64,000 nucleotides of DNA. It comes from Fredinandcohnia onubensis. GTDB lineage: Bacteria; Bacillota; Bacilli; Bacillales; Bacillaceae_L. The stretch is from contig NZ_JAPSKV010000002.1 of assembly GCF_031181385.1 (NCBI RefSeq), positions 372,001-436,000 of the forward strand, read 5' to 3'. Each line of letters starts with the position of its first letter. Within the stretch, counting starts at the first letter, position 1. Below the pieces are notes generated by a model. It saw nothing but the letters and a program-made list of their open reading frames with translations, was not told the origin of the DNA and made no database searches. Shown here piece after piece: positions 1-64,000 of the stretch. The position numbers were made by a program, and so were the translations under genes.

Positions 1-310
1 TAATTCCTATTGCTGGTTTTAATATGTCATCATTTATATAAGCAAGTATTAAACTTCCAGCCAATGTACCAATTAAGGCCAAGGGTAGCATTTTTTTAAT
101 TATATTCCACTCAATTGATTTCCTATGAGCTCTTGCTCCAGTAAAATTACTAAACCAGAGAATTGGTGCCAACAGGGTAACGGCTGTTGCTGATGGGACA
201 AATAGAGTTAAGATTGGGTTTAATATAATGCCCGCTCCAAATCCAAAGCCTACTTTTGCAAGTCCACTTATAATTGCAAAAACTAACAATACCCCTACCA
301 ATATGTCCAT
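1..310 (-). CDS. TauE/SafE family membrane exporter (C-terminus cut by window edge)
   Basis: The first 103 codons of a TauE/SafE-type integral membrane protein run off the left edge. The ATG sits behind AAAGGAG. The N-terminus is a hydrophobic helix followed by the glycine-rich GFGFGAG stretch and an NPxL segment typical of the family's first repeat. Known members export sulfite, sulfoacetate or other small organic anions across the cytoplasmic membrane. It is the last visible gene of a minus-strand run of dehydrogenases and lies 27 bases after the aldehyde dehydrogenase stop, so co-transcription is likely. The substrate cannot be read from the sequence. Confidence 0.8.
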   Translation of the reverse strand, partial: MDILVGVLLVFAIISGLAKVGFGFGAGIILNPILTLFVPSATAVTLLAPILWFSNFTGARAHRKSIEWNIIKKMLPLALIGTLAGSLILAYINDDILKPAIGI

Positions 311-337
311 CTAAATTGCTCCTTTAATAATTTGCGT

Positions 338-1756
338 TTATATAGTTCGAACATAAACTGTTTTCCACTCTGTATAAAACTTAATTGCTTGAGTACCTAA
401 TTCACGGAAACCGCCAATACCAGTTGATTTAATACCGCCAAATGGCATATGCGGCTCACTGTAGGTAGAAGGTAAATTAATGTGCACAAGTCCTGACTCA
501 ATTTCATCTGCATACTTCATCGCAGCAGATATATCTTTTGTGTAAATAGTCGAAGATAAACCGTATTCAATATCGTTTGCTTGTTTCAAACATTCTTCGA
601 GGTCTGAAAACTTAATGATCGCTAATACTGGGCCAAATATTTCTTCCCTTGCTATAGTCATATCTTGTGTAACATTATCAAATAATTTTGGTTTAATATA
701 ATAGCCTTGTTTTACCCACTCTTCATTTGGCTCATCATCACCATAAATTAAAGTAGCCCCTTCAGCCAAAGCCTTATTGATATAATGCCAACTATTTTCG
801 TATTGTCCTTTATCTACAACAGGACCAATAATTGATGATTCATCCGTAGGCGGTCCCAGCTTTACAGAATCTAACACTTTCAACATTTGCTCTTTAAATG
901 ATTCATAGATCGTATTATGGACAAAAATTCGACTAGTCGCAGTGCAACGTTGTCCTGCATCTAATAATCCACCTGCTACGATATCTTTACATGCTAGTTC
1001 TAAATCGGCATCAGGCATGATAATAAACGGGTTTTTCCCTCCCATTTCCGCCTGAAAACGAATACCTCTAGTTGATAATAGTTTATTAATTGTCTTTCCT
1101 GTTTTATTTGAACCAGTGAATGTAACAGCTTTAATATTTTCGTTTTCTGCAAATATGTCGCCCACTAATGGACCGTCGGCTGGAATCATGGCTACAAGAT
1201 TTTGAGGGAATCCCACTTCTTCAAACAAAGAGACAAGCTTTTGAGAGATTAGTAGCGATTGGTTAGCAGGCTTCCATACCACACTATTACCTGCAATTAG
1301 TGCTGGAGCAATTTTCCAAACAGGAATCGCAAGTGGGACATTCCATGGAGTTATGACGCCTACTACCCCTAAAGGTTGTTGTTTCGTATACGCAAAGACA
1401 CCTTCTTGTCTAGAAGGAATCGTTTCCCCTGTCATCCGAAACCCTTCCCCGGCAAAAAAACGCAGTATAGTGACTGTTCTATGAACCTCAGCAACTCCGT
1501 CCCTTAAACATTTACCAACCTCTTCCGTTAGTAGCCTTCCCCATTCTTCGGCCTCTTTCTCTAATTTTTCTGCCATTTTTAAAAGCATTTCCCCTCTTAC
1601 TGGAGCAGGGATTTTCCTCCACTCTTTATGAACTTCAACTGCAGCAAGTATTTTTTCTTCAACTTCTTGACTATTTATCATTTCGAACTCTGCAATCGTT
1701 TCTTCAGTAGCCGGATTAATGGAAACATATATATTTTTCTCTAAAATATCTTTCAT
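338..1756 (-). CDS. NAD(P)-dependent aldehyde dehydrogenase (semialdehyde dehydrogenase type)
   Basis: 472 residues, the normal length for the ALDH superfamily. The oxyanion/NAD motif TPWNVPLAIP, the general base Glu237 in EMGGKNP and the nucleophile Cys271 in AGQRCTATSR are all present at the expected 34-residue spacing, and the C-terminal PFGGIKSTGIGG loop is intact. The family oxidises aldehydes to acids. The closest remembered relatives are alpha-ketoglutaric-semialdehyde and related dehydrogenases, but the substrate is uncertain. It is part of the minus-strand run with the methylmalonate-semialdehyde dehydrogenase, TPP enzyme, alcohol dehydrogenase and SDR, so it probably acts on a carbonyl intermediate of that pathway. 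A 147-base gap separates it from the upstream gene. Confidence 0.9.
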   Translation of the reverse strand: MKDILEKNIYVSINPATEETIAEFEMINSQEVEEKILAAVEVHKEWRKIPAPVRGEMLLKMAEKLEKEAEEWGRLLTEEVGKCLRDGVAEVHRTVTILRFFAGEGFRMTGETIPSRQEGVFAYTKQQPLGVVGVITPWNVPLAIPVWKIAPALIAGNSVVWKPANQSLLISQKLVSLFEEVGFPQNLVAMIPADGPLVGDIFAENENIKAVTFTGSNKTGKTINKLLSTRGIRFQAEMGGKNPFIIMPDADLELACKDIVAGGLLDAGQRCTATSRIFVHNTIYESFKEQMLKVLDSVKLGPPTDESSIIGPVVDKGQYENSWHYINKALAEGATLIYGDDEPNEEWVKQGYYIKPKLFDNVTQDMTIAREEIFGPVLAIIKFSDLEECLKQANDIEYGLSSTIYTKDISAAMKYADEIESGLVHINLPSTYSEPHMPFGGIKSTGIGGFRELGTQAIKFYTEWKTVYVRTI

Positions 1757-1903
1757 TTTTTCATCTCCCAGTCAAATACTCTAACTATAATATAAGTGCA
1801 TAAATAAGGATTTAAGCGACCTAGTATTTGATAAGAAATAGTAGGTCGCTTACTAGTAGAGAAATAGTTTAAAATACGATTTGCAAATTGGTTCATTTCA
1901 CTG

Positions 1904-3361
1904 TTATTGATATCTTGCTGTTAACATTTTCTTTCTTGTATAAAACTCAACACCATCTGTACCGTTGGCATGTAGGTCTCCGTAGAAAGAATCTTTCCAA
2001 CCTGAGAATGGGAAAAATGCCATTGGGGCAGGAACACCTACATTAACTCCCAACATTCCAGAGTCGATTGTTTCACGGAACTGACGGATAGAACTGGCGT
2101 TAGTTGTGTAGATACAGGCTCCATTTGCAAATTTCGAACTATTCGCAACATCAATAGCCTCATCTAATGACTTTAGGCGTACTACTGATAATACAGGTGC
2201 AAAAATTTCATCCTGCCATATTTTCATATCTTTTGTAACTTTATCAAAGATAGTCGGGCCGACAAAGTAGCCGTCACCTTTAACTGCAGCATCATTTCTA
2301 CCATCACGAATGAGATCTGCACCTTCTTTGATACCTGATTCAATATATCCAAAAGTTCGTTTTTTATGTTCATCACGAATAACTGGTCCTAAAAATACAT
2401 TTTCTTCTAATCCATTCCCTATGGTAATATTATTTGCTTGATTAAGTAGTTCCTTAATCAAATCATCTGCCACGTCCTCTTGTACAGTAACAACAGAGGC
2501 CGCCATACAGCGCTCACCTGCCGAACCAAATGCTGCACTTGAAATTTGAGCTGCTGCATCTTTAATGTCTGCATCATTTAATACGATCGAGTGATTTTTA
2601 GCGCCAGCTAGAGCTTGAACACGCTTCAGGTTTTCAGTTCCTTTTTTATACACATACTCTGCTACCGGTTGCGACCCTACAAACGAAATAGCCTTAACCA
2701 GTTTATGCTCTAAAAGTCCATTAACAACATCATGAGCACCATGTACGATGTTCAAAACCCCTTTTGGTAAACCAGCTTCCTCAAATAGCTCAGCAAGTCG
2801 ATTCGCTAATAAAGGAGTTCGTTCAGATGGCTTTAATACAAATGTATTACCGCACACAATTGCTAACGGAAACATCCAACAAGGTACCATCATTGGGAAA
2901 TTAAATGGTGTAATACCACCAACCACTCCAATTGGATAACGATACATGCCAGACTCCATATTAGTAGCGATATCTGGTAGTTGTTTTCCCATCATTAATG
3001 TAGGAGCACCTGCTGCAAATTCGACACACTCAATTCCACGCAAGACCTCACCATGGGATTCTGTATAACTTTTACCATTTTCCATCGTTATTAATCTAGC
3101 AAGTTCATCCCAATTTTCTACCAATAATTGTTGATATTTAAAAAGAATACGTGCTCTTTTTGGTACAGAGACCTGTGACCATAATTTAAAAGTTTCGTTA
3201 GCCACCTGAACAGCTTTATCAACATCTTCTTTTGTAGAAAGTGGTACTTCTGCAATTATTTCTCCAGTTGCTGGATTATATACTGGCTGTCTAGTAGTAG
3301 TAGAGCTTTCAATCCATTCCCCACCGATATAGTTAAACAATGTTTTTGATTGAACAAGCAT
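1904..3361 (-). CDS. mmsA: methylmalonate-semialdehyde / malonate-semialdehyde dehydrogenase (CoA-acylating)
   Basis: 485 residues. The active-site signature [10 protein letters not shown] with nucleophile Cys285 is diagnostic of CoA-acylating methylmalonate-semialdehyde dehydrogenase (MmsA/IolA) and separates it from ordinary ALDHs; the general-base Glu is replaced by Asn in the LAGAKNH motif, as is usual for this CoA-acylating branch. It converts methylmalonate or malonate semialdehyde with NAD+ and CoA to propionyl- or acetyl-CoA plus CO2 in the cytoplasm. Here it is not beside inositol (iol) or valine genes but follows a TPP enzyme 30 bases upstream, so it is likely the CoA-forming exit step of this cluster's pathway. 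Start ATG has a GGAGAGA site. Confidence 0.92.
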
Positions 3362-3391
3362 GAATTTCTCTCTCCTTTTGACAAGGCTATA

Positions 3392-5110
3392 TTAATAAGC
3401 TAGGGTAGTGAATTCACCTTGCTTTTTCTTATTCATAGCTTGACGATAAGGCATCGTCGGTGATTGCCACTGATCAGTATAGACATTTATTACACTAGGT
3501 CTGCCAGCTTCAAGTTCCCGTTTTAAAATAGGGCCCAAATCTTTAATATATGTTACATTTTCGCCAACCATTCCAAATCCTTCAGCAATCGTACCGAATT
3601 CAAAAGTTCCCAGCTCTACTGATTGGTTGTGACCTTCTAAATTCAGTTGTTGCGTCCATTTTGACCATGATAATACTGAGTTGTTAAAGACAACATTGAT
3701 AATTGGTAAATTTAATTGTTGCAAAGTTGCTAGTTCACCAACGTTGTAACTAAACGCACCATCACCACTAATAGCTATAATACGTGCACCTGGCTTTGCC
3801 ATTGCGGCACCCAGTGCAAATGGTAAGGAGGAACCTAATCCTGCTGCTCCGCGAGGTAGAATAATATTACGTCCTTGTTTCTTTAACTCTACGAATCCTC
3901 CTGCCCATCCACTCGAAAAACCAGCATCACAGGTAATAATATCATTTTCCCCTAATTGGTCTACAATGGCTTGAATTGCGGCTTGTGGCCAAATTGGAGT
4001 ATTATTACTATAGTTCTCACTATTACGTACTTGTAACCATTTCTCTTTCTCAACTTTGACTGTATTCAGCCATTCATTTGAAGTAGCAAACTGATGGTTC
4101 TTTAACTCAACTAGAATTTGTCTTAGAGTTTCACGCGCATCTCCCCATAAAGCAATATCTGCATTGATTATACGTCCAAACTCAGCAGGATCTACATCGA
4201 TGTGAATTAGTTTCTGAACTTCTCTTGGCCAACTCCAACGATACGAGCTATTTTGGGAATGTTTATATCCAATTGCTAGAATGACATCAGCTTGATCAGC
4301 TACCGCTTTTGCACAAGGACTACCTAATTCACCTAAAACACCAAGACATAAGTCATTTGTTTCAGGTACACTTCCCTTACCAGTTAAGGTTGTTACGACA
4401 GGAATTTTATAGTTACCTGTTAATTGATTAAGTTCCTCGTATGCTTGAGATAGTTGTACCCCTCCGCCTGCAAGAATAATAGGTTTCTTTGCAGTTGAGA
4501 GTAAACGAACTGCTTTAGCAACCTCAGATTCAGGTGCAGAACATCTAAATTTAGGAAAATGGCTCGTTCCTGATAGCGGTTCCAAGTCTGTTGTCGCTAA
4601 GAAAACATCTTGAGGGATTTGTACAACTACTGGTCCAGGACGACCTGTAACTGCTGTATGAATAGCAGCAGAGACAACTTTAGAAAGCATCTCAATACTT
4701 GGAACATTAAATGTTTCTTTAGCAAATGGTTTTAACATATCAAGTTGGTTTCCACCTTGGCTGATACGTCCATATTGGTGCAATAATACAGAGTTTTGCG
4801 GATGATCACTTACAAGGACTAAAACCGGTACAGAGCTATTATATGCTTCCATAAGTCCAGAAGGAAATTTAGTTGCACCTGGGCCCACAGTAGCGTCACA
4901 AACACCAATGCGACCTGAAACTCTAGAAAATGCATCTGCCGCAAAACCTGCAGTTGTTTCATCCCTAATCAAAATATGAGTAATTTTATCTTCACGTTGT
5001 GATAAAGCATCATAAAAAGCATTTGCCTGTCCTCCTGGCATTCCAAAAACATGTGTTACACCGTGATTAATAAGTGTATCGACTAAAACATAACCTCCGT
5101 GACGTTGCAT
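3392..5110 (-). CDS. thiamine-pyrophosphate-dependent enzyme, acetolactate synthase-like
   Basis: 572 residues with the three-domain TPP fold. The N-terminal pyrimidine domain carries the catalytic Glu51 (RDETTAGFAADA), there is a central FAD/domain-III-like region, and the C-terminal PP domain has the Mg/TPP motif from GDG (449-451) to Asn477. The family includes acetolactate synthase, glyoxylate carboligase, benzoylformate decarboxylase and sulfoacetaldehyde acetyltransferase; the sequence does not show the typical Xsc start, so a carboligase or decarboxylase acting on a 2-oxo acid is the safest call. It is translationally close to mmsA (30 bases). A plausible job is producing the semialdehyde used by the downstream dehydrogenases. 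Confidence 0.85.
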   Translation of the reverse strand: MQRHGGYVLVDTLINHGVTHVFGMPGGQANAFYDALSQREDKITHILIRDETTAGFAADAFSRVSGRIGVCDATVGPGATKFPSGLMEAYNSSVPVLVLVSDHPQNSVLLHQYGRISQGGNQLDMLKPFAKETFNVPSIEMLSKVVSAAIHTAVTGRPGPVVVQIPQDVFLATTDLEPLSGTSHFPKFRCSAPESEVAKAVRLLSTAKKPIILAGGGVQLSQAYEELNQLTGNYKIPVVTTLTGKGSVPETNDLCLGVLGELGSPCAKAVADQADVILAIGYKHSQNSSYRWSWPREVQKLIHIDVDPAEFGRIINADIALWGDARETLRQILVELKNHQFATSNEWLNTVKVEKEKWLQVRNSENYSNNTPIWPQAAIQAIVDQLGENDIITCDAGFSSGWAGGFVELKKQGRNIILPRGAAGLGSSLPFALGAAMAKPGARIIAISGDGAFSYNVGELATLQQLNLPIINVVFNNSVLSWSKWTQQLNLEGHNQSVELGTFEFGTIAEGFGMVGENVTYIKDLGPILKRELEAGRPSVINVYTDQWQSPTMPYRQAMNKKKQGEFTTLAY

Positions 5111-5162
5111 AACAATTCCTCCTATAAATTCGTATTATTTTATTAATTAATATTTTAATAAT

Positions 5163-6194
5163 CTATAATTTGAATAGCACCTTTACTTGCTCTTTGTTTT
5201 TAAAGGCATCAAATGCATCTTTCCACTGCTCTAACTCATAAAATTCGTCAATTAGAAGTGAAAAATCAACTTTACCTTCTTTTACGGTACGCAGCGAATT
5301 TTCCCAATCTTGTTTGGTATGTCCAATACTTCCAGTAACTTGAATTTCTTTATAAGCTATTTTCATAAAATCTATCGTTACCGGTGTACTTCTTGTACCT
5401 ATCTGCACATACTGTCCAGCTCTTCTACATAACTCTAACCCTTGATTTACACCACCTGCGGTACCAGTACACTCAATTACTATATTAGGTCCTTGACCAT
5501 CAGATAGAGCTAAAAGCGGATCATCAGACCCATTATTTAGTTCATCAGAGACAACAACCAAGTCAGCTCCTAACTTTTTAGCTAATGTGAGTCTCTTTCG
5601 ATCATCTTCTAACCCAGATACGACTACTGTTGCACCATAAGCTTTACATAGAAGCACTGCCATAAGTCCAATGGGACCTGGACCAATGATAAGGACAACA
5701 TCAGACGGTTTAATTGTAACCGCATTCATCGCGTGGACCACTACAGTAAAAGGCTCTAATAGAGCAGCAGTTTCCAAATCGATTTCTTTAGGAAGTATAT
5801 GAATTTGATTTTTATGGACTTTTACAAACTCAGCAAAAACACCATCATGATCGAAACCAATTCTTGTTTTTTCCTTACATAAATTTTCTCTTCCCTTTAT
5901 ACAAAGTTCACAATTTCCACAAGAGGAGAAAATTGTTCGGGCAACAACATTTGTGCCAATCTCTATATCATTTACTCCTGGCCCAATTGCTACAATTTGA
6001 CCACTAAACTCATGTCCAAGTACCAATGGATTTTTATACGAATGATAATGTCCATCATATATTTTTATATCTGTACCACAAATTCCTGCATAATGGACTT
6101 TAATGAGTACTTCATCATGGCCAGGTACTGGTTTTGCTAATTCTTGTAGCAACACATCTTCAGCATCAAAGCTTTGTTTCATTAATGCCTTCAT
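5163..6194 (-). CDS. zinc-dependent medium-chain alcohol/polyol dehydrogenase
   Basis: 343 residues, MDR superfamily. Catalytic zinc ligands are Cys39 (GICGTD) and His61-Glu62 (GHEFSG); the structural zinc lobe has Cys92, Cys95, Cys98 and Cys106; the Rossmann motif GPGPIGLMA follows. The pattern resembles threonine, sorbitol or butanediol dehydrogenases. It oxidises a secondary alcohol with NAD(P)+. It lies between the SDR and the TPP enzyme in a same-strand run with gaps of 38 and 52 bases, so it probably generates the keto intermediate for the TPP enzyme. Start ATG has GGAG about ten bases upstream. Confidence 0.88.
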   Translation of the reverse strand: MKALMKQSFDAEDVLLQELAKPVPGHDEVLIKVHYAGICGTDIKIYDGHYHSYKNPLVLGHEFSGQIVAIGPGVNDIEIGTNVVARTIFSSCGNCELCIKGRENLCKEKTRIGFDHDGVFAEFVKVHKNQIHILPKEIDLETAALLEPFTVVVHAMNAVTIKPSDVVLIIGPGPIGLMAVLLCKAYGATVVVSGLEDDRKRLTLAKKLGADLVVVSDELNNGSDDPLLALSDGQGPNIVIECTGTAGGVNQGLELCRRAGQYVQIGTRSTPVTIDFMKIAYKEIQVTGSIGHTKQDWENSLRTVKEGKVDFSLLIDEFYELEQWKDAFDAFKNKEQVKVLFKL

Positions 6195-6232
6195 TAACTA
6201 CTCCTCCAATACTGTATAAGAATGCCAGATTG

Positions 6233-6997
6233 TTACATCATCAATCGTCCTCCATTAATATCAATTACAGATCCAGTAATGTAACTTGATTGAGTTGTTA
6301 CTAAAAATAAAATAGTATTTGCTACTTCTCCAGGAGTACCTAAACGTCTCAATGGGATATTACTTATTACTTGTTTATTAACTTCTTCTGGAACATCTTT
6401 AACCATAGGCGTGTCTATCCGACCAGGAGCAACCGCATTTACATAAATTCCACTCGGTCCCAATTCACCTGCCATTTGACGTGTAAGAGAGATAAGACCA
6501 GCTTTACTAACAGCGTAATGTGCTCCCGTAATAGGACTATAAGACCTACCAGCTTGGGAAGAAATATTTACAATGTGCCCACTTCTATTCTTCAACATTA
6601 ATCGTGCTGCAGCCTGTGAGCAGTAAAAGGATCCATTTAAGTTAATATTAATTACTTTATGCCATTCCTCAGTTGACATTTGTTCCACTGGTACTCTTCC
6701 ATTTTCCCCTTTAGGAGATATACCAGCTCCATTTACCAGAATATCCAATCGACCAAATTTATCCTTAATAATAGCTTCTACATGTTCTACAGCATTTTGA
6801 TTTGACACATCTAACTGTAATGGTACAACCTCAACACCATATTTATATAATTTCTCTGATAGTTCCTCCGCCTTTTCAAGATTTACATCTGTTATCACGA
6901 GGTGACTTCCTTCTTTAGCTAAGGCCTCACAGATTGCGCTTCCTATACTCCCTGTAGCTCCTGTTATCCAACTAACAGAATTATCTAAAACTCTCAT
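6233..6997 (-). CDS. short-chain dehydrogenase/reductase (FabG-like)
   Basis: 254 residues, classical SDR. Visible are the cofactor motif TGATGSIG near residue 12, NGAG at 89-92, Ser147 and the YAVSK catalytic motif with Tyr161 and Lys165, and the C-terminal INGGR end common in this family. The substrate is a hydroxy/oxo pair that cannot be named. It is the first gene of the minus-strand catabolic run (SDR, ADH, TPP enzyme, mmsA, ALDH, TauE), so the operon promoter should lie just upstream between 7000 and 7150. The LysR gene further upstream is on the same strand but separated by a terminator. Confidence 0.88.
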   Translation of the reverse strand: MRVLDNSVSWITGATGSIGSAICEALAKEGSHLVITDVNLEKAEELSEKLYKYGVEVVPLQLDVSNQNAVEHVEAIIKDKFGRLDILVNGAGISPKGENGRVPVEQMSTEEWHKVININLNGSFYCSQAAARLMLKNRSGHIVNISSQAGRSYSPITGAHYAVSKAGLISLTRQMAGELGPSGIYVNAVAPGRIDTPMVKDVPEEVNKQVISNIPLRRLGTPGEVANTILFLVTTQSSYITGSVIDINGGRLMM

Positions 6998-7095
6998 CTC
7001 TTCAATGCTCCCTCTCCAATCAACGTTTTTGAATTTTTTGATTATTAACTATTAATTAAAAGTCTAAATAATAGTTATCGATATGTAAAATATCA

Positions 7096-7130
7096 ATATT
7101 ATATGATATCCATATGTATTGCATATCTTT
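7096..7130. promoter_or_regulatory. possible LysR operator in front of the SDR operon
   Basis: An AT-rich segment contains ATATGATATCCATATG followed by GCATAT. The ATATGATA core also occurs in the inverted repeat upstream of tctC (8235-8270), on the other side of the lysR gene. A shared motif ahead of both transcription units next to a LysR gene fits an operator, but the region is so AT-rich that chance is a real alternative. Confidence 0.35.
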
Positions 7131-7149
7131 ACTTATATAACATAATAAT

Positions 7150-7179
7150 GAAAAACATCTCCATAGCTATGGAGATGTT
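7150..7179 (-). terminator. Rho-independent terminator of the lysR gene
   Basis: A perfect 26-base palindrome with AACATCTCCATAG arms, followed on the minus strand by a run of T. It lies 78 bases beyond the LysR stop and before the SDR operon, separating the two units. Confidence 0.85.
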
Positions 7180-7256
7180 AGAAGTTACTTACTCAGTTCG
7201 CAGAGTCGTAAATGGAGAAAATACCTTGAAATAGCTAAATTGGTTCAAAAGTTGAG

Positions 7257-8141
7257 TTACTTAATCATGCAGTATTTGTTTATTAGGTTTTTTAAGTTGA
7301 TTATTACAGGGTTTGTCTCATTTTTTCTCCAAATCACGGCAGTAGGAATATAAATGTCTGACTCGCCGAATGGTAAAACTTTCAATCCCTCCTCAACTTG
7401 ATAAACAGCTGAATGCGGTGCCAACCCTATCCCTGGACCAGTTTTCACCAATTTTAGCAGTGTAGAGCTTGTTTCTGTATGTGCTATTATATTTGGCTTT
7501 GTCTTAGTTTCCTCTAATCTTTGAACAATTTGAGTAAATGCACTATGAGTAGTACTGGCTCGTATCAATATCAGCGGTCTTCCCTTTAAATCCTTTGGTA
7601 ATATTTTTTCTTTTTCAGCTAATGGATCATCTTTACGAACAACAACACGAATTGGATCATTTCCAAGAATAGAATAATTAATTTCAAGATGATGTATCGG
7701 TAATCGCGCGATTCCTATATGAGCTTCTCCACTTAATACTAATGATGCTACTGCATTTGAATTTCCTTCTTTAATTGAAAAGTGCATATTAAGGCTATCT
7801 TTCCATATATTTGCCAACGCAACACTTAAGCTAGCAGAAAAACTCGACATGATAGCCACCGTAATGTTGCCCATCATTAGATTTTGAGGATCTGATACAT
7901 AGTTAAGAACTTCGTCATATTGACGAAGTAAAGGGCTGATTTTTTGTAGAAGAAGTTTCCCTTCCTCTGTAAGAACAACTCCCTTTTTATGTCTTTCAAA
8001 TAACTTTACTCCCATTTCGCTTTCCATGCTTTGAATCTGTTGACTAAGTGGTGGTTGAGACATATTTAATTCTGCAGCAGCTTTTGTGATGTTACCAAAC
8101 CTTGCCACGGCCTCAAAATATTTAAAGTTTCTAAAATCCAC
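7257..8141 (-). CDS. LysR-family transcriptional regulator
   Basis: 294 residues, standard LTTR length. The N-terminal winged HTH (residues about 1-60) has the family signature KAAAELNMSQPPLSQQI; the C-terminal part is the periplasmic-binding-like effector domain. It sits between the minus-strand dehydrogenase operon and the plus-strand TctCBA transporter, so it is the obvious local regulator of both. The effector is probably the transported organic acid or a metabolite of it (inference). The 500-base gap upstream contains an inverted repeat and a cre-like site. Confidence 0.92.
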   Translation of the reverse strand: MDFRNFKYFEAVARFGNITKAAAELNMSQPPLSQQIQSMESEMGVKLFERHKKGVVLTEEGKLLLQKISPLLRQYDEVLNYVSDPQNLMMGNITVAIMSSFSASLSVALANIWKDSLNMHFSIKEGNSNAVASLVLSGEAHIGIARLPIHHLEINYSILGNDPIRVVVRKDDPLAEKEKILPKDLKGRPLILIRASTTHSAFTQIVQRLEETKTKPNIIAHTETSSTLLKLVKTGPGIGLAPHSAVYQVEEGLKVLPFGESDIYIPTAVIWRKNETNPVIINLKNLINKYCMIK

Positions 8142-8234
8142 TTTACTCCCTACCTTTCTTCTAATATTTATGAATCTTCTTTTTTCAAACTTATTTTATT
8201 TATTGAACAAATTCAGAATCTACTACTAAATAAC

Positions 8235-8270
8235 CATATGATATTTTTAATATTTTTCTTTTATCATATG
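8235..8270. promoter_or_regulatory. inverted repeat between lysR and tctC, candidate LysR operator
   Basis: CATATGATA and TATCATATG form a 9-base perfect inverted repeat with an 18-base spacer. It lies in the divergent lysR/tctC intergenic region (8142-8645), where an LTTR would be expected to bind its own and its target promoter. A second smaller inverted repeat (TAGAATT / AATTCTA) is at 8346-8366, and a TATAAT box is at 8405-8410. Confidence 0.45.
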
Positions 8271-8473
8271 CCCAGGATATGTCATCAATATTAGTTTCAT
8301 ATTGTACATTTGTAAAGTTGTTTATTATTATTAAATTACAAGATTTAGAATTGTCGACGAATTCTAATTAATATATTTATAGTTTTTTATTAATGATGGA
8401 AATGTATAATAGAAAAATCTACAGATTTTTGAAAGTTCCTTAATACACATTCAGAAATTATTTAAGTATTAAA

Positions 8474-8489
8474 ATTTAAACGCTTACAT
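8474..8489. promoter_or_regulatory. candidate cre (CcpA) site upstream of tctC
   Basis: The 16-mer from 8474 contains TTTAAACGCTTACA and matches the cre consensus WTGNAANCGNWNNCAW at all but one fixed position. It lies about 60 bases downstream of a possible -10 box, where CcpA would act as a roadblock. Carbon catabolite repression of an organic-acid transporter is biologically sensible. Confidence 0.5.
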
Positions 8490-8645
8490 TGTTAAAGGTC
8501 ATGAAAGGAGGACTTTATCCTAAACTTTTATTTAATTAGTGGGAATCTTCACTTATAACCTAAGTAATTTCTTGGTAAGTTATCTTGATTATTTTGGTGG
8601 GTGAAGTTCATTTTTTTAAAGTGAAAAATAAGGAGAGTGGAAATA

Positions 8646-9683
8646 ATGAAGAAAATGAAATTTAATAACCTTCTTTTAGTATTAGCTCTAATATCTATTA
8701 TTTTAGTTGGTTGTAGTTCAAATCAGAATCAGGCTCAGGGATCTTCGTCAAAAGATAAAAAACTTGATTATCCTACTAAATCAATTAATTTCATTGTTCC
8801 TTTCGCAGCTGGTGGAAGTACTGATACAGTTGCTAGAGGTATTGCTGAAACTGCACCTAACATTATTGGTCAATCCATGGTCGTTGTTAACCGCCCAGGT
8901 GCTAGTGGAACCATTGGTACAGCTGAAGGGGCAAAAGCAAAACCAGATGGATATACGATTAATCTAGTTACTGGTACTTCCCTTGCAATGCAACCTTTAT
9001 TAAAAGATCTTAATTATACTATTGATGATTTTAAATTTATTTCTAGTGTTGTTTACAATCCATTGCTATTAGTAGTAGATGGTAATAGCCCATATAACTC
9101 TGTTCAAGACCTCATTGATGACGCAAAAGCAAATGATCAAACCCTTAAAGTTGGTCATCCAGGTGTTGGTACAGTTAATGATATTGCACATGCAGCCTTT
9201 TTTAATAGCACAGGTATAAAGACTTCAAATATTCCATTCAAAGCAAATAACGAATCAATTGCTGCAATTATTGGTGGCCATATTGATATTGCTGCAGTTC
9301 ACCCAATGGAATCGTCAGAATATCTTAGAGATGGAAAATTAAAAGCCCTTGGTATTTTTACACCAGAAAGACTTGAATTATTTCCAGATGTTCCAACAAT
9401 TGGTGAAGAATTAACAAAGGCTGGTATTGATTCACCATATAACAATTATGACTTTTCTGCCTGGTACTACTTAGCAGTGCCAAAAGAAACTCCAGATGAA
9501 GTCGTTAATTTTCTCAGAGAAAACATGAAGTCTGTTTTAGAGGATGAATCTTTTAAGAAAAATGCTGAAAATCTAAAAATGACTATTCGCTTAATTGAAG
9601 GTGAGGAAATTACTAACCAACTAAAAGAAATGGAGAAAACGAACGAAACTATGATTAAGGATTTTGGAATCGGTAAGGAATAA
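8646..9683 (+). CDS. tctC: tripartite tricarboxylate transporter substrate-binding lipoprotein (TctC family)
   Basis: 345 residues from the ATG at 8646; an in-frame GTG at 8637 lies on top of the AAGGAG site (8630-8635) and is too close to be used. There is an N-terminal signal peptide with lipobox LVGC, Cys23 being the lipidated residue. The mature domain has the Bug/TctC hallmarks: PTKSINFIVPFAAGGSTD near the start, RPGASG, and a KPDGYT turn. It captures a carboxylate outside the membrane and delivers it to TctAB. It is the first gene of tctC-tctB-tctA. The ligand is unknown for this very diverse family. Confidence 0.92.
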   Translation: MKKMKFNNLLLVLALISIILVGCSSNQNQAQGSSSKDKKLDYPTKSINFIVPFAAGGSTDTVARGIAETAPNIIGQSMVVVNRPGASGTIGTAEGAKAKPDGYTINLVTGTSLAMQPLLKDLNYTIDDFKFISSVVYNPLLLVVDGNSPYNSVQDLIDDAKANDQTLKVGHPGVGTVNDIAHAAFFNSTGIKTSNIPFKANNESIAAIIGGHIDIAAVHPMESSEYLRDGKLKALGIFTPERLELFPDVPTIGEELTKAGIDSPYNNYDFSAWYYLAVPKETPDEVVNFLRENMKSVLEDESFKKNAENLKMTIRLIEGEEITNQLKEMEKTNETMIKDFGIGKE

Positions 9684-9733
9684 TATTTTTTAACTAAAGA
9701 CTTAGGAATATTTAGAGTTAGTAGGTGGTGTAT

Positions 9734-10180
9734 TTGGAAAAGAAATTAGCAACAAATATTTTTAACGGTATTCTATTTTTAATTTGCGTAAGCTATTTAA
9801 TTATTTCTTTCAGTATGTCTATAGGTAAGCCTGATAACCCTGGCCCCGGATTTGTTCCTATTACAATTGGTGTTATGGGTACCCTTTTAGCATTAGGTTT
9901 ATTAATAAAAGACATAATTAGTAAGTACGATGTTAAAATTGAGGATTTCACTAAACCAGGTGTTTTACGATTTAGTGGGTTTGTCGTTTCAATCCTTCTA
10001 TTTTTATTAACTTATAATCTATTAGGGGTACCTGTACTGTTTTTATTAGTTCTTAGCCTTGCCAAAATTATAGGCTATAAAGGCTGGATATTCCCCATTC
10101 TATTCGCTGGAGTTTTCACATCAATTGTATACTTTTTATTTAGTTTACTACAAATCCCATTCCCTGCTGGGATCTTTTAG
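9734..10180 (+). CDS. tctB: tripartite tricarboxylate transporter small membrane subunit (TctB family)
   Basis: About 148 residues with four predicted membrane helices and the conserved PDNPGPGFVP turn after the first helix, as in TctB. TTG at 9734 is chosen because the AGGTGG site (9723-9728) is correctly spaced for it; a GTG at 9725 would overlap that site. It forms the membrane complex with TctA. It lies 50 bases after tctC and 14 bases before tctA, so the three are one operon. Confidence 0.88.
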   Translation: MEKKLATNIFNGILFLICVSYLIISFSMSIGKPDNPGPGFVPITIGVMGTLLALGLLIKDIISKYDVKIEDFTKPGVLRFSGFVVSILLFLLTYNLLGVPVLFLLVLSLAKIIGYKGWIFPILFAGVFTSIVYFLFSLLQIPFPAGIF

Positions 10181-10194
10181 GGGGTGAATGTTCA

Positions 10195-11742
10195 ATGGAC
10201 GCATTTTCAAATTTAGCTGCTGGGTTACAATCCGCCCTATCATTAGAATTGTTATTAATCTGCTTTTTAGGGGTTTTGGTTGGACAAATCACAGGAGTAC
10301 TTCCAGGAATCGGTCCAACCGGAGCTATGGCACTTCTATTGCCATTAAGTTTTGGAATGGATCCAGGTGCGGGTCTAATTATGCTGGCAGGTATTTATTA
10401 CGGTTCAATGTATGGTGGTGCTATTACTTCAATCCTTGTAAACTTACCAGGTGAAGCTGCTTCTTTAGTGACAACGCTTGACGGCTATAAAATGGCTAGA
10501 AAAGGTAGGGCAGGAGCGGCTTTATCTATAGCGGCAATTGGCTCTTGGGTTGCTGGTACCCTAGCCATCGTAGGACTTATGTTTTTTGCGCCGATATTAG
10601 CAAATGCCGCGCTTGCTTTTGGCCCTCCTGAATTCTTTGCTCTAGGTTTATTTGGACTAATCGTACTAAGTAACTTAACTGGTGGTTCATTCGGAAAATC
10701 TTTTATGATGGTCATAGTTGGATTAATGTTGAGTACTGTAGGAGTTGATTTGGTTACTGGTGAAGATCGTTTTACATTTGGCTCACTGGAGCTATCAAAG
10801 GGTATAGACTTAGTACCGGTCGTTATGGGATTATTTGGTCTAGCGGAAATATTCAACGTTGCACTGAACCCCTATCAAAATAACGATATGATCAAAATAA
10901 AAGCAAGAGACATGTATCCTAATAAGGAAGAAACCCGTAGATCAATCTTTCCTATTTTAAGAGGTACGTTCGTTGGATTTCCTATGGGGCTACTACCTGG
11001 TCCGGCTGGATTTATGTCTACCTTAATTTCCTATCGATTAGAAAAAAAGATGTCTCGTCACCCCGAGGAGTTTGGTAAAGGAGCCATTGAAGGGGTTGCT
11101 GGTCCAGAATCCGCTAATAATGCTGCATCAACAAGTGCAATGATTCCATTCTTAGCATTAGGTTTCCCATTTTCTCCACCAACAGCGTTATTATTAGGAG
11201 GATTATTAGTACACGGGATTACTCCTGGACCTATGTTTATCTCTGAACATGGTGATTTATTTTGGTTAGTTGTAGCAAGTATGTACATTGGTAATGTAAT
11301 GTTACTAATTCTTAACCTACCTTTAGTAGGCGTATTTGCATCTTTAACAAAGGTACCAGTGAAAATACTTATTCCTATTATCACAGGTATAATGTTTATT
11401 GGAGCATATAGCATTAACAATAGCATATTTGATTTATGGATTATGTTTATTTTCGGATTAATCGGTTTTGTCATGAAGTACTGCGACTATGATCCTGCAC
11501 CTTTAGTTGTCGGTCTTGTATTAGGAACCGTCTTTGAAGAGGGACTTCGTCAAGGCCTTATTATGGCCGAAGGTAACCCCCTACTATTCTTTGAAAGGCC
11601 AGTAGCTGCTACGTTACTATGTATATCAATAATTATTGTCTTATGGAAAATAGTACAGAGTTTACTACCGAATCGAAATACTACTGTTAATAATAATGAA
11701 ACACAACAAGAAGAGGAAGATATTAATATTAAGTCCTCGTAA
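10195..11742 (+). CDS. tctA: tripartite tricarboxylate transporter large membrane subunit (TctA family)
   Basis: 515 residues, the usual TctA size, with about 11-12 hydrophobic segments. Two characteristic glycine/proline-rich repeats are visible: GVLPGIGPTGAMALLLP near the N-terminus and the GLLPGPAGFMST region mid-protein; GAIEGVAGPESANNA is the other family signature. It forms the sodium- or proton-coupled permease with TctB and TctC. A strong terminator follows 27 bases later and ends the operon. Confidence 0.95.
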   Translation: MDAFSNLAAGLQSALSLELLLICFLGVLVGQITGVLPGIGPTGAMALLLPLSFGMDPGAGLIMLAGIYYGSMYGGAITSILVNLPGEAASLVTTLDGYKMARKGRAGAALSIAAIGSWVAGTLAIVGLMFFAPILANAALAFGPPEFFALGLFGLIVLSNLTGGSFGKSFMMVIVGLMLSTVGVDLVTGEDRFTFGSLELSKGIDLVPVVMGLFGLAEIFNVALNPYQNNDMIKIKARDMYPNKEETRRSIFPILRGTFVGFPMGLLPGPAGFMSTLISYRLEKKMSRHPEEFGKGAIEGVAGPESANNAASTSAMIPFLALGFPFSPPTALLLGGLLVHGITPGPMFISEHGDLFWLVVASMYIGNVMLLILNLPLVGVFASLTKVPVKILIPIITGIMFIGAYSINNSIFDLWIMFIFGLIGFVMKYCDYDPAPLVVGLVLGTVFEEGLRQGLIMAEGNPLLFFERPVAATLLCISIIIVLWKIVQSLLPNRNTTVNNNETQQEEEDINIKSS

Positions 11743-11769
11743 ACTCAAAACTACTATCCATTTTTTTAA

Positions 11770-11795
11770 AAAAGGATGCATTATCGCATCCTTTT
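11770..11795. terminator. bidirectional terminator between tctA and queG
   Basis: AAAAGGATGC and GCATCCTTTT form a 10-bp perfect stem with a 6-base loop, with A and T tracts on both sides, so it can serve both convergent genes. The queG stop codon lies at its edge. Confidence 0.85.
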
Positions 11796-12927
11796 AGTTA
11801 ATTAACATATTCAAACCTTTTTCAATTTCTTGTAGAACCTGGGCGTCCTTCTCTTTAAGACTTGCTTCTTTTAAGATTTCAATTGCACTTTCGTCGCCTA
11901 TTTTTCCTAATGCCCATGCAGCAGTACCCCGCAGTACTGGTCTTGGGTCATCCTTTAGGACTTTTGTTAATTCAGGAATCGCACTGTTATCCTTAAAGTG
12001 GCCAAGTGCTATAATCGCATTTCGTTGAATTGGTTTTTTCCCTCTCCAAGAACCCGACAGTGATCCGAATGTTTCCTTAAAATCACGATTACTAATCGAT
12101 AAAATCGGTTTTAACAATGGCTTAACTACCTCAGGCTCCGGCTTCATTTCCTCATGAAAATGAAAGTCAATTCCTTTGTTTTTCGGACATGCTGTCTGAC
12201 AGGAATCACAGCCATACAGTCGATTTCCAATTTTCGTACGAAACTCGTCCGGTATAAAGTCTTTTGTTTGCGTTAAGAAGCTAATACATTTTTGTGCATT
12301 GATTTGTCCACCCTGCACCAGAGCACCGGTTGGACATGCATCAAGACATGCTCGACATGAACCACATTGATCCTCAATTGGGGAATCAGGTACGAAAGGG
12401 ATATTTGTAACCATTTCCCCTAAATATACATACGAGCCGAACTCTGGTGTAATTATTGCACAGTTTTTTCCACTCCAACCGATCCCTGCTCTTTCTGCCA
12501 CAGCACGGTCAGATAACTCCCCTGTATCAACCATCGACTGGAGTTTAGCATCAGGCAACTTTTCCTTGATAAACGCCTCAAGCTTTTGTAACCTGTCCCG
12601 TAATATATGGTGGTAATCCTCTCCCCAAGAGGCACGTGCAAACAAACCTCGACGTTCGTTTCGTGTACTCCTTGGTGCATCTTTTAGCTTTGCTGGATAA
12701 GCTAGTGCTATCGCAATAATAGACTTCGCACCAGGCAAAAGGAGCTCCGGATTTGTTCTTTTTTCAATATCTTTTGGTTCAAAACCCGATTGATAGCCTA
12801 ATTCCTGTTGCCGTAATAGTCGTGATTTTAATTCTTCAAATGGCGAAGCACTTGCAAAGCCGATTTTATCGATTCCAATCGTTTTACTATAATCAATGAT
12901 TTCTTGTTGAAGTTGCATTGTGTCCAA
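11794..12927 (-). CDS. queG: epoxyqueuosine reductase
   Basis: 377 residues. QueG reduces epoxyqueuosine to queuosine in the wobble position of tRNAs Asp, Asn, His and Tyr, using cobalamin and two [4Fe-4S] clusters. The catalytic Asp134 lies in VDTGELSDRAVAERAG. Ferredoxin-like cluster ligands are Cys188, 191, 194, 198 and Cys214, 240, 243, 247. The C-terminal third (from about 300) has PBS-lyase/HEAT-like repeats as in full-length Bacillus QueG. A TTG start is used because the AGGGAGGT site is 8 bases upstream of it, while the next ATG is too far. It stands alone and is convergent with tctA. Confidence 0.95.
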   Translation of the reverse strand: MDTMQLQQEIIDYSKTIGIDKIGFASASPFEELKSRLLRQQELGYQSGFEPKDIEKRTNPELLLPGAKSIIAIALAYPAKLKDAPRSTRNERRGLFARASWGEDYHHILRDRLQKLEAFIKEKLPDAKLQSMVDTGELSDRAVAERAGIGWSGKNCAIITPEFGSYVYLGEMVTNIPFVPDSPIEDQCGSCRACLDACPTGALVQGGQINAQKCISFLTQTKDFIPDEFRTKIGNRLYGCDSCQTACPKNKGIDFHFHEEMKPEPEVVKPLLKPILSISNRDFKETFGSLSGSWRGKKPIQRNAIIALGHFKDNSAIPELTKVLKDDPRPVLRGTAAWALGKIGDESAIEILKEASLKEKDAQVLQEIEKGLNMLIN

Positions 12928-13024
12928 GTCTTGGAACCTCCCTTCTTAGGACTTGTAAGCCGTTCTATTTAATGAATTACTAGGATTTATGGTACACTAT
13001 TTACAATAATTTTTGGAGGGATAA

Positions 13025-13693
13025 ATGATGGAAATTAAGATTTCGCCACATTTAAAGGAACTTGTTCCTGATTTTAAAGTAGGAATTATTCAATACGATC
13101 ATATCGAAGTTGGCGATTCTCCACAAATGATTCGTGGCAGATTACAAACCTTTCAAGAATCGCTTTTTTTTGATTTAGAGGACAAACATGTAACTGATTT
13201 TCAAGGAATCGCTGAGTGGAGAGAGATTTTTAAGCAAGTTGGTACAGATCCAAATCGATATCGTCCATCTGTTGAGGCAATCTATCGTCGGATACAAAAA
13301 CAAAACTATTTGAACACAATACACTCCGCTGCTGACTTAAACAATTTCTTTTCAATGCAGTATGAAATACCAATAGGGATTTATGATACAAATAAAATCA
13401 ACGGAGATATTGAAATCCGTGTGGGACAACTAGGTGATGAGTATTTAGGGATTAATGGGAGAACCATTTCGATGAAGGATAAAATTTTATCCAGTGATGA
13501 GACAGGAGCGTTTGGAAGCCCTTATGTTGACTCCGAGAGAACCGCTGTAACAATCGAAACCAAACATGCCATTCAAATTGTGTATCTGAAGCCTTCTCTA
13601 AAAAATGATAGCTGTGAAAAATTACTGACTTCCCTAGGTGTGATGTTCACACAAGTACATGGTGGAACAGCTGAATCCTTTTTAGTTATGTAA
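13025..13693 (+). CDS. stand-alone B3/B4 domain protein (PheT-like tRNA-editing fold)
   Basis: 222 residues resembling the B3/B4 domain of the phenylalanyl-tRNA synthetase beta subunit. The TDPNRYRPSVEAIYRR segment and the EIRVGQLGDEY / GINGR region are typical of this free-standing family. In PheT the domain edits mischarged Tyr-tRNA(Phe). Free-standing versions may edit or bind tRNA, but the function here is inferred from the family only. It follows a GGAGGG site and is divergent from queG. A tRNA gene lies just downstream on the other strand, which is probably coincidence. Confidence 0.8.
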   Translation: MMEIKISPHLKELVPDFKVGIIQYDHIEVGDSPQMIRGRLQTFQESLFFDLEDKHVTDFQGIAEWREIFKQVGTDPNRYRPSVEAIYRRIQKQNYLNTIHSAADLNNFFSMQYEIPIGIYDTNKINGDIEIRVGQLGDEYLGINGRTISMKDKILSSDETGAFGSPYVDSERTAVTIETKHAIQIVYLKPSLKNDSCEKLLTSLGVMFTQVHGGTAESFLVM

Positions 13694-13712
13694 AATCTGA
13701 ATAAAATAAAAA

Positions 13713-13753
13713 AACGCAACACTTCGTTTATCTAAGAAACGAAACACTGCGTT
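13713..13753 (+). terminator. hairpin after the B3/B4 gene
   Basis: AACGCA/TGCGTT and TTCGTTT/AAACGAA form a two-part stem interrupted by a symmetrical internal loop. It is located 20 bases past the B3/B4 stop and just before the convergent tRNA. The flanking T tract on the plus side is poor and the A tract on the other side is good, so it may serve mainly the tRNA on the minus strand. Confidence 0.55.
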
Positions 13754-13762
13754 ATATATGTA

Positions 13763-13836
13763 TGGAGCGGGTGATGAGAATCGAACTCACGACATCAGCT
13801 TGGAAGGCTGAGGTTTTACCATTAAACTACACCCGC
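13763..13836 (-). tRNA. tRNA-Gly (anticodon TCC)
   Basis: Reading the minus strand, the acceptor stem GCGGGTG pairs with CACCCGC. The D-arm, an anticodon stem TCAGC/GCTGA enclosing CTTCCAA (anticodon TCC), and the T-arm with GTTCGAT are all present. The discriminator is T and CCA is encoded (13763-13765). The 74-base length is normal. It reads GGA/GGG glycine codons. Confidence 0.97.
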
Positions 13837-14240
13837 ATATAAATATTAAGTTATGAAGTTGTATAATTGATATTAAGTTTATGAAGTTCGTTAATCAATT
13901 ATGTGATTATTATAACAAGTTTGTAAATGAAGTGCAATACGTTTTGTAATTTTTTGTCGAAGTTTTTTTATCGGCTGACTACTTGATTTATTATACACAC
14001 CTCAATATTATTTTGCAATAGTAATATCAAAAATATATTCATGTTAATTACATAGTTAAAACAACACATCATAAAATTAACCTTTATCAATATAATAATA
14101 TTCTTTAAGGACTGTCTGATTTCTTCCTGGCAGCCCTTTTTCTATTCATAAATTTGTTTTGACTTTATAGATTATTAGGAGTAGATTCATATGTATATTC
14201 AAATAATCAGATATTCTATTATTCAGAAGGAAGGATAAAA
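13837..14240. other. 404-base intergenic region between tRNA-Gly and the SulP gene
   Basis: AT-rich, with no convincing open frame. It should hold the tRNA promoter (minus strand) and the SulP-ArsR promoter (plus strand). Near 14106-14145 there is an imperfect GGACTGTC / GGCAGCCC hairpin followed by T, resembling a terminator or attenuator ahead of the SulP gene. No riboswitch family was recognised. Confidence 0.4.
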
Positions 14241-15998
14241 ATGCTACATAAGTGGGCTTTTTCAGGGAGCTTTAAAGGGTATTCGGTTCATTCTTTTCAA
14301 AAGGATCTTATTTCTGGCGTTGTTGTTGGGATTATAGCAATTCCTCTTGGAATGGCATTCGCGATTGCTTCAGGCGTCAAACCTGAATATGGGATTTACA
14401 CGACCATCATCGCGGGTATTCTTATTTCACTCTTTGGAGGCTCCAAATACCAAATCGGGGGACCAACTGGTGCCTTTATTCCGATATTATTTGGGATTGT
14501 CGCAACCTATGGATTTGAAAATTTATTAATTGCTGGTTTTATGGCAGGTGTACTTCTATTCTTAATGGGTATTTTCAAACTTGGTTCTTTAATCAAATTT
14601 ATTCCACGACCGGTTACCATTGGATTTACATCAGGAATTGCAATTATTATTTTTGTTGGGCAGGTACCAAATTTTCTAGGCCTCGATAAGATTGAGAAAC
14701 ATGAACTTTTTTTAGATAATATGAGAGAAATTATTTTTCATATTCGTGAGATTAATATTTATAGCATTCTAACAGCCACGATTTGTTTAGTCGTACTGGT
14801 GTTAACTCCAAAGCTCTTTCCTAAAGTACCTGGTTCATTAATCGCTTTGCTTATTTCTACTGGTATCGCGACTATTTTTTACCCAACTCAGGTTGCTACG
14901 ATTGGGTCAACATTTGGGGATATTCCTAGCAAACTACCAAGCTTTCAATTTCCTGAGATCACCTTTGAACGAATCAAACAGTTGATTCAACCCGCATTTG
15001 TGATTGCAATGTTAGGGGCCATTGAATCTCTTCTTTCTGCAGTTGTTGCTGACGGAATGACAAATAGTAAACATAATAGTAACCGTGAATTAGTTGGACA
15101 GGGAATTGCTAATATGGTTACCCCTTTATTTGGCGGAATTCCAGCAACTGGCGCCATTGCTAGAACGGCAACCAACATTAAAACAGGGGCTGTGTCACCT
15201 TTTTCAGGTGTCATACATGGTGTCGTTGTTTTGCTTGTCCTACTTTTATTTGCACCATACGCTTCAAAAATTCCTTTAGCTAGTATGGCCCCAATTATTA
15301 TGCTGGTTGCATGGAACATGAGTGAACGCCGTGTTTTTTATCATGTGTTACAAACAAAAACGGGAGATTCTCTTGTCCTCGTTGTCACCTTTTTACTGAC
15401 AGTCTTTATGAATTTAACTGTTGCAGTGCAGGTGGGCCTCATTTTAGCAGTTGTACTTTTTACTAAGAGAATGAGTGATATAATAGTAACGGAAAAAGCT
15501 TTACCAAACCCAGAATCTAAACATGAAAAAGTAGATAGTCGTGTTGTGACAGATTCACATGATTGTCCACAAATAAGCATTTATAATGTGGAAGGGCCTT
15601 TATTTTTCGGAGCTGCTCAGGCTTTTGAGCAACAAATTATGAGTTCAATTAATTACAAACCAAAGGTTCTTCTCCTACGATTAAGTAGGGTGCCTTTCAT
15701 GGATACAACGGGAGAAGGTCGATTGGCTAGTATTGTACAGAACTTTTCAAAGCAAGGTATTGTGTTAATTTCAGGGATCAAACCACAACCAAAAAGCGTT
15801 CTTCATAAAACAGGTTTATATGAGGTAATTGGAGAGGAAAACTTTTTTGAGCATACAGGCGACGCCATTGATTATGCACTGACCCAGATTAACGACAATA
15901 AATGTTTGGGTTGCAGACACTTTGCTTTTAAAGAATGTCAGGCTCTCTCCGGAGTCCAAGAAAAAGTAGTGAAAAACAGAGGTATTTCAATGAGTTAA
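14241..15998 (+). CDS. SulP family anion transporter with STAS domain and Cys-rich tail
   Basis: 585 residues. Residues about 20-400 hold 10-12 membrane segments including the SulP signature near the N-terminus (GIIAIPLGMAFAIASGVKPE, and a following GGSKYQIGGPTGA segment); residues about 430-545 form a cytoplasmic STAS domain with the DTTGEGRLA helix. SulP proteins carry sulfate, bicarbonate or dicarboxylates. The last about 30 residues extend past the STAS domain and carry CLGCRHFAFKEC, a small Cys/His cluster unusual for the family. A perfect AAGGAAGG site precedes the ATG. The ArsR gene follows by 21 bases, so the two form one operon. Confidence 0.9.
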   Translation: MLHKWAFSGSFKGYSVHSFQKDLISGVVVGIIAIPLGMAFAIASGVKPEYGIYTTIIAGILISLFGGSKYQIGGPTGAFIPILFGIVATYGFENLLIAGFMAGVLLFLMGIFKLGSLIKFIPRPVTIGFTSGIAIIIFVGQVPNFLGLDKIEKHELFLDNMREIIFHIREINIYSILTATICLVVLVLTPKLFPKVPGSLIALLISTGIATIFYPTQVATIGSTFGDIPSKLPSFQFPEITFERIKQLIQPAFVIAMLGAIESLLSAVVADGMTNSKHNSNRELVGQGIANMVTPLFGGIPATGAIARTATNIKTGAVSPFSGVIHGVVVLLVLLLFAPYASKIPLASMAPIIMLVAWNMSERRVFYHVLQTKTGDSLVLVVTFLLTVFMNLTVAVQVGLILAVVLFTKRMSDIIVTEKALPNPESKHEKVDSRVVTDSHDCPQISIYNVEGPLFFGAAQAFEQQIMSSINYKPKVLLLRLSRVPFMDTTGEGRLASIVQNFSKQGIVLISGIKPQPKSVLHKTGLYEVIGEENFFEHTGDAIDYALTQINDNKCLGCRHFAFKECQALSGVQEKVVKNRGISMS

Positions 15999-16019
15999 TG
16001 TAGAAAGTGAGGTAAGGTA

Positions 16020-16352
16020 GTGAATCTAGAAATGCAGCAATTCAAGGCTGACTTTTTTAAAGCTCTCGCACATCCATTGCGGATTCGTATTCTAGAGCTT
16101 CTTGCTGAGGGAGATAAAAATGTAAATGAAATTCAAACCCTTATTGGAAGTGAAGGGTCAGCCGTGTCCCAGCAACTAACTGTACTCCGTGCTAAAAATA
16201 TTGTCTATGGAACGAAAGACGGTAATCGTGTCATATACTCACTAAGAGACCCAATGATTGTTGAACTTCTCTCGGTGGCAAAACAAATTTTTAATAATCA
16301 TCTTGTTGATACAATTTCCTTACTTGATAAAATTGGGGAAAATGAAAACTAA
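16020..16352 (+). CDS. ArsR/SmtB-family transcriptional regulator
   Basis: 110 residues with a GTG start. The winged HTH is seen from ALAHPLRIRILELLAEG through the recognition helix GSAVSQQLTVLRAKNIV and the wing DGNRVIYSLRDP. No cysteine is present, so the classical ArsR/CadC metal sites are missing and it senses something else or uses His/Asp sites. It is co-transcribed with the SulP transporter and most likely controls it. A strong terminator follows. Confidence 0.9.
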   Translation: MNLEMQQFKADFFKALAHPLRIRILELLAEGDKNVNEIQTLIGSEGSAVSQQLTVLRAKNIVYGTKDGNRVIYSLRDPMIVELLSVAKQIFNNHLVDTISLLDKIGENEN

Positions 16353-16355
16353 TAG

Positions 16356-16393
16356 AAAACGGCTAAAATGATTGAATCCATTTTAGCCGTTTT
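16356..16393. terminator. bidirectional terminator between arsR and the subtilase gene
   Basis: A 15-bp stem (AAAACGGCTAAAATG and complement) with an 8-base loop, with A/T tracts on both sides. It ends the SulP-ArsR operon and the convergent protease gene. Confidence 0.9.
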
Positions 16394-16398
16394 TTAGT

Positions 16399-17658
16399 TT
16401 ACTTAACTAGTGGGAAGCCGAATCCAGAAGCGATGTCATCACCATTTCCGGCATATTGTCCGGCAGTGATATCGTTACTCTTTGCACGATTTTGTAACTC
16501 GGCTCTTAATTGCAAGTTTGTCAAACTTGGATTTTCGGCCCATATTTTTGCTGCTAAACCAGAAATATGAGGTGTGGCCATTGATGTACCGCTGATTGTG
16601 TTGTACGTACCGTCACTCCAAGTAGATTCAATTGCACGACCTGGTGCTGAAAGTTCAACATCTCTTTCTCCAATCACAAAATCACCATCTGTTGTTGGAT
16701 TTCCTCTAGATGAAAAATCGGCAACACGGTAGGAACCATTCTGCAACACGTTCTCTAATGCAGCTACTGCAATTGCATTATGAAGTCCACCTGGAAAACC
16801 AATTGTATTCGGTGCTGGCCCCTCATTTCCTGCAGCTGCAACGACTAAAGCTCCGTTATTAACAGCATACGTGACAGCATCCGCAATTAAGGAATCCTTC
16901 GAGCTTGAACCTAAAGACATTGAGATTACGACTTTTACTCCGTTTTTCTTACCTTCGTCTGCTGCATGGCGAATGGCTGCAGCAATATCATCTGAATAGC
17001 CGAAGCCACTATTTCCTAATACTCGATAAGCCCATAGCTTTGCGTCAGGCGCAACTCCATATATTCCATTACCACTGCCTCCATTGGCTAAAACAGTTCC
17101 CGCTACGTGTGTACCGTGTCCGTTTTTATCAGTACATGAACCATTAATTAATGGAGACCTATTTTGGGTAAAATCCTTGCATTGCTCAACATTCGCTTGT
17201 AAATCTGAATGATTAACATTTGTGCCGGTATCTAAAACTGCTACTCTAACATTGTCTCCACCATCTGTCGCGGAGATAAATGGATCATTATAGATTGCTT
17301 CGATACCCCATGGGGTGCGGTCAGAAGGAACAGCATCTCCACCCGCTTTTGGTTTAGCAGCAATTGAAACTTGTTCAACAAGCTCTATCTTTACTTTTTT
17401 ATTTTTTAATAAGGCTTTGTACTGTTTTTCATTAACCGTTGTTGAAAAGCCTTTGGATTCAAAATCCCATCGTGCACCATAAGTAGATTTTAGTTCTGAT
17501 TTATCATTTTTATTTAGTGGTTGGATTAAAACGCGCAATTCATTGTTCGAGGACTCGTTCTGTTCGGGAGCAGCAAACACTCCAATAGCTAAAAGAGAAT
17601 AAAACATAACCGCAATAAGGAAAACTGACAGTAGCTTTGAAATTGATTTCAAGAACAT
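16399..17658 (-). CDS. secreted S8 subtilisin-like serine protease
   Basis: 419 residues. There is a signal peptide ending near VFAA (about 30), an inhibitor-I9-like propeptide to about 100, then the S8 domain with the complete triad Asp143 (VLDTG), His181 (HGTHVAG) and Ser359 (GTSMATP), and oxyanion Asn278 (AAAGNEG). It degrades extracellular protein and matures by autocatalytic removal of the propeptide. The GAGGG site lies directly against the ATG, so the TTG two codons downstream (17652) is the better-spaced start. It is monocistronic. Two extra cysteines (160 and 175) flank a short insert and could form a disulfide. Confidence 0.93.
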   Translation of the reverse strand: MFLKSISKLLSVFLIAVMFYSLLAIGVFAAPEQNESSNNELRVLIQPLNKNDKSELKSTYGARWDFESKGFSTTVNEKQYKALLKNKKVKIELVEQVSIAAKPKAGGDAVPSDRTPWGIEAIYNDPFISATDGGDNVRVAVLDTGTNVNHSDLQANVEQCKDFTQNRSPLINGSCTDKNGHGTHVAGTVLANGGSGNGIYGVAPDAKLWAYRVLGNSGFGYSDDIAAAIRHAADEGKKNGVKVVISMSLGSSSKDSLIADAVTYAVNNGALVVAAAGNEGPAPNTIGFPGGLHNAIAVAALENVLQNGSYRVADFSSRGNPTTDGDFVIGERDVELSAPGRAIESTWSDGTYNTISGTSMATPHISGLAAKIWAENPSLTNLQLRAELQNRAKSNDITAGQYAGNGDDIASGFGFPLVK

Positions 17659-17923
17659 CCCTCATTTCTATAATATGTAGATAATGAATGGAATCAGTTT
17701 CAATAATCTTGGGTTAAATTGAAGTTGGATAAACTAGAAGGAAAATTGGCAGGAAGAATAACAAACTGTAACTTTACACCACCTTTTCCTTTATTGAATA
17801 TTCCGCCTCTTTATTATAATAGAAGAACCTACTTTCTTCATTGGTTCAAAAGAACGCTTTTATAAATAAAATACTGAGAATTTTAGACTAATTTTAAAAA
17901 GGCTAATTCGTCATGAACTAACC

Positions 17924-18457
17924 TTAGTCTGGCAAATATTCATCTCCAAAATTATTGAGGATAAATCTTCTTTCTTCAGTTTCATTCAATAAGCCATATG
18001 CTTTCCCAATTGATCCGTTTTGGTAGTCCCAAAAATAATTGTGGTCATCATCAGCTCTGCTAAAATCTCCATTTTTCCAACGTTCAGCAATTTCTAAGAG
18101 ATCTTCTTTTCTAGTAAAATCACTTTTGGAAATGATATCATATATCTTATTGATGGTATCGGGAATCATCGGTGTTGCACCCCATTTATCATCGGCTTTT
18201 ACCTTTTGATGGGTCATATGATGCATTATTTCAATTACTTCATGCTCATCCGGTGTTCCGCTTAATTTCAAATCATATGTAATGCCGCCAATTTTCTTCG
18301 TCTGTTCCTTAAACTCATTCACACCACTGGATTCCTGCTTTGATGACGAGGCCGCTTTTTGATCATCTCTACTGTCGAACATATTAAAAACACTGAACAT
18401 TAAACCTACCGAAACAGCTATTAAAACAACAAAACCTATTATCCAGAATTTCATCAT
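17924..18457 (-). CDS. membrane-anchored or exported protein, DUF6241-like
   Basis: 177 residues. A single N-terminal hydrophobic helix (residues 4-27) is followed by a charged Lys/Ser/Gln linker and a soluble domain from about 55 with the segments HEVIEIMHHMTHQKVKADDKWG and RAERW-type helices. It resembles small Bacillus proteins annotated as DUF6241, a family without known function. A good GGGG/AGGGGG-type site precedes the ATG. It is probably a surface-facing protein; no partner is evident in the neighbourhood. Confidence 0.65.
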   Translation of the reverse strand: MMKFWIIGFVVLIAVSVGLMFSVFNMFDSRDDQKAASSSKQESSGVNEFKEQTKKIGGITYDLKLSGTPDEHEVIEIMHHMTHQKVKADDKWGATPMIPDTINKIYDIISKSDFTRKEDLLEIAERWKNGDFSRADDDHNYFWDYQNGSIGKAYGLLNETEERRFILNNFGDEYLPD

Positions 18458-18621
18458 TTCCCCCTCTAAAAAAGAACCATATTCTTACTTTTAAGTATTA
18501 TGTATCCATTTTCTATATTAGCATAAAATAAATAGTTAAATGACGTTATTTGCTTAAAGTGACGTATTAGAATTACAAAAATAGGTAAAAATACCTATAA
18601 ACAAGTCGGAGGTTATCTTGA

Positions 18622-19056
18622 TTGAGTCTTGGAGCATGGGCTTATCTAGTATTATTTCTTTTCGGATTAGCAATATTAGGAATTGTATATTGGAAAGTTA
18701 GGTCGGGTCGTCTTTTTATCCTTTATTTTACTGTCGCTGGCATTACCCTTTTATTCGATTACTTCGTATATCTTTGGGCGAAAGCTTATGTTTATAAACT
18801 AGGTGTGTTAGACAATGAATTAGATTCACATTTAGGTGCAATGGTTAATGGTCTAGTGCTCCCTGCGTTTGCAGTCTTATTTGTCGTTTTGAGGTGCAGG
18901 TGGTACTGGAGCATTCCGTTGGCTATATTTTTCACCCTTTTTGAACTCATTTTTACAAAATGGGGTATATTTGAAACGAATTGGTGGAGCCCTTGGTATA
19001 CTGTAGCTGGTTTAGCTATTTATTACCCTATTTCTAAACTTTGGTGGGTACATTAA
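18622..19056 (+). CDS. CBO0543-like multi-pass membrane protein, possibly the first half of an interrupted gene
   Basis: 144 residues, four or five predicted helices, TTG start behind GGAGGT. The helix pattern and the ending (TKWGIFETNWWSPWYT) resemble the CBO0543 family of small Bacillus/Clostridium membrane proteins of unknown function. The next open frame (19066) is in the same reading frame and separated only by one TAA codon and three lysine codons. This stretch may therefore be the N-terminal half of a gene split by a nonsense mutation, or the two may be a tight two-gene operon. Confidence 0.6.
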   Translation: MSLGAWAYLVLFLFGLAILGIVYWKVRSGRLFILYFTVAGITLLFDYFVYLWAKAYVYKLGVLDNELDSHLGAMVNGLVLPAFAVLFVVLRCRWYWSIPLAIFFTLFELIFTKWGIFETNWWSPWYTVAGLAIYYPISKLWWVH

Positions 19057-19065
19057 AAAAAGAAA

Positions 19066-19464
19066 TTGATTCACTATGGAACGTTGCTTTTAGCGTTTTA
19101 TGGTATATTTATCCCTCTACACTTTTTGCTCCACGCAGTTATTGATTTGAGAAACTACCATATCGATTGGTTGGAGCAAGTACATCGAGGTAGTTCTGCC
19201 ATCACAACAGTCACTGGTCTTGTTTTTGCCATTTTACTTGCTTTTTTAAGCATTGTTAATGCAAGAAATGGCTGGTATTTTATTATTATTGTTTGCTATA
19301 TTGCTTATGATATAGTGTTGAAAATGATCGGTGTTGTGAAGGCTGAACATACGGTTCTAGATTATACATTAAGCTTTCTTACCTTCTTCCTTGGCTATCT
19401 ATTTGTAAGGTATGCAGATAGAAAAATCAAAGACCTTGTAAATGATGGATCTATAAGAATTTGA
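19066..19464 (+). CDS. small membrane protein or C-terminal half of the preceding gene
   Basis: 132 residues from a TTG at 19066, with four hydrophobic segments and a charged tail. No convincing ribosome binding site is present at the right distance (GGTGGG is 17 bases away). The reading frame is the same as the upstream membrane protein, with a single TAA at 19054-19056 between them. I did not recognise the family. If translated separately it would be a four-helix membrane protein; otherwise it is the distal part of one protein of about 280 residues. Confidence 0.5.
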   Translation: MIHYGTLLLAFYGIFIPLHFLLHAVIDLRNYHIDWLEQVHRGSSAITTVTGLVFAILLAFLSIVNARNGWYFIIIVCYIAYDIVLKMIGVVKAEHTVLDYTLSFLTFFLGYLFVRYADRKIKDLVNDGSIRI

Positions 19465-19506
19465 ATCCGAAGTTACATTTGAAGAAGAATAGTAAATGAA
19501 GAATTC

Positions 19507-19545
19507 GCCTGTCCCCGAATTATATCAGCGGCGGACAGGCTTATT
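19507..19545 (+). terminator. terminator after the membrane protein gene(s)
   Basis: GCCTGTCC and GGACAGGC form an 8-bp GC-rich stem, followed by TTATTTTT on the plus strand. It lies 43 bases past the stop at 19464 and abuts the convergent acetyltransferase gene. Confidence 0.75.
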
Positions 19546-19546
19546 T

Positions 19547-19984
19547 TTAAAGTGTTTTAGTCAAACAAATAATTCGATTTGCTTCTATAAAACCATTTCT
19601 TAAATGGAAATTCAAGCTTACATTATTCTCAAGTTCAACGTCACTTGCAAATTCTTTACACTTTTTGCTCTTTGCCCATTTTTCACAAGCCGATAAAAGC
19701 TGTTTAGCAACACCTTTCCTCCTGTATTCTTCTTCTACAAAAATACCTTCAAGATATCCTACAGGGCTGCTTTCAGTTCCCTCAACATAATCCATTCGTA
19801 ATTGACATTGAGCAAAACCAATTGCAACATTCTCTGCCTTAGCTAAAAAAATGATCGCCTTTTGGTCAAGAATTAACTCAGAAAACTCACTAGATAGTTC
19901 ATTTTCTACATTATCTGGCCATAACAGCAATGCAAGTTTCGTAATAGCTTTTACATCATTATCAGTAGCCTTTACTATTTCCAT
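19547..19984 (-). CDS. GNAT acetyltransferase, AAC(6')-I-like
   Basis: 145 residues, the length of aminoglycoside 6'-N-acetyltransferases of the AAC(6')-I type. Matching features are the ordered segments DYVEGTESSPVGYLEGIFV, the acetyl-CoA loop RRKGVAKQLL, EFASDVELEN and a HLRNGF end. Members acetylate the 6'-amino group of aminoglycosides with acetyl-CoA, but chromosomal relatives often have other or unknown substrates, so resistance is only a possibility. The start ATG has a perfect AGGAGG site. It is 23 bases downstream of the vWA gene stop-start junction on the same strand, so possibly co-transcribed with it. Confidence 0.75.
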   Translation of the reverse strand: MEIVKATDNDVKAITKLALLLWPDNVENELSSEFSELILDQKAIIFLAKAENVAIGFAQCQLRMDYVEGTESSPVGYLEGIFVEEEYRRKGVAKQLLSACEKWAKSKKCKEFASDVELENNVSLNFHLRNGFIEANRIICLTKTL

Positions 19985-20007
19985 AAATTCCTCCTAAATC
20001 GCTCCTT

Positions 20008-20646
20008 CTATCTTGAACGTCGGCTATAATCACGTTCGATTTCTTCCTTCCAGCTTCGGTCTATTTTCTTCCCGCTTCGCAGGTTTGTAACGGCCTCACT
20101 TAACATTTGGTAGTTCAATTGTGTTCCATGTTCGTCAGCATGGTAGTCAACCGCATAATCCTCATCAATCCCAAACTGTGCTGCAGTCGAGACCGCATCA
20201 ATATTCGCACCTAAAAACATGAATTCCCATCCATATGTCTCTTTTTGGTCTTGAACCATTTTTTTGATTTTTTCTGCTGTAAATTCACGGCTTGCATTTT
20301 CCATTCCGTCTGTTGTAATTACAAATAGTACTTTTTCAGCTCGTTCATTTTTGCTCGTGTGTTTTTGAACATTGTTAATTTTTTGGATTGTATAACCGAT
20401 TGCATCTAATAATGCAGTGGTACCACTAACCTCGTAATCTTTTTCAGTGATTGGTGAAATTCCCTTCACATTGATTCGGTCATGCAATAATTCATAATGG
20501 TGATTAAATAAGACTGTGGTGACAAAAGCTTCCCCTTCTGCCTTTTTTTGTTTCTTTAGCATTGAATTGTAACCACCAATTGTATCCGCTTCAAGTCCTG
20601 CCATTGATCCACTCTTATCTAAAATAAACACTAATTCTGTTTTCAT
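20008..20646 (-). CDS. von Willebrand factor A domain protein (TerY-like)
   Basis: 212 residues, almost entirely a vWA domain. The MIDAS motif DKSGSM (Asp10, Ser12, Ser14) opens the protein; later ligands lie in SGTTALLDA and the TTDGMENAS loop. There is no signal peptide or membrane segment, so it is cytoplasmic, like TerY-type vWA proteins. These usually act as metal-dependent protein-binding modules in stress or defence complexes. It follows the macro-domain gene by 83 bases on the same strand. Confidence 0.85.
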   Translation of the reverse strand: MKTELVFILDKSGSMAGLEADTIGGYNSMLKKQKKAEGEAFVTTVLFNHHYELLHDRINVKGISPITEKDYEVSGTTALLDAIGYTIQKINNVQKHTSKNERAEKVLFVITTDGMENASREFTAEKIKKMVQDQKETYGWEFMFLGANIDAVSTAAQFGIDEDYAVDYHADEHGTQLNYQMLSEAVTNLRSGKKIDRSWKEEIERDYSRRSR

Positions 20647-20729
20647 CTTGTTATCCTCCGTTCAAATTTGATTACATCGTAAGAATAACAAGATTAGGAA
20701 CAATATTGGTCGCTTTAAAAGCGACATTT

Positions 20730-21743
20730 TTAAGCACCTAATAACGGCTGGTCGAACATAAATAAAGCTTCATTGATTTCATGAATATTATATTTTGCTT
20801 GTTTAATAAAGTATTCAATGATCACGTCAAATTTGCTGCTATGGGTCAATGTGTAACCAGCAGCAGACAATAAATGAATGGTTTCATCAACATCTAATTG
20901 TAATGCAATCGCAAAGGCAATCGTTGTCTTCTTTTTAGGGGTGTAACCCGCATCTTTGCGTATTTTGGAGAACAATCGACGATCAATATTTGCTCGTTTA
21001 TACGTTTGGGCATCAGTTAACCCTCTTTCATCGATTAAACGAAGAAGTCTTTCGGAAAATGATTCATCCAATTGGTTGACGATATCAGCTAAACTGCTAT
21101 CGACCTGAAGGCTTTCTTCGATTTCGTAGAGTTCGAGTTCGTCCGCTTCCTCAATTGGTTCGGCATTATATAGTTCAATATTTCTAGTACGGTTAAATGT
21201 AGTTTCTATCTCATCTACATAGTGTTCGTCAATATACTGACTTATGGAAACAAACAACTTTTTACTAACACTAAAAGATGCCTTATCAAACACGACGAGA
21301 TATACTAACATCTCGTGATCCATCAGAAATGAGCTAATCGTCGATACCGCTATTTTTAGGGCTTCTTCTTTTGGGTAACCATAGATACCTGTTGATATCA
21401 ATGGAAACGCGACGGATTTGCATTTATGCTGAGTAGCAAGTTCCAATGATTGTGTATAGGAGGATTGTAAGAGCTTTGCCTCGTTCTTAGATCCCCCTTG
21501 CCAAATCGGCCCAGGAGTATGAATGATATATTTTGCTTGCAAATTAAAAGCATCGGTGATAACTGCATGTCCTATTGGGCATTCACCCATTTCACCACAA
21601 GCAGCTTGGAGTTCATCAGCACCCGCAGCATGAAATATTGCTCTACACACACCTCCACCCATCTTCAGCTCTATGTTCGCAGCATTCACTATCGCATCGA
21701 CCTTCATCCTCGTAATGTCATTCCGAACAATCTCAAGCGGCAT
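20730..21743 (-). CDS. macro-domain protein fused to a C-terminal HTH-like domain
   Basis: 337 residues. Residues 1-170 form a macro domain of the YmdB/MacroD type: VDAIVNAANIELKMGGGVCRAI binds ADP-ribose and the STGIYGYP loop completes the site. Such proteins remove ADP-ribose or O-acetyl-ADP-ribose. After an acidic linker (about 185-225), residues about 230-320 contain a helix-turn-helix-like unit (YKRANIDRRLFSKIRKD). The fused C-terminal domain may bind nucleic acid. The start is set by AAAGGAG. Gene order suggests it works with the adjacent vWA protein. The substrate of de-ADP-ribosylation is unknown. Confidence 0.82.
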   Translation of the reverse strand: MPLEIVRNDITRMKVDAIVNAANIELKMGGGVCRAIFHAAGADELQAACGEMGECPIGHAVITDAFNLQAKYIIHTPGPIWQGGSKNEAKLLQSSYTQSLELATQHKCKSVAFPLISTGIYGYPKEEALKIAVSTISSFLMDHEMLVYLVVFDKASFSVSKKLFVSISQYIDEHYVDEIETTFNRTRNIELYNAEPIEEADELELYEIEESLQVDSSLADIVNQLDESFSERLLRLIDERGLTDAQTYKRANIDRRLFSKIRKDAGYTPKKKTTIAFAIALQLDVDETIHLLSAAGYTLTHSSKFDVIIEYFIKQAKYNIHEINEALFMFDQPLLGA

Positions 21744-21782
21744 GACTATCTGCTCCTTTCTCTCTTAGAAACCGGCCTCGTG

Positions 21783-21854
21783 GGTCACGGGGACAGGTCC
21801 ATTACCCCACAACAAATAAAAAATGGGACGAGGTACCTGTCCCTCTGTCCCATT
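21783..21854. repeat. GGGACA/TGTCCC palindromic repeat, copy 1
   Basis: Two blocks are joined by CAACAAATAAA: a GGGGACAGGTCC block and a longer AATGGGAC...GTCCCATT hairpin containing GGTACC. It lies between the macro gene and the PL8 lyase stop. On the minus strand the hairpin is followed by TTTTTT, so it probably terminates the lyase transcript. Confidence 0.75.
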
Positions 21855-21869
21855 ATTTTACTATAAATT

Positions 21870-24800
21870 TTATCCCTTAGGGAGTAGTTGTATTTCCATT
21901 GGCTCTGCGTCTTTGCTATCAAATTCTATAACGGTTTGTCCATTGGAAGCCGATAAGATACGAATTCGGTCATCGGTTGTTCCCAACTCCCATTCCCCTT
22001 CAATCGTTATCTTCATTTGCTTCATCTTACTTTCGGAATGGCGCCATGTCCGTGAATAAATACTTACTTCTTTTTGAGCGCCATTTTCATCATATTGGTC
22101 CTCTTCAATCCCTTCATAGAGACGTAAATCAGGATCAACGGCACTTAAGATGAGCTTCTCGCCTTCCATTTTTGTCATGACCATAGATGGAGTATCAACA
22201 GCTTTCACAATTCCATGCTCAACATCATTATTAACCTCAAATAACGCATATCCAGTAATTCCAGTTGCTTGGTCATGGACAATATGTGCATTCCGGTCTT
22301 GTTGTAGAACATGATAAGGAGCTTGATCAGCATTTTCCATGGCCACAGTAAATGCTTTCATTTCCTCAGCTTTTGTTTTAACCAGTACAGCATATTGGTA
22401 TTTTCCATCTTTAGGGGCATGACCATGATCAATCCATGCTGTTGCAAAGGTTCCTGATGTATCTGAACCATCTTTTTGATCCTTAGACTGCTGTTCAGAG
22501 CGACTAACTGCAAGTGTTTGTCCTGCAGGTACATAGAATCCGTTCTCTTTATTATCAATAATCCATGCGTCATCTGAAAGAGTAAGATTTTCCTTGTAAG
22601 GGAAATCTGTAATCTCCCCCGTTGAAGACATCCAAACTGGTTCATTATCCGCTTGCATATGATTTTGGAATAGCGTGGTTTCTGTCGAATACTCACTATT
22701 CTCATTCTCAATGTCAGACCCAAGAGCAACAATGCGATTGTCAAAAAAGAAATAAGATTTTCGCGCACGATGAGTCCCATCATATTTTGGATGCTCATGA
22801 AGCTTCATCGCAAACATACCGTTTTGTCCTTGTAAACTGAGGCTGCCCGAATAAGTTTCATCAGATAACAACATTTCCTCAAACCCACTAAATTTGTCAA
22901 CGTTTCGTACATCTGAACGTAATTTATCAAGTGGCAAATGAATCGTTGTTGTTCCTGGCCAACGATTCCAATCCCAACCTTCTTGGACATAGCCGCTATC
23001 CTTATGATTATATGAACCCATTATTTGCATTTGACCATAGGACATATATCGGCCATATAGATTAGCGTTTTGATAGGTTTCATTCCCCCATAAATAACGA
23101 CTATATCCTTTTACCCCTACAAGCCAATTATCACGGCGATGTATACCAAGATTTGCATAGTTCATGGACCAAAATCCATTTGGGTCATCCTCAGCTGCAA
23201 CTCCTAACTTCTTAAACTCACGTACCGTCGCATCTTCCTTATCGGTAAGTCTCAAATATGCGGCAGCAACCTCACGATCAATTTCCTCTTTCCCATCCGG
23301 TGTTCCTGCTAATGCCATATATCTATAAGGAGGCAAAACCAAACCTTGAGTTCCTGTTGGGTGGCGCCCCGCTACACTAATTAACCACTGCGTTTTATTT
23401 GAATACAAACGCATCGACAGCAAGGCCTTTTTTAGTGTTTCATGTGCATCTTCCGCAACTCTGAAAGGAGAATTTGAAAGTACATACATGATAGGTGTAA
23501 CACCTTTGAATGCATCATTAGCATATGCTGGATAATGGTTCGCATGGTGATAAGCAGAGCCATCCTTCTTAAATGCAGCATCTAACCCCTTTGCTGGTCG
23601 AAGTCCTTGAGATAACCAAGCTGAAAAACTCTCCATATCCCGTATCTTCTCCGCTGTATCCTCTTGAACTAGAATACTAGCAAGCATTCCATTCAATGTC
23701 GTGTTTAAAATATCTATATTCCCAACTACGTCTTCCTGAGGAGTGTATATCTTACCAGCACCACTTAACCAAAATATCGTTTTTTGAGTACGTTCTAATC
23801 GCTCAGCTTCACGTAGTACATCACGCATAAGAAAAGCAGAGGTATAGAAACCACGTATATTATAACCAAGGTGATGCATAGTTCCCTGTGAACTACCATC
23901 AATCCAGCCTTGATCTGCTAAATGATCTGCTAAATCGATATACATTGTCTTTAGTTCATTTTTTTCATTTTCATCCTCTGTAGAGAGGTAGGTATTTGCT
24001 ACTACTTGCATAAAATCAGTGTATTTTCTAAGGTCAACTGTATTACTTAAGTATTTAAAGTCCTCTTTTAACGGTGCCGGAATTTGGTCAAAATGTGGCA
24101 TGAACAAGGAGCCCCCACGGATACTTCCTTCATCGCTCCGATTTATACCGAAGGAGGCGAATTCGTTTCGAATATCAGTTAACAATGACTCTGTTACTAT
24201 CTGCTTTTTAAAAACTAATTCTGTAAACTTCTCTTCAATAGCACGAATACCTGCTATTGCAGAATCTGAAACTTCTGATTGAGATTCTGGTGGTGTTAAT
24301 CTCGAATAGTGCAACAACCCGAGCCAGTGACTATTTGCGGCTTCCATAACAGCTGGATTTACAAACGGTACTTGTCGGTCTGGTGTGTGATGACGTGGAT
24401 CAAGAGGTGTGGAGAGCATCATCGAGTCAAAGTATAAGGTGCCTGATTTAGATTCTGGTGCAACAATTGTCATCCGATTCATTTGAGGATGTGGCGTCCC
24501 TTCCATATCACGTTCAAAGGAAACCCAAGCAGTACGCCAACCCGTAAAATTAAGGTTCATTTCAAACCAGCTATCTACCTTATTTCCTCTACTAAATTGG
24601 AAGGTAGCAACATCGTCTACAGGTTTTTCATTGTAAACCCAGACAACAAAGGTATCGATCGATTGGTCCTGATTATTTTCAACATACGGTTTGAAGTTAA
24701 TTTTTTCTTTTACCGTGAGTTTTGACCCATTTTGAAAACTCCATTTCAATGCCTGTCGTCCATCCTTCGAGTGCTCATCGGTGATTTCAAGTGTTCCCTC

Positions 24801-25112
24801 TTTGGAAGTAAAGGTCTTAGGGACACCATTTTCAAACAAGAATAATGGAATCGCAAGTGCTTTAGCATCCTGTTCCATCTGGTAAGCCCTTTTTACTAAA
24901 TCCTCTTTTTTTGATTCCTCCTGAATCACTTCTGCTTGTACTTTTGACGTCTGTGGTTGTGGCCCAATGACGACAAGTGGCATCGCCAAAGTAGCTGTTA
25001 ACGATAACGCAATGATTTTTTTCCCATATCCTCCCTGCATTAATGTAGGTACTGTTAGCTTGTCTATTTCTCGCCGAAACTGTCCCTGGTGTTTATTCTT
25101 TGATTTCTTCAC
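21870..25112 (-). CDS. secreted polysaccharide lyase family 8, chondroitin ABC lyase-like
   Basis: 1080 residues. A signal-type hydrophobic segment lies at about 30-50. It is followed by the beta-sandwich Lyase_N domain (about 90-250), an alpha/alpha toroid with the catalytic region, and C-terminal beta domains. Catalytic residues match the Proteus chondroitinase ABC pattern: His523 and Tyr530 (7 apart, in NHYPAY context), Arg583 in AGRHP, and Glu711 in QEGWDWNR. It cleaves uronic-acid-containing glycosaminoglycans by beta-elimination outside the cell. A GTG start follows GGGGAG with 7-base spacing; a nearby ATG is out of frame. No GAG transport or hydrolase genes adjoin it, so it stands alone. 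True substrate untested. Confidence 0.88.
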   Translation of the reverse strand: MKKSKNKHQGQFRREIDKLTVPTLMQGGYGKKIIALSLTATLAMPLVVIGPQPQTSKVQAEVIQEESKKEDLVKRAYQMEQDAKALAIPLFLFENGVPKTFTSKEGTLEITDEHSKDGRQALKWSFQNGSKLTVKEKINFKPYVENNQDQSIDTFVVWVYNEKPVDDVATFQFSRGNKVDSWFEMNLNFTGWRTAWVSFERDMEGTPHPQMNRMTIVAPESKSGTLYFDSMMLSTPLDPRHHTPDRQVPFVNPAVMEAANSHWLGLLHYSRLTPPESQSEVSDSAIAGIRAIEEKFTELVFKKQIVTESLLTDIRNEFASFGINRSDEGSIRGGSLFMPHFDQIPAPLKEDFKYLSNTVDLRKYTDFMQVVANTYLSTEDENEKNELKTMYIDLADHLADQGWIDGSSQGTMHHLGYNIRGFYTSAFLMRDVLREAERLERTQKTIFWLSGAGKIYTPQEDVVGNIDILNTTLNGMLASILVQEDTAEKIRDMESFSAWLSQGLRPAKGLDAAFKKDGSAYHHANHYPAYANDAFKGVTPIMYVLSNSPFRVAEDAHETLKKALLSMRLYSNKTQWLISVAGRHPTGTQGLVLPPYRYMALAGTPDGKEEIDREVAAAYLRLTDKEDATVREFKKLGVAAEDDPNGFWSMNYANLGIHRRDNWLVGVKGYSRYLWGNETYQNANLYGRYMSYGQMQIMGSYNHKDSGYVQEGWDWNRWPGTTTIHLPLDKLRSDVRNVDKFSGFEEMLLSDETYSGSLSLQGQNGMFAMKLHEHPKYDGTHRARKSYFFFDNRIVALGSDIENENSEYSTETTLFQNHMQADNEPVWMSSTGEITDFPYKENLTLSDDAWIIDNKENGFYVPAGQTLAVSRSEQQSKDQKDGSDTSGTFATAWIDHGHAPKDGKYQYAVLVKTKAEEMKAFTVAMENADQAPYHVLQQDRNAHIVHDQATGITGYALFEVNNDVEHGIVKAVDTPSMVMTKMEGEKLILSAVDPDLRLYEGIEEDQYDENGAQKEVSIYSRTWRHSESKMKQMKITIEGEWELGTTDDRIRILSASNGQTVIEFDSKDAEPMEIQLLPKG

Positions 25113-25199
25113 CCATACTCTCCCCTTTCAACATCAAATTGTAAAACGCTTACATTCTTTAATGTTAAATAAAAAGCAAAATAAAAAAAGGGGAAAAGA

Positions 25200-25230
25200 T
25201 TATACCCCCCTACAAAAAGGATGGGTATAT
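25200..25230 (-). terminator. probable terminator after the 296-residue protein gene
   Basis: TATACCC and GGGTATA form a 7-bp stem with a 15-base loop, followed on the minus strand by ATCTTTTCCCC and a T-rich tract. It lies about 60 bases beyond the stop at 25291 and before the PL8 gene. Confidence 0.5.
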
Positions 25231-25249
25231 TTTCCTAAACCGATAGCAA

Positions 25250-25291
25250 CAAGGACAAAGACCCAAACCTAGAAATGGGTTCCTGTCCCGT
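25250..25291. repeat. degenerate GGGACA/TGTCCC repeat, copy 2
   Basis: GGACAAAGACCC and GGGTTCCTGTCCCG flank a short spacer. It is a decayed relative of the other copies, touching the stop codon of the upstream gene. Confidence 0.4.
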
Positions 25292-26181
25292 TAATAGATT
25301 TCTTTTTCGAAGCTATCTCCGTTACTATACTCGACTTTCATTACTAGTCTGATATTTTCATATTCTTCAACTTGATGGATGTTGAAAAAACGCTCACTAA
25401 CATCTGGTGAGTTTTCTTTGACCATTTCCAATTCTTCTTCACCGATTAAGGTGTCTCCCTTATATTTTAAGAGGGTTGCTTTTTCTACATATACAGATTT
25501 TTCATCAATCTGATAATTAATTAACGTAATATCTAATTTTGATTTAAAAATATGAACATCTGTCTGGATAATTCCGTAAAAACTCGATCTCAAATCACCT
25601 AAAAATTCATTCTGAAGTTCACTGCTTTTAACCATATCATCATAAGAAACCGTAACATAAAATTGAATCCTATCATTCCCATCAATGGCTTCTTTTTCTG
25701 ATGCCTCTTCACTGTGATAGGAATCTGATGTAATCAGGCCGACATGCCATTGCGGCTCCTTATCAAATCTAAAAGGCACTTGTACCTGGAAAAGACCATT
25801 TTGCATTTCTTTTGCAGGAAGAGCTTTATATTCCTCACTCTCACCAAAGGCATAATGAAACACAACCTCTGAATTATTTTGTAACTCCTTGACCTGCCAA
25901 TTAAAAATGGCATTCGCTTGGCCATTTGTTACTGCATTATTATCAATCTCCATCGTAATCCTTCTAATCCAGCTCTGTTCATTTTTAAATTCTTCTAAAG
26001 CACTGTACACTTGTGTTGCCTGACCATCAATACTAGAGGTAATATCATGTTGAAAGTTAGAAATATTGCTTACCTGCCCTTCCAGCTGGTTCACTTTCGA
26101 TACTAACGTAAAATTTAACACCAAACTCCCCAACAAAGCCAGCACTACAAAAATCCTAAAATTCCTCTCGATCCCCATCAT
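25291..26181 (-). CDS. unrecognised membrane-anchored extracytoplasmic protein
   Basis: 296 residues. One N-terminal transmembrane anchor (residues 10-27) is followed by a short coiled-coil-like stretch (about 28-70, SKVNQLEGQVSNISN) and a predominantly beta-type soluble region rich in Asp/Glu. No catalytic motif is visible. The orientation suggests the bulk lies outside the cytoplasmic membrane. I do not recognise a named family. Upstream and downstream are repeat copies, and the neighbours (PL8 lyase, UvsE) give no functional hint. Confidence 0.75.
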   Translation of the reverse strand: MMGIERNFRIFVVLALLGSLVLNFTLVSKVNQLEGQVSNISNFQHDITSSIDGQATQVYSALEEFKNEQSWIRRITMEIDNNAVTNGQANAIFNWQVKELQNNSEVVFHYAFGESEEYKALPAKEMQNGLFQVQVPFRFDKEPQWHVGLITSDSYHSEEASEKEAIDGNDRIQFYVTVSYDDMVKSSELQNEFLGDLRSSFYGIIQTDVHIFKSKLDITLINYQIDEKSVYVEKATLLKYKGDTLIGEEELEMVKENSPDVSERFFNIHQVEEYENIRLVMKVEYSNGDSFEKEIY

Positions 26182-26251
26182 CTCCCCATAAAAAATAGAA
26201 ACTTCCGCATAATAACATCATATTCTCCTTACATTAAATATAACAAAATTC

Positions 26252-26316
26252 TGGGACATAAGGACAGGTTCCTTGTCCCACCGCAAATAAAAAAAGGGAC
26301 TGGGCAGCCCCGTTCC
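26252..26316. repeat. GGGACA/TGTCCC palindromic repeat, copy 3
   Basis: A GGGACATAAGGACAGG...CCTTGTCCC block, the linker CGCAAATAAAAAA (close to the linker of copy 1) and a GGGACTGGGCAGCCCC block. It lies in the 149-base divergent gap ahead of the first uvsE. Confidence 0.75.
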
Positions 26317-26330
26317 AAAAGAGGGTAAAA

Positions 26331-27284
26331 ATGAGAATTCGTTTTGGTTATGTGGCAAATGCATTAGGTTTATGGGATTCGAGTCCTTCAAAATCATTAA
26401 CTTTCACACGGTATGCAGCACTTCCTAAAGATGAACGTATGGAAAAGCTAAAATTTGTGACCGCACAGAATTTACTTCATACAAAGAGAATTCTGCATTA
26501 TAATATCGCACATGAAATTGAGGTTTACCGGCTTTCAAGCTCACTTGTCCCATTGGCCACCCACCCTGAGGTCATGTGGGATTTCATTACTCCCTTTAAG
26601 AATGAATGGGACGAACTTGGGCGACTTATCAAACAATTTAATATGAGGGTAAGCTTTCACCCGAATCAGTTCACCCTTTTTACAAGTCCAAGAGAAGAAG
26701 TCACGACGAACGCTGTAAGCGATATGGAGTTTCATTTCAAGATGCTTAAAGCGTTAAATGCGCTTGACAAAGGAGTCCTTAATATACATATAGGTGGTGC
26801 GTATGGGGATAAGGAAACATCATTATCACGTTTTCATCAAAACCTTAAACAACTACCAAATGAAATAAAAAAACAAATGACACTTGAAAATGATGATAAA
26901 ACCTATGATGTAGAAGAAACACTGATTACTTGTGAAAAAGAAAACATTCCAATGGTTCTCGATTACCATCACTATATGGCAAATATGGGAGACGTCGACC
27001 TTCCTCTTTATTTGGAACGCATTTTCCATACTTGGAATGACAGGGCTACTGTACCAAAGGTGCATATTTCATCACCCAAATCAGATAATGCCTACCGTTC
27101 ACATGCTGATTTTGTGTCACTAGATTTTATTATGCCTTTTTTAAAAATGGCTAAGGAGCTTGATGAAGACTTCGATATCATGATTGAAGCCAAGCAAAAA
27201 AACCTTGCCATGCACAAACTCGTTGAAGAAATATCGAAAATCAGAGGAGTTAAGCGAACATCTAGCTCAACAGTGGAGTGGTAG
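26331..27284 (+). CDS. uvsE: UV DNA damage endonuclease UvsE (first copy)
   Basis: 317 residues, TIM-barrel UVDE family. The conserved opening RFGYVANALGLW, the segment RVSFHPNQFTLF, the metal-binding LENDD and VLDYHHYMAN motifs, and KVHISSPK and MIEAKQK near the end are all present. The enzyme nicks DNA immediately 5' of UV photoproducts and abasic sites and opens an alternative excision repair route, using divalent metal ions. It is followed 54 bases later by a second UvsE gene and further on by the SplAB photoproduct repair genes. Confidence 0.93.
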   Translation: MRIRFGYVANALGLWDSSPSKSLTFTRYAALPKDERMEKLKFVTAQNLLHTKRILHYNIAHEIEVYRLSSSLVPLATHPEVMWDFITPFKNEWDELGRLIKQFNMRVSFHPNQFTLFTSPREEVTTNAVSDMEFHFKMLKALNALDKGVLNIHIGGAYGDKETSLSRFHQNLKQLPNEIKKQMTLENDDKTYDVEETLITCEKENIPMVLDYHHYMANMGDVDLPLYLERIFHTWNDRATVPKVHISSPKSDNAYRSHADFVSLDFIMPFLKMAKELDEDFDIMIEAKQKNLAMHKLVEEISKIRGVKRTSSSTVEW

Positions 27285-27307
27285 GGACACAGGTTCCTTA
27301 TCTCACT
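27281..27307. repeat. partial GGGACA repeat, copy 4
   Basis: TAGGGACACAGGTTCCTTATCTCACT begins at the stop codon of the first uvsE; it is half of the element with a decayed right arm. Confidence 0.5.
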
Positions 27308-27337
27308 AGTAATCGTTAATAAAATGTGAGGTGAATA

Positions 27338-28306
27338 GTGGTGACAAAGGTACGTCTCGGTTACGTGGCAATGAGTACAGAACTTAAAAATGCATCCACT
27401 TCAAAAACAATGACATTTGCCCAATTTCAAAAAATAGAGGACCGAAAGGCAGCGATTCGGAAATTGGAGCGGATCGCCCTTTCTAATTTACATAATACAC
27501 TTAGACTTCTAAAACATAATGCGGCATCTGACATTCATTTTTACCGGCTTACTTCTCGACTCATTCCTTTAGCCAATCATGAAGAGCTTCTTGATTGGAA
27601 TTATATGAAACCATTAAAGGCAAGCCTTCGTGAAATTGGGAATTTTGTTAAGGAACATGATATCCGGGTGGATTTTCATCCAGATCACTTTGTTTTGATC
27701 AATTCTCCTCAAGTAGACATTCTTAAAAACTCTGTGCGCACCCTAAAGCTTCACTACCTTCTTTTAAGAGCAATGGGGCTAGATCCCACTCATCGCTGTG
27801 TCATGCATGTCGGTGGAAATTATAAAGAGACTGATGTTTCACTTGAACGTTTTGTTACCAATTGGATGGATGTCCCGACAAAAATTCAAAAGATGATTAT
27901 GCTTGAAAATGATGATACATCGTTCACTCTAGAAGATACCCTATACTTATGTGAAAAACTAAATATTCCACTTGTATTTGATTATCATCACCATCTTGCC
28001 CATCATGAAAATCCTAATTGGGAAATGCATTGGGAGAGGGTTGTCCAAACGTGGAAGCATTCACCACTTCCGATCAAAATGCATATATCAAGTCCAAAAA
28101 GCAATGAAGCATTTCGTCATCATTCAGACTTTGTTGATATAGAGATGTTCTTTACATTTTTAAAAGAAATTAAAGGCAGTGTTCCACAAATCGACTGCAT
28201 GATCGAAGCAAAGAAAAAAGACGCTGCACTCTTTCAACTGATGGAAGAAATCAAAACGAGGGATGATGTAGAAATAATCGACGGCTCTTCCTTTAATTTG
28301 AAATAG
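27338..28306 (+). CDS. UV DNA damage endonuclease UvsE-like (second copy)
   Basis: 322 residues and the same UVDE barrel as the preceding gene: RLGYVAMSTEL opening, RVDFHPDHFVLI, CVMHVGGNYK, LENDDTSF, VFDYHHHLAHHE, KMHISSPKSNEAF and MIEAKKKD. The His-rich loop HHHLAHHE differs from the first copy. The two are clearly diverged paralogues rather than a recent duplication. GTG start with GTGAGGTGA upstream; an adjacent second GTG would also fit. Probably co-transcribed with the first copy (54-base gap holding a repeat remnant). It may differ in damage preference (inference). Confidence 0.9.
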   Translation: MVTKVRLGYVAMSTELKNASTSKTMTFAQFQKIEDRKAAIRKLERIALSNLHNTLRLLKHNAASDIHFYRLTSRLIPLANHEELLDWNYMKPLKASLREIGNFVKEHDIRVDFHPDHFVLINSPQVDILKNSVRTLKLHYLLLRAMGLDPTHRCVMHVGGNYKETDVSLERFVTNWMDVPTKIQKMIMLENDDTSFTLEDTLYLCEKLNIPLVFDYHHHLAHHENPNWEMHWERVVQTWKHSPLPIKMHISSPKSNEAFRHHSDFVDIEMFFTFLKEIKGSVPQIDCMIEAKKKDAALFQLMEEIKTRDDVEIIDGSSFNLK

Positions 28307-28378
28307 TGGGTTACATGGACAGGTTCATTGTCCCAAAATAAAAAACGGGACAGGTAACCTGTCCCTCCGCCCCATTAG
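28307..28378. repeat. GGGACA/TGTCCC palindromic repeat, copy 5
   Basis: A TGGACAGG...TTGTCCC half, linker AAAATAAAAAAC, then GGGACAGGTAACCTGTCCC, a near-perfect palindrome. It sits between the convergent uvsE-2 and yugN genes and overlaps the yugN stop, and can act as a terminator for both. Confidence 0.8.
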
Positions 28379-28800
28379 GATACTAAGTCTCTCATGGAAT
28401 TGTATATGCGTTCTACTACTTCAACACCAGCTTGTTCCCATCTGCTTTTATCAGATATACGCCCATCCTTATCCAGTGGCTCTTGGAATTGGTCAAGTCC
28501 AGTCGTTGCAGTGACAAATGAGTTTTCGTCATGGTCAAGACCAAAATTCACAATATGCTTTATGACATATGGTGTACCGAATTGTATTTGTGCACTCGAA
28601 TGATCCAGCATCCCTTCCACAACGAAAAAAGGAACTCGTAAATAAATGGTTTCTCCATTTTCACGTGATAATATAGCATCGAACTTTCCTTGATCATATT
28701 CAAAGTTGCTACAAAAACTGCATCCATGGGAATCAAATATATCTCGGACTGCGCCAAAGTTTGCTGTTTTCCCATCGATTACTGAATTTAATGCAATCAC
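28375..28800 (-). CDS. YugN-like family protein
   Basis: 141 residues matching the YugN-like family of small Bacillus proteins: an N-terminal region, then YLRVPFFVVEGMLD, FGTPYVIKHIVNFGLD, the FQEPLDKDG turn and a C-terminal amphipathic helix. Function is unknown. GTG start with AGAGGTGAA correctly spaced. It is placed convergently with uvsE-2 and divergently from splA. Its single CSFC pair (about residues 27-30) is a possible redox or metal site, but this is only an observation. Confidence 0.8.
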   Translation of the reverse strand: MIALNSVIDGKTANFGAVRDIFDSHGCSFCSNFEYDQGKFDAILSRENGETIYLRVPFFVVEGMLDHSSAQIQFGTPYVIKHIVNFGLDHDENSFVTATTGLDQFQEPLDKDGRISDKSRWEQAGVEVVERIYNSMRDLVS

Positions 28801-28960
28801 ACTTATTCACCTCTACTAATCATAGTTACTAATGGTAGTATTTTCAAAATGGTAAAGGAACATACATGGTTGCATGAAACCTCTTCTTTTTCCATAATCC
28901 AACAGACATAATTTAGGGAATGAATAGCAAAAATGAGTAAAAAGGATTTAATTCTTTTTA

Positions 28961-29030
28961 TTGGGACACAGGCACAAGTTCGTTGTCCCACTAAAACAAA
29001 TTTTTGGGACGAAGGACCTCTGTCCCACTG
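28961..29030. repeat. GGGACA/TGTCCC palindromic repeat, copy 6
   Basis: GGGACACAGGCAC...GTTGTCCC, linker ACTAAAACAAATTTT, then GGGACGAAGGACCTCTGTCCC. It lies immediately upstream of splA and creates a false in-frame extension of that gene back to 28933. A TGAATA sequence at 28921 resembles a sigma-G -35 element but no good -10 was found. Confidence 0.75.
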
Positions 29031-29043
29031 TAAAGGTGATGTC

Positions 29044-29292
29044 ATGGAACAAATGTATCAGGCTGGAGATGTTGTTTATGTATTTTATCGAAATCCCCAT
29101 ACTCAAGATGTAGCTAATATCCAAGCGGCAGCTGTTGTGAATCACCCTGAGAGACCAAATGAGTTAGCCCTGTTTCTGTATGAAACGTATTATCCATTAT
29201 CAAATGAGGTTGCTGTTTATTCCACAGAAGAAGAAGCAAACCAAGCCTATCAGTATTACTATGGGGATGTTTCAGAAGGGACATTCGAATGA
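29044..29292 (+). CDS. splA: SplA, regulator of spore photoproduct lyase
   Basis: 82 residues from the ATG behind AAAGGTGAT. An upstream in-frame start at 28933 would translate the intergenic repeat and is rejected. The core VFYRNPHTQDVANIQ and the LYETYYPL segment match Bacillus subtilis SplA, a small TRAP-like negative regulator that limits splB expression in the forespore. The stop overlaps the splB start (ATGA), so the two are translationally coupled, as in the known splAB operon. Confidence 0.92.
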   Translation: MEQMYQAGDVVYVFYRNPHTQDVANIQAAAVVNHPERPNELALFLYETYYPLSNEVAVYSTEEEANQAYQYYYGDVSEGTFE

Positions 29293-30314
29293 AGCCATTT
29301 AATCCAAAGCTCATTTATTTTGAACCGAAAGCATTAGATTATCCGTTAGGAAAACAGCTTCTCGAAAAATTTGAAAAGATGGATGTTGAGATTCGATATA
29401 CCACATCACACAATCAGGTAAGAAACTTACCAGGTGACAACGACTTCCAAAAATACCGAGTCGCTAAATCAACACTTGTAGTGGGGATTAGAAAGACGCT
29501 TAAATTTGACACCTCAAAGCCTTCTGCAGAATATGCAATTCCCTTCGCAACTGGCTGTATGGGGCATTGTCATTATTGTTACCTACAAACAACGATGGGA
29601 ACAAAGCCATATATTCGTACATATGTAAATGTCGACGAAATTCTAGAAGCTGCTGATCAATATATGGAGGAGCGCGCACCTGAAATAACAAGGTTTGAAG
29701 CATCCTGTACATCGGACATTGTAGGGATTGATCATTTAACACATACTCTTAAAAGAGCGATTGAACATTTTGGTGAATCAGAGTTTGGCAAATTACGGTT
29801 TGTGACAAAATTTCATCACGTCGATCATTTATTAGATGCCAAGCACAACGGCAAAACCAGGTTCCGCTTTAGTATGAATGCTGATTATATTGTAAAGAAC
29901 TTTGAACCTGGAACTTCCCCGTTAGAAAAAAGAATCGATGCTGCAGGTAAAGTTGCGAGGGCTGGTTATCCTCTTGGGTTTATCATAGCTCCCATCTACC
30001 TCCATGAGGGTTGGGAAGATGGATACTATAAGATGTTCGAGCGATTAGAAGCAGAATTGCCCCCAGAAGCCAAAAAGGACTTAACCTTTGAATTCATTCA
30101 ACACAGATTTACCAAGCCAGCGAAAAGGGTTATCGAAAAAAATTACCCAATGACTAAATTGGAACTAGACGAAGAAAAAAGAAGGTATAAGTGGGGTAAA
30201 TACGGAATCGGGAAATACATCTATCAGAAAGATGAAGAAGAGGATATCAAGAAACACCTCTATTCGTATATGGAAAAATTTTTCCCAAACGCAAAACTGG
30301 AATACTTCACATAA
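29289..30314 (+). CDS. splB: spore photoproduct lyase (radical SAM)
   Basis: 341 residues, the standard SplB length. The radical SAM cluster Cys90-x3-Cys94-x2-Cys97 binds [4Fe-4S] and SAM; Cys140 in EASCTSD corresponds to the hydrogen-donating cysteine of the Bacillus enzyme. It directly reverses 5-thyminyl-5,6-dihydrothymine in UV-irradiated spores at germination. It overlaps splA by four bases. Its presence shows that the organism forms endospores. Confidence 0.97.
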   Translation: MKPFNPKLIYFEPKALDYPLGKQLLEKFEKMDVEIRYTTSHNQVRNLPGDNDFQKYRVAKSTLVVGIRKTLKFDTSKPSAEYAIPFATGCMGHCHYCYLQTTMGTKPYIRTYVNVDEILEAADQYMEERAPEITRFEASCTSDIVGIDHLTHTLKRAIEHFGESEFGKLRFVTKFHHVDHLLDAKHNGKTRFRFSMNADYIVKNFEPGTSPLEKRIDAAGKVARAGYPLGFIIAPIYLHEGWEDGYYKMFERLEAELPPEAKKDLTFEFIQHRFTKPAKRVIEKNYPMTKLELDEEKRRYKWGKYGIGKYIYQKDEEEDIKKHLYSYMEKFFPNAKLEYFT

Positions 30315-30351
30315 ATCAAGGTAAAAATACCGTTGGACAAGGTATTCTTGT

Positions 30352-30381
30352 CAGGGACAAAGGCACAGGTCCATCGTCCCC
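30352..30381. repeat. partial GGGACA repeat, copy 7
   Basis: AGGGACAAAGGCACAGGTCC...CGTCCCC between splB and a small gene; only the left half of the element is clear. Confidence 0.6.
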
Positions 30382-30400
30382 AAAAAATGCAGAGGTGAAA

Positions 30401-30550
30401 ATGATGGCAAAGCAAAAAGGAAATAACAACGCGAAACAACAAAGAAATAATGATGTTGGTTCAGGATCAAGATACCATGAAAAACACGCAAGCCATGTTC
30501 CAGATTATGGTGCTAATAGCATGGATCCCAATGCAAAGGGATACAAATAA
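30401..30550 (+). CDS. small hydrophilic protein downstream of splB, possibly spore-associated
   Basis: 49 codons from ATGATG behind AGAGGTGA, too short to stand out by length alone. The product is rich in Asn, Lys, Gln, Gly and His with no hydrophobic core (it starts MMAKQKGNNNAKQQ and ends DPNAKGYK). The composition resembles minor small acid-soluble spore proteins, but I could not match it to a named Ssp family. Its position between splB and the next gene suggests sporulation-linked expression. Coding is supported mainly by the good ribosome site and a clean stop. Confidence 0.6.
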   Translation: MMAKQKGNNNAKQQRNNDVGSGSRYHEKHASHVPDYGANSMDPNAKGYK

Positions 30551-30575
30551 GCTTTAGAAAAGAGGAATCAATAGT

Positions 30576-30941
30576 ATGGATATTGAGGCTAGAAATTCAA
30601 CGGAGGCTGCCCTCCTTGATTATAAGACTGGTTTAGGTACCTTCACTAAAAAAATGCCAAAGCTTGCTGAGTTATATAATGCTTTTACAGAAGAATGCTT
30701 TAAAGAGGGCGTTTTATCTCAAAAACAAAAACAACTTATTGCTTTAGGAATAAGTCTGTATTCACAAGATGAATATTGTATCATCTACCATACAAAAGGC
30801 TGTTTAGATCAAGGTTGTTCTGAAGAGGAAATACTCGAAGCTATCGGTGTAACTGCGGCGTTTGGTGGAGGAGCAGCCATGAGTCAAGCCGTTACACTTG
30901 TTCAGGAGAGTATCGAAGAATTGAACCAATTGAAACAGTAA
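30576..30941 (+). CDS. carboxymuconolactone decarboxylase family protein (AhpD-like)
   Basis: 121 residues, all-alpha CMD/AhpD fold. The conserved region runs from [21 protein letters not shown] to the His four residues after the Cys (CIIYH), then [20 protein letters not shown]. Members are often peroxide-related disulfide reductases; with a single Cys rather than CxxC, the reductase function is uncertain. It lies 25 bases after the small spore-type gene and ends in a clear terminator. Confidence 0.85.
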
Positions 30942-30955
30942 AACCTTTTTAACCC

Positions 30956-30985
30956 AAGACAGTCTCCTACAAGGCTGTCTTTTTC
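30956..30985 (+). terminator. terminator after the CMD-family gene
   Basis: AAGACAG and CTGTCTT stem with a 12-base loop, followed by TTTTCCC. It is 15 bases past the stop. Confidence 0.8.
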
Positions 30986-30990
30986 CCGAT

Positions 30991-31023
30991 AAAAAACACA
31001 CTCATAAGTTTTAATGAGTGTGT
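30991..31023 (-). terminator. terminator of the DUF2383 gene
   Basis: ACACACTCAT / ATGAGTGTGT, a 10-bp stem, followed on the minus strand by TTTTTT. It is located 19 bases past the gene stop. Confidence 0.88.
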
Positions 31024-31041
31024 CATACTTTAATTTATGAT

Positions 31042-31476
31042 TCATCTATAAAGTAAGTTTTTAATTTCTTCTGCATGTCTGCGACTTGAATCAATTACCT
31101 CTTCAGCTATTTTCCTGCTTTCTGAATCAAGATCTCCCTTAACAAGTTCCTCTGAATACTCAACACCATATTTATCTAGCCCTTTTATCGCATCTTCCAT
31201 AATCCCCTCTGGATCGTTGGAAAGCATCATTTTGTGCATGGAACTGTGGATTCTTCCGGATAAACCCTCGTTATCCGCGGGCACTCCATTTAAATTTTGA
31301 ATCCTTTCAGCGATTTTTTGAGCATTTTGCTTGGTCTCTTGTTGCATCGCTTGGAACTTCTGCTTTAACGACGGATCGTCAAGATTTTGGATGTGATGTT
31401 CAAAGGCACGAATTCCCATATAACATCCTCTTAATAAAGTATTTAGCTCCTCAATCACGATTTCGTTATTGTTCAT
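31042..31476 (-). CDS. DUF2383 / PA2169-type four-helix bundle protein
   Basis: 144 residues forming a ferritin-like four-helix bundle: ELNTLLRGCYMGIRAFEHHI, a second helix to about 65, SGRIHSSMHKMM and AIKGLDKYGVEYSEELV, and a final HAEEIKNLL helix. The DUF2383 family is of unknown function and is often found in spore formers and stress contexts. Acid and His residues in helices could bind metal, but no full ferritin diiron site is obvious. It is monocistronic. Confidence 0.8.
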   Translation of the reverse strand: MNNNEIVIEELNTLLRGCYMGIRAFEHHIQNLDDPSLKQKFQAMQQETKQNAQKIAERIQNLNGVPADNEGLSGRIHSSMHKMMLSNDPEGIMEDAIKGLDKYGVEYSEELVKGDLDSESRKIAEEVIDSSRRHAEEIKNLLYR

Positions 31477-31616
31477 ATTCTCACACTTTTCCTTTTTTCC
31501 CTTATTATGAAGGATTTAAACGATATTATACATGTAAAAGCCCCTATCAAACAGGCACCTCTCCACATTTTAAACATAAATTGAATAATGATAAATATAT
31601 GTCTGGAGGATTCAGT

Positions 31617-32711
31617 ATGGAGAAGAACAAAACACCACAATCCATGCCAAAAGCAGCAAGAGTAAATTGGCATATGTGGGAAATCATCGGGGTTATTTTA
31701 GTTTTTGGTTTACTGCTTCTTTTATTACTTTCTCCTAATTCTATGTCAACGCTTTTCGATACCATCATTCAAGAAGTAAAACCAGTTGTTGTAGATATTT
31801 TCCTCACAAGTGAAATTGGGATTGCTATTATTGTAAGTGTTATCGTTGGTAGGATACTAGAACGATTAGGTTTTACAGACGGGTTGATTCGAATTTTTGT
31901 CCCCATTATGAAGTGGTTTAAAATCAATCCTTCAGTCATCATCCCAAGTGTGTACAATATTCTTGGAGATATAAATGCAGCTGGAAAAATTTCCGGACCG
32001 ATTTTAGTAAAGGCAAATGCGACAAAGGCTGAACAAAAAATTGCCGTTGCGACAATGATTCAGTCCCCCCAATCCTTTGCTACCTTTGTACTTGGACTGA
32101 TTGCTCTTTCCGTTTTTGGAATTAATGCCTTTCCCCTAGTAATATTATCTATTTTCGTTCCAATTGTGATTGTTCCACTCTTACTATCAAGAACGATTTA
32201 CCGAGACACAAAAAAAGTAGAACTTACCGAATTACCTCGTTTTACACCCAACACACGGTTTTTAAACACGATTTTCGCATCAGCTAAAGAAGGAGCAGAA
32301 CTTCTCTTTCTTATTATCATCCCTGCGGTAGCTGCTGTATTCTTTTTCATCGGCGCATTAAAATTTGCGGGTGTCTGGAGCTTCATTGAATCAGGTCTTT
32401 CTTCAAGTCTAATGTTTCTAAGTATCGAACCTGCTACTGGAATCGTTTCGGTACTAGCTGCACCAACATTGGCAGTTGCACAACTTGCGGACCTTGCTAC
32501 AACCATTGATCCTCGATTAATTGTTGGTTCATTTGTTCTTGCCAATTCAGGATTGCCGTTATCTGTCATCTTCGGCCAAGTGCCTGTCACTTGGGCTGAA
32601 AGCTCAGACCTTACAGAAAGAGAAGTACTTGGAGCTGCCGTAATTGGACTGATTATCCGCATTGCCACAGCCTGTGTACTCGGCTACTGGCTAACTCCAT
32701 TTTTGGTGTGA
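31617..32711 (+). CDS. nucleoside-recognition (Gate) domain membrane protein
   Basis: 364 residues from the ATG preceded by GGAGGA; an upstream in-frame ATG at 31581 has no site. About eight to nine membrane helices form two Gate (nucleoside recognition) units with the NPSVIIPSVYNILGDINAAGKISGP signature region in the first. Such proteins are proposed to transport nucleosides or related small molecules or to act in spore membranes; the actual substrate is unknown. It is followed 6 bases later by an amidohydrolase, which suggests the two act on the same small molecule. Confidence 0.82.
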   Translation: MEKNKTPQSMPKAARVNWHMWEIIGVILVFGLLLLLLLSPNSMSTLFDTIIQEVKPVVVDIFLTSEIGIAIIVSVIVGRILERLGFTDGLIRIFVPIMKWFKINPSVIIPSVYNILGDINAAGKISGPILVKANATKAEQKIAVATMIQSPQSFATFVLGLIALSVFGINAFPLVILSIFVPIVIVPLLLSRTIYRDTKKVELTELPRFTPNTRFLNTIFASAKEGAELLFLIIIPAVAAVFFFIGALKFAGVWSFIESGLSSSLMFLSIEPATGIVSVLAAPTLAVAQLADLATTIDPRLIVGSFVLANSGLPLSVIFGQVPVTWAESSDLTEREVLGAAVIGLIIRIATACVLGYWLTPFLV

Positions 32712-32717
32712 TGGTAG

Positions 32718-33929
32718 ATGAAATATATTATTCGCGGAAAAAAACTCATCACGGTTTCGGAAGCGGGGACGATTGAGAATGGTGGAATGTTGGTCGAAAA
32801 CGGATTAATTAAAGTGGTGGGTACGTGGAATGATTTACAAACTCAATACCCTGATGTTGAGGTGGTTGATTATTCAAAGCATGTAATTACACCATCACTT
32901 GTTGACTGTCATACCCATTTACTTGAGTTTGCGCCTACTTCGCTTTATCCGGTAACTCCTGAGACCCATTTTATTGCCGGAAAAGGAATTCTTTTTAAGG
33001 CTTTATCCTCTGGAATTACGGCATTAGGTGAGCAAATATGTGGTCATCCACTATGTGATTTTTCTATAAGAAATTATCGTGAAGCTGTGGGTAACTTTCC
33101 AATGGATATCTCGTTTGCAACGACAAGCATCTCCATTGGCTTTGAAGAACTTGCCCATTTCACATCGATTACCGGATCAACGGCTGTTACTCTGGATGAC
33201 TTAACTTCATCTACTCTGGTAAAAAAAATCGCTGAAAACAGTGATTATCCTGGTGAAAATATATTTATCAATGCCACCCCAGCTAATTTTATGGAGGATG
33301 TGGTACCAAGAGCCGGCGAAATCATTTATACCCGCCGGCAACTGCAGGAACTTGTCTCTATTTTTCATGAAATGGGTAAGAAAATTGGTTGCCATGTTGC
33401 GGGTAAAGAAGGAATTGAGCTGACCCTTAAAGCTGGGTTTGATGTCTTGCACCATGCCCACGGGATTACGGATGAGCAGATCAATCAAGTGGCTGACAAA
33501 GGAATACAAATTGTCGCTACTCCAATGGGCGGAACACATCTACCACCCAACTCTCCTGAGGAAATTAAGAAGTTGGTACAGAAACAGATTCATGTTTCTA
33601 TTTCTACAGATTCATACTTGCCACCTTATCCTGGGGTTCCATGGCTGCCATTTCAGGATCGCTCTTTAAAAGGGCCCGACTCTTTGATGCTTATCGCTGG
33701 GCCAGCTATGAAACTGTTAAAGGATAGCTACAATGAGAACGACATTCTTGCATTATTAACCGCAAATCCAGCTAGGATTCTAGGGAAAGAAAAACAATTT
33801 GGTAAGTTAAAACCAGGACTTGAAGCCAATTTCCTAGTCGCCGAAGGCATACCAGGTTTGGAAATAACAGATGTAGAACAAATTAAAAAAGTCTTTTTTA
33901 GAGGTAAAAAGGTAATAAGCCGCCATTAA
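32718..33929 (+). CDS. amidohydrolase family metal-dependent hydrolase
   Basis: 403 residues, TIM-barrel amidohydrolase with composite beta-sandwich ends. Metal ligands are visible: VDCHTHL (HxH), CHVAGKEG, HHAHGIT and STDSYLPP (late Asp). The family hydrolyses C-N bonds in cyclic or linear amides and purine/pyrimidine derivatives (imidazolonepropionase, cytosine and guanine deaminase relatives). Coupling with the upstream Gate transporter (6-base gap) hints at a heterocyclic or nucleobase-like substrate (inference). A very strong terminator follows. Confidence 0.85.
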   Translation: MKYIIRGKKLITVSEAGTIENGGMLVENGLIKVVGTWNDLQTQYPDVEVVDYSKHVITPSLVDCHTHLLEFAPTSLYPVTPETHFIAGKGILFKALSSGITALGEQICGHPLCDFSIRNYREAVGNFPMDISFATTSISIGFEELAHFTSITGSTAVTLDDLTSSTLVKKIAENSDYPGENIFINATPANFMEDVVPRAGEIIYTRRQLQELVSIFHEMGKKIGCHVAGKEGIELTLKAGFDVLHHAHGITDEQINQVADKGIQIVATPMGGTHLPPNSPEEIKKLVQKQIHVSISTDSYLPPYPGVPWLPFQDRSLKGPDSLMLIAGPAMKLLKDSYNENDILALLTANPARILGKEKQFGKLKPGLEANFLVAEGIPGLEITDVEQIKKVFFRGKKVISRH

Positions 33930-33963
33930 TGTAAAACAGTCTTATTCTTCTAAACTCACTAAA

Positions 33964-34009
33964 TAAATAAAGAGAGTGGGGTAATTATTAACCCCACTCT
34001 CTTTATTTA
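33964..34009. terminator. long bidirectional terminator
   Basis: A 19-bp arm (TAAATAAAGAGAGTGGGGT) with a perfect complement and an 8-base loop, T tracts on both strands, between convergent genes. Confidence 0.92.
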
Positions 34010-34039
34010 AATAGGCAAACAAATGGTACCTTCTCACTA

Positions 34040-34990
34040 CTATTCTAAATTCGCAACGAGTCTCCCTTTAACTTCGTGTCGTTCTAAGCGTGCTAGACCA
34101 TCAGCGATTTCATCAAATGTGATTTCTGAAATCGTTGGTTTTAAATGACCTTGAGCCATTAATTCATAAATAGCTGCAATATCCTCAACCGTACCTCCAA
34201 CGCTTCCTTTTAATTGAACTGATTTTAAAATTAAGTTGCTAGTGTTAATCGTTGTTTGTAATTTACCCATTCCAACAAGAACAACTGTACCACCGACAGC
34301 TACAGTGTCAATTGCGTCTGAGGTTGTAGTACCAAAGCCAGCATAATCAACGATTAGCTCAGGAGAAAATTCAGCTAACTCTGATACATTTTCTACAACA
34401 ACATTACATCCAATTTCTTTTGCAAGTTCTCGAGCAGCTGGATTTACATCTGCTGCATACACTTCACAACCTGCAACCACAGCAGCACGTGCAGCCATTT
34501 GGCCTAATCCACCAATACCAATTACTCCAACCTTCATACCGGCTTTTGCTCCACCCTTTTGGAACATTGCATGGTATGATGTCATACCTGCATCCGTACC
34601 AGCAGCAGCCTGTGCAAATGAAACGCCTTCAGGTATTGGAACTAAGTCACAAGCAGGCACAAGAACTTTATTCGCATAACCGCCATCACGACCATTACCA
34701 GGACCTAATCCATCCTTACCTACTGGACAAACACCTACACGGTCACCAATTTTATAATCAGTAACACCTTCACCAATTTCTGTTATGACACCTGCTATTT
34801 CATGACCTAAAATAATAGGTACTTTCGCTAAGATATTTAACCAGCCTGGATCACGTAATGTCGCGACGTCAGAATGACATAATCCGGAAGCTTTCACGTC
34901 TATTATAACAGTACCAGGAGTTGCAACTGGATCTGCCTTATCGACTAATACTAATGGTTCATTTGTTGTTGTAAATTCCCAACCCTTCAT
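34040..34990 (-). CDS. zinc-type alcohol dehydrogenase lacking the structural-zinc lobe
   Basis: 316 residues, MDR superfamily. The catalytic zinc residues Cys38 (GLCHSD) and His63-Glu64 (GHEIAG) are present and GIGGLGQMAA is the cofactor motif. The four-cysteine structural-zinc loop is replaced by a Gly-rich stretch (VGKDGLGPGNGRDGG), explaining the shorter length than the family's 340. Probably NAD(P)-dependent oxidation of an alcohol or reduction of an aldehyde. It is divergent from a TetR gene with a perfect inverted repeat between, so is likely the target of that regulator. Confidence 0.85.
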   Translation of the reverse strand: MKGWEFTTTNEPLVLVDKADPVATPGTVIIDVKASGLCHSDVATLRDPGWLNILAKVPIILGHEIAGVITEIGEGVTDYKIGDRVGVCPVGKDGLGPGNGRDGGYANKVLVPACDLVPIPEGVSFAQAAAGTDAGMTSYHAMFQKGGAKAGMKVGVIGIGGLGQMAARAAVVAGCEVYAADVNPAARELAKEIGCNVVVENVSELAEFSPELIVDYAGFGTTTSDAIDTVAVGGTVVLVGMGKLQTTINTSNLILKSVQLKGSVGGTVEDIAAIYELMAQGHLKPTISEITFDEIADGLARLERHEVKGRLVANLE

Positions 34991-35087
34991 GATTTCAGTC
35001 CCCCATATACTATAATAAATATTTTACAATAATAACTTTAATCCTTAAGTTCTTTGTCTTCAATCAACAAAAAAACCGGAATGTTCA

Positions 35088-35119
35088 TTACTATACAAAT
35101 CGCAAATTTTGTATAGTAA
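35088..35119. promoter_or_regulatory. perfect inverted repeat, probable TetR operator
   Basis: TTACTATACAAA and TTTGTATAGTAA, 12-base perfect arms with an 8-base spacer, lie in the 193-base gap between the divergent alcohol dehydrogenase and TetR genes. The dyad with this size fits a TetR-family dimer site controlling both genes. Confidence 0.72.
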
Positions 35120-35183
35120 TTTATCCACATTTATTGCAGAATAGACAAATTTCGTACATACTTTATTATGGAGGTGAGCCATT

Positions 35184-35783
35184 GTGTTTGAGCAAGATAA
35201 GAGAGTTCAACGTTCAAAAGCCGCGATAAAGGATACCTTTTTACAGTTACTTTTTAAAAAGCCCTTTGAGCAAATTACTGTTTCTGAATTAGTAAAAGAA
35301 GCAAATTATAATCGTGGCACATTTTACTCCAATTTTGAGACAAAAGAACACTTATTAGGTGAGGTCATTCAGGACATTTTAGATGAAATGATTGAACAAA
35401 TACGAACCCCCTATAAATCAATTAATAGGGTAGATATGAATGAATTAAATATAGACGATATAACTTTGTTTTCATATTTTCAAGAAAATAGTGAGCTTTA
35501 TAAACTATTATTAAGCAATCATATTCGTGTTGATTTTCGTTATCAAATGGCAATAGCTTTAGAAGAAATGTTTATTGAAGAATATGACTACGTGATTGAG
35601 GATGGAGTTACAGTAGATACAAAGTGGCTATATATTTATCGTGCACATGGGATTGCCGGGTTAATCATTCGATGGATAGAAGAAGACTTTTTAACCTCCC
35701 CAACATACATGGCTCAGCAAACGTTAAAACTAATGACCACCTCTACAAGGTTCTTTAATGTTAAAAATAAGACTAAAAATTAA
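35184..35783 (+). CDS. TetR-family transcriptional regulator
   Basis: 199 residues with a GTG start behind GGAGGTGA. The N-terminal HTH runs QRSKAAIKDTFLQLLFKKPFEQITVSEL then the recognition helix NYNRGTFYSNFETKEHLL. The C-terminal all-helical domain, of the type often called TetR_C_33-like, would bind an effector. It is divergent from the alcohol dehydrogenase and flanks the dyad at 35088-35119, so it likely represses that gene and itself. The effector is possibly the alcohol or aldehyde substrate. Confidence 0.9.
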   Translation: MFEQDKRVQRSKAAIKDTFLQLLFKKPFEQITVSELVKEANYNRGTFYSNFETKEHLLGEVIQDILDEMIEQIRTPYKSINRVDMNELNIDDITLFSYFQENSELYKLLLSNHIRVDFRYQMAIALEEMFIEEYDYVIEDGVTVDTKWLYIYRAHGIAGLIIRWIEEDFLTSPTYMAQQTLKLMTTSTRFFNVKNKTKN

Positions 35784-35799
35784 TCTTCATTAACAGAAA

Positions 35800-35842
35800 G
35801 GTACCTACCCCAATTGTTTCTATTTGGGGCTAGGTACCCTTT
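35800..35842. terminator. terminator between tetR and the luciferase-type gene
   Basis: GGTACCTA-CCCCAA pairs with TTGGGG-C-TAGGTACC (one-base bulge), followed by CTTTT on the plus strand. Confidence 0.8.
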
Positions 35843-36837
35843 TATAATAACTCCTTAACCAATAATTTATATACATTCAACCGTTTTTCTTGTGAATGTG
35901 GGATGCTACAAATCATTGCTTCGTCAAAGCCATATTCCTGCTGCTCTTGACGAAGCTTTTCAGCAATTGCTTTAGCAGATCCAACTACGTGAAGTTTTTT
36001 CCGATTTTCTTGTATCGTCATCCGTTCCGTTTCGGTTAACGGATAGTTTTGTGCTTCCTCTGGAGTTAAGACCTGTCCAAGCTTACCTCTCATCAACCAT
36101 AGACGCGCTATGTCATGTGGCAATGCTTCAAACTCAGCTTCCTCTTCGGTCTCAGCAACAGTCACCATGTATGAAACTGTAATCTCAGGCTTTTCCATAA
36201 AAACGGTTGGTTTAAATTCATCTTTATATAATCTTAGAATATCTTTAGTCATTTCCCCACTGAAAAACTGTGCAAAGGAATAACCAACACCCATTCTTCC
36301 TGCCATGACAGCACTGTTTCCAGTTGAACCTAATAACCATGCTTCAGGCAGTACAACTTGAGAAGGGGTTGCAATTGTATTTTTATAGAGTGGATGTTCA
36401 GGAACTTCGTCTTTAATCAATCGTAATGCAAGTTTAAATTTTTCATACATATTATTTACCAGTGGTTGGCGACCTTCAGACAATGCATAGATTGCGTATT
36501 GGTCCCCACCTGGTGCACGTCCAACACCAAAATCAATTCTTCCTGGAGAATATGAACTGAGTGTTTTGAACACTTCGGCAAGTTTTAGCGGTGAGTAATG
36601 CATCATCATGACTCCACCCGTTCCAATTCGAATCTGCTTTGTTTTCGCCGCCAAATGTGCAACAGAAATCTCAGGAGCAGAACTCGCATATGAGCCGGTT
36701 CCGTGATGCTCGGCCATCCACATCCGATGATATCCTAATGCATCCGCCAATATTGCAAGCTCCTCGGCTTTTTTCAATGCATCTGCAGGAGAATTTCCTT
36801 TCGTAATTGGCGCTTGGTCAAGAACACTTAATCTCAT
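35842..36837 (-). CDS. LLM-class flavin-dependent oxidoreductase (luciferase-like)
   Basis: 331 residues from the ATG preceded by AAAGGAG; an in-frame extension to 36963 would run through a repeat and is rejected. The bacterial luciferase-like fold is shown by MRLSVLDQAPITKG at the N-terminus, the AEHHG motif, GGVMMMHYSPLKLAE and FGVGRAPGG. These enzymes use reduced FMN to oxidise a substrate with O2. The FMN reductase gene lies 132 bases upstream on the same strand, so the pair makes a two-component flavin monooxygenase. The substrate is unknown. Confidence 0.88.
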   Translation of the reverse strand: MRLSVLDQAPITKGNSPADALKKAEELAILADALGYHRMWMAEHHGTGSYASSAPEISVAHLAAKTKQIRIGTGGVMMMHYSPLKLAEVFKTLSSYSPGRIDFGVGRAPGGDQYAIYALSEGRQPLVNNMYEKFKLALRLIKDEVPEHPLYKNTIATPSQVVLPEAWLLGSTGNSAVMAGRMGVGYSFAQFFSGEMTKDILRLYKDEFKPTVFMEKPEITVSYMVTVAETEEEAEFEALPHDIARLWLMRGKLGQVLTPEEAQNYPLTETERMTIQENRKKLHVVGSAKAIAEKLRQEQQEYGFDEAMICSIPHSQEKRLNVYKLLVKELL

Positions 36838-36896
36838 TTCTGTAGTCTCCTTTCTATGTTGTGGAACAGAATCATCGTTGTTTCGGTAAAATATAC

Positions 36897-36920
36897 TGGG
36901 ACGAGGGACTTGTCTGTCCC
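36897..36920. repeat. short GGGACA/TGTCCC repeat, copy 8
   Basis: TGGGACGAGGGACTTGTCTGTCCC between the FMN reductase and the luciferase-like gene; a single block of the dispersed element. Confidence 0.6.
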
Positions 36921-36928
36921 TAAAAATA

Positions 36929-36960
36929 AAGTGCCAGCTTCCATAATGAGGCCAGCACTT
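36929..36960 (-). terminator. weak hairpin after the FMN reductase gene
   Basis: AAGTGC / GCACTT stem with a long imperfect interior, followed on the minus strand by TTATTTTT. Possibly a partial terminator between the reductase and the monooxygenase. Confidence 0.45.
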
Positions 36961-36968
36961 CATATGTT

Positions 36969-37517
36969 TTAGTTTGTTTTTGCGAAATCGATAAATGTTT
37001 CGATTTTACTATCTAAGAAGCTTAGTGTTGATTCGTCAACGAATTGTCCTGTTTGTTCATCAACTTTTTGATGTACAGTGTTTATTAGAATCTCGTTAGC
37101 ACCTGGAGGTAGAATATTTGCCTGGATACCTGGGGCTACTAAAATATCACGTAAATGTAATTGGGCACGAATTGTTCCCATCATGCCCGGAGTAGCTCCA
37201 AGTGTCATAACAGGTTTGCCAATGAATACTTGCTCCACGCGTGATGTCCAGTCCAATGCATTTTTTAAGACACCAGGAACCGACCAGTTGTACTCAGGTG
37301 TAATAATAATGACACCGTCAGCATTGGCAATGGATGCTTTAAAATCCTTTACAACCTGTGGTGGATCTAATTCATCGTCCTGATTAAAATGAGGTAAAGC
37401 ACCGATGTCTGCGATTTGCATGTTCAGTTTGTCCTTATATCGTTCTTGCATGGTTTTAGCTACTTGCATATTAAACGAGTTTTTTCTTAAACTTCCTACG
37501 AGTGTTACGATGTTCAT
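36969..37517 (-). CDS. NADPH-dependent FMN reductase
   Basis: 182 residues, flavodoxin-like. GSLRKNSFNMQVAK at the N-terminus binds the FMN phosphate and TPEYNWSVPGVLKNALDW is the family signature. It reduces FMN with NADPH and probably supplies the luciferase-like monooxygenase downstream. The start ATG has a GGGAGGT site about 10 bases upstream. Quinone or azo reductase activity is an alternative common in this family. Confidence 0.88.
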   Translation of the reverse strand: MNIVTLVGSLRKNSFNMQVAKTMQERYKDKLNMQIADIGALPHFNQDDELDPPQVVKDFKASIANADGVIIITPEYNWSVPGVLKNALDWTSRVEQVFIGKPVMTLGATPGMMGTIRAQLHLRDILVAPGIQANILPPGANEILINTVHQKVDEQTGQFVDESTLSFLDSKIETFIDFAKTN

Positions 37518-37636
37518 TCCTTTTACCTCCCAAGAATTAAAAACATTAACACCTTCACATTATAGTAATTTGTTCCATTTTTCAAACACATTGCTCTACA
37601 AGCATCAACCAAGACACAAGTCATCCATTACAATCT

Positions 37637-37686
37637 AAAAACACCAGCCCCTCCCCCTTATCTAAGGGTAAGTGACTGGTGTTTTT
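37637..37686. terminator. AAACACCAG...CTGGTGTTT hairpin fused to a repeat copy
   Basis: AAAAACACCAG and CTGGTGTTTTT form an 11-bp stem with a long loop that contains AGCCCCTCCCCCTTAT. The same stem recurs at 39017-39063 and both are directly followed by a GGGAC repeat copy. Confidence 0.65.
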
Positions 37687-37722
37687 GGGACACAGGGACA
37701 GGTCCAATGTCCCAGGAAAAAT
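37686..37722. repeat. GGGACA/TGTCCC repeat, copy 9
   Basis: GGGACACAGGGACAGGTCC...ATGTCCC, then the tail AGGAAAAATATAGT, which is shared with copies 10 and 11. Confidence 0.7.
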
Positions 37723-37747
37723 ATAGTAGAAAATAAATTACTGTTCC

Positions 37748-38929
37748 TTATCTACCACAGCATTTTTTGAATTTTTTTCCGCTTCCGCAAGGACATGATG
37801 CATTTCTTCCTACTTTAACAGTAGTATTATTTACAGGATTCTCCTTTAAATTTCTCAGCTCAATTGATGTATGTCCTTTTAAAAACCATTCTTTTGTGTT
37901 GTTCATCAAATTAACGACTTTATCTACAAGAGCTTGAAGTGATTCTTCACTATCAAATACAAGAACACCACTCATATATTGTAAAATATCATTAAGACTC
38001 TGACCTATCCTAGTTGCGTATACACATTCTTCAACAATGCTGTCTGCATCTAGTTTTTGAGTCTCAAAGTTTTGATTAATAAAGTTAACTAATTGTATAT
38101 AACTCAGATTTCGATCAACATAACCGGGTTCACCAGCTTTAAGTAGCTGTTCTTTTGTAAATGGATAAAAAGGTACATCTTTTCTAGCTTGATGTTCGTA
38201 TTTCACCCTTTTTGGATCAAACACTCTCCGGTTCGAATATCCCACATCATCACTAACTATTCCTTTTTTATAAGAATTAGAGTCATGAAGAACTTGAATA
38301 TAATCATGAAGTCTCAATGGTTCTTTTATATAGTTTTCTATCATTTGGCTCAATTCTGCAACAGTTAAAGTACCATAATAATACAAAAGACCGTGGGTAA
38401 TCTTGATCCACTCTGTATTTCGCTTTATGAGCCCTCTAAAATGTAGGTCTCTTTCTAAGATTAATATTTCATCAATTAGCTCATCTGGAATGGCTACTAC
38501 CCTTTTTCCATTTAAACTTCCAGTAAAAAGCATACCTGTTTTCCGAAAGTACATAATCTGGTCATTTTCCAATTCAGGTGCATGTAGATAGCCACCATTA
38601 CGAGCTATTTTAACGAGTAGGGAAAAACGTTCAACATCCCATTGACTGCATACATTTTTCAAAAGCCCTGGTATTTCTTGTTGGAATAATGCGATGAGGT
38701 CCGCCTTCTTTAAACTGCTAGCATTCTTTATTTCTAAATACCTTCTAATGTCATCTAACTCGTATTTCGCGTATGAACTCAATGCCTCATCTAAACGAAA
38801 AGGAACCTTTATTTCACTCCAATATTTCTGATCATGTTTTTCTTCTTGCTTCAAAGTATCCTGTCTTATTCTTTCTAGGGCTTGTCCTAATGCTTTTTCT
38901 AATTGTTTATTACTTTTTACATCTTTCAT
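37748..38929 (-). CDS. SEC-C motif protein with a Rho-N/SAP-like segment
   Basis: 393 residues from the ATG behind GGAGG at 38929; an open frame upstream to 39037 reads through a repeat and is rejected. The C-terminal SEC-C motif (CPCGSGKKFKKCC) binds one zinc, as in SecA and many Bacillus orphan proteins. Residues about 55-95 hold a Rho_N/SAP-like helical unit (YELDDIRRYLEIKNASSLKKADLIAL). The middle is a long helical region of unknown function. It stands alone between two composite hairpin/repeat elements. A DNA- or protein-binding adaptor is possible. Confidence 0.8.
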   Translation of the reverse strand: MKDVKSNKQLEKALGQALERIRQDTLKQEEKHDQKYWSEIKVPFRLDEALSSYAKYELDDIRRYLEIKNASSLKKADLIALFQQEIPGLLKNVCSQWDVERFSLLVKIARNGGYLHAPELENDQIMYFRKTGMLFTGSLNGKRVVAIPDELIDEILILERDLHFRGLIKRNTEWIKITHGLLYYYGTLTVAELSQMIENYIKEPLRLHDYIQVLHDSNSYKKGIVSDDVGYSNRRVFDPKRVKYEHQARKDVPFYPFTKEQLLKAGEPGYVDRNLSYIQLVNFINQNFETQKLDADSIVEECVYATRIGQSLNDILQYMSGVLVFDSEESLQALVDKVVNLMNNTKEWFLKGHTSIELRNLKENPVNNTTVKVGRNASCPCGSGKKFKKCCGR

Positions 38930-39016
38930 TCTAAAACCTCCACAATCTATTACATTATACAAAGAATAAAACACATTGACAAAAAAGCGTTCCGCCTCCC
39001 AGAAAAGCACACGCAA

Positions 39017-39063
39017 AAAACACCAGCAACTATCCAACTATCAGGATTAGTGACTGGTGTTTT
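39017..39063. terminator. second AAAACACCAG...CTGGTGTTTT hairpin
   Basis: The same arms as 37637-37686 with a different loop (AACTATCCAACTATCAGG), again followed by a GGGAC repeat copy. The pair flanks the SEC-C gene in direct orientation. Confidence 0.6.
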
Positions 39064-39149
39064 CGGGACTAATGGCGTGGGTCGCAGGGACCGGCCCCTT
39101 GTCCCAGGAAAAATATGGTGGGCGAGGGACCTGTCCCTCTGACCCTATT
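39064..39149. repeat. GGGACA/TGTCCC palindromic repeat, copy 10
   Basis: Three blocks: CGGGACTAATGG, GCAGGGACCGGCCCC...TTGTCCC and GCGAGGGACCTGTCCC, linked by AGGAAAAATATGGTGGG. It overlaps the stop of the UroD-like gene at 39145. Confidence 0.75.
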
Positions 39150-40086
39150 GCCAGGATTCTTCGTTGCAGATGATTGAGGTTTTTTCTTGTAGTTCACTTA
39201 GGTTTATTTCTATATCAAGTGGTTGGCTAGATGATAGGAACATTCTTCTTTTTTTGTTTTCTTTCCATAGTGAGGTTAACTGAGATAGATCCAATGTGTT
39301 TTCCCATATGGATGGCGCAAATGCAATGCCTTTGATTTTAATAGAAGTTGAATTAGTAATGAATTCCTGCGACCCCACAATAACATCTGGCAAATGGTTT
39401 GTTGATTCAATTGAATTGATATCAGATGATAACCGCAAAATGCCAAAGATGTTGTAAAATTTAATGACGTTAAAGAGAGGTTTATATACATCCTTACATT
39501 CCTCCCATAAAGCAGAATCCAATAGGTCTTCATTAATAAGGATTCCGTCAACCTTTGCGTCGCCAAAAGCTTTACATAGCCCAATCATAGCTTGTGTTAT
39601 TTCTGAAGCTCGTTTTTTCATTAATCCTATATCTTGATTGATATTTTCTCCATATAGGGTTTTAAGAATAGTGACTGGACCAGTTATCGTTGCAATTATA
39701 GGTAATTCTTTCCCTTGAACTTTAACCAATCGTTCCACCACTTCTTTTACAACTGGTATTCTTCCGCTTTCCAAAAAGTCGGATGATAATATTTCCTGCG
39801 AGATAGGTACTTCTATTACACTTGGCATTTCTTGTTCTTTCCATTCGAGCACTCCACCAAGCGCCTCTACCTCTAAAGAAGGGTCTAACGGTAAAATAAT
39901 TGCATCATAGCTTAGAAGTTTTTGAGTATTTACTAATGCCGAATAAAAAGTATTCGCATCTTGTAAGATTGAAGGAATTGAAACTTGATCCACTTTTGTG
40001 ATATACGTACCTACCAATGGGAGAAAAGGAGGTCGAGGGACAGCCCGACCTTTAAAAAATTTTTGAACTAATTCTTTTTTATCCAT
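39145..40086 (-). CDS. uroporphyrinogen decarboxylase-like (MtaA/CmuA) protein, last gene of the apc-like operon
   Basis: 313 residues (about 35 kDa). The fold looks like the UroD/cobalamin methyltransferase barrel (YDAIILPLDPSLEVEALGGVLEW, then a GPVTILKTLYG turn and DGILINEDLL), but key heme-pathway residues are not evident, so heme synthesis is not implied. It follows the HyuB-like gene by 24 bases. In the acetophenone carboxylase operon as I remember it, the fifth subunit is about 34 kDa and sits in this position. A homologous role is inferred from order and size only. Confidence 0.6.
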   Translation of the reverse strand: MDKKELVQKFFKGRAVPRPPFLPLVGTYITKVDQVSIPSILQDANTFYSALVNTQKLLSYDAIILPLDPSLEVEALGGVLEWKEQEMPSVIEVPISQEILSSDFLESGRIPVVKEVVERLVKVQGKELPIIATITGPVTILKTLYGENINQDIGLMKKRASEITQAMIGLCKAFGDAKVDGILINEDLLDSALWEECKDVYKPLFNVIKFYNIFGILRLSSDINSIESTNHLPDVIVGSQEFITNSTSIKIKGIAFAPSIWENTLDLSQLTSLWKENKKRRMFLSSSQPLDIEINLSELQEKTSIICNEESWQ

Positions 40087-40110
40087 GGAACAACTCCTTA
40101 ATATGAAAAG

Positions 40111-42162
40111 TTACATACGGACAATTTGTCGTAAAGGCTCTGCATTCGGCCAGCTACCATAGTAAATAAGTGCTTCTTCAGGTGGTTGCTTTGTGGACCA
40201 CTCAACCATAAATTCATCGTATCTTTTTCCTCTACCTAAACGATCCTTCCTTTCCGCTTCTCTTAGCTTTTCAGTCTTCTCCTTATCTAAAGTTAGCGTT
40301 TCGGGATCATAGGAAACTTTGTAGATATTTTGGGCTACCCAATCTGAAATGAGTTCATCCTTTAAGTCCTTGATAACATTTTCCGGATCACGATCAAGTA
40401 CATCACCATAGCCACCACCACCAGTTGAATTAGCTACATAAATATCACCATCCATGACAGGTGCGGCGGGACGTGGTGCACGCTCAACCACATAATCCCC
40501 ATCAATAGAGCGATTTTTCACAAGGTCTGTCGTGTTAACAGGAATATCTGCATCCCCATTTTTCATCTTCTCAAAATAGTTTGCATTTACAATCTTAATA
40601 CCTGGATGTGACGGAGGAGGATATCCACCAAATAACCCTTGTGTGATTGGAACTTTGTGATGCTTAATAATCGATTGGTACACTAAGAATGGAACGCCTT
40701 TTACAGCCCATGCTACGTTAGTTCCTGCCCCACCTCGATACTTTCCAAATCCTCCAGAATCCTTCCAATGCTTAAAATATAAATGGACATGTGGTTGCTC
40801 ATTTTCCATATCTTCTACATCTGGAGCTTTCCCCCACCAGCCCCAAGGGAATCCAAAGGAGTTATCTCCATCACGATGAGTTCTGGCTCCACTACCCTCA
40901 CTGTTCAATACGTTCGCAAGCATATCCGCAAATGGGACACCCCATTGGTTTTGGCCAGCGATAACGACAGCACAACCACCGGCCCCGTAACCACTTGTTG
41001 AAAGTTCTTTTACACCACTAGCGTATAGCATTTTCGCAAATGCATTAGACACTGTTGATAACACACAGCTATTTGTAATCGGTGAATTGGCTACCGATGC
41101 ATCGACATTTGCGTTTAAAAACGTACCTTGTGGAACAATTACCTTAATTGATGAGAAGATACCTGATGATGTTGGTAAGTCTGCAAAAGGTACTCCAAAT
41201 AGATAGATTGCGATATGGGCACGTACGATGTGCATAAAACTATTAAATGAACCATCATTCTCAGGTGAAGAACCTGTAAAGTCAAATGTAAGTGAGTCGC
41301 CCTCTTTTGTTAGTGTTAGTTGACAACGCATCAATGAATCGGCTGTTCCCATTGTATCCATGAAAGAAACTGAACGATATACACCATCTTGCCAACTTGA
41401 AATACGTTTACGGGCTCCTTCCTCGGCTACAATTAACATTTTTCTCATTACACCAACAACCAGATTTACTCCTTTTTTCTCTATGAGTTGTTGGACACGA
41501 ATACGCAAACGGTCACATGCAGCAACACGTGCTTTGGTATCAATGATCTGCATTCGTGGCGCTCTTGAAACCATGTTTGCCATCATATTTAACATGTCAT
41601 TTCGAATTTGATAGTTTTCACCAATTTTGATTGGTGGCAATTTCATCCCTTCGTCTGCACGAGACTTCGCTGTTAGTGGCATACCACCTGGTTCAATCGC
41701 ACCTGTTTCAGGCTGATGTACCGCTGCTGCAGCCCATGCAATAAGCTCACCTTCATGGAAAATTGGCATGACCGCCACTTGGTCTGGATTATGAACCCCT
41801 CCATAAAGGGCCTCATTCGCATAGAATATATCCCCTTCATTTATACCAATTGTAGGATCGTCCTTATAATACTTAAGAATATATTTAATTCCAATTTGAG
41901 TAGTAACAGCGTGCAGATAAACGCCGCAGTAGGCCGCTACCAGGTCACCTTTTGCCGTATATAAACCTACGACGATATCGCCTGAGTGAAGCATCGAGGA
42001 AACTCCGATTTTCGTTAAGACCTCTTTTGCTTCTAGCACCAATTGGTTTAACTTTTCACTATAAATCTCATATTCACCAGACATTAAACTCTCAAGGGCA
42101 GTTTGTTCAAATTCATCTATTGGTTCTGGATGGATTCGTTCATTAATTCCGAAATCAATCAT
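40111..42162 (-). CDS. HyuB-family carboxylase subunit (Apc4/AcxB-like)
   Basis: 683 residues (about 75 kDa), hydantoinase B family. Recognisable segments are the N-terminal SMLHSGDIVVGLYTAKGDLV, the SPENDGSFNS turn in FDFTGSSP, and the C-terminal GGGGYGDVLDRDPE end shared by HyuB-type proteins. In ketone carboxylases this subunit binds the metal and carries the carboxylation site. It overlaps the HyuA-like gene upstream by four bases (ATGA), so translation is coupled. It is part of the five-gene run 39145-46737. Confidence 0.88.
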   Translation of the reverse strand: MIDFGINERIHPEPIDEFEQTALESLMSGEYEIYSEKLNQLVLEAKEVLTKIGVSSMLHSGDIVVGLYTAKGDLVAAYCGVYLHAVTTQIGIKYILKYYKDDPTIGINEGDIFYANEALYGGVHNPDQVAVMPIFHEGELIAWAAAAVHQPETGAIEPGGMPLTAKSRADEGMKLPPIKIGENYQIRNDMLNMMANMVSRAPRMQIIDTKARVAACDRLRIRVQQLIEKKGVNLVVGVMRKMLIVAEEGARKRISSWQDGVYRSVSFMDTMGTADSLMRCQLTLTKEGDSLTFDFTGSSPENDGSFNSFMHIVRAHIAIYLFGVPFADLPTSSGIFSSIKVIVPQGTFLNANVDASVANSPITNSCVLSTVSNAFAKMLYASGVKELSTSGYGAGGCAVVIAGQNQWGVPFADMLANVLNSEGSGARTHRDGDNSFGFPWGWWGKAPDVEDMENEQPHVHLYFKHWKDSGGFGKYRGGAGTNVAWAVKGVPFLVYQSIIKHHKVPITQGLFGGYPPPSHPGIKIVNANYFEKMKNGDADIPVNTTDLVKNRSIDGDYVVERAPRPAAPVMDGDIYVANSTGGGGYGDVLDRDPENVIKDLKDELISDWVAQNIYKVSYDPETLTLDKEKTEKLREAERKDRLGRGKRYDEFMVEWSTKQPPEEALIYYGSWPNAEPLRQIVRM

Positions 42163-44324
42163 GCCGTTACCCCCTCAACCGTTTTCTTTTCGATTAATCC
42201 ATTTAAATATTGGTCAACTGTATAAACAACATTAGGTGGTAAAACAACAGTTGTATGTGGTGATTCGATTAACGCTGGACCCTCAATTTTATTACCACTT
42301 CTTAATTCCTCTAGTTGATATATGTTTGTATCTACAAACCCACCAAGTTCCGGCCAGTATGCTTTTCGAGTTCCTTTAACAGCATGGCTAGCATCTTCAC
42401 CTGAAACTTCATTTTGAATAAAATTAAATTTCTCTTGTGGAACAATTGCTTTTAGAACAACATTCTCAATTTCGACTCCGCCCTCAGGATAAACAGCAAT
42501 AGAGCTGTACGCATTAGAGTATTCTTCAGTAAAACTATCCCATAGATTTTGAATATCATGAGGACTATTTAAGAATAGGCTAGGTGATACGGCCCTCTTA
42601 ATATTAAGCTGACCACCATATTTCATATCTAATTCTAATTGATATTGAATATCCTCAGGATCGAATCCTTCACCCGTTATATCTCGGATGGCTTTTTCCT
42701 GTAGATTACGGACGACTGAATTAAGAGATTCATAGTCTGTTAAAAATTTCTTTGTGCCAGGCTCAAGAAGAATGATGTGTTGGGATTGTTCATAAATGTG
42801 CATGATGTCCATCATAGATGATGAAAAGGCACAGAATACAGGTGATTGCTGTAAAACAACCGTTTTTGGAATATCTGCCTCAAATCCAAAACCTGCACCA
42901 TGTACAGGCCCGCCACCTCCTAAAGCAAACAGCACGAAATCTTTAGGGTCATTTCCTTGAAGAGATGTTTCTTTTTGGATAATATTTGCCATGTTCCCGT
43001 CACAAACTTTTTTAATGAGATAAGCTGCTTCATAAACATCTACACCTAATGGCTTTGCAATTTTTTCTTCAATCACGTGTTTTGCTTTTTCAATATTTAG
43101 CGTTAAGTTTCCACCATGAAAATAATCTGGATTTAGATAACCTAATACAAGGTCTGCATCTGTCACCGTTGGCTCCGTTCCACCTTGATCGTAGGCTACA
43201 GGCCCAGGAAAACTACCTGCACTACGAGGACCAACCTCTAGTCGACCTCCGAGTACATCATTAATCCATGCAATTGAGCCTCCACCTGTTCCAATCGATT
43301 TACTTTCTAACATGGTCATATCAACTAGCCAACGATCAATAACTGGTTTAAATTGATAATTGTTTGTTTCTCCGTCTACAACTAGCCCAATATCAAAACT
43401 CGTGCCGCCCATATCCGTAACAACTATATTAGGATAGTCATATAACTTACCTATTTGATTACTACCAATGATCCCAGCAACTGGCCCTCCATTATACGTA
43501 TTAACTGCAGATGTACGGAAAACCTCTGCCATTCCTCCAGTATTATGAACCATTAGAAGTGGATTCTTGTACCCTAAATCGCGTAGTTCATCTCCAATAT
43601 TCGATAATTCTTCAGCCATCGCCTGGTGAAGATAGGCGTTTAAGATGGCCATATTGGAACGAGTATACTCATATCTCTTAGGCATAACCTCACTTGAAAG
43701 AACAACTGGCATATTCCCGAGGTAATACTCTGGATATTCTTCTTCAATGAGCTCCTTAATTCTTTTTTCATGAACAGAATTTTTAAACGACCATAAAGTA
43801 GATACAACAAACCCCATTACTCCCTGATCAACTAAATATTGCAGTTTATCTTTAAAATCTTCTTCATCAAGTGGACGAATTACTTCCCCCGTATAATCAA
43901 TTCGCTCTTTTACTCCTACAACATTTTCTCTCGGAATTAACGGAATCGGCTTGCTAACTTCGGCAATTTTCCTACTTTCTAATGAACTAATTCCATCTTG
44001 CCATTGGCTTCCCTTTCCGATATAAAGCATATCTTCATATCCCTCAGTTGTAATAAATCCAAGCTTTGGCCCTTTTCGTTCGATTAGCTTATTCATCGCA
44101 ACTGTAGTAGAATAACGAATCATGTCCGTTTCTTCCAATAATTCGTCAAGATCTAAGTCAAGGAGATCAGCTCCATTTTCAATCGCTTTAATAAAACCGA
44201 CTGATAAATCATATCCAGTCGTTGGACTCTTAGAAATAACGGATTGGTCTCCGTATCGAATAAAGCAATCTGTGAATGTACCACCGATATCAATATCGAT
44301 TGTCGCCCTAATTTTTGTTGTCAT
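42159..44324 (-). CDS. HyuA-family ATP-dependent carboxylase subunit (Apc3-like)
   Basis: 721 residues (about 79 kDa), hydantoinase A / N-methylhydantoinase family. The N-terminal phosphate loop is IDIDIGGTFTD; the actin-like ATPase signature VVTDMGGTSFDIGL and the FALGGGGPVHG region follow. In ketone carboxylases the HyuA-type subunits phosphorylate bicarbonate and/or the enolised ketone. It has good AAAGGAGG spacing and is coupled to the small subunit gene upstream (14 bases). A second HyuA-like gene lies two genes upstream. Confidence 0.88.
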   Translation of the reverse strand: MTTKIRATIDIDIGGTFTDCFIRYGDQSVISKSPTTGYDLSVGFIKAIENGADLLDLDLDELLEETDMIRYSTTVAMNKLIERKGPKLGFITTEGYEDMLYIGKGSQWQDGISSLESRKIAEVSKPIPLIPRENVVGVKERIDYTGEVIRPLDEEDFKDKLQYLVDQGVMGFVVSTLWSFKNSVHEKRIKELIEEEYPEYYLGNMPVVLSSEVMPKRYEYTRSNMAILNAYLHQAMAEELSNIGDELRDLGYKNPLLMVHNTGGMAEVFRTSAVNTYNGGPVAGIIGSNQIGKLYDYPNIVVTDMGGTSFDIGLVVDGETNNYQFKPVIDRWLVDMTMLESKSIGTGGGSIAWINDVLGGRLEVGPRSAGSFPGPVAYDQGGTEPTVTDADLVLGYLNPDYFHGGNLTLNIEKAKHVIEEKIAKPLGVDVYEAAYLIKKVCDGNMANIIQKETSLQGNDPKDFVLFALGGGGPVHGAGFGFEADIPKTVVLQQSPVFCAFSSSMMDIMHIYEQSQHIILLEPGTKKFLTDYESLNSVVRNLQEKAIRDITGEGFDPEDIQYQLELDMKYGGQLNIKRAVSPSLFLNSPHDIQNLWDSFTEEYSNAYSSIAVYPEGGVEIENVVLKAIVPQEKFNFIQNEVSGEDASHAVKGTRKAYWPELGGFVDTNIYQLEELRSGNKIEGPALIESPHTTVVLPPNVVYTVDQYLNGLIEKKTVEGVTA

Positions 44325-44338
44325 TTGTATTTCCTCCT

Positions 44339-44701
44339 TTACACATTCTTAAATACTTTCTTCTGTTGTCTTTCCTCTTCAATAGCTTTTTGTTTTAATG
44401 ATTCTAGGTCTATTTGAATGTCATGTGTAATCGGATGTCCATATGCTAAGACTTCTGTTTCTACCAACGTACCGCAGCCAGGACAATAAAATTCAACTAA
44501 ACGAACCCAATTCGCATCAGGAGAAAATGTGTAATCACCTTCTACATGTGGTTGATGAATTTCACTTGGGTCACGATCATAAATGAGGCAACCTTTCTTA
44601 TAATTCTCATGTGCTGAATTCAATTCATGATCACATTTATCACATACCCAAACTTCCTCCTGTAAATCCACGGCAATATACTCAGTTATTTTTCTTCTCA
44701 T
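44339..44701 (-). CDS. acetone/acetophenone carboxylase small subunit-like zinc-ribbon protein
   Basis: 120 residues (about 14 kDa). Two CxxC knuckles (VCDKCDHELN and YCPGCGTLVE) form a zinc ribbon; IYDRDPSEIHQPHVEG lies between. It resembles the gamma subunit of acetone carboxylase and the 15-kDa subunit of acetophenone carboxylase. Its start lies two bases after the upstream HyuA-like stop, with the ribosome site inside that gene, indicating a translationally coupled operon. Probably it bridges or stabilises the large subunits. Confidence 0.75.
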   Translation of the reverse strand: MRRKITEYIAVDLQEEVWVCDKCDHELNSAHENYKKGCLIYDRDPSEIHQPHVEGDYTFSPDANWVRLVEFYCPGCGTLVETEVLAYGHPITHDIQIDLESLKQKAIEEERQQKKVFKNV

Positions 44702-44703
44702 CC

Positions 44704-46737
44704 TTACACCTCCATAATTCCGTTTAAATGTTGGTCCATACTAAACATTGCACCAAGCGGAACAACGATCGTTGTATTTGAGCTCTCTAGAACCGCAGGT
44801 CCTTCAATTTTATGACCAGGCATTAACCCCTCAATGTCATAAATATTTGTATTGATGACATTCCCTTTCCAGTAAATAGGTCTTGTTGATTTCGGTTTTG
44901 GAATGGAATCAACCAGCTCTAAGGATGGTAATGCAAAATGAGAAACGCTTACAAAACTATTTAATCGAATAAATTCAATTGCGATTTTGTCTGAACCTAA
45001 TTGCTTAGCGATTGATTGTAATTCCTCTTTCAGATACTGTTCATTTGTTCTATGAAAAACATCACTAGGTAAATAGAAAATATCTCTAACCTTTCCATTG
45101 TCTGAAGCAACCTCTAAGGAAACTTCATATCGTATCGATTCAGGAGTAAATCCTTCTCCACGCATATCACGATGAGAGTGTTTTTTCATTTTTTCGAGAC
45201 TAGCATTAGCATTAATAAGGAATTCTCCAATCTCTTGATTAGGACCAAATTGGAAATCGACACGTTCCTGATACGTATGAGCAACATCAGCTGTAGATAA
45301 ACCGAATGCGCTAAAAACAGAACTGAAGGGGAATGTAAATATCTTTTTAATCCCGCTCTTTTTAGCCATTCCAGCGGAAAATAAACCTCCGCCGCCCCCG
45401 AATGAAAAGAGTTGAAAATCCGTTATATTTTTTCCTCTTTCATTAGAAAGCTGTTTTAGTGTGTCAGCACCAATTTGTTCGATTTTATCAACAATAAGTG
45501 TTGCCGCCTCTTCATTTGATATATTTAACGGTGTAGCAATCCATTTTTTTATAGCATCGATTGCTTTTTCCTTTGATATTTTTTTTGTTCCACCTAAGAA
45601 ATAATCAGGGTCAACGATACCAAGAACGACACATGCATCCGTTACGGTTGGTTTTGTTCCACCTAGCCCAAAACAGGCTGGTCCAGGTACTGCCCCTGCA
45701 CTTTCCGGTCCTAATTGAAGTTCTCCATTTGGAGTAACCTTGGCAATGGTTCCACCTCCACCGCCAACCGATAAAACATGGATTAGAGGGGCGTGGACTG
45801 GAATTTCCGCAATGCTTGATTCTGTATCAAATGTAAGCTCTCCATTTGAGATTAATCCTACATCTGTACTAGTCCCTCCCACATCCACAGACATGATATT
45901 ATCCAGACCATACATTTCACCGATGTATCTTGTTCCCATTAATCCTGCAGCAGGACCCGAGTTGTACGTATCCAATGCCTTTGTTTTTGCGACACGCGCA
46001 ACACCACCGTTGGCGTGAGCAATTAATAATGGTTTTGTATAACCCTTTTGTCTTAACCCCTCATCCGCTTTATATAAATACTTCACCATATCACGATGAA
46101 GATAAGCATTAACTACAGCCGCATTTGTTCGAACCCCATTATCTGATCGTGAACTAATATCACTACCAAGTTGAATTGGTTTTGTTCCAAGATAATGCTT
46201 TGGAAAATCATCTTGGATAATCCTTCGAACGAGTTTCTCATTTTGATTGTTTGTATGAGCATTTTTTAAGCTGACAACAATCACTCTTGTTCCTAGTTCT
46301 AATAGCTTCTTTGTTACTCGTCGTACTTCAGCTTCATCAACCGATTTAACTACTTCTCCACTTTCAGATACTTCTTCATCAATGGAAACAATCATATCTT
46401 CTTGTACTAAAAAATTTAAAATTGGGTTTTTATCATCTTGATAAAGCGAATCTGCATATCCTTTTGTGACAATTAAACCTAGCTTTGGTCCGGTTCTTTG
46501 AATAATCGAGTTTGTTCCAACCGTTGTTGAAAGTCTTATCGTTTTCGTATCTTTTAGGAAATCGCTTACATTTTCATGACCAAATCTTTTAGCACCTTCC
46601 GTTATGCAATTATTAAAACAAACCGTTAAATCATGTGGCGTCGTTTCCACTTTCACTACTTCAAATCGATCTCCATAGGAAAAGAAGCCATCCGTAAAAG
46701 TTCCACCTGTATCAATATCTACAGTGTATTGTGCCAT
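44704..46737 (-). CDS. HyuA-family ATP-dependent carboxylase subunit (Apc1-like)
   Basis: 677 residues (about 73 kDa). The phosphate loop VDIDTGGTFTD and VDVGGTSTDVGL identify the HyuA family; SVGGGGGTIAKV and FSFGGGGGLFSAG mark the later nucleotide site. It is clearly a paralogue of, not identical to, the 721-residue subunit, as expected for a complex with two different HyuA-type subunits. It is the first carboxylase gene and follows the CoA ligase by 23 bases with an AGGGAGG site. Probably hydrolyses ATP during ketone or bicarbonate activation. Confidence 0.86.
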   Translation of the reverse strand: MAQYTVDIDTGGTFTDGFFSYGDRFEVVKVETTPHDLTVCFNNCITEGAKRFGHENVSDFLKDTKTIRLSTTVGTNSIIQRTGPKLGLIVTKGYADSLYQDDKNPILNFLVQEDMIVSIDEEVSESGEVVKSVDEAEVRRVTKKLLELGTRVIVVSLKNAHTNNQNEKLVRRIIQDDFPKHYLGTKPIQLGSDISSRSDNGVRTNAAVVNAYLHRDMVKYLYKADEGLRQKGYTKPLLIAHANGGVARVAKTKALDTYNSGPAAGLMGTRYIGEMYGLDNIMSVDVGGTSTDVGLISNGELTFDTESSIAEIPVHAPLIHVLSVGGGGGTIAKVTPNGELQLGPESAGAVPGPACFGLGGTKPTVTDACVVLGIVDPDYFLGGTKKISKEKAIDAIKKWIATPLNISNEEAATLIVDKIEQIGADTLKQLSNERGKNITDFQLFSFGGGGGLFSAGMAKKSGIKKIFTFPFSSVFSAFGLSTADVAHTYQERVDFQFGPNQEIGEFLINANASLEKMKKHSHRDMRGEGFTPESIRYEVSLEVASDNGKVRDIFYLPSDVFHRTNEQYLKEELQSIAKQLGSDKIAIEFIRLNSFVSVSHFALPSLELVDSIPKPKSTRPIYWKGNVINTNIYDIEGLMPGHKIEGPAVLESSNTTIVVPLGAMFSMDQHLNGIMEV

Positions 46738-46760
46738 GTAAAACCCTCCCTATATATAGA

Positions 46761-48080
46761 TTAATAGATTTCTTTTACATACTTTGTTTTCATTTCAAAA
46801 CGAGGTAAAGTACCCTCAGGAACTAATTGAATGTCGGCACGAAACATGAGTTTGCCTCTTAATGTTTCTTCTAATTCCTTTTTTAAATTTGGTAAATCCT
46901 CTTCAGTGTTCATTCCATGTTCCACTTTAATTTGTAATGGTGGTTCCACTGCAGGTCCCGGTTTTTCTAATAGGATTTGAATATCGCCAGTTGTTCTAGG
47001 ATAAAAACTACTCACAACATCTTTTATTGCTGTTGGAAAGACGTTCACGCCACGAATAATTAACATATCATCGGTTCGACCAATGCATCGAATTCGAAAA
47101 CTAGTACTGCCACATGAACATTTTCCGGTTTTTACTGATATTAAATCTCTTGTACGGAATCTAAGTAGCGGAACACATTCTCTATCAATTGCAGAATAGA
47201 CTAATTCTCCTTCACTTCCATTCTCAAACGGTTTGACCTTACCAGTTTCTGGATCAATCAGTTCACAGATTACGTAGTCTGGAGCAACAAAATGCATTCC
47301 GTCCCCTGCTGGACATTCTGAAAAAAGAACAGGGGCCATATCCGCATTTCCCATAGCTTCAAAAACCCGAGCACCCCAATCTTGCTCAATTCTTTGTTTC
47401 ACTTCTGGTAAACCACCGCCAGGTTCACCACCGGTGCCAATTAGCTTAAATCCTAAATCACGGGGATTCATACCAATTGAACGTATATAATCTGCAAGAT
47501 AATTTGCATAGGATGGCGTACATAAAAGTACATCTGGTTTTAAGTGCAAGGATGTGGTTACTAGTCGTTCGGATGCCCCTGTTCCAATTGGAATAAAAGT
47601 AGCTCCTAATCTTTCAATTCCATCTTTTAAGGGAAGTCCACCAACGAAAAATGATAATCCCATAGCAAAGATAACTTTATGATGTGGTCTTACACCCGCT
47701 GTATAATATACTCTAGATACAATATCTGTCCATATATCACTATCCTTTTTGGTGATCCCAACATATGTTGGCCTCCCAGTTGTACCAGATGAGGAGTGAA
47801 TTCTTATAATTTTGTCAAAATCAATACATTGGTGTGTACCTAAATCAGTGGCGTTTTCTTGGCTTTTACGAATTTCGAGTTTCTCCGTAAAAGGTAGCTT
47901 TTGTAAATCTTCAATTGTCTCAATTTCCATAGGGTGGATTCCTGCTTCATCTAATTTAGAAGCATACATTGGGGAATTTTGATACATATACTGAACTTGC
48001 TTACGTAATTTTTCTTCCTGTAATAGCTTAAGTTTCTCAGGCGATATTTGTTCTTCAACTGATTTTTGATATGAGAACAA
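46761..48080 (-). CDS. phenylacetate-CoA ligase family AMP-forming ligase (PaaK-like)
   Basis: 439 residues, the PaaK length. The P-loop-like motif SSSGTTGRPTYVG near residue 92 and the FRTRDL and RTDDMLIIRGVNVFP segments are typical of this family, which activates aryl acids with ATP and CoA. A TTG start follows AAAGGAGG. Being first in the apc-like operon, it is best explained as the ligase for the carboxylated ketone product (for acetophenone, benzoylacetate to benzoylacetyl-CoA), a role known in the denitrifier pathway. A housekeeping phenylacetate ligase is an alternative but no paa genes adjoin it. Confidence 0.88.
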   Translation of the reverse strand: MFSYQKSVEEQISPEKLKLLQEEKLRKQVQYMYQNSPMYASKLDEAGIHPMEIETIEDLQKLPFTEKLEIRKSQENATDLGTHQCIDFDKIIRIHSSSGTTGRPTYVGITKKDSDIWTDIVSRVYYTAGVRPHHKVIFAMGLSFFVGGLPLKDGIERLGATFIPIGTGASERLVTTSLHLKPDVLLCTPSYANYLADYIRSIGMNPRDLGFKLIGTGGEPGGGLPEVKQRIEQDWGARVFEAMGNADMAPVLFSECPAGDGMHFVAPDYVICELIDPETGKVKPFENGSEGELVYSAIDRECVPLLRFRTRDLISVKTGKCSCGSTSFRIRCIGRTDDMLIIRGVNVFPTAIKDVVSSFYPRTTGDIQILLEKPGPAVEPPLQIKVEHGMNTEEDLPNLKKELEETLRGKLMFRADIQLVPEGTLPRFEMKTKYVKEIY

Positions 48081-48098
48081 GATATTCCTCCTTTCTCA

Positions 48099-48126
48099 TT
48101 CGAATATTTAATAAATTTCGAATATT
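48099..48126. promoter_or_regulatory. direct repeats upstream of the ligase/carboxylase operon
   Basis: TTCGAATATT occurs twice, the copies starting 18 bases apart and about 20 bases ahead of the PaaK ribosome site. It is self-complementary in its TTCGAA core. A candidate activator site or part of the promoter of the operon. Confidence 0.4.
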
Positions 48127-48250
48127 ATGTGTTCATTTTACAGGATAGAAAAGACTATAACCACGTTGTTTACCCACAAAAATAACCGGAATTTTTTACA
48201 CATCTTTGTCTTCTAGAAACAAAAGATAGATGATATGTAAGAAAAAGAAA

Positions 48251-48279
48251 AAAATGACCATTATGTAAATAGTCATTTT
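48251..48279 (-). terminator. terminator of the PucR-type regulator gene
   Basis: AAAATGAC / GTCATTTT, an 8-bp stem with a 13-base loop and a following T tract on the minus strand, placed directly after the stop at 48281. Confidence 0.72.
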
Positions 48280-48280
48280 C

Positions 48281-50077
48281 CTATACTTTGCTATACATCA
48301 AATGCTCTAGCCTTAATGCAAGTGATAGACTAAGTCTTACTTCAGAATCTGCTAGATCAAACCCGGTCATATCTGTTATTTTTTCAATTCGGTACTTAAG
48401 TGTGTTTTGATGAACAAATAATTCTTCAGCGGCTCTCTTGATTTGACCATTATGCTTTAAATAGACCTCTAATGTTTCTTTTATTTCTTTTGAATTTTTC
48501 AATTCATTTAGCTTCTTTAGGTACAGATTTGTATATGCGCTTACGTTTCTTTCGTCAAACATAACCATACTCGAAAGCAATGTCCAACTCCCACACGCTG
48601 GAAAATATCCGACATTCCCGAGATGCCTAATTCTAGGAAGAGCACTTAAGATTTGACTTGCCTGTTGATAGGAATGTTCGGTCAACTCAATTGAATCTAC
48701 AGATTCACCTACCCCTATGAAAACCTCTAATTTTCTAGTCTTCGCATGTAAATCGAGATTCTTTTGTAGAACGTCTTGTAACTTGTAGCTTACATCTAGT
48801 ATTTCATGTTCTGAATCATGTGAAACTAGAGCAACGATAGCCCCATCTTTGTAGATCTTACACGGATTCCCTACCAACTGTTCTATTTTTAATTCGATTC
48901 TTTCTGATATTATTTTAGAGCTTAAGTTAAACCATTCGCCATTCTTATAGGCACCAATACGTAAAATCGAAATCTTTGGTTTTAAGTTAATTTCCAATGT
49001 CTTCAATATGCTATAAGCTTCCTCTACTTTTTCCTTATTACTAAATAGTAAACAATCAAAAAGCTGATGTATAAGGTACCTTTCAATTTCAATACGTTTA
49101 TTTTTTGGTGTTCTTATATGAGACATCTCAAGAGCCGCATTTATCGTTAATCCTAATTGTTCTGACAAATCCATAAGCAAATGTAAATCATCTTGGGTAA
49201 AGTATCCATCATTTTTGTTGATAGCGTGAAGAATACCAATTCTTTTATTATCGACCACTAAGGGAACAGTAATGATTGATGTCGCTTTAAATAGTTTTAC
49301 ATAATTTTGGTTAAAACGCTTGTCTGATAGTGCATCGGATGTGATAGCTGGAACCCCAGTTAAAAATACATCTCGTGCATTGCTTTTTTCTGTTAGTGAT
49401 ACACGATACTGTTCAATTATCGAATCTTGCCATGATCCAAATGCTGGTTTTTGCAATCTCAGTTCCTTATGTTCAGGATCAAATAACATGATTCCTGCCA
49501 TTTCCGAATTTAACAATTCTCCAACCTTTTGAACAATTTCGGCCAAAATTTCTTGAAATGAATATTGGTTAACAAGTTTTTGTAATTGAGTCATGAAGTT
49601 AAGACTTTTTGATTTTCTTTGCATAATCAAAAATAAGCGAGAGTTTTCAAGAATAATGGGAACTGATTGCATAAAGAAATTGACCATATTAATCTGTTTC
49701 TCTGAAAGTTCCTCTTCTTGGTGCGGAATAACGACTAAGACTCCTGAAAAAGTCTTTTGTCTTGTAATGGGGAAAAAGTAGGTAGATTGATCTTTTATAT
49801 TTCTTAGAGTTTGAAGCTCAATTTGCTGAAATTTTTGTTGTGTCCGATCGGTTAATTCTTTTTTCTCCAATTTATCCAGATTCTGACTTGATTGAGGGAT
49901 TAATTGTTTTAGACTTTGGTCAAAAACAAAAAAGATCCCCTTTCCACCACCGACTAGTTTAATACTTTCTAATACAATGGCTTCAGTTAATAAATTCCAT
50001 TCTTGTATACTGTGAAGATTTTCAATTCCCTTTTGAAGTAATTCAATCTGGTTTTCATTTAAGGTACTATTTTTCAT
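48281..50077 (-). CDS. PucR/CdaR-type transcriptional activator with GAF domain(s)
   Basis: 598 residues. An N-terminal helical part is followed by a GAF-like region (about 170-330; NVFLTGVPAITSDALS, IITVPLVVDNKRIGILHAINK), a central GGDEF-like/CdaR domain and a C-terminal PucR HTH (about 540-590) with KRAAEELFVHQNTLKYRIEKI. It is located directly upstream of the PaaK-apc operon on the same strand and separated by a terminator. Such regulators sense aromatic or purine-related metabolites. It is the natural candidate to activate the downstream operon. Confidence 0.85.
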   Translation of the reverse strand: MKNSTLNENQIELLQKGIENLHSIQEWNLLTEAIVLESIKLVGGGKGIFFVFDQSLKQLIPQSSQNLDKLEKKELTDRTQQKFQQIELQTLRNIKDQSTYFFPITRQKTFSGVLVVIPHQEEELSEKQINMVNFFMQSVPIILENSRLFLIMQRKSKSLNFMTQLQKLVNQYSFQEILAEIVQKVGELLNSEMAGIMLFDPEHKELRLQKPAFGSWQDSIIEQYRVSLTEKSNARDVFLTGVPAITSDALSDKRFNQNYVKLFKATSIITVPLVVDNKRIGILHAINKNDGYFTQDDLHLLMDLSEQLGLTINAALEMSHIRTPKNKRIEIERYLIHQLFDCLLFSNKEKVEEAYSILKTLEINLKPKISILRIGAYKNGEWFNLSSKIISERIELKIEQLVGNPCKIYKDGAIVALVSHDSEHEILDVSYKLQDVLQKNLDLHAKTRKLEVFIGVGESVDSIELTEHSYQQASQILSALPRIRHLGNVGYFPACGSWTLLSSMVMFDERNVSAYTNLYLKKLNELKNSKEIKETLEVYLKHNGQIKRAAEELFVHQNTLKYRIEKITDMTGFDLADSEVRLSLSLALRLEHLMYSKV

Positions 50078-50200
50078 TGAAATAAAAAACCACCTCCCGG
50101 CATTTATTTATAGCCTAGACAAATATGTACGAGGTGTCTCGATAAGATTCTGATAATTATAAATTTATATCCTTTAGAAAAGAATGTCAATGTCTAAGTT

Positions 50201-50278
50201 GACAGGTCCCTTCCAGAATGGGACACAGGTCCCGTGTCCCAGGAAAAATATGGTGGGACGAGGACCCTCTGTCCCTCA
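50201..50278. repeat. GGGACA/TGTCCC palindromic repeat, copy 11
   Basis: GACAGGTCCC, GGGACACAGGTCCCGTGTCCC, AGGAAAAATATGGTGGG and GGGACGAGGACCCTCTGTCCC in order. It overlaps the stop codon of the C45-type gene. The AGGAAAAATATGGTGGG linker is identical to that of copy 10. Confidence 0.75.
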
Positions 50279-51331
50279 TTTGAACCAATCTGCTTTTTCC
50301 ATGTTTACGAATGGGATATCTGTGTCAACTTCCCCTTCAATTTTTGCAAGCGAAAAATCAGCGCCATTTAACCATTCTGCAAAGTTAAATATAGTGGGTT
50401 CTTGGTCACCGCCAAGAGCGCACCATGCTTCAAGTTTATTTGGAAAATAAGCTGAGGTATGTATGGTTCCGGCCCAACTTCCATAGAGTTTAGAGAAGAC
50501 ACCCTTATCCGTATCATTTAAGAGTCGAAACGCGACCAGCCCATTTAAATGATTTTTTTCTTCTATAGCCTGCAGCCTTTTGTTGGAATCATCTAGGACT
50601 CGGCGATTTTCTTCTGTTAGGATTTTAAAATGATTAGTACAGGTATATCCCTGTCTTACCACTACTCTTCTCGGTGAAGTTTCCACAATAAATGGCAACT
50701 GACAGGTGGAATCGAATAAGACATAACTAAATGATCCGCGGTGTGGTATTTCTTTTAGCAATTGGACGGCACTTTCTACATTTGAGCAAAGTTCAAGAAT
50801 AAGTCTTCCAATCATATAACAAACGAATCCGTTTCCCGGACTTCTTCGATTGATAAAGGTATATCCCATCGTTAACCCCTTTTCGTTGATGCCATCAGAT
50901 CTCCCTGTAATTTTTTGTGTTAAACCAAGAGTTGCATACCCGCAATCTGTTGGTTGAAAAGCAACCAAACGGCCATCATAGGTCTTCGGATGGTAATCAT
51001 AATTTCGAATCATATAATTTTCCCCAACTAATATGGAACAGCCTGAAGGTCGGATATTGACCCTGTATCCTCCAAATTCAATTAAGACTTTATCCAGTGA
51101 CCATTTCAAAGCATCCTGCAGCCCTAAGAACTCCTCCCAAATAAAAGGCGCCAAACTCTCAAATACCTGTTTCGTCTCATCAATGTCAATTTTAAATTGT
51201 GGTTTTCTCAACTTCCATTGTTGCTCCCTATTTTTCACCAAAAATGAATCCCTCAGAAGCTCCCCCTGCATAAAACCAAAATCATAATGACTCCCCCGAA
51301 ACTGAATCACATCCGCAAAAATTCCCTTCAT
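50276..51331 (-). CDS. C45-type acyltransferase/amidohydrolase (Ntn fold, penicillin acyltransferase-like)
   Basis: 351 residues, acyl-CoA:6-aminopenicillanic acid acyltransferase-like (peptidase C45) family. The nucleophile is Cys98 in RPSGCS, which in this family becomes N-terminal after autocleavage or is used directly; NYDYHP and a SDGINEKGLTMG loop follow. It probably hydrolyses or transfers N-acyl groups. It is upstream of, and on the same strand as, the PucR gene but separated by 198 bases with a repeat, so it is not clearly co-transcribed. Substrate unknown. Confidence 0.8.
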   Translation of the reverse strand: MKGIFADVIQFRGSHYDFGFMQGELLRDSFLVKNREQQWKLRKPQFKIDIDETKQVFESLAPFIWEEFLGLQDALKWSLDKVLIEFGGYRVNIRPSGCSILVGENYMIRNYDYHPKTYDGRLVAFQPTDCGYATLGLTQKITGRSDGINEKGLTMGYTFINRRSPGNGFVCYMIGRLILELCSNVESAVQLLKEIPHRGSFSYVLFDSTCQLPFIVETSPRRVVVRQGYTCTNHFKILTEENRRVLDDSNKRLQAIEEKNHLNGLVAFRLLNDTDKGVFSKLYGSWAGTIHTSAYFPNKLEAWCALGGDQEPTIFNFAEWLNGADFSLAKIEGEVDTDIPFVNMEKADWFK

Positions 51332-51446
51332 ACTAATTCCTCCTCATTAGACACGCTCGTTGTCTGTATAAAATCCGGCAAGGCAAGATATGTATCCCAT
51401 TTTCCCATTAATCTGCTAAATAAAAAAGACTTCATTACAGAAACGT

Positions 51447-51480
51447 AAAAAAGATCAAACCCTTGGGTTTGACCTTTTTT
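51447..51480 (-). terminator. terminator of the DUF378 gene
   Basis: GGTCAAACCC / GGGTTTGATC, a 10-bp near-perfect stem with A/T tracts on both sides; on the minus strand it is followed by TTTTTT. Confidence 0.85.
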
Positions 51481-51507
51481 ATCGAGAGTTTATTTCAATT
51501 TGATTGC

Positions 51508-51732
51508 TTAGGTTCTACTAGTCTCAGGGACCGTTTCTCTGTCAGGTTTAAAAAGGAGCATAAGACTGTATAAACCACTTAACCCCACTAAACTGTAGAT
51601 AAGCCTAGACAAAATGGAATCCTGCCCTCCAAAGATTGCAGCTACCAAATCAAATTGGAAGAAACCAATAAGTCCCCAATTTATTGCACCAATAATTACT
51701 AAAGCTAGAGCTAAACGTTGTAATCCATTCAT
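51508..51732 (-). CDS. DUF378 small membrane protein (YuzA-like)
   Basis: 74 residues with two hydrophobic helices: the first contains the signature ALVIIGAINWGLIGFFQFDLV, then LIYSLVGLSGLYSL. DUF378 proteins are common small Bacillus membrane proteins without a known role. It starts behind a GGGGCG-type site and ends in a strong terminator. It lies 78 bases after the TetR gene stop, same strand. Confidence 0.85.
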   Translation of the reverse strand: MNGLQRLALALVIIGAINWGLIGFFQFDLVAAIFGGQDSILSRLIYSLVGLSGLYSLMLLFKPDRETVPETSRT

Positions 51733-51810
51733 CTTTATCGCCCCTTAATTTTAGTAATATTAGGTTTTGCAATAAAAAATAAAAATATACACCCCACGTT
51801 TAATATAATT

Positions 51811-52392
51811 TTACTCCGTGTATATTTTTTCTTTCCTCAAATTAATTCCGTATTTTAGATAAGGTACGGCTGATTCGATCATTTCCTCTGGGCTGACACT
51901 ATCCGGATTTCTTCTCCATTCTACGGAAGCCCCGTACATTCCCCAACTTAACATGACCGATGTGATTTTTAAGGTATTTTCGTTAACTGTCGGATGCTGT
52001 TTCTTTAACATTTTATAAAAAATGACTTCAAGCTGGTCCCGGATAATACGGGCAATCGTTTCCTCATAACCACGGTGGCAACGATTTGATAATGACAGCT
52101 GAAAATTAGTGATTGCTTTAAAGATGCCGATAAATGTTTCTTCATTTAATTCACTTTGTTGATAAGACTCGCTATTTAAATTTATGAGCAAGACTTCAGA
52201 TAAGACCTTTTCCAACAGGTCATAAATATCCTCAAAATGATAATAAAAAGTTGCCCGATTAATCATGGCTTCCGTAGTGATATCTTTTATCGTAATGTCT
52301 TTAAATTCCTTTTTTCCTGAAAGCTCAATGAAAGAATCCATAATTAACTTTCGCGTGCGTAAGACTCGCGGGTCTGTTTTTTCTTGTGTCAT
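51811..52392 (-). CDS. TetR/AcrR-family transcriptional regulator
   Basis: About 193 residues. The start is set at the ATG behind GGGGGAGAAGG; an upstream in-frame ATG adds 30 residues with no ribosome site. The HTH is LRTRKLIMDSFIELSGKKEF to INRATFYYHFEDIYDLL. The effector domain is helical. It is divergent from the FrnE/SpxH-like gene with about 180 bases between the starts, so it may control that gene or its own neighbours. Confidence 0.88.
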   Translation of the reverse strand: MTQEKTDPRVLRTRKLIMDSFIELSGKKEFKDITIKDITTEAMINRATFYYHFEDIYDLLEKVLSEVLLINLNSESYQQSELNEETFIGIFKAITNFQLSLSNRCHRGYEETIARIIRDQLEVIFYKMLKKQHPTVNENTLKITSVMLSWGMYGASVEWRRNPDSVSPEEMIESAVPYLKYGINLRKEKIYTE

Positions 52393-52516
52393 TCCTTCTC
52401 CCCCTCCCACTTTTCCAACAATTTTTTCGATGTGTTGGATATCCGACAAATCGAGGCATCTATTGGTATATATATTTTCCATTATCCACTAAACTGAAAG
52501 TACAAAGCAACCAAAA

Positions 52517-52540
52517 TGGGACGGAGGTTCTTTGTCCCAG
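52517..52540. repeat. short GGGACA/TGTCCC repeat, copy 12
   Basis: TGGGACGGAGGTTCTTTGTCCC. It lies inside a spurious N-terminal extension of the following gene. Confidence 0.55.
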
Positions 52541-52569
52541 ACCAAAAACTAAAAAGTGAGGGATTTCTT

Positions 52570-53493
52570 ATGACAAACAATCATAATTTAATATGTGATT
52601 TGGAAACTGGCGTTTGTGGTGTAGCAGGAGAGGATGACATGGAAATAATTGATTTTAACCAACCTAAGAAAACGATTGATTTGTATTATGTGACAGATCC
52701 AATCTGCTCACATTGCTGGGCGCTTGAACCTACTTTCCGTCGTTTCAAAGAGCAGTATGGACAGTATTTTAATTTCCACACCGTCTTAGGTGGATTACTT
52801 GAAAAATGGCATGGAGGGCCAGTTGATCCTGCAAACGGAATTCATGGTCCTGCAGATGTAGCTGGCCATTGGAGAGAAGTTGGGGAATATTCACGTATGC
52901 CGATTGATGGATCATTGATGATTGATAATCCCGTTCAATCTTCCTTCCCACCATCTCGTGTGTATAAAGTCATTCAAAAAAATCATGGTGATGACAAAGC
53001 AAATGAATACTTACGCCATGCTAGAGAAGAACTATTTGCCTTCAATAACAACATCGCTGAAAAATCCGTGATGATTGATAATGTGAATCATTTAGGGTTA
53101 GACGGAGAAGCAATCGTAAATGAAGCCGAATCGGAAGTTGGCCAACAATTATTAAACGAAGACTTTGCTCTCGCAGCAAAACTTGGTGCCAGAGGCTTTC
53201 CAACAATTATTATGGTGAATGAAGAAAACAAAGGCGTTAAAATTGTAGGTAGCCGTCCATTGGATTATTACGTTTCCGGACTATCGAAAATTACAGGCGA
53301 GGATGCACCGCAAGCAAAGCAGCAACCTGCGCTGTCTGACTTGCTTGAAAAAGAAATTCTATTTGCAAAAGAAATTGAAGTTATGTACGATTTGGAACCT
53401 TCTGCACTTCAAGCATTCGTTGAGAACCAATTAAAGCCAGACACGTATGAAGAAAAAGAACTCCTTGGTGAAAAATACTTTGTGAAAAAATAA
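52570..53493 (+). CDS. FrnE/SpxH-like DsbA-family protein
   Basis: 307 residues from the ATG at 52570 behind AGTGAGGG; translation from 52516 would include repeat DNA. The thioredoxin-like DsbA fold is seen in YYVTDPICSHCWALEPTF (CxxC active site), the middle helical insert and the GARGFPTIIMV cis-proline loop. The family includes FrnE and the ClpXP adaptor SpxH/YjbH, which targets Spx for degradation; whether this copy is that adaptor or a paralogue cannot be decided. Convenient neighbours are a TetR gene (divergent) and, further on, a ClpP paralogue. Confidence 0.82.
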   Translation: MTNNHNLICDLETGVCGVAGEDDMEIIDFNQPKKTIDLYYVTDPICSHCWALEPTFRRFKEQYGQYFNFHTVLGGLLEKWHGGPVDPANGIHGPADVAGHWREVGEYSRMPIDGSLMIDNPVQSSFPPSRVYKVIQKNHGDDKANEYLRHAREELFAFNNNIAEKSVMIDNVNHLGLDGEAIVNEAESEVGQQLLNEDFALAAKLGARGFPTIIMVNEENKGVKIVGSRPLDYYVSGLSKITGEDAPQAKQQPALSDLLEKEILFAKEIEVMYDLEPSALQAFVENQLKPDTYEEKELLGEKYFVKK

Positions 53494-53555
53494 TGGGACA
53501 TGGGGACAGTGTCCGAGTAAAAATTTTGGGACAGGGACCTGTCCCCTCGTCCCAC
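53494..53555. repeat. GGGACA/TGTCCC palindromic repeat, copy 13
   Basis: GGGACATGGGGACAGTGTCC, linker GAGTAAAAATTTT, then GGGACAGGGACCTGTCCCCTCGTCCC. It separates the convergent FrnE/SpxH-like and pirin genes and could terminate both. Confidence 0.75.
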
Positions 53556-54292
53556 TAATATGCCCTTTTCCCACTGATTGTTCCCTCCACCGACACTGGT
53601 GCATTCATGTCGACATAGAATAGTACAGCTGTTGTATCCGCTACTGCAGTTATCGGAGGTATAGGCTCTTCTAAATCCGTAACAGCTTCCATTTTTTCAA
53701 TCTGAAAGTCCCCAACAGTAAGCTCACCATCAACGACATATAAAAAGGGTAATAAGCCTTGATAAACAGGTATTTCTAATTGATCCCCTTGTCTCAGATG
53801 TGCATCAAAAATATAAACATTTTGTCTAACCTTCAGTGGCGCCTTACTTTCTTCAGGTCCAACCATGAGATTCCAATCACGGTTTCGGATGGGCTTTTCA
53901 TGAAATTGAATCGTTGGTTCAAGATCGGATTCACAAGGTCGAACAAAAATTTGGAGCATCTCGACTTGATCATTTTTCACTTTTTCCTCATGCCAAAAGC
54001 TCCGACCCGCGTTCATCATCATTAAGTGACCAGTCGTTATCGGCACCTCTAAACCAGTTGAATCCTTATGATGCATTATACCACGCCATACATAACTCAA
54101 AATCTCATCGTTCACATGCTCATGCATTTTTATCGTTAATCCTTTTTTCATCACAGCATGATCGATAATACTTAACGAGCCGAACGCAAAATCTTTATTC
54201 TCCTCTAAAATATCGCCAGGTTGAATTCTTGTTATTGTAAATGGACCCTTGTATGGTTGCCAATGCTTTTCAGCAGAAAGTTTTTGTAACAT
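53555..54292 (-). CDS. pirin family cupin protein
   Basis: 245 residues with two cupin domains. The metal-binding first cupin shows KMHEHVNDEILSYVWRG with His residues and the later MMNAGRSFWHEE motif, matching the metal site of pirin. YhhW-type pirins act as quercetin dioxygenases in vitro, others as regulators; the physiological role is uncertain. It is monocistronic. Confidence 0.88.
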   Translation of the reverse strand: MLQKLSAEKHWQPYKGPFTITRIQPGDILEENKDFAFGSLSIIDHAVMKKGLTIKMHEHVNDEILSYVWRGIMHHKDSTGLEVPITTGHLMMMNAGRSFWHEEKVKNDQVEMLQIFVRPCESDLEPTIQFHEKPIRNRDWNLMVGPEESKAPLKVRQNVYIFDAHLRQGDQLEIPVYQGLLPFLYVVDGELTVGDFQIEKMEAVTDLEEPIPPITAVADTTAVLFYVDMNAPVSVEGTISGKRAY

Positions 54293-54475
54293 TGAAAGGT
54301 CACCTTTTGTCCTTTTTGTATATTATAACAAACCCCACTAATCGTTTCTTGTTCAAGACTTTTACCTTGCATATAATGGAAACTAAGTAACCCTTAAAAT
54401 TATTTTTTATCCCCGTATCTTTTCATACCCTTTTATTCGTTTATAAAGTAGAGACGCGCTGAAGGAGTGATTGTT

Positions 54476-55186
54476 TTGCATAGTAAGCTTTGGAATGGTT
54501 CAGAGGACTTTAGAGAACAGAAGGAATTTTTTACTGAGGAACAACTTCATGATCTCTATCCGATGCTCCGACGATATTGCCAGTTTATATCCCAAAACAG
54601 CTGGGATGGAGAAGACCTCGTGCAGGAATCCTTGATTAAGGCTTGGAAGCATTATAGGCACCAGCCTACAATCTCTAGAGCTCTAATGAATAAAATTGCT
54701 CGAAATGTATGGATAGACACGGTGCGAAAAAGAGGCAAAGAGTCTCTTGAAGCTATTACTGATGATGGATATGATGAATCCCTGCAAATTGAAAAACGAT
54801 TTGAGGCTGTACAACAGCTTATGAATAAGCTTACACCGAAGCAAGCTGTCATTTTCGTTTTAAAAGAAGGGTTTCAGTTTCAACTATCTGAAATAGCTGA
54901 ACTATTAAATACAAAAGAGACTGCTGTGAAAGCCGCCATTTACCGTGCAAAACAGAAATTGGAAAAGAGAGAAGAAATTCCACTTATCCAGCAATATTGG
55001 ACAGAGGAAGATCGTGAACAGATTCAAAAAGTACTGCTTGAATCTTTAAACACCCAAGATCCATCCATATTAATCAGGACGGTACCCTCTATCCATTCTT
55101 TATCGAAAAACACAAATCCAACTTGTTCTATGCAAAAATCACGCATCTACAAATTTCCTTCAAGCATTGTCTCTATGGCTGCATAA
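54476..55186 (+). CDS. ECF-like sigma-70 family RNA polymerase sigma factor
   Basis: 236 residues from TTG at 54476; the GTG at 54467 overlaps the AAGGAG site and is unlikely. Region 2 contains [17 protein letters not shown] and region 4 [26 protein letters not shown] followed by the [22 protein letters not shown]-terminal extension after region 4 (about residues 175-236) resembles that of larger ECF groups (SigJ/ECF41-like or ECF56-like tails), but no zinc or SnoaL fold is evident. It is co-oriented with clpP 31 bases downstream, likely one operon. Confidence 0.85.
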
Positions 55187-55217
55187 TAAGATGCAAGCGA
55201 ATAGGGAGGAAAATAAT

Positions 55218-55793
55218 ATGAATTCAATACCATATGTAATTGAACAATCCAGTCGAGGGGAACGATTGTATGATATTTACTCGAGGTTATTAAAAGACCG
55301 TATTATTTTAATTGGCGACGAAATAAATGATGCTGTTGCCAATAGTATAGTTGCACAGCTATTATTTTTAGCAGCTGATGATCCCACTAAAGATATTTCC
55401 CTTTACATCAACAGTCCCGGTGGCTCCACTTCTGCTGGTTTTGCTATTTTTGATACAATGCAATATATCAAACCAGATATTAGAACCATTTGTACAGGTA
55501 TGGCTGCATCCTTTGGTGCTATGCTTTTGCTAGCCGGAACAAAAGAGAAAAGATTCGCCCTCCCAAACAGTGAAATCATGATTCATCAGCCCTTAGGTGG
55601 GGTGCGCGGCCAAGCAACTGAGATTGAAATTTCCGCAAAACGCATCCTTAAGCTTCGAGAACATACGAATCAAATCATTTCAGAACGCACCGGTCAACCT
55701 GTTGAGAAGGTAGCAAAGGATACCGATCGAGACTATTTTATGAGTGCAGAAGAAGCAAAGGAATACGGGATAATTGATGGAATCATTAAATAA
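55218..55793 (+). CDS. ATP-dependent Clp protease proteolytic subunit (second ClpP paralogue)
   Basis: 191 residues from the ATG behind AGGGAGGAAAA; an upstream in-frame start would overlap the sigma gene. The catalytic triad is intact: Ser98 (GMAASFGA), His123 (IHQPLGG) and Asp172 (DTDRD). It matches ClpP closely but differs from the housekeeping Bacillus ClpP at many sites, e.g. [20 protein letters not shown] at the N-terminus. It degrades unfolded or adaptor-delivered proteins with ClpX or ClpC. It is probably regulated by the adjacent sigma factor. Confidence 0.92.
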
Positions 55794-55803
55794 CCTTTTT
55801 TTA

Positions 55804-55841
55804 AAAAAGCGAATACCACTCTCAAATGGTATTCGCTTTTT
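55804..55841. terminator. bidirectional terminator after clpP
   Basis: A 15-bp perfect stem (AAAAAGCGAATACCA and complement) with an 8-base loop, T/A tracts on both sides, between the convergent clpP and NhaC genes. Confidence 0.92.
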
Positions 55842-55857
55842 ACTTAATCATGATTTG

Positions 55858-57174
55858 TTATGCAGGCTTATTTTTTTTACTTTTATTTCGGTCAAATCTA
55901 GGAAACCCAATTAGAATAGCAATAATACCACATATTAAAATTGCAATTGGATAGTAGGAATATGCCAAAATGCTTAACGGCGAAATTGCCGCTAACCCTG
56001 ATGAGACTAGCATTTGTCCTCCATATGGAACAAGACCTTGCCAGCTACTAGAAAATATATCAAGAATACTTGCAGATTTTCGTGGATCAATTTGGTATTC
56101 ATCAGCAATATTCTTAGCCAATGGACCAGTGATGATAATAGAAATTGTGTTGTTAGCGGTAGCTAAATCTGTCACACTAACCAATCCAGCAATTCCTAAC
56201 TCTGCCCCTTTTTTCGTTTTAATTTTACTCGTTACAAAGTTTAGAAGCCATTGGATACCACCGTTATGCTGGATAATGCCAATCATACCCCCGATTAAAA
56301 TCGCAACAATGGCTAAATCCTCCATATTTATAACACCTTGGGAAACAGCTTTTATAAATCCATTCAAGGTGTAAGAACCATCAATTAAACCAATTATCCC
56401 TGCAAAAATGGTTCCACCTAGAAGAACAATTAACACATTCACTCCCAGTAATGCCACAATTAGGACGGCTAGGTATGGAACTACTTTAATAAACTCATAT
56501 GAGTAATCTCCCAAAGTTTCTACACTATTACCAGCAGTAACAAACCAAAGAATGATTGCAGATACGATAACGCCAGGTAACACAATCAGAAAATTAGTTT
56601 TAAATTTGTCACTCATTTTCGTTTGCTGTGTCCGAACTGCTGCGATGGTAGTATCAGATATCATCGAGAGGTTATCTCCAAACATCGCTCCACCAATGAC
56701 CGTTCCCATCGCTAAAGCCAGCGGTATCCCTGTTTGTTCTGCAATGCCAATGCCAATTGGCGCAAGTGCAGCAACAGTTCCCATTGATGTTCCCATCGAT
56801 AGAGAGATGAAACAACCGACAACAAATAATCCGACCATTAATAGATTACTAGGAATAAAGGTTAACCCCATATTTACGGTAGACTCAACTGCCCCCATGC
56901 CTTTTGCAGTTTCAGCAAATGCACCTGCTAAAATAAAGATAACCGCCAATAGCATAATGTTGGGGTGTCCAGCACCTTTTGTAAATATATCAATTTTCGT
57001 AGATAATTTTTCCTTTTTATTCATTATTAATGCAACGGCAGAAGCAATAATAATCGCAACATTTAGTGGCATATTTGAAAAATCACCGGAAATTGCTCCA
57101 GTGCCTACAAATAATAAGACAAAAATTAATAATGGAAACAACGCAGAGAAGCTTCCTTTTTTTACATCTTCCAT
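55858..57174 (-). CDS. Na+/H+ antiporter NhaC family transporter
   Basis: 438 residues with about eleven hydrophobic segments. Typical NhaC-family segments are SMGTSMGTVAALAPIGIGIAE, IGGAMFGDNLSMISDTTIAA, and GSTDLATANNTISIIITGP. It exchanges sodium (or a di-/tricarboxylate-linked substrate such as malate/lactate, MleN type) for protons across the membrane. It follows the SDR gene by about 33 bases on the same strand, so the two may share an operon. The exact substrate is not decidable. Confidence 0.85.
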   Translation of the reverse strand: MEDVKKGSFSALFPLLIFVLLFVGTGAISGDFSNMPLNVAIIIASAVALIMNKKEKLSTKIDIFTKGAGHPNIMLLAVIFILAGAFAETAKGMGAVESTVNMGLTFIPSNLLMVGLFVVGCFISLSMGTSMGTVAALAPIGIGIAEQTGIPLALAMGTVIGGAMFGDNLSMISDTTIAAVRTQQTKMSDKFKTNFLIVLPGVIVSAIILWFVTAGNSVETLGDYSYEFIKVVPYLAVLIVALLGVNVLIVLLGGTIFAGIIGLIDGSYTLNGFIKAVSQGVINMEDLAIVAILIGGMIGIIQHNGGIQWLLNFVTSKIKTKKGAELGIAGLVSVTDLATANNTISIIITGPLAKNIADEYQIDPRKSASILDIFSSSWQGLVPYGGQMLVSSGLAAISPLSILAYSYYPIAILICGIIAILIGFPRFDRNKSKKNKPA

Positions 57175-57207
57175 TTCTACCTACTCCTTTCGTTTTAAAA
57201 GATTAAA

Positions 57208-57972
57208 TCAATGCATCGTCATTCCACCCGTAACATTAATCCCTTGCCCCGTCATATAATCCGAGTATGTTGAGGCTAAAAACACAACAACATTTGCGAT
57301 ATCTTTAGGTTCAGCCGTTCTACCTAGCGGAACCTGAGAATAGTCCTCCTGTCTTATTAGCTCAGCAGTAAGTCCTCTTAATTCACCGCCTATTACTCTC
57401 TCCTTATGCTTCATGTCAGTTTCTACGATTCCAGGACAAACCGCGTTCACATTTATCCCATCTTGAGCCAATTCAATTGCCATTGTTTTTGTAAAGCCTA
57501 ATACAGCATGTTTGGAAGCAACATAGCTTCCCATTAATCGGTACCCATTTTTACCGGCTTGCGAGGAAATGTTGATAATCTTCCCACCTTGCCCTTGCTT
57601 TTTCAGAATTCTTGCGACAGCTTTACTAAACAGGTATACTCCTTTTGCGTTCACGTCCATCACAAGGTCCCAGTCCTCTTCTTTTATATCTACGGAGTAA
57701 TCCATTTTTGAAATTCCGGCGTTATTCACTAAAATATCTAAACGCCCAAAATGCTCCATTACTTCTTGAACCGCTTTTTCAACCTGTGTAGCAATTGTAA
57801 CGTCTGCCTGGAAGAAAACTAACTTTTCATTGGACTTTTCCGTGTACAATTCCCTATCCACTACAGCTACTTTAGCTCCACACTCCAAAAATGCGTCCAC
57901 AATCGCTTTTCCTATTCCTTGGGCACCGCCAGTTACAATGGCTACTTTTCCTGTTAAATCCATGCAATACAT
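57208..57972 (-). CDS. short-chain dehydrogenase/reductase (second SDR)
   Basis: 254 residues from the ATG behind GGAGG at 57972; the ATG 15 bases upstream overlaps that ribosome site. TGGAQGIG (about 14-21), NNAG, Ser137 and Tyr150-Lys154 (YVASK) are the catalytic set, and the C-terminus ends TGGMTMH. Sorbitol-6-phosphate or acetoin/butanediol dehydrogenases are close relatives. It is upstream of the NhaC gene; a joint transport-plus-oxidation unit for a hydroxy acid or polyol is possible. Confidence 0.87.
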   Translation of the reverse strand: MYCMDLTGKVAIVTGGAQGIGKAIVDAFLECGAKVAVVDRELYTEKSNEKLVFFQADVTIATQVEKAVQEVMEHFGRLDILVNNAGISKMDYSVDIKEEDWDLVMDVNAKGVYLFSKAVARILKKQGQGGKIINISSQAGKNGYRLMGSYVASKHAVLGFTKTMAIELAQDGINVNAVCPGIVETDMKHKERVIGGELRGLTAELIRQEDYSQVPLGRTAEPKDIANVVVFLASTYSDYMTGQGINVTGGMTMH

Positions 57973-58040
57973 TTTAATATCCTCCATGCCTTCACATTAA
58001 GTATTCACGTCTGATTACTTGGTTTTATCCTGTAAAAGAA

Positions 58041-58100
58041 ACAGGTACACCGTCCCACCTGCTATTGCAGTTGGACGGGAGACCCGTCCCCGTTTCCCTT
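58041..58100. repeat. GGGACA/TGTCCC palindromic repeat, copy 14
   Basis: ACAGGTACACCGTCCC, linker, then GGACGGGAGACCCGTCCCCG. A more diverged copy between the MetE-like gene and the SDR gene, overlapping the MetE-like stop. Confidence 0.6.
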
Positions 58101-59202
58101 ATCCCCAAATTTCTTTGGAGATATCTACAATGTATTTCAATTTCGCCCATTGCTCTTCTTCAGTTAAAATATTTCCATGGTGAGTCGAAGCAAAACCACA
58201 TTGCGGGCTGATACATAAATTTTCAAGTGGTACAAATCGTGATGCTTCTTTTACACGTGCGATAATATTCTCTTTAGATTCTAATTCTCCACGCTTTGAT
58301 GTAAATACACCAAGAACAACGCGAGGGCCATCATTTTGGATATGCTCTAATGGAGTGAAGTCCCCCGAACGATCGTCGTCATACTCTAGGAAAAAGCCAT
58401 CCACTTTTTCTTTCGCAAAAAGAGTAGGAGCAATTTTTGCATAGCTACCTTCGAATGCCCAGTTAGAGCGGTAATTTCCACGACAAAGGTGGGTGGTAAT
58501 TGTTAAATCTTCTGGCTTTCCCTCTAAGACGCCGTTAGCAACTTTTAACGCTAATTCAATTAATTCTTCACGTGTTGAACCACTATCATTAAAAGGAATC
58601 TCCGGTGCATTGAGACCTGCTATGTAAACATCGTCTAGTTGTAAATAGCGGCAGCCTGCCTCATAAAAGGCTTTAACGGCATCTCGATATGTTTGAATAA
58701 TATCATTTGCATATTCCTCAAGATCAGGATAGATCTCCTTGTTCCGGATTCCCGCATTAAACAATTGATTCGGACTTGGAATGGTTTGTTTTGCAACCGC
58801 ACGGTCACCCACGATTTCTTTAAATTCAATGAAATCTTTAACATGTGGGTGATCAGGATTAAAGGAAACCTTCCTAATAACTCGCACATCGTATCTCTCG
58901 GTCTCTTCTCCCTTGAACTTAAAACCATGGTTTGGAACGTAGCCCTCTACTCCATTTAAATGCTCTAAGAAATCTGTGTGCCAAAATCTGCGGCGGAACT
59001 CACCATCTGTAACGGCTTGTAAGCCGATTTCAATTTGTTTATCCACAATCTTTTTAATTTCTACTGTTTCAATGTCATGAAGTTCTTGTGCTGAAAGTGC
59101 TCCTGCTTGAAAATCCTTTCTTGCCTGATGAATTACTTCTGGACGTAATAAACTTCCAACATGATCTGCTCGAAATGGAGCCTTTACTAACGTTTTTGTC
59201 AT
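58099..59202 (-). CDS. MetE-like cobalamin-independent methionine synthase core (YxjG/YxjH-like)
   Basis: 367 residues, the core C-terminal barrel of MetE. The start is the ATG behind AGGAGAGG; a longer frame to 59301 would run into the riboswitch terminator. Zinc ligands are seen in THLCRGNYRSN and CISPQCGFAS. It transfers a methyl group from a methyl-tetrahydropteroyl donor (or other methyl donor) to homocysteine. B. subtilis YxjG and YxjH are the same size and also S-box regulated. Expression is controlled by the SAM riboswitch immediately upstream. Confidence 0.9.
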   Translation of the reverse strand: MTKTLVKAPFRADHVGSLLRPEVIHQARKDFQAGALSAQELHDIETVEIKKIVDKQIEIGLQAVTDGEFRRRFWHTDFLEHLNGVEGYVPNHGFKFKGEETERYDVRVIRKVSFNPDHPHVKDFIEFKEIVGDRAVAKQTIPSPNQLFNAGIRNKEIYPDLEEYANDIIQTYRDAVKAFYEAGCRYLQLDDVYIAGLNAPEIPFNDSGSTREELIELALKVANGVLEGKPEDLTITTHLCRGNYRSNWAFEGSYAKIAPTLFAKEKVDGFFLEYDDDRSGDFTPLEHIQNDGPRVVLGVFTSKRGELESKENIIARVKEASRFVPLENLCISPQCGFASTHHGNILTEEEQWAKLKYIVDISKEIWG

Positions 59203-59230
59203 TTTAATACCTCTCCTACCTCTTAAATTT

Positions 59231-59254
59231 TGGGTCAAGGGACCCTCCGTCCCA
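59231..59254. repeat. short GGGACA/TGTCCC repeat, copy 15
   Basis: TGGGTCAAGGGACCCTCCGTCCCAC lies between the riboswitch terminator and the MetE-like start. It is the most diverged copy. Confidence 0.5.
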
Positions 59255-59255
59255 C

Positions 59256-59291
59256 ACAAAAAACCCTCTTCATGGAAATAAGAAGAGGGTT
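59256..59291 (-). terminator. terminator of the SAM riboswitch expression platform
   Basis: AACCCTCTTC pairs with GAAGAGGGTT and is followed on the minus strand by a T run. The 5' arm can alternatively pair with the end of the aptamer (AGAAGATAAGAAGAG), the antiterminator arrangement. Confidence 0.9.
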
Positions 59292-59315
59292 GGATAGACA
59301 TATGAAGTCCCGCTC

Positions 59316-59417
59316 TTCTTATCTTCTAGCTTGTTGCTACTGGAATTGGCACAGTACTTTAATAAGTCTGTTGCCGAGGCTTCAAAGGGCCAGTCCCTCC
59401 ACCTCTCTGGATAAGAA
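59316..59417 (-). promoter_or_regulatory. SAM-I (S-box) riboswitch
   Basis: Read on the minus strand, P1 TTCTTATC pairs with GATAAGAA. Conserved S-box parts follow in order: AGAGAGGTGGAGGGACTGG, CCCTTTGAAGCCTCGGCAAC, and GTGCCAATTCC. High SAM stabilises the aptamer and lets the terminator at 59256-59291 form, shutting off the MetE-like gene. The promoter should lie at about 59420-59522. Confidence 0.95.
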
Positions 59418-59522
59418 AATTCAAAATATTAAATTATGAATTAAACTTTACGCTCATTTGTAAATATTGTCAACACTAATTTTTAAATAAAAAAATTATA
59501 GTATCGACTTGTTGTGATCTTC

Positions 59523-60407
59523 TTACTCTCTAGGACTTTTAGCGTCTTTCCAATTAATCTCACTTATAAGAGTTGATCCTAAGATTAAGACGCCACCCAC
59601 GATTTGTATGAAGTTCATACTTTCATTTAAAATGATGGCTGCCATGATTACGGCAGAAATGGGGTCAATATAGCTTAACACGGCAATCGTTTGTCCTTTT
59701 AATTTTTTTATTGCAGAAAAATATAATAGGTACGCCACCCCTGTATGAATAACCCCAACCATTAGTAATAGACTGATTGACTGTAAACCAAGTCCTGTGT
59801 AATTCAGGCTTTGCGTAGCTAGAACGTATGGAAACAGTACAATCGAAGCCATTGAAAGCTGCATTATGGTAGTTTCAAAGTCTGATAGTCCTTTGATAAA
59901 CTTATTGATCAAAATCATACTTGCGTAAAAAGCCGCAGCCAGTAAGCCATTCAAAATGCCTACAGGATGGTTGTATGTTCCAACCGATGTTTCAACACCT
60001 GGATTAACAACTAAAAGCAAACCTACAAAGGCGAATACAATACTAGTACCCTTCATCCAAGTCCATTTTTCCTTCAATAATAGCGGTGCCAAAATCATCA
60101 CAAACACTGGGGCAAAATAATAACTTAGTGTAGCATTCGAAATAGTTGTATATCGATAAGATTCGAATAAAAAAATCCAGTTGAAGCCCAACGCTGCCCC
60201 TGATAATAGCAGTAAGATAAGATTCCGTTTTGACATTTTTAATGAAAACTTTTGCTTAACTAGAAAAATAGCACCAATTAAAAACAAACTTCCAATTGTC
60301 CCACGAAATAAAGCCATTTCGCTCGAAGAAAGATCAATATTCTTCACAAACAACCCAATGCTACCAAAAATCAGCATCACTACTATAAAAATAAATTTTG
60401 CTTTCAT
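59523..60407 (-). CDS. EamA/DMT-family transporter
   Basis: 294 residues from the ATG with TAGGAG seven bases upstream; longer frames to 60521 lack a proper site. Ten predicted helices form two EamA repeats; GSTLISEIN near the end and NPGVETSVG between repeats are seen. Members export amino acids, metabolites or drugs. Substrate unknown. It stands alone between the riboswitch promoter and the abgT gene. Confidence 0.87.
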   Translation of the reverse strand: MKAKFIFIVVMLIFGSIGLFVKNIDLSSSEMALFRGTIGSLFLIGAIFLVKQKFSLKMSKRNLILLLLSGAALGFNWIFLFESYRYTTISNATLSYYFAPVFVMILAPLLLKEKWTWMKGTSIVFAFVGLLLVVNPGVETSVGTYNHPVGILNGLLAAAFYASMILINKFIKGLSDFETTIMQLSMASIVLFPYVLATQSLNYTGLGLQSISLLLMVGVIHTGVAYLLYFSAIKKLKGQTIAVLSYIDPISAVIMAAIILNESMNFIQIVGGVLILGSTLISEINWKDAKSPRE

Positions 60408-60609
60408 TTCCATACTCCTATTTAAAGCCTCTCCCTCTTTGCTATGGTACACGAGGGCAGGCATAAAATGTCCTAAAACTAAATGAAACAGAAAATCCCT
60501 AGTATGAGATCTCTGTTTCACATGTTACATTGCTTTATTTTAATTGTCAGCCTATTTTTCATTTCCTGAATCTATTACGTAAAAAGGCTTAATCTCGTTA
60601 TCTGACCCT

Positions 60610-62136
60610 CTATAAATGAATCGGTCCCTGTGGTCCAACTGGAACACCGATTAAGTACCAAACCACAGCAATTATGATCCAGAATATACCGAAGAATACC
60701 GTGTATGGAAACAGTCCAGAAATCAATGTTCCTAACCCAATATTTTTATCGTATTTTTTCGCAAAAGACAATAGAAGTACAAGATATGGAAGCATTGGTG
60801 TAATAGGATTTGTAATGGAATCTCCAACTCGGTAAATGGCTTGTGTAAAGGCCGGGTGGTAATCCAAATACATAAACATCGGTACAAAGATTGGAGCAAG
60901 AATTGCCCACTTTGCTGATGCACTTCCAATTAGCAGATTTACAAATGCAACAAAAATGATGAACAAAATGATTAATGGAACACCTGTTATCCCTATATCA
61001 TTAAGGAAGTTAGCCCCTTTAATCGCAATGATTGGACCTAGATTACTCTCGCTAAAGAATGAAAGTAATTGTGCGGCAAAGAACACTAAGACAATGTATG
61101 GCCCCATCGTGCTCATCGATTTGCCTAAGATATTACCAAAATCTCTTGAACTAGTAATCGTCTTGGCACCAATTCCATAGAAGAAACCAGGAATAAAGAA
61201 GAAAATCGTTAATAATGGTACAATCCCTGAAATTAATGGGGATCCATCGATGATCGAACCAGTTTCCGGATTACGTAAAATTCCGTTTTCAGGAATAATC
61301 ATTGCCAATAAAACAATTACATAGACAGCTGTAGATATTCCTGCCCATTTTAGTCCGCGACTTTCATCTAGTGAAATGTTTTCAATTGCCTCAATTTCAC
61401 CTGTATATTCCCCAAATCTTGGAATCGTAAATTTATGCGTGACCCATATAGAAACAAATAAAAGGACAATTGCTGATACCGCGATAAAATAATAGTTCAT
61501 AGCAGGATTTGCTACATAATTTGGATCTACCGTCTGAGCAGCCGGACCCGTAAAGCCAGCGACAAGTGTATCAGACATCCCGATAATGAAGTTTGCAGCA
61601 AATGCTCCAAGAGTGGAGGCATATGCCATAATGAGTCCTACGAGTGGATGATATCCAAATGCCATTAATACGCTTGCTGCAAGTGGCGGCAATACAATTG
61701 GACCTGCATCACCAGCTGCGTTCCCTACAATGGCAATTAAAATAATGATTGGGATAATTAGCTTTTTTGGAGTCGTTAAGACCGCACGCTTCATAATTGT
61801 TGAGAAGAATCCACTATTTTCAGCCATTCCAATCCCAATCATCATTACAAGAACCATACCAAGTGGAGCAAAAGAGGTAAAGTTCGTCACTGAATTTAAT
61901 AAAATCGCAACTAGACCATCCCCAGTTACGAGATTAATTGCCTCCACCGCTTCCCCTGTTGTGGGATGTGTTGCTGATACATTGAATAACGAAGCAATAT
62001 AAGATGAAATTAAGGTAATGGCACAAAGAATAATAAACAATACGATTGGATCGGGTAGCTTATTCCCTGCGTACTCAATCGAATCCAGCATTCGATTAAA
62101 AAATGTTTTATTTTTTTTCGTTGTAGTCTGCGACAT
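60610..62136 (-). CDS. AbgT-family transporter (p-aminobenzoyl-glutamate type)
   Basis: 508 residues, the AbgT length, with about twelve helices. Family features include ANKLPDPIVLFI near the N-terminus, GNAAGDAGPIVLPPLAA, the NPITPMLPYLVLLL segment and the conserved ending of AbgT proteins. AbgT proteins import p-aminobenzoyl-glutamate or export sulfonamides using the proton gradient. It is downstream of an M20 amidohydrolase with a 21-base gap, so the two form an operon. Confidence 0.92.
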   Translation of the reverse strand: MSQTTTKKNKTFFNRMLDSIEYAGNKLPDPIVLFIILCAITLISSYIASLFNVSATHPTTGEAVEAINLVTGDGLVAILLNSVTNFTSFAPLGMVLVMMIGIGMAENSGFFSTIMKRAVLTTPKKLIIPIIILIAIVGNAAGDAGPIVLPPLAASVLMAFGYHPLVGLIMAYASTLGAFAANFIIGMSDTLVAGFTGPAAQTVDPNYVANPAMNYYFIAVSAIVLLFVSIWVTHKFTIPRFGEYTGEIEAIENISLDESRGLKWAGISTAVYVIVLLAMIIPENGILRNPETGSIIDGSPLISGIVPLLTIFFFIPGFFYGIGAKTITSSRDFGNILGKSMSTMGPYIVLVFFAAQLLSFFSESNLGPIIAIKGANFLNDIGITGVPLIILFIIFVAFVNLLIGSASAKWAILAPIFVPMFMYLDYHPAFTQAIYRVGDSITNPITPMLPYLVLLLSFAKKYDKNIGLGTLISGLFPYTVFFGIFWIIIAVVWYLIGVPVGPQGPIHL

Positions 62137-62157
62137 ACTATCTCCCTTCAGTGATGC

Positions 62158-63357
62158 TTATTTATTGTTAGTTAAAGTTAATGCTGTAAAGACATGGAAT
62201 CGCAATCCGTCTTTTAACGCTTGTTCATCAATATCAAATTTCGGATGATGGTGTGGATATGTGATTCCCTTTTCTTCGTTCCCTGCACCAATAATGACAA
62301 AGCAACCAGGTTTTTCATTACTGAATGCAGAAAAATCTTCTCCACCAAGAAGAGGATCAACCCACTCGAGTGTTCGATCTGGTAAAAACTCTTCAATCAC
62401 CTGTACCACTTCGTCTGTTACGTGTTTGTCATTCATTACCGAACTATAGCCATACGTATAGTTTACCTTTACTTCAACACCGTTTGCTTTCGCAATACCT
62501 TCAGTAATTTCATTGATACGATTTTTAACAAGTTCGCGTACTTCAGGACTTAACGTTCGGACGGAGCCACCAATTTCAACAGTATCAGGGATGACGTTCA
62601 GTGCTAACCCACCAGCTTGGAACTTAGTCACAGACACCACGCTTGGCTCTAGTGGATCAATCGATCGTGAGACAATATGATTAAGACCTGTAACAATTTG
62701 TGCACCAGTCGCAAGCGGGTCAATTGTTAATTGAGGAGTTGAAGCATGTCCCCCTTTACCTTGTAAAGAAATCTCAAACACATCACTTGCTGCTGTTAAA
62801 GCTCCATAACGGATGTGAATCGTACCAAATGGAACTGTTGAAAATAAATGGACACCGACAACCTCATCGACTCCGTCAAGAACTCCAGCGGCAACCATTT
62901 CTTGTGCGCCTCCAGGAGGTAGTTCCTCTGCATGTTGGAAAAGAAAGACGATTTCACCACTTAAATCTTCTTTATGCGCTGTCAAAATTTTAGCTGCTCC
63001 TAACAACATCGATGTATGACCATCGTGACCACAAGCGTGCATGACTCCATCTTTTGTTGAGGAAAATGGTAGCCCAGTTTCTTCGTTAATAGGCAAAGCA
63101 TCCATATCTGCACGAAGAGCAATGACTTTTCCTGGCTTAGATCCCTTCAAGCGTGCTACTACGCTCGTTTTTGTCGGCCTTGATAATTCAAAACCACCAA
63201 AGCTTTCAAGAAGGTCATATACAAATTGAGAGGTGTGATCCTCTTGAAAAGAAAGTTCTGGGTTTTGATGTAAATATCGACGCCATTCAATTACATCTTG
63301 GTAAACATCATCTAATTGTAGAAGGATCTCATTCTTTTTCAAAGTAACATCTCCCAT
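62158..63357 (-). CDS. M20 family amidohydrolase (AbgB / N-acyl-amino acid hydrolase type)
   Basis: 399 residues. Metal ligands and catalytic residues of M20D are visible: LRADMDALPI (Asp84), MHACGHDGH (Cys109, His111), QHAEELPPGG, and GGEDFSAF near the end. It hydrolyses N-acyl-amino acids or p-aminobenzoyl-glutamate in the cytoplasm. The ATG lies on the GGGAG site; a TTG five codons in (63342) has the correct 7-base spacing and may be the real start. Co-transcribed with the AbgT-type transporter. Confidence 0.9.
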   Translation of the reverse strand: MGDVTLKKNEILLQLDDVYQDVIEWRRYLHQNPELSFQEDHTSQFVYDLLESFGGFELSRPTKTSVVARLKGSKPGKVIALRADMDALPINEETGLPFSSTKDGVMHACGHDGHTSMLLGAAKILTAHKEDLSGEIVFLFQHAEELPPGGAQEMVAAGVLDGVDEVVGVHLFSTVPFGTIHIRYGALTAASDVFEISLQGKGGHASTPQLTIDPLATGAQIVTGLNHIVSRSIDPLEPSVVSVTKFQAGGLALNVIPDTVEIGGSVRTLSPEVRELVKNRINEITEGIAKANGVEVKVNYTYGYSSVMNDKHVTDEVVQVIEEFLPDRTLEWVDPLLGGEDFSAFSNEKPGCFVIIGAGNEEKGITYPHHHPKFDIDEQALKDGLRFHVFTALTLTNNK

Positions 63358-63706
63358 TTCGTTAGTAATTTTTATAAAATAAATCTGATATATAGTTTAT
63401 TAGCAAAAATACTTTAGTACGTTAACATGATATAAGAATATAAAAACTATTTCAATGGAAAATTATATTAATATTATTCGGAATTAATAGTTTTGTTCAG
63501 TTTTTTACCTCAATACGAGTACATAGCACCTGAATTACCCCGTATTTTGCCGACAATATAACCATTTTAAAAAAGTTTATTAAAAATAAAAAAGCAATAC
63601 CCCATAGGATATTACCTTTAATTACTATACCTCTTGTAATGTAATCAATTTGTGTTCGCTTTACCTTTCTTAATGCGTTCCTTTTATTTTCAATTATTGT
63701 ACTATA
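63358..63706. other. 349-base intergenic region with channel-gene terminator and M20 promoter region
   Basis: AT-rich, no coding frame recognised. On the minus strand an imperfect stem near 63588-63620 (AAAGGTAATATCC with GGGTATTGCTTT) followed by T resembles the terminator of the mechanosensitive channel gene. The remainder should hold the M20-abgT promoter; no recognisable operator. Confidence 0.45.
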
Positions 63707-64000
63707 TCAATTTCCCATTTCTCTATGCATTATATCCTCTCCATTTTCAGCCGCAATCGACTTGAAATCATGGCCAGATGGATTTTGGAATAAGCGCAGT
63801 CCAAATTCTGGTGCAACCGCAAAAAGATGGTCAAATATATCAGCCTGGGTCGTTTCGTATACGTCCCATCTTACATCATTAGTAAAGGCATATATCTCAA
63901 GTGGCAATCCAGTCTCTGTAGGAGCCAGTTGTCGAACCATTAATGTCATGTTCTGATTAATGCCGGAATGATTTTGAAGGTAATTACTAATATACGCTCT
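63707..64000 (-). CDS. MscS-family mechanosensitive channel, YbdG-like (5' end beyond window)
   Basis: The last 97 codons of a gene that continues past the right edge; the frame stays open to position 64000, so the ATG at 63949 is internal. The sequence [35 protein letters not shown] and the FQNPSGHDF end match the cytoplasmic C-terminal region of YbdG-type mechanosensitive channel proteins. Role: release of solutes on osmotic downshift. N-terminal membrane helices are outside the window. Confidence 0.85.

Follow-up and report, generated by a model that had tools for sequence, protein, structure and literature searches.

The window, a stretch of 64,000 nucleotides of Fredinandcohnia onubensis DNA, carries on its minus strand, from position 39145 to position 50077, a block of seven genes that encode the subunits ApcE, ApcD, ApcC, ApcB, and ApcA, a PaaK-type acyl-CoA ligase, and a GAF/PucR-type regulator. 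Six of these are intact open reading frames transcribed in tight succession from 48080 to 39145: the ligase (46761..48080, 439 aa, PF14535 and PF00501), which starts at a TTG codon behind an AAGGAGG ribosome site; after 23 nt, ApcA, the alpha' subunit and putative second kinase (44704..46737, 677 aa); after 2 nt, ApcB, the gamma zinc-ribbon subunit (44339..44701, 120 aa); after 14 nt, ApcC, the alpha subunit and putative ketone kinase (42159..44324, 721 aa); ApcD, the beta subunit (40111..42162, 683 aa), whose gene overlaps that of ApcC by 4 nt; and, 24 nt beyond, an ApcE-like epsilon subunit that resembles UroD and MtaA (39145..40086, 313 aa). The Pfam families represented are URO-D, Hydantoinase_B, Hydantoinase_A (in two proteins), Acetone_carb_G, and AMP-binding with AMP-binding_C_2. 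The seventh gene, 200 bp upstream of the ligase gene (48281..50077, minus strand), encodes a 598-aa protein with GAF and PucR-type HTH domains (PF13185, PF13556). A first-pass annotation of this DNA had described the six reading frames with the right coordinates and lengths, but its six-gene operon was one gene short, as the regulator travels with the others. A chance origin of the gene set was dismissed because the best E-value is 1e-240 and the set recurs in other genomes. A scan for promoters and terminators returned sites that were no commoner than in shuffled sequences (25 versus 36.6, and 6 versus 7.3, respectively).

Homologs of these subunits occur in acetophenone carboxylase (Apc), in acetone carboxylase, and in hydantoinase-type enzymes, and several lines of comparison place the operon with the first of these. 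In a PDB search, the best matches of ApcA-D are the four chains of 5L9W (5l9w_b for ApcA, E 5e-120; 5l9w_C for ApcB, E 1e-39; 5l9w_B for ApcC, E 1e-240; 5l9w_A for ApcD, E 5e-176), and both the gene order A-B-C-D-E and the subunit sizes resemble those of the ApcABCDE enzyme of Aromatoleum aromaticum EbN1 (PDB 5L9W, 9FOU). Identity to the Aromatoleum proteins is 35% for ApcA, 51% for ApcC, and 43% for ApcD, and identity to the host's own hydantoinase pair (L022) is 33% for alpha and 23% for beta, the two beta values being derived from a first alignment in which five hydantoinase rows lay on the wrong strand and after which the final beta tree was rebuilt. In NCBIfam, the strict acetophenone carboxylase models (NF042960 and NF042974-NF042977, with equivalog cut-offs) are the top matches of ApcA, ApcB, ApcC, and ApcD, with the caprolactamase model second best for ApcC (466 versus 882 bits); for the epsilon subunit the ApcE model ranks fourth of five. 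Since no subunit reaches its curated cut-off (502 of 1250 bits for A, 160 of 250 for B, 882 of 1500 for C, 645 of 1500 for D, and 39 of 450 for E), the operon is not identified as an acetophenone carboxylase in the strict sense.

In the phylogenetic trees, row labels for hydantoinases ('Hyd') and acetone carboxylases ('Acx') are based on the genes present at each locus and on BLAST or family hits rather than on named annotation. The alpha tree (39 rows) unites the ApcC of the window, of two congeners, of cluster L074, of a Clostridia MAG, of an acidobacterium, and of Aromatoleum in one clade with 100/100 support, outside which lie six acetone-carboxylase rows and the tree's single hydantoinase row (L022). 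The beta tree (35 rows picked by BLAST score, with the fused hydantoinase loci L081 and L082 excluded) gathers 16 of 16 Apc-type rows in a single clade (100/99) that adjoins the acetone-carboxylase clade (100/100), and groups the window ApcD with Aromatoleum (100/100). Within the Apc type, it also delineates a clade II (100/100) of seven clusters: three (L046-L048) belong to the phylum of a Sphingomonadales MAG and four (L075-L078) to the window's order. In the alpha tree, the alpha rows of clade II join the acetone-carboxylase and hydantoinase rows weakly (80/56), and the alpha' rows fail to form a single clade (85/55), with L027 and L045 placed apart from the others.

The conserved residues tell a similar story. 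Both ApcC and ApcA keep the phosphate-1, phosphate-2, and adenosine motifs for ATP, and the KERID motif is present in alpha and absent from alpha', as expected from the R/KERiDsxG motif that distinguishes the two kinds of subunit (PMC5214803, cited throughout from an extract). All four zinc cysteines are retained in ApcB, where Cys20/23/73/76 align with Cys22/25/75/78, and the metal site of ApcD is intact (Asp65/His123/Asp126/His148), with the same residues in 13 hydantoinase rows. The first-pass annotation had named clustering with oxoprolinases or hydantoinases, or loss of conserved carboxylase residues, as outcomes that would speak against its proposal of an acetophenone-carboxylase type; neither the alpha nor the beta tree displays such clustering, the residues are kept, and the order apcABCD(E), the two HyuA-like subunits, the tree position, and the motifs all fit that proposal. 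An identity as hydantoinase or 5-oxoprolinase was rejected on trees and motifs; these enzymes and caprolactamase (HyuAB, CapAB) share the alpha and beta families and the ATP motifs with the window, but have no gamma, alpha', or epsilon subunit. As judged from its sequences, the operon is real and complete, and is a member of the Apc branch.

Acetone carboxylase (AcxABC; PDB 5SVB, 5M45) has homologous alpha, beta, and gamma subunits and catalyzes the same type of reaction, the ATP-dependent carboxylation of a ketone, and the shared gamma family could be taken to favor an enzyme for an aliphatic ketone such as acetone or butanone. This is, however, unlikely: AcxABC lacks alpha' and epsilon, the window alpha lies outside the acetone-carboxylase clade and the beta proteins of the two kinds form separate clades, and the 120-aa gamma is approximately 50 aa shorter than the 163-170 aa found in six of six three-subunit acetone-carboxylase loci. 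In addition, the first metal residue of beta is Asp in the window and Glu in all six acetone-carboxylase rows, two of which also have Gln at the second metal place, possibly through misalignment. An acetone carboxylase proper was rejected on subunit count, both trees, and motifs. An aryl ketone is a more likely substrate than an aliphatic one.

For the 313-aa epsilon subunit, the NCBIfam match to the ApcE model, at 39 bits, falls under those to three methyltransferase models, and a PDB sequence search places MtaA (4ay7, E 4.6e-7) ahead of ApcE (9fou, E 2.7e-5). Foldseek, run on an AlphaFold model of low confidence (pLDDT 56.7, pTM 0.61), reverses this order, with 9fou first (E 1e-9, 286 columns) and MtaA next (E 3.9e-9) at a similar or higher TM-score; the fold match is only supportive, as the model was built from five sequences with a mean pLDDT of 56.7. 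Sequence and fold scores alone hence do not choose between the ApcE and the MtaA/UroD kind, to which the protein matches about equally well (Pfam URO-D). In MtaA, an HxC..C motif binds zinc. The window protein has no HxC motif and only one histidine, and in view of this and of its position as ApcE, a function as UroD or methylcobalamin methyltransferase was set aside.

An ApcE-like gene was found in 15 of 15 Apc-type clusters (the window, L018, L019, L020, L027, L028, L045-L048, and L074-L078), the L028 copy being partial at a contig end. In a profile search over 19 loci, most matches of the window type and of the L075-L078 type arise by construction, as those rows built the profiles; at E 1, six acetone-carboxylase loci and one hydantoinase locus gave no match. 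The gene lies between apcB and apcC in L027 and L045, and behind the ligase gene in L020. In clade II the copies are very diverged: L075-L078 have a conserved gene behind apcD that gave no Pfam match where tried (L075, L076) and no NCBIfam match (L075), but which a profile built from eight rows of the window's group detects in four of four cases (E 1e-10 to 3e-5), and for which a profile-to-profile comparison with that group yields 93.9% probability (E 1.6e-7, 273 columns). In L046-L048, too, apcD is followed by a reading frame that the L075-L078 profile detects (E 1e-34 in L046 and L048; E 7e-13 in L047, at 219 aa) and the window-group profiles miss. The occurrence in 15 of 15 clusters suggests that the epsilon subunit is a constant component of this machinery; the extract of PMC5214803 states that it is not present in every Apc-type cluster.

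The ligase shares 49-50% identity with those at the Apc clusters of the Clostridia MAG and the acidobacterium, and only 33-34% with the nearest other match in the nine genomes of the genus; because of this difference, it appears to travel with the carboxylase. It is not a genuine phenylacetate-CoA ligase PaaK, since it misses the NCBIfam PaaK cut-offs (312 of 700 and 285 of 646 bits). The first-pass annotation had pointed to a linked ligase as a shared trait, which holds insofar as a PaaK-type ligase is linked here and a CoA ligase is linked in Aromatoleum; in five other clusters, two from Pseudomonadota (L027, L045) and three from the window's order (L074, L075, L076), the linked ligase is an AMP-binding protein with a C-terminal domain of another family. 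A thiolase accompanies the CoA ligase beside the Apc-type clusters L027, L045, and L076. As for regulation, a GAF-PucR regulator stands beside the operon in both congeners, and a protein of this type is encoded after the L020 cluster too, whereas two-component systems lie near the Aromatoleum operon (PMC4729919, in extract). Of the clusters compared, the one nearest to the window's from beyond the genus is L074 (A-D 58-71% and ApcE 34% identical); it lies behind a regulator with XylR_N, V4R, and PucR-HTH domains, of which XylR_N ('activator of aromatic catabolism') and V4R hint at an aromatic inducer.

The extract of PMC5214803 lists seven residues as the lining of the alpha pocket, together with three polar residues of alpha'; these and the pocket shapes lead it to a tentative assignment of the ketone to alpha and bicarbonate to alpha', with Glu248 and Lys281 of alpha' forming part of the case for bicarbonate activation. 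The alpha pocket reads MYNPIES in the window and LFNPIQT in Aromatoleum, with four of seven residues changed (Leu81/Phe281/Gln344/Thr345 to Met/Tyr/Glu/Ser); the polar residues of alpha' are Asn-Asp-Asp instead of Glu-Asp-Lys, two of three differing (Glu248 to Asn, Lys281 to Asp). The operon is a variant in its ligase, its regulator, and both kinase pockets.

Of the 16 alpha' rows, only 2, those of Aromatoleum and L028, keep Glu-Asp-Lys; in each of the remaining 14, Lys281 is replaced by Asp and Glu248 is absent. Acetone-carboxylase and hydantoinase rows likewise have Asp at the Lys281 position, as does the caprolactamase CapA (PMC8453981, in extract), a likeness that could indicate a multi-subunit, ATP-dependent lactam or hydantoin hydrolase mistaken for a carboxylase. 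Such a reading is very unlikely in view of the alpha and beta tree positions and of the gamma zinc-ribbon, a subunit that these hydrolases lack according to the extract of PMC5214803. For the Apc-type carboxylase itself, a bolder and rather doubtful proposal is that most alpha' subunits of this type, that of the window included, bypass the Glu/Lys pocket, so that bicarbonate would be activated otherwise or alpha' would phosphorylate something else, that the branch would carboxylate a distinct aryl ketone, and that ApcE, which in part of the family has diverged too far for BLAST to recognize, would be an obligatory hallmark of a mechanism with two kinases.

What the sequences show directly is the set of genes, their homology and place in the trees, the retention of ATP and metal motifs, and the joint travel of ligase and regulator. 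With regard to activity, substrate, the division of labor between alpha and alpha', and the pathway beyond the ligase, we infer that the operon quite probably encodes an Apc-type ketone carboxylase that depends on ATP but not on biotin, together with a CoA ligase for its product. ApcC would phosphorylate a methyl ketone, most likely aromatic, in its enol form, and ApcA would make activated bicarbonate; the two intermediates would then react within a complex held by ApcD and ApcB, and turnover would require ApcE, as it does in Aromatoleum. The resulting beta-keto acid would be converted by the PaaK-type ligase to a CoA ester, which a thiolase encoded elsewhere would cleave to an acyl-CoA and acetyl-CoA, and the GAF-PucR regulator would sense the inducer. 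The fact that no thiolase gene lies inside the operon was counted against this explanation.

Acetophenone itself is one candidate substrate, against which stand the four altered alpha-pocket residues. A more specific version of the Apc-type explanation, in which the ketone is not acetophenone but an aryl ketone that is ring-hydroxylated or more polar in some other way, or else one that resembles phenylacetone and whose product yields phenylacetyl-CoA, is a serious candidate that falls slightly short of an even chance. In its favor are the pocket changes, the PaaK-type ligase, and the presence of PaaA/PaaC-family subunits in the genome; nevertheless, the pocket is defined by the tentative assignment in the extract of PMC5214803, and no adjoining gene indicates a specific ketone. 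PaaA/PaaC-family proteins, moreover, occur in eight of the nine genus genomes whether the operon is present or absent, and thus constitute weak evidence for a substrate. Elsewhere in the host genome, a cluster encodes a BenE transporter, PaaX, oxygenase subunits resembling PaaA/PaaC, and a protein of the benzoate-CoA ligase family (613 bits against a cut-off of 375), and could take up benzoyl-CoA if formed. These oxygenase subunits fall well short of the PaaA/C cut-offs, and BoxB, as a next step for benzoyl-CoA, has no match in any of the nine genus genomes; both points were counted against the main explanation.

According to the extract of PMC5214803, Apc had by 2017 been characterized from Aromatoleum only, and the role of ApcE and the cooperation of two kinase sites approximately 50 A apart were left open. 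No description of an Apc operon in a Bacillus relative was found in the literature, as judged by titles and the beginnings of abstracts, mostly outside subscription journals; the name Apc is applied to a Listeria gene in an extract of PMC13082608. As a complete and compact unit in a relative of Bacillus, the operon would provide a second Apc system for study, in which the substitutions Glu248Asn and Lys281Asp of alpha' and Phe281Tyr and Gln344Glu of alpha could serve as natural tests of the published proposals. If active, it would extend aryl-ketone carboxylation to spore formers in the form of an exchangeable cassette.

The distribution of the operon is sporadic. Gamma matches of Apc strength (ApcB family at E 4e-38 or better) occur in 3 of 9 genomes of the genus and in 8 of 396 of the order, those three included, as well as in 2 of 398 of the phylum (own genome included), 5 of 398 of the phylum of the Sphingomonadales MAG, and 1 of 149 of the phylum of an Acidobacteria MAG. 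Weaker matches, at the level of acetone carboxylase, are present in 14 of the 396 genomes of the order, with the three-gene set checked in two of them (L021 and L053), so that ketone carboxylases of another type do not seem foreign to it; the earlier statement that ketone carboxylation is unexpected in such bacteria is hence too broad. A single scan with two short peptide patterns, so short that it misses some, revealed at least five carriers at five named loci: Bacillus timonensis MM10403188, F. onubensis 0911MAR22V3, the Clostridia MAG, the Sphingomonadales MAG, and the Acidobacteria MAG. The four core subunits are 47-56% identical in the Clostridia MAG; in two congeners, the core subunits and ligase are 91-99% identical and ApcE is 80 and 95% identical.

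The window, F. onubensis, and B. timonensis have in common a unit of regulator, ligase, and apcABCDE. In the first two it is located between a C45 acyltransferase gene and a SEC-C gene, neither of which turned up in the 20 kb surrounding the operon of B. timonensis (L019); the flanking genes (alcohol dehydrogenase, luciferase-like, FMN-reductase, C45 acyltransferase, SEC-C, and others) were set aside because none was matched in that interval. At the same site, the congener G007 has approximately 160 bp between the flank genes and no operon, while G004 has 4.6 kb with reading frames that resemble, by eye, SDR proteins, a transporter, and a MarR-type regulator. With its variable flanks, a site that is empty in G007, and repeats at its edges, the operon has the look of a cassette that occupies a variable site. 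Sporadic distribution and the empty site might also suggest a decaying or silent acquired cassette devoid of function, a most improbable reading given that the seven genes match over almost their entire length in three genus genomes and that core and ligase are so highly conserved between them. The edge repeats, both on the minus strand, consist of 21 nt (39100..39120 downstream, 50235..50255 upstream) that are identical at the two ends and did not appear in 100 shuffles; a third copy with 2 mismatches lies at 37708-37728. The GC content of the operon, 37.4%, is close to the 37.7% of the window.

The operon is flanked at both edges by a 21-nt repeat (window 39100-39120 and 50235-50255), a third copy of which lies close by (37708-37728), and in two genomes of the genus the corresponding site, between the C45 acyltransferase and SEC-C genes, is empty in one and occupied by different genes in the other.

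In the Apc-type clusters of clade II, the genes located 3' of apcD look, by sequence, like strongly diverged relatives of ApcE, these putative relatives being found at L075:14760-15659, L076:4531-5382, L077:14779-15639 and L078:14642-15529 in the window's order, and at L046:14585-15553, L047:14708-15367 and L048:14863-15693 in the phylum of the Sphingomonadales MAG. The acidobacterial cluster carries an isochorismatase-family gene (L028:1643-2365), situated between the PaaK-type ligase and apcA genes.

A benzoate-type cluster on contig 8 of the window's own genome (L079, 4032-18605) encodes BenE and PaaX together with a member of the benzoate-CoA ligase family and oxygenase subunits resembling PaaA/PaaC; these subunits score far under the PaaA/C cut-offs, and could possibly represent a benzoyl-CoA oxygenase of the PaaA type. 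A separate three-subunit acetone-carboxylase-type locus (L021) is also present in F. onubensis (G006).
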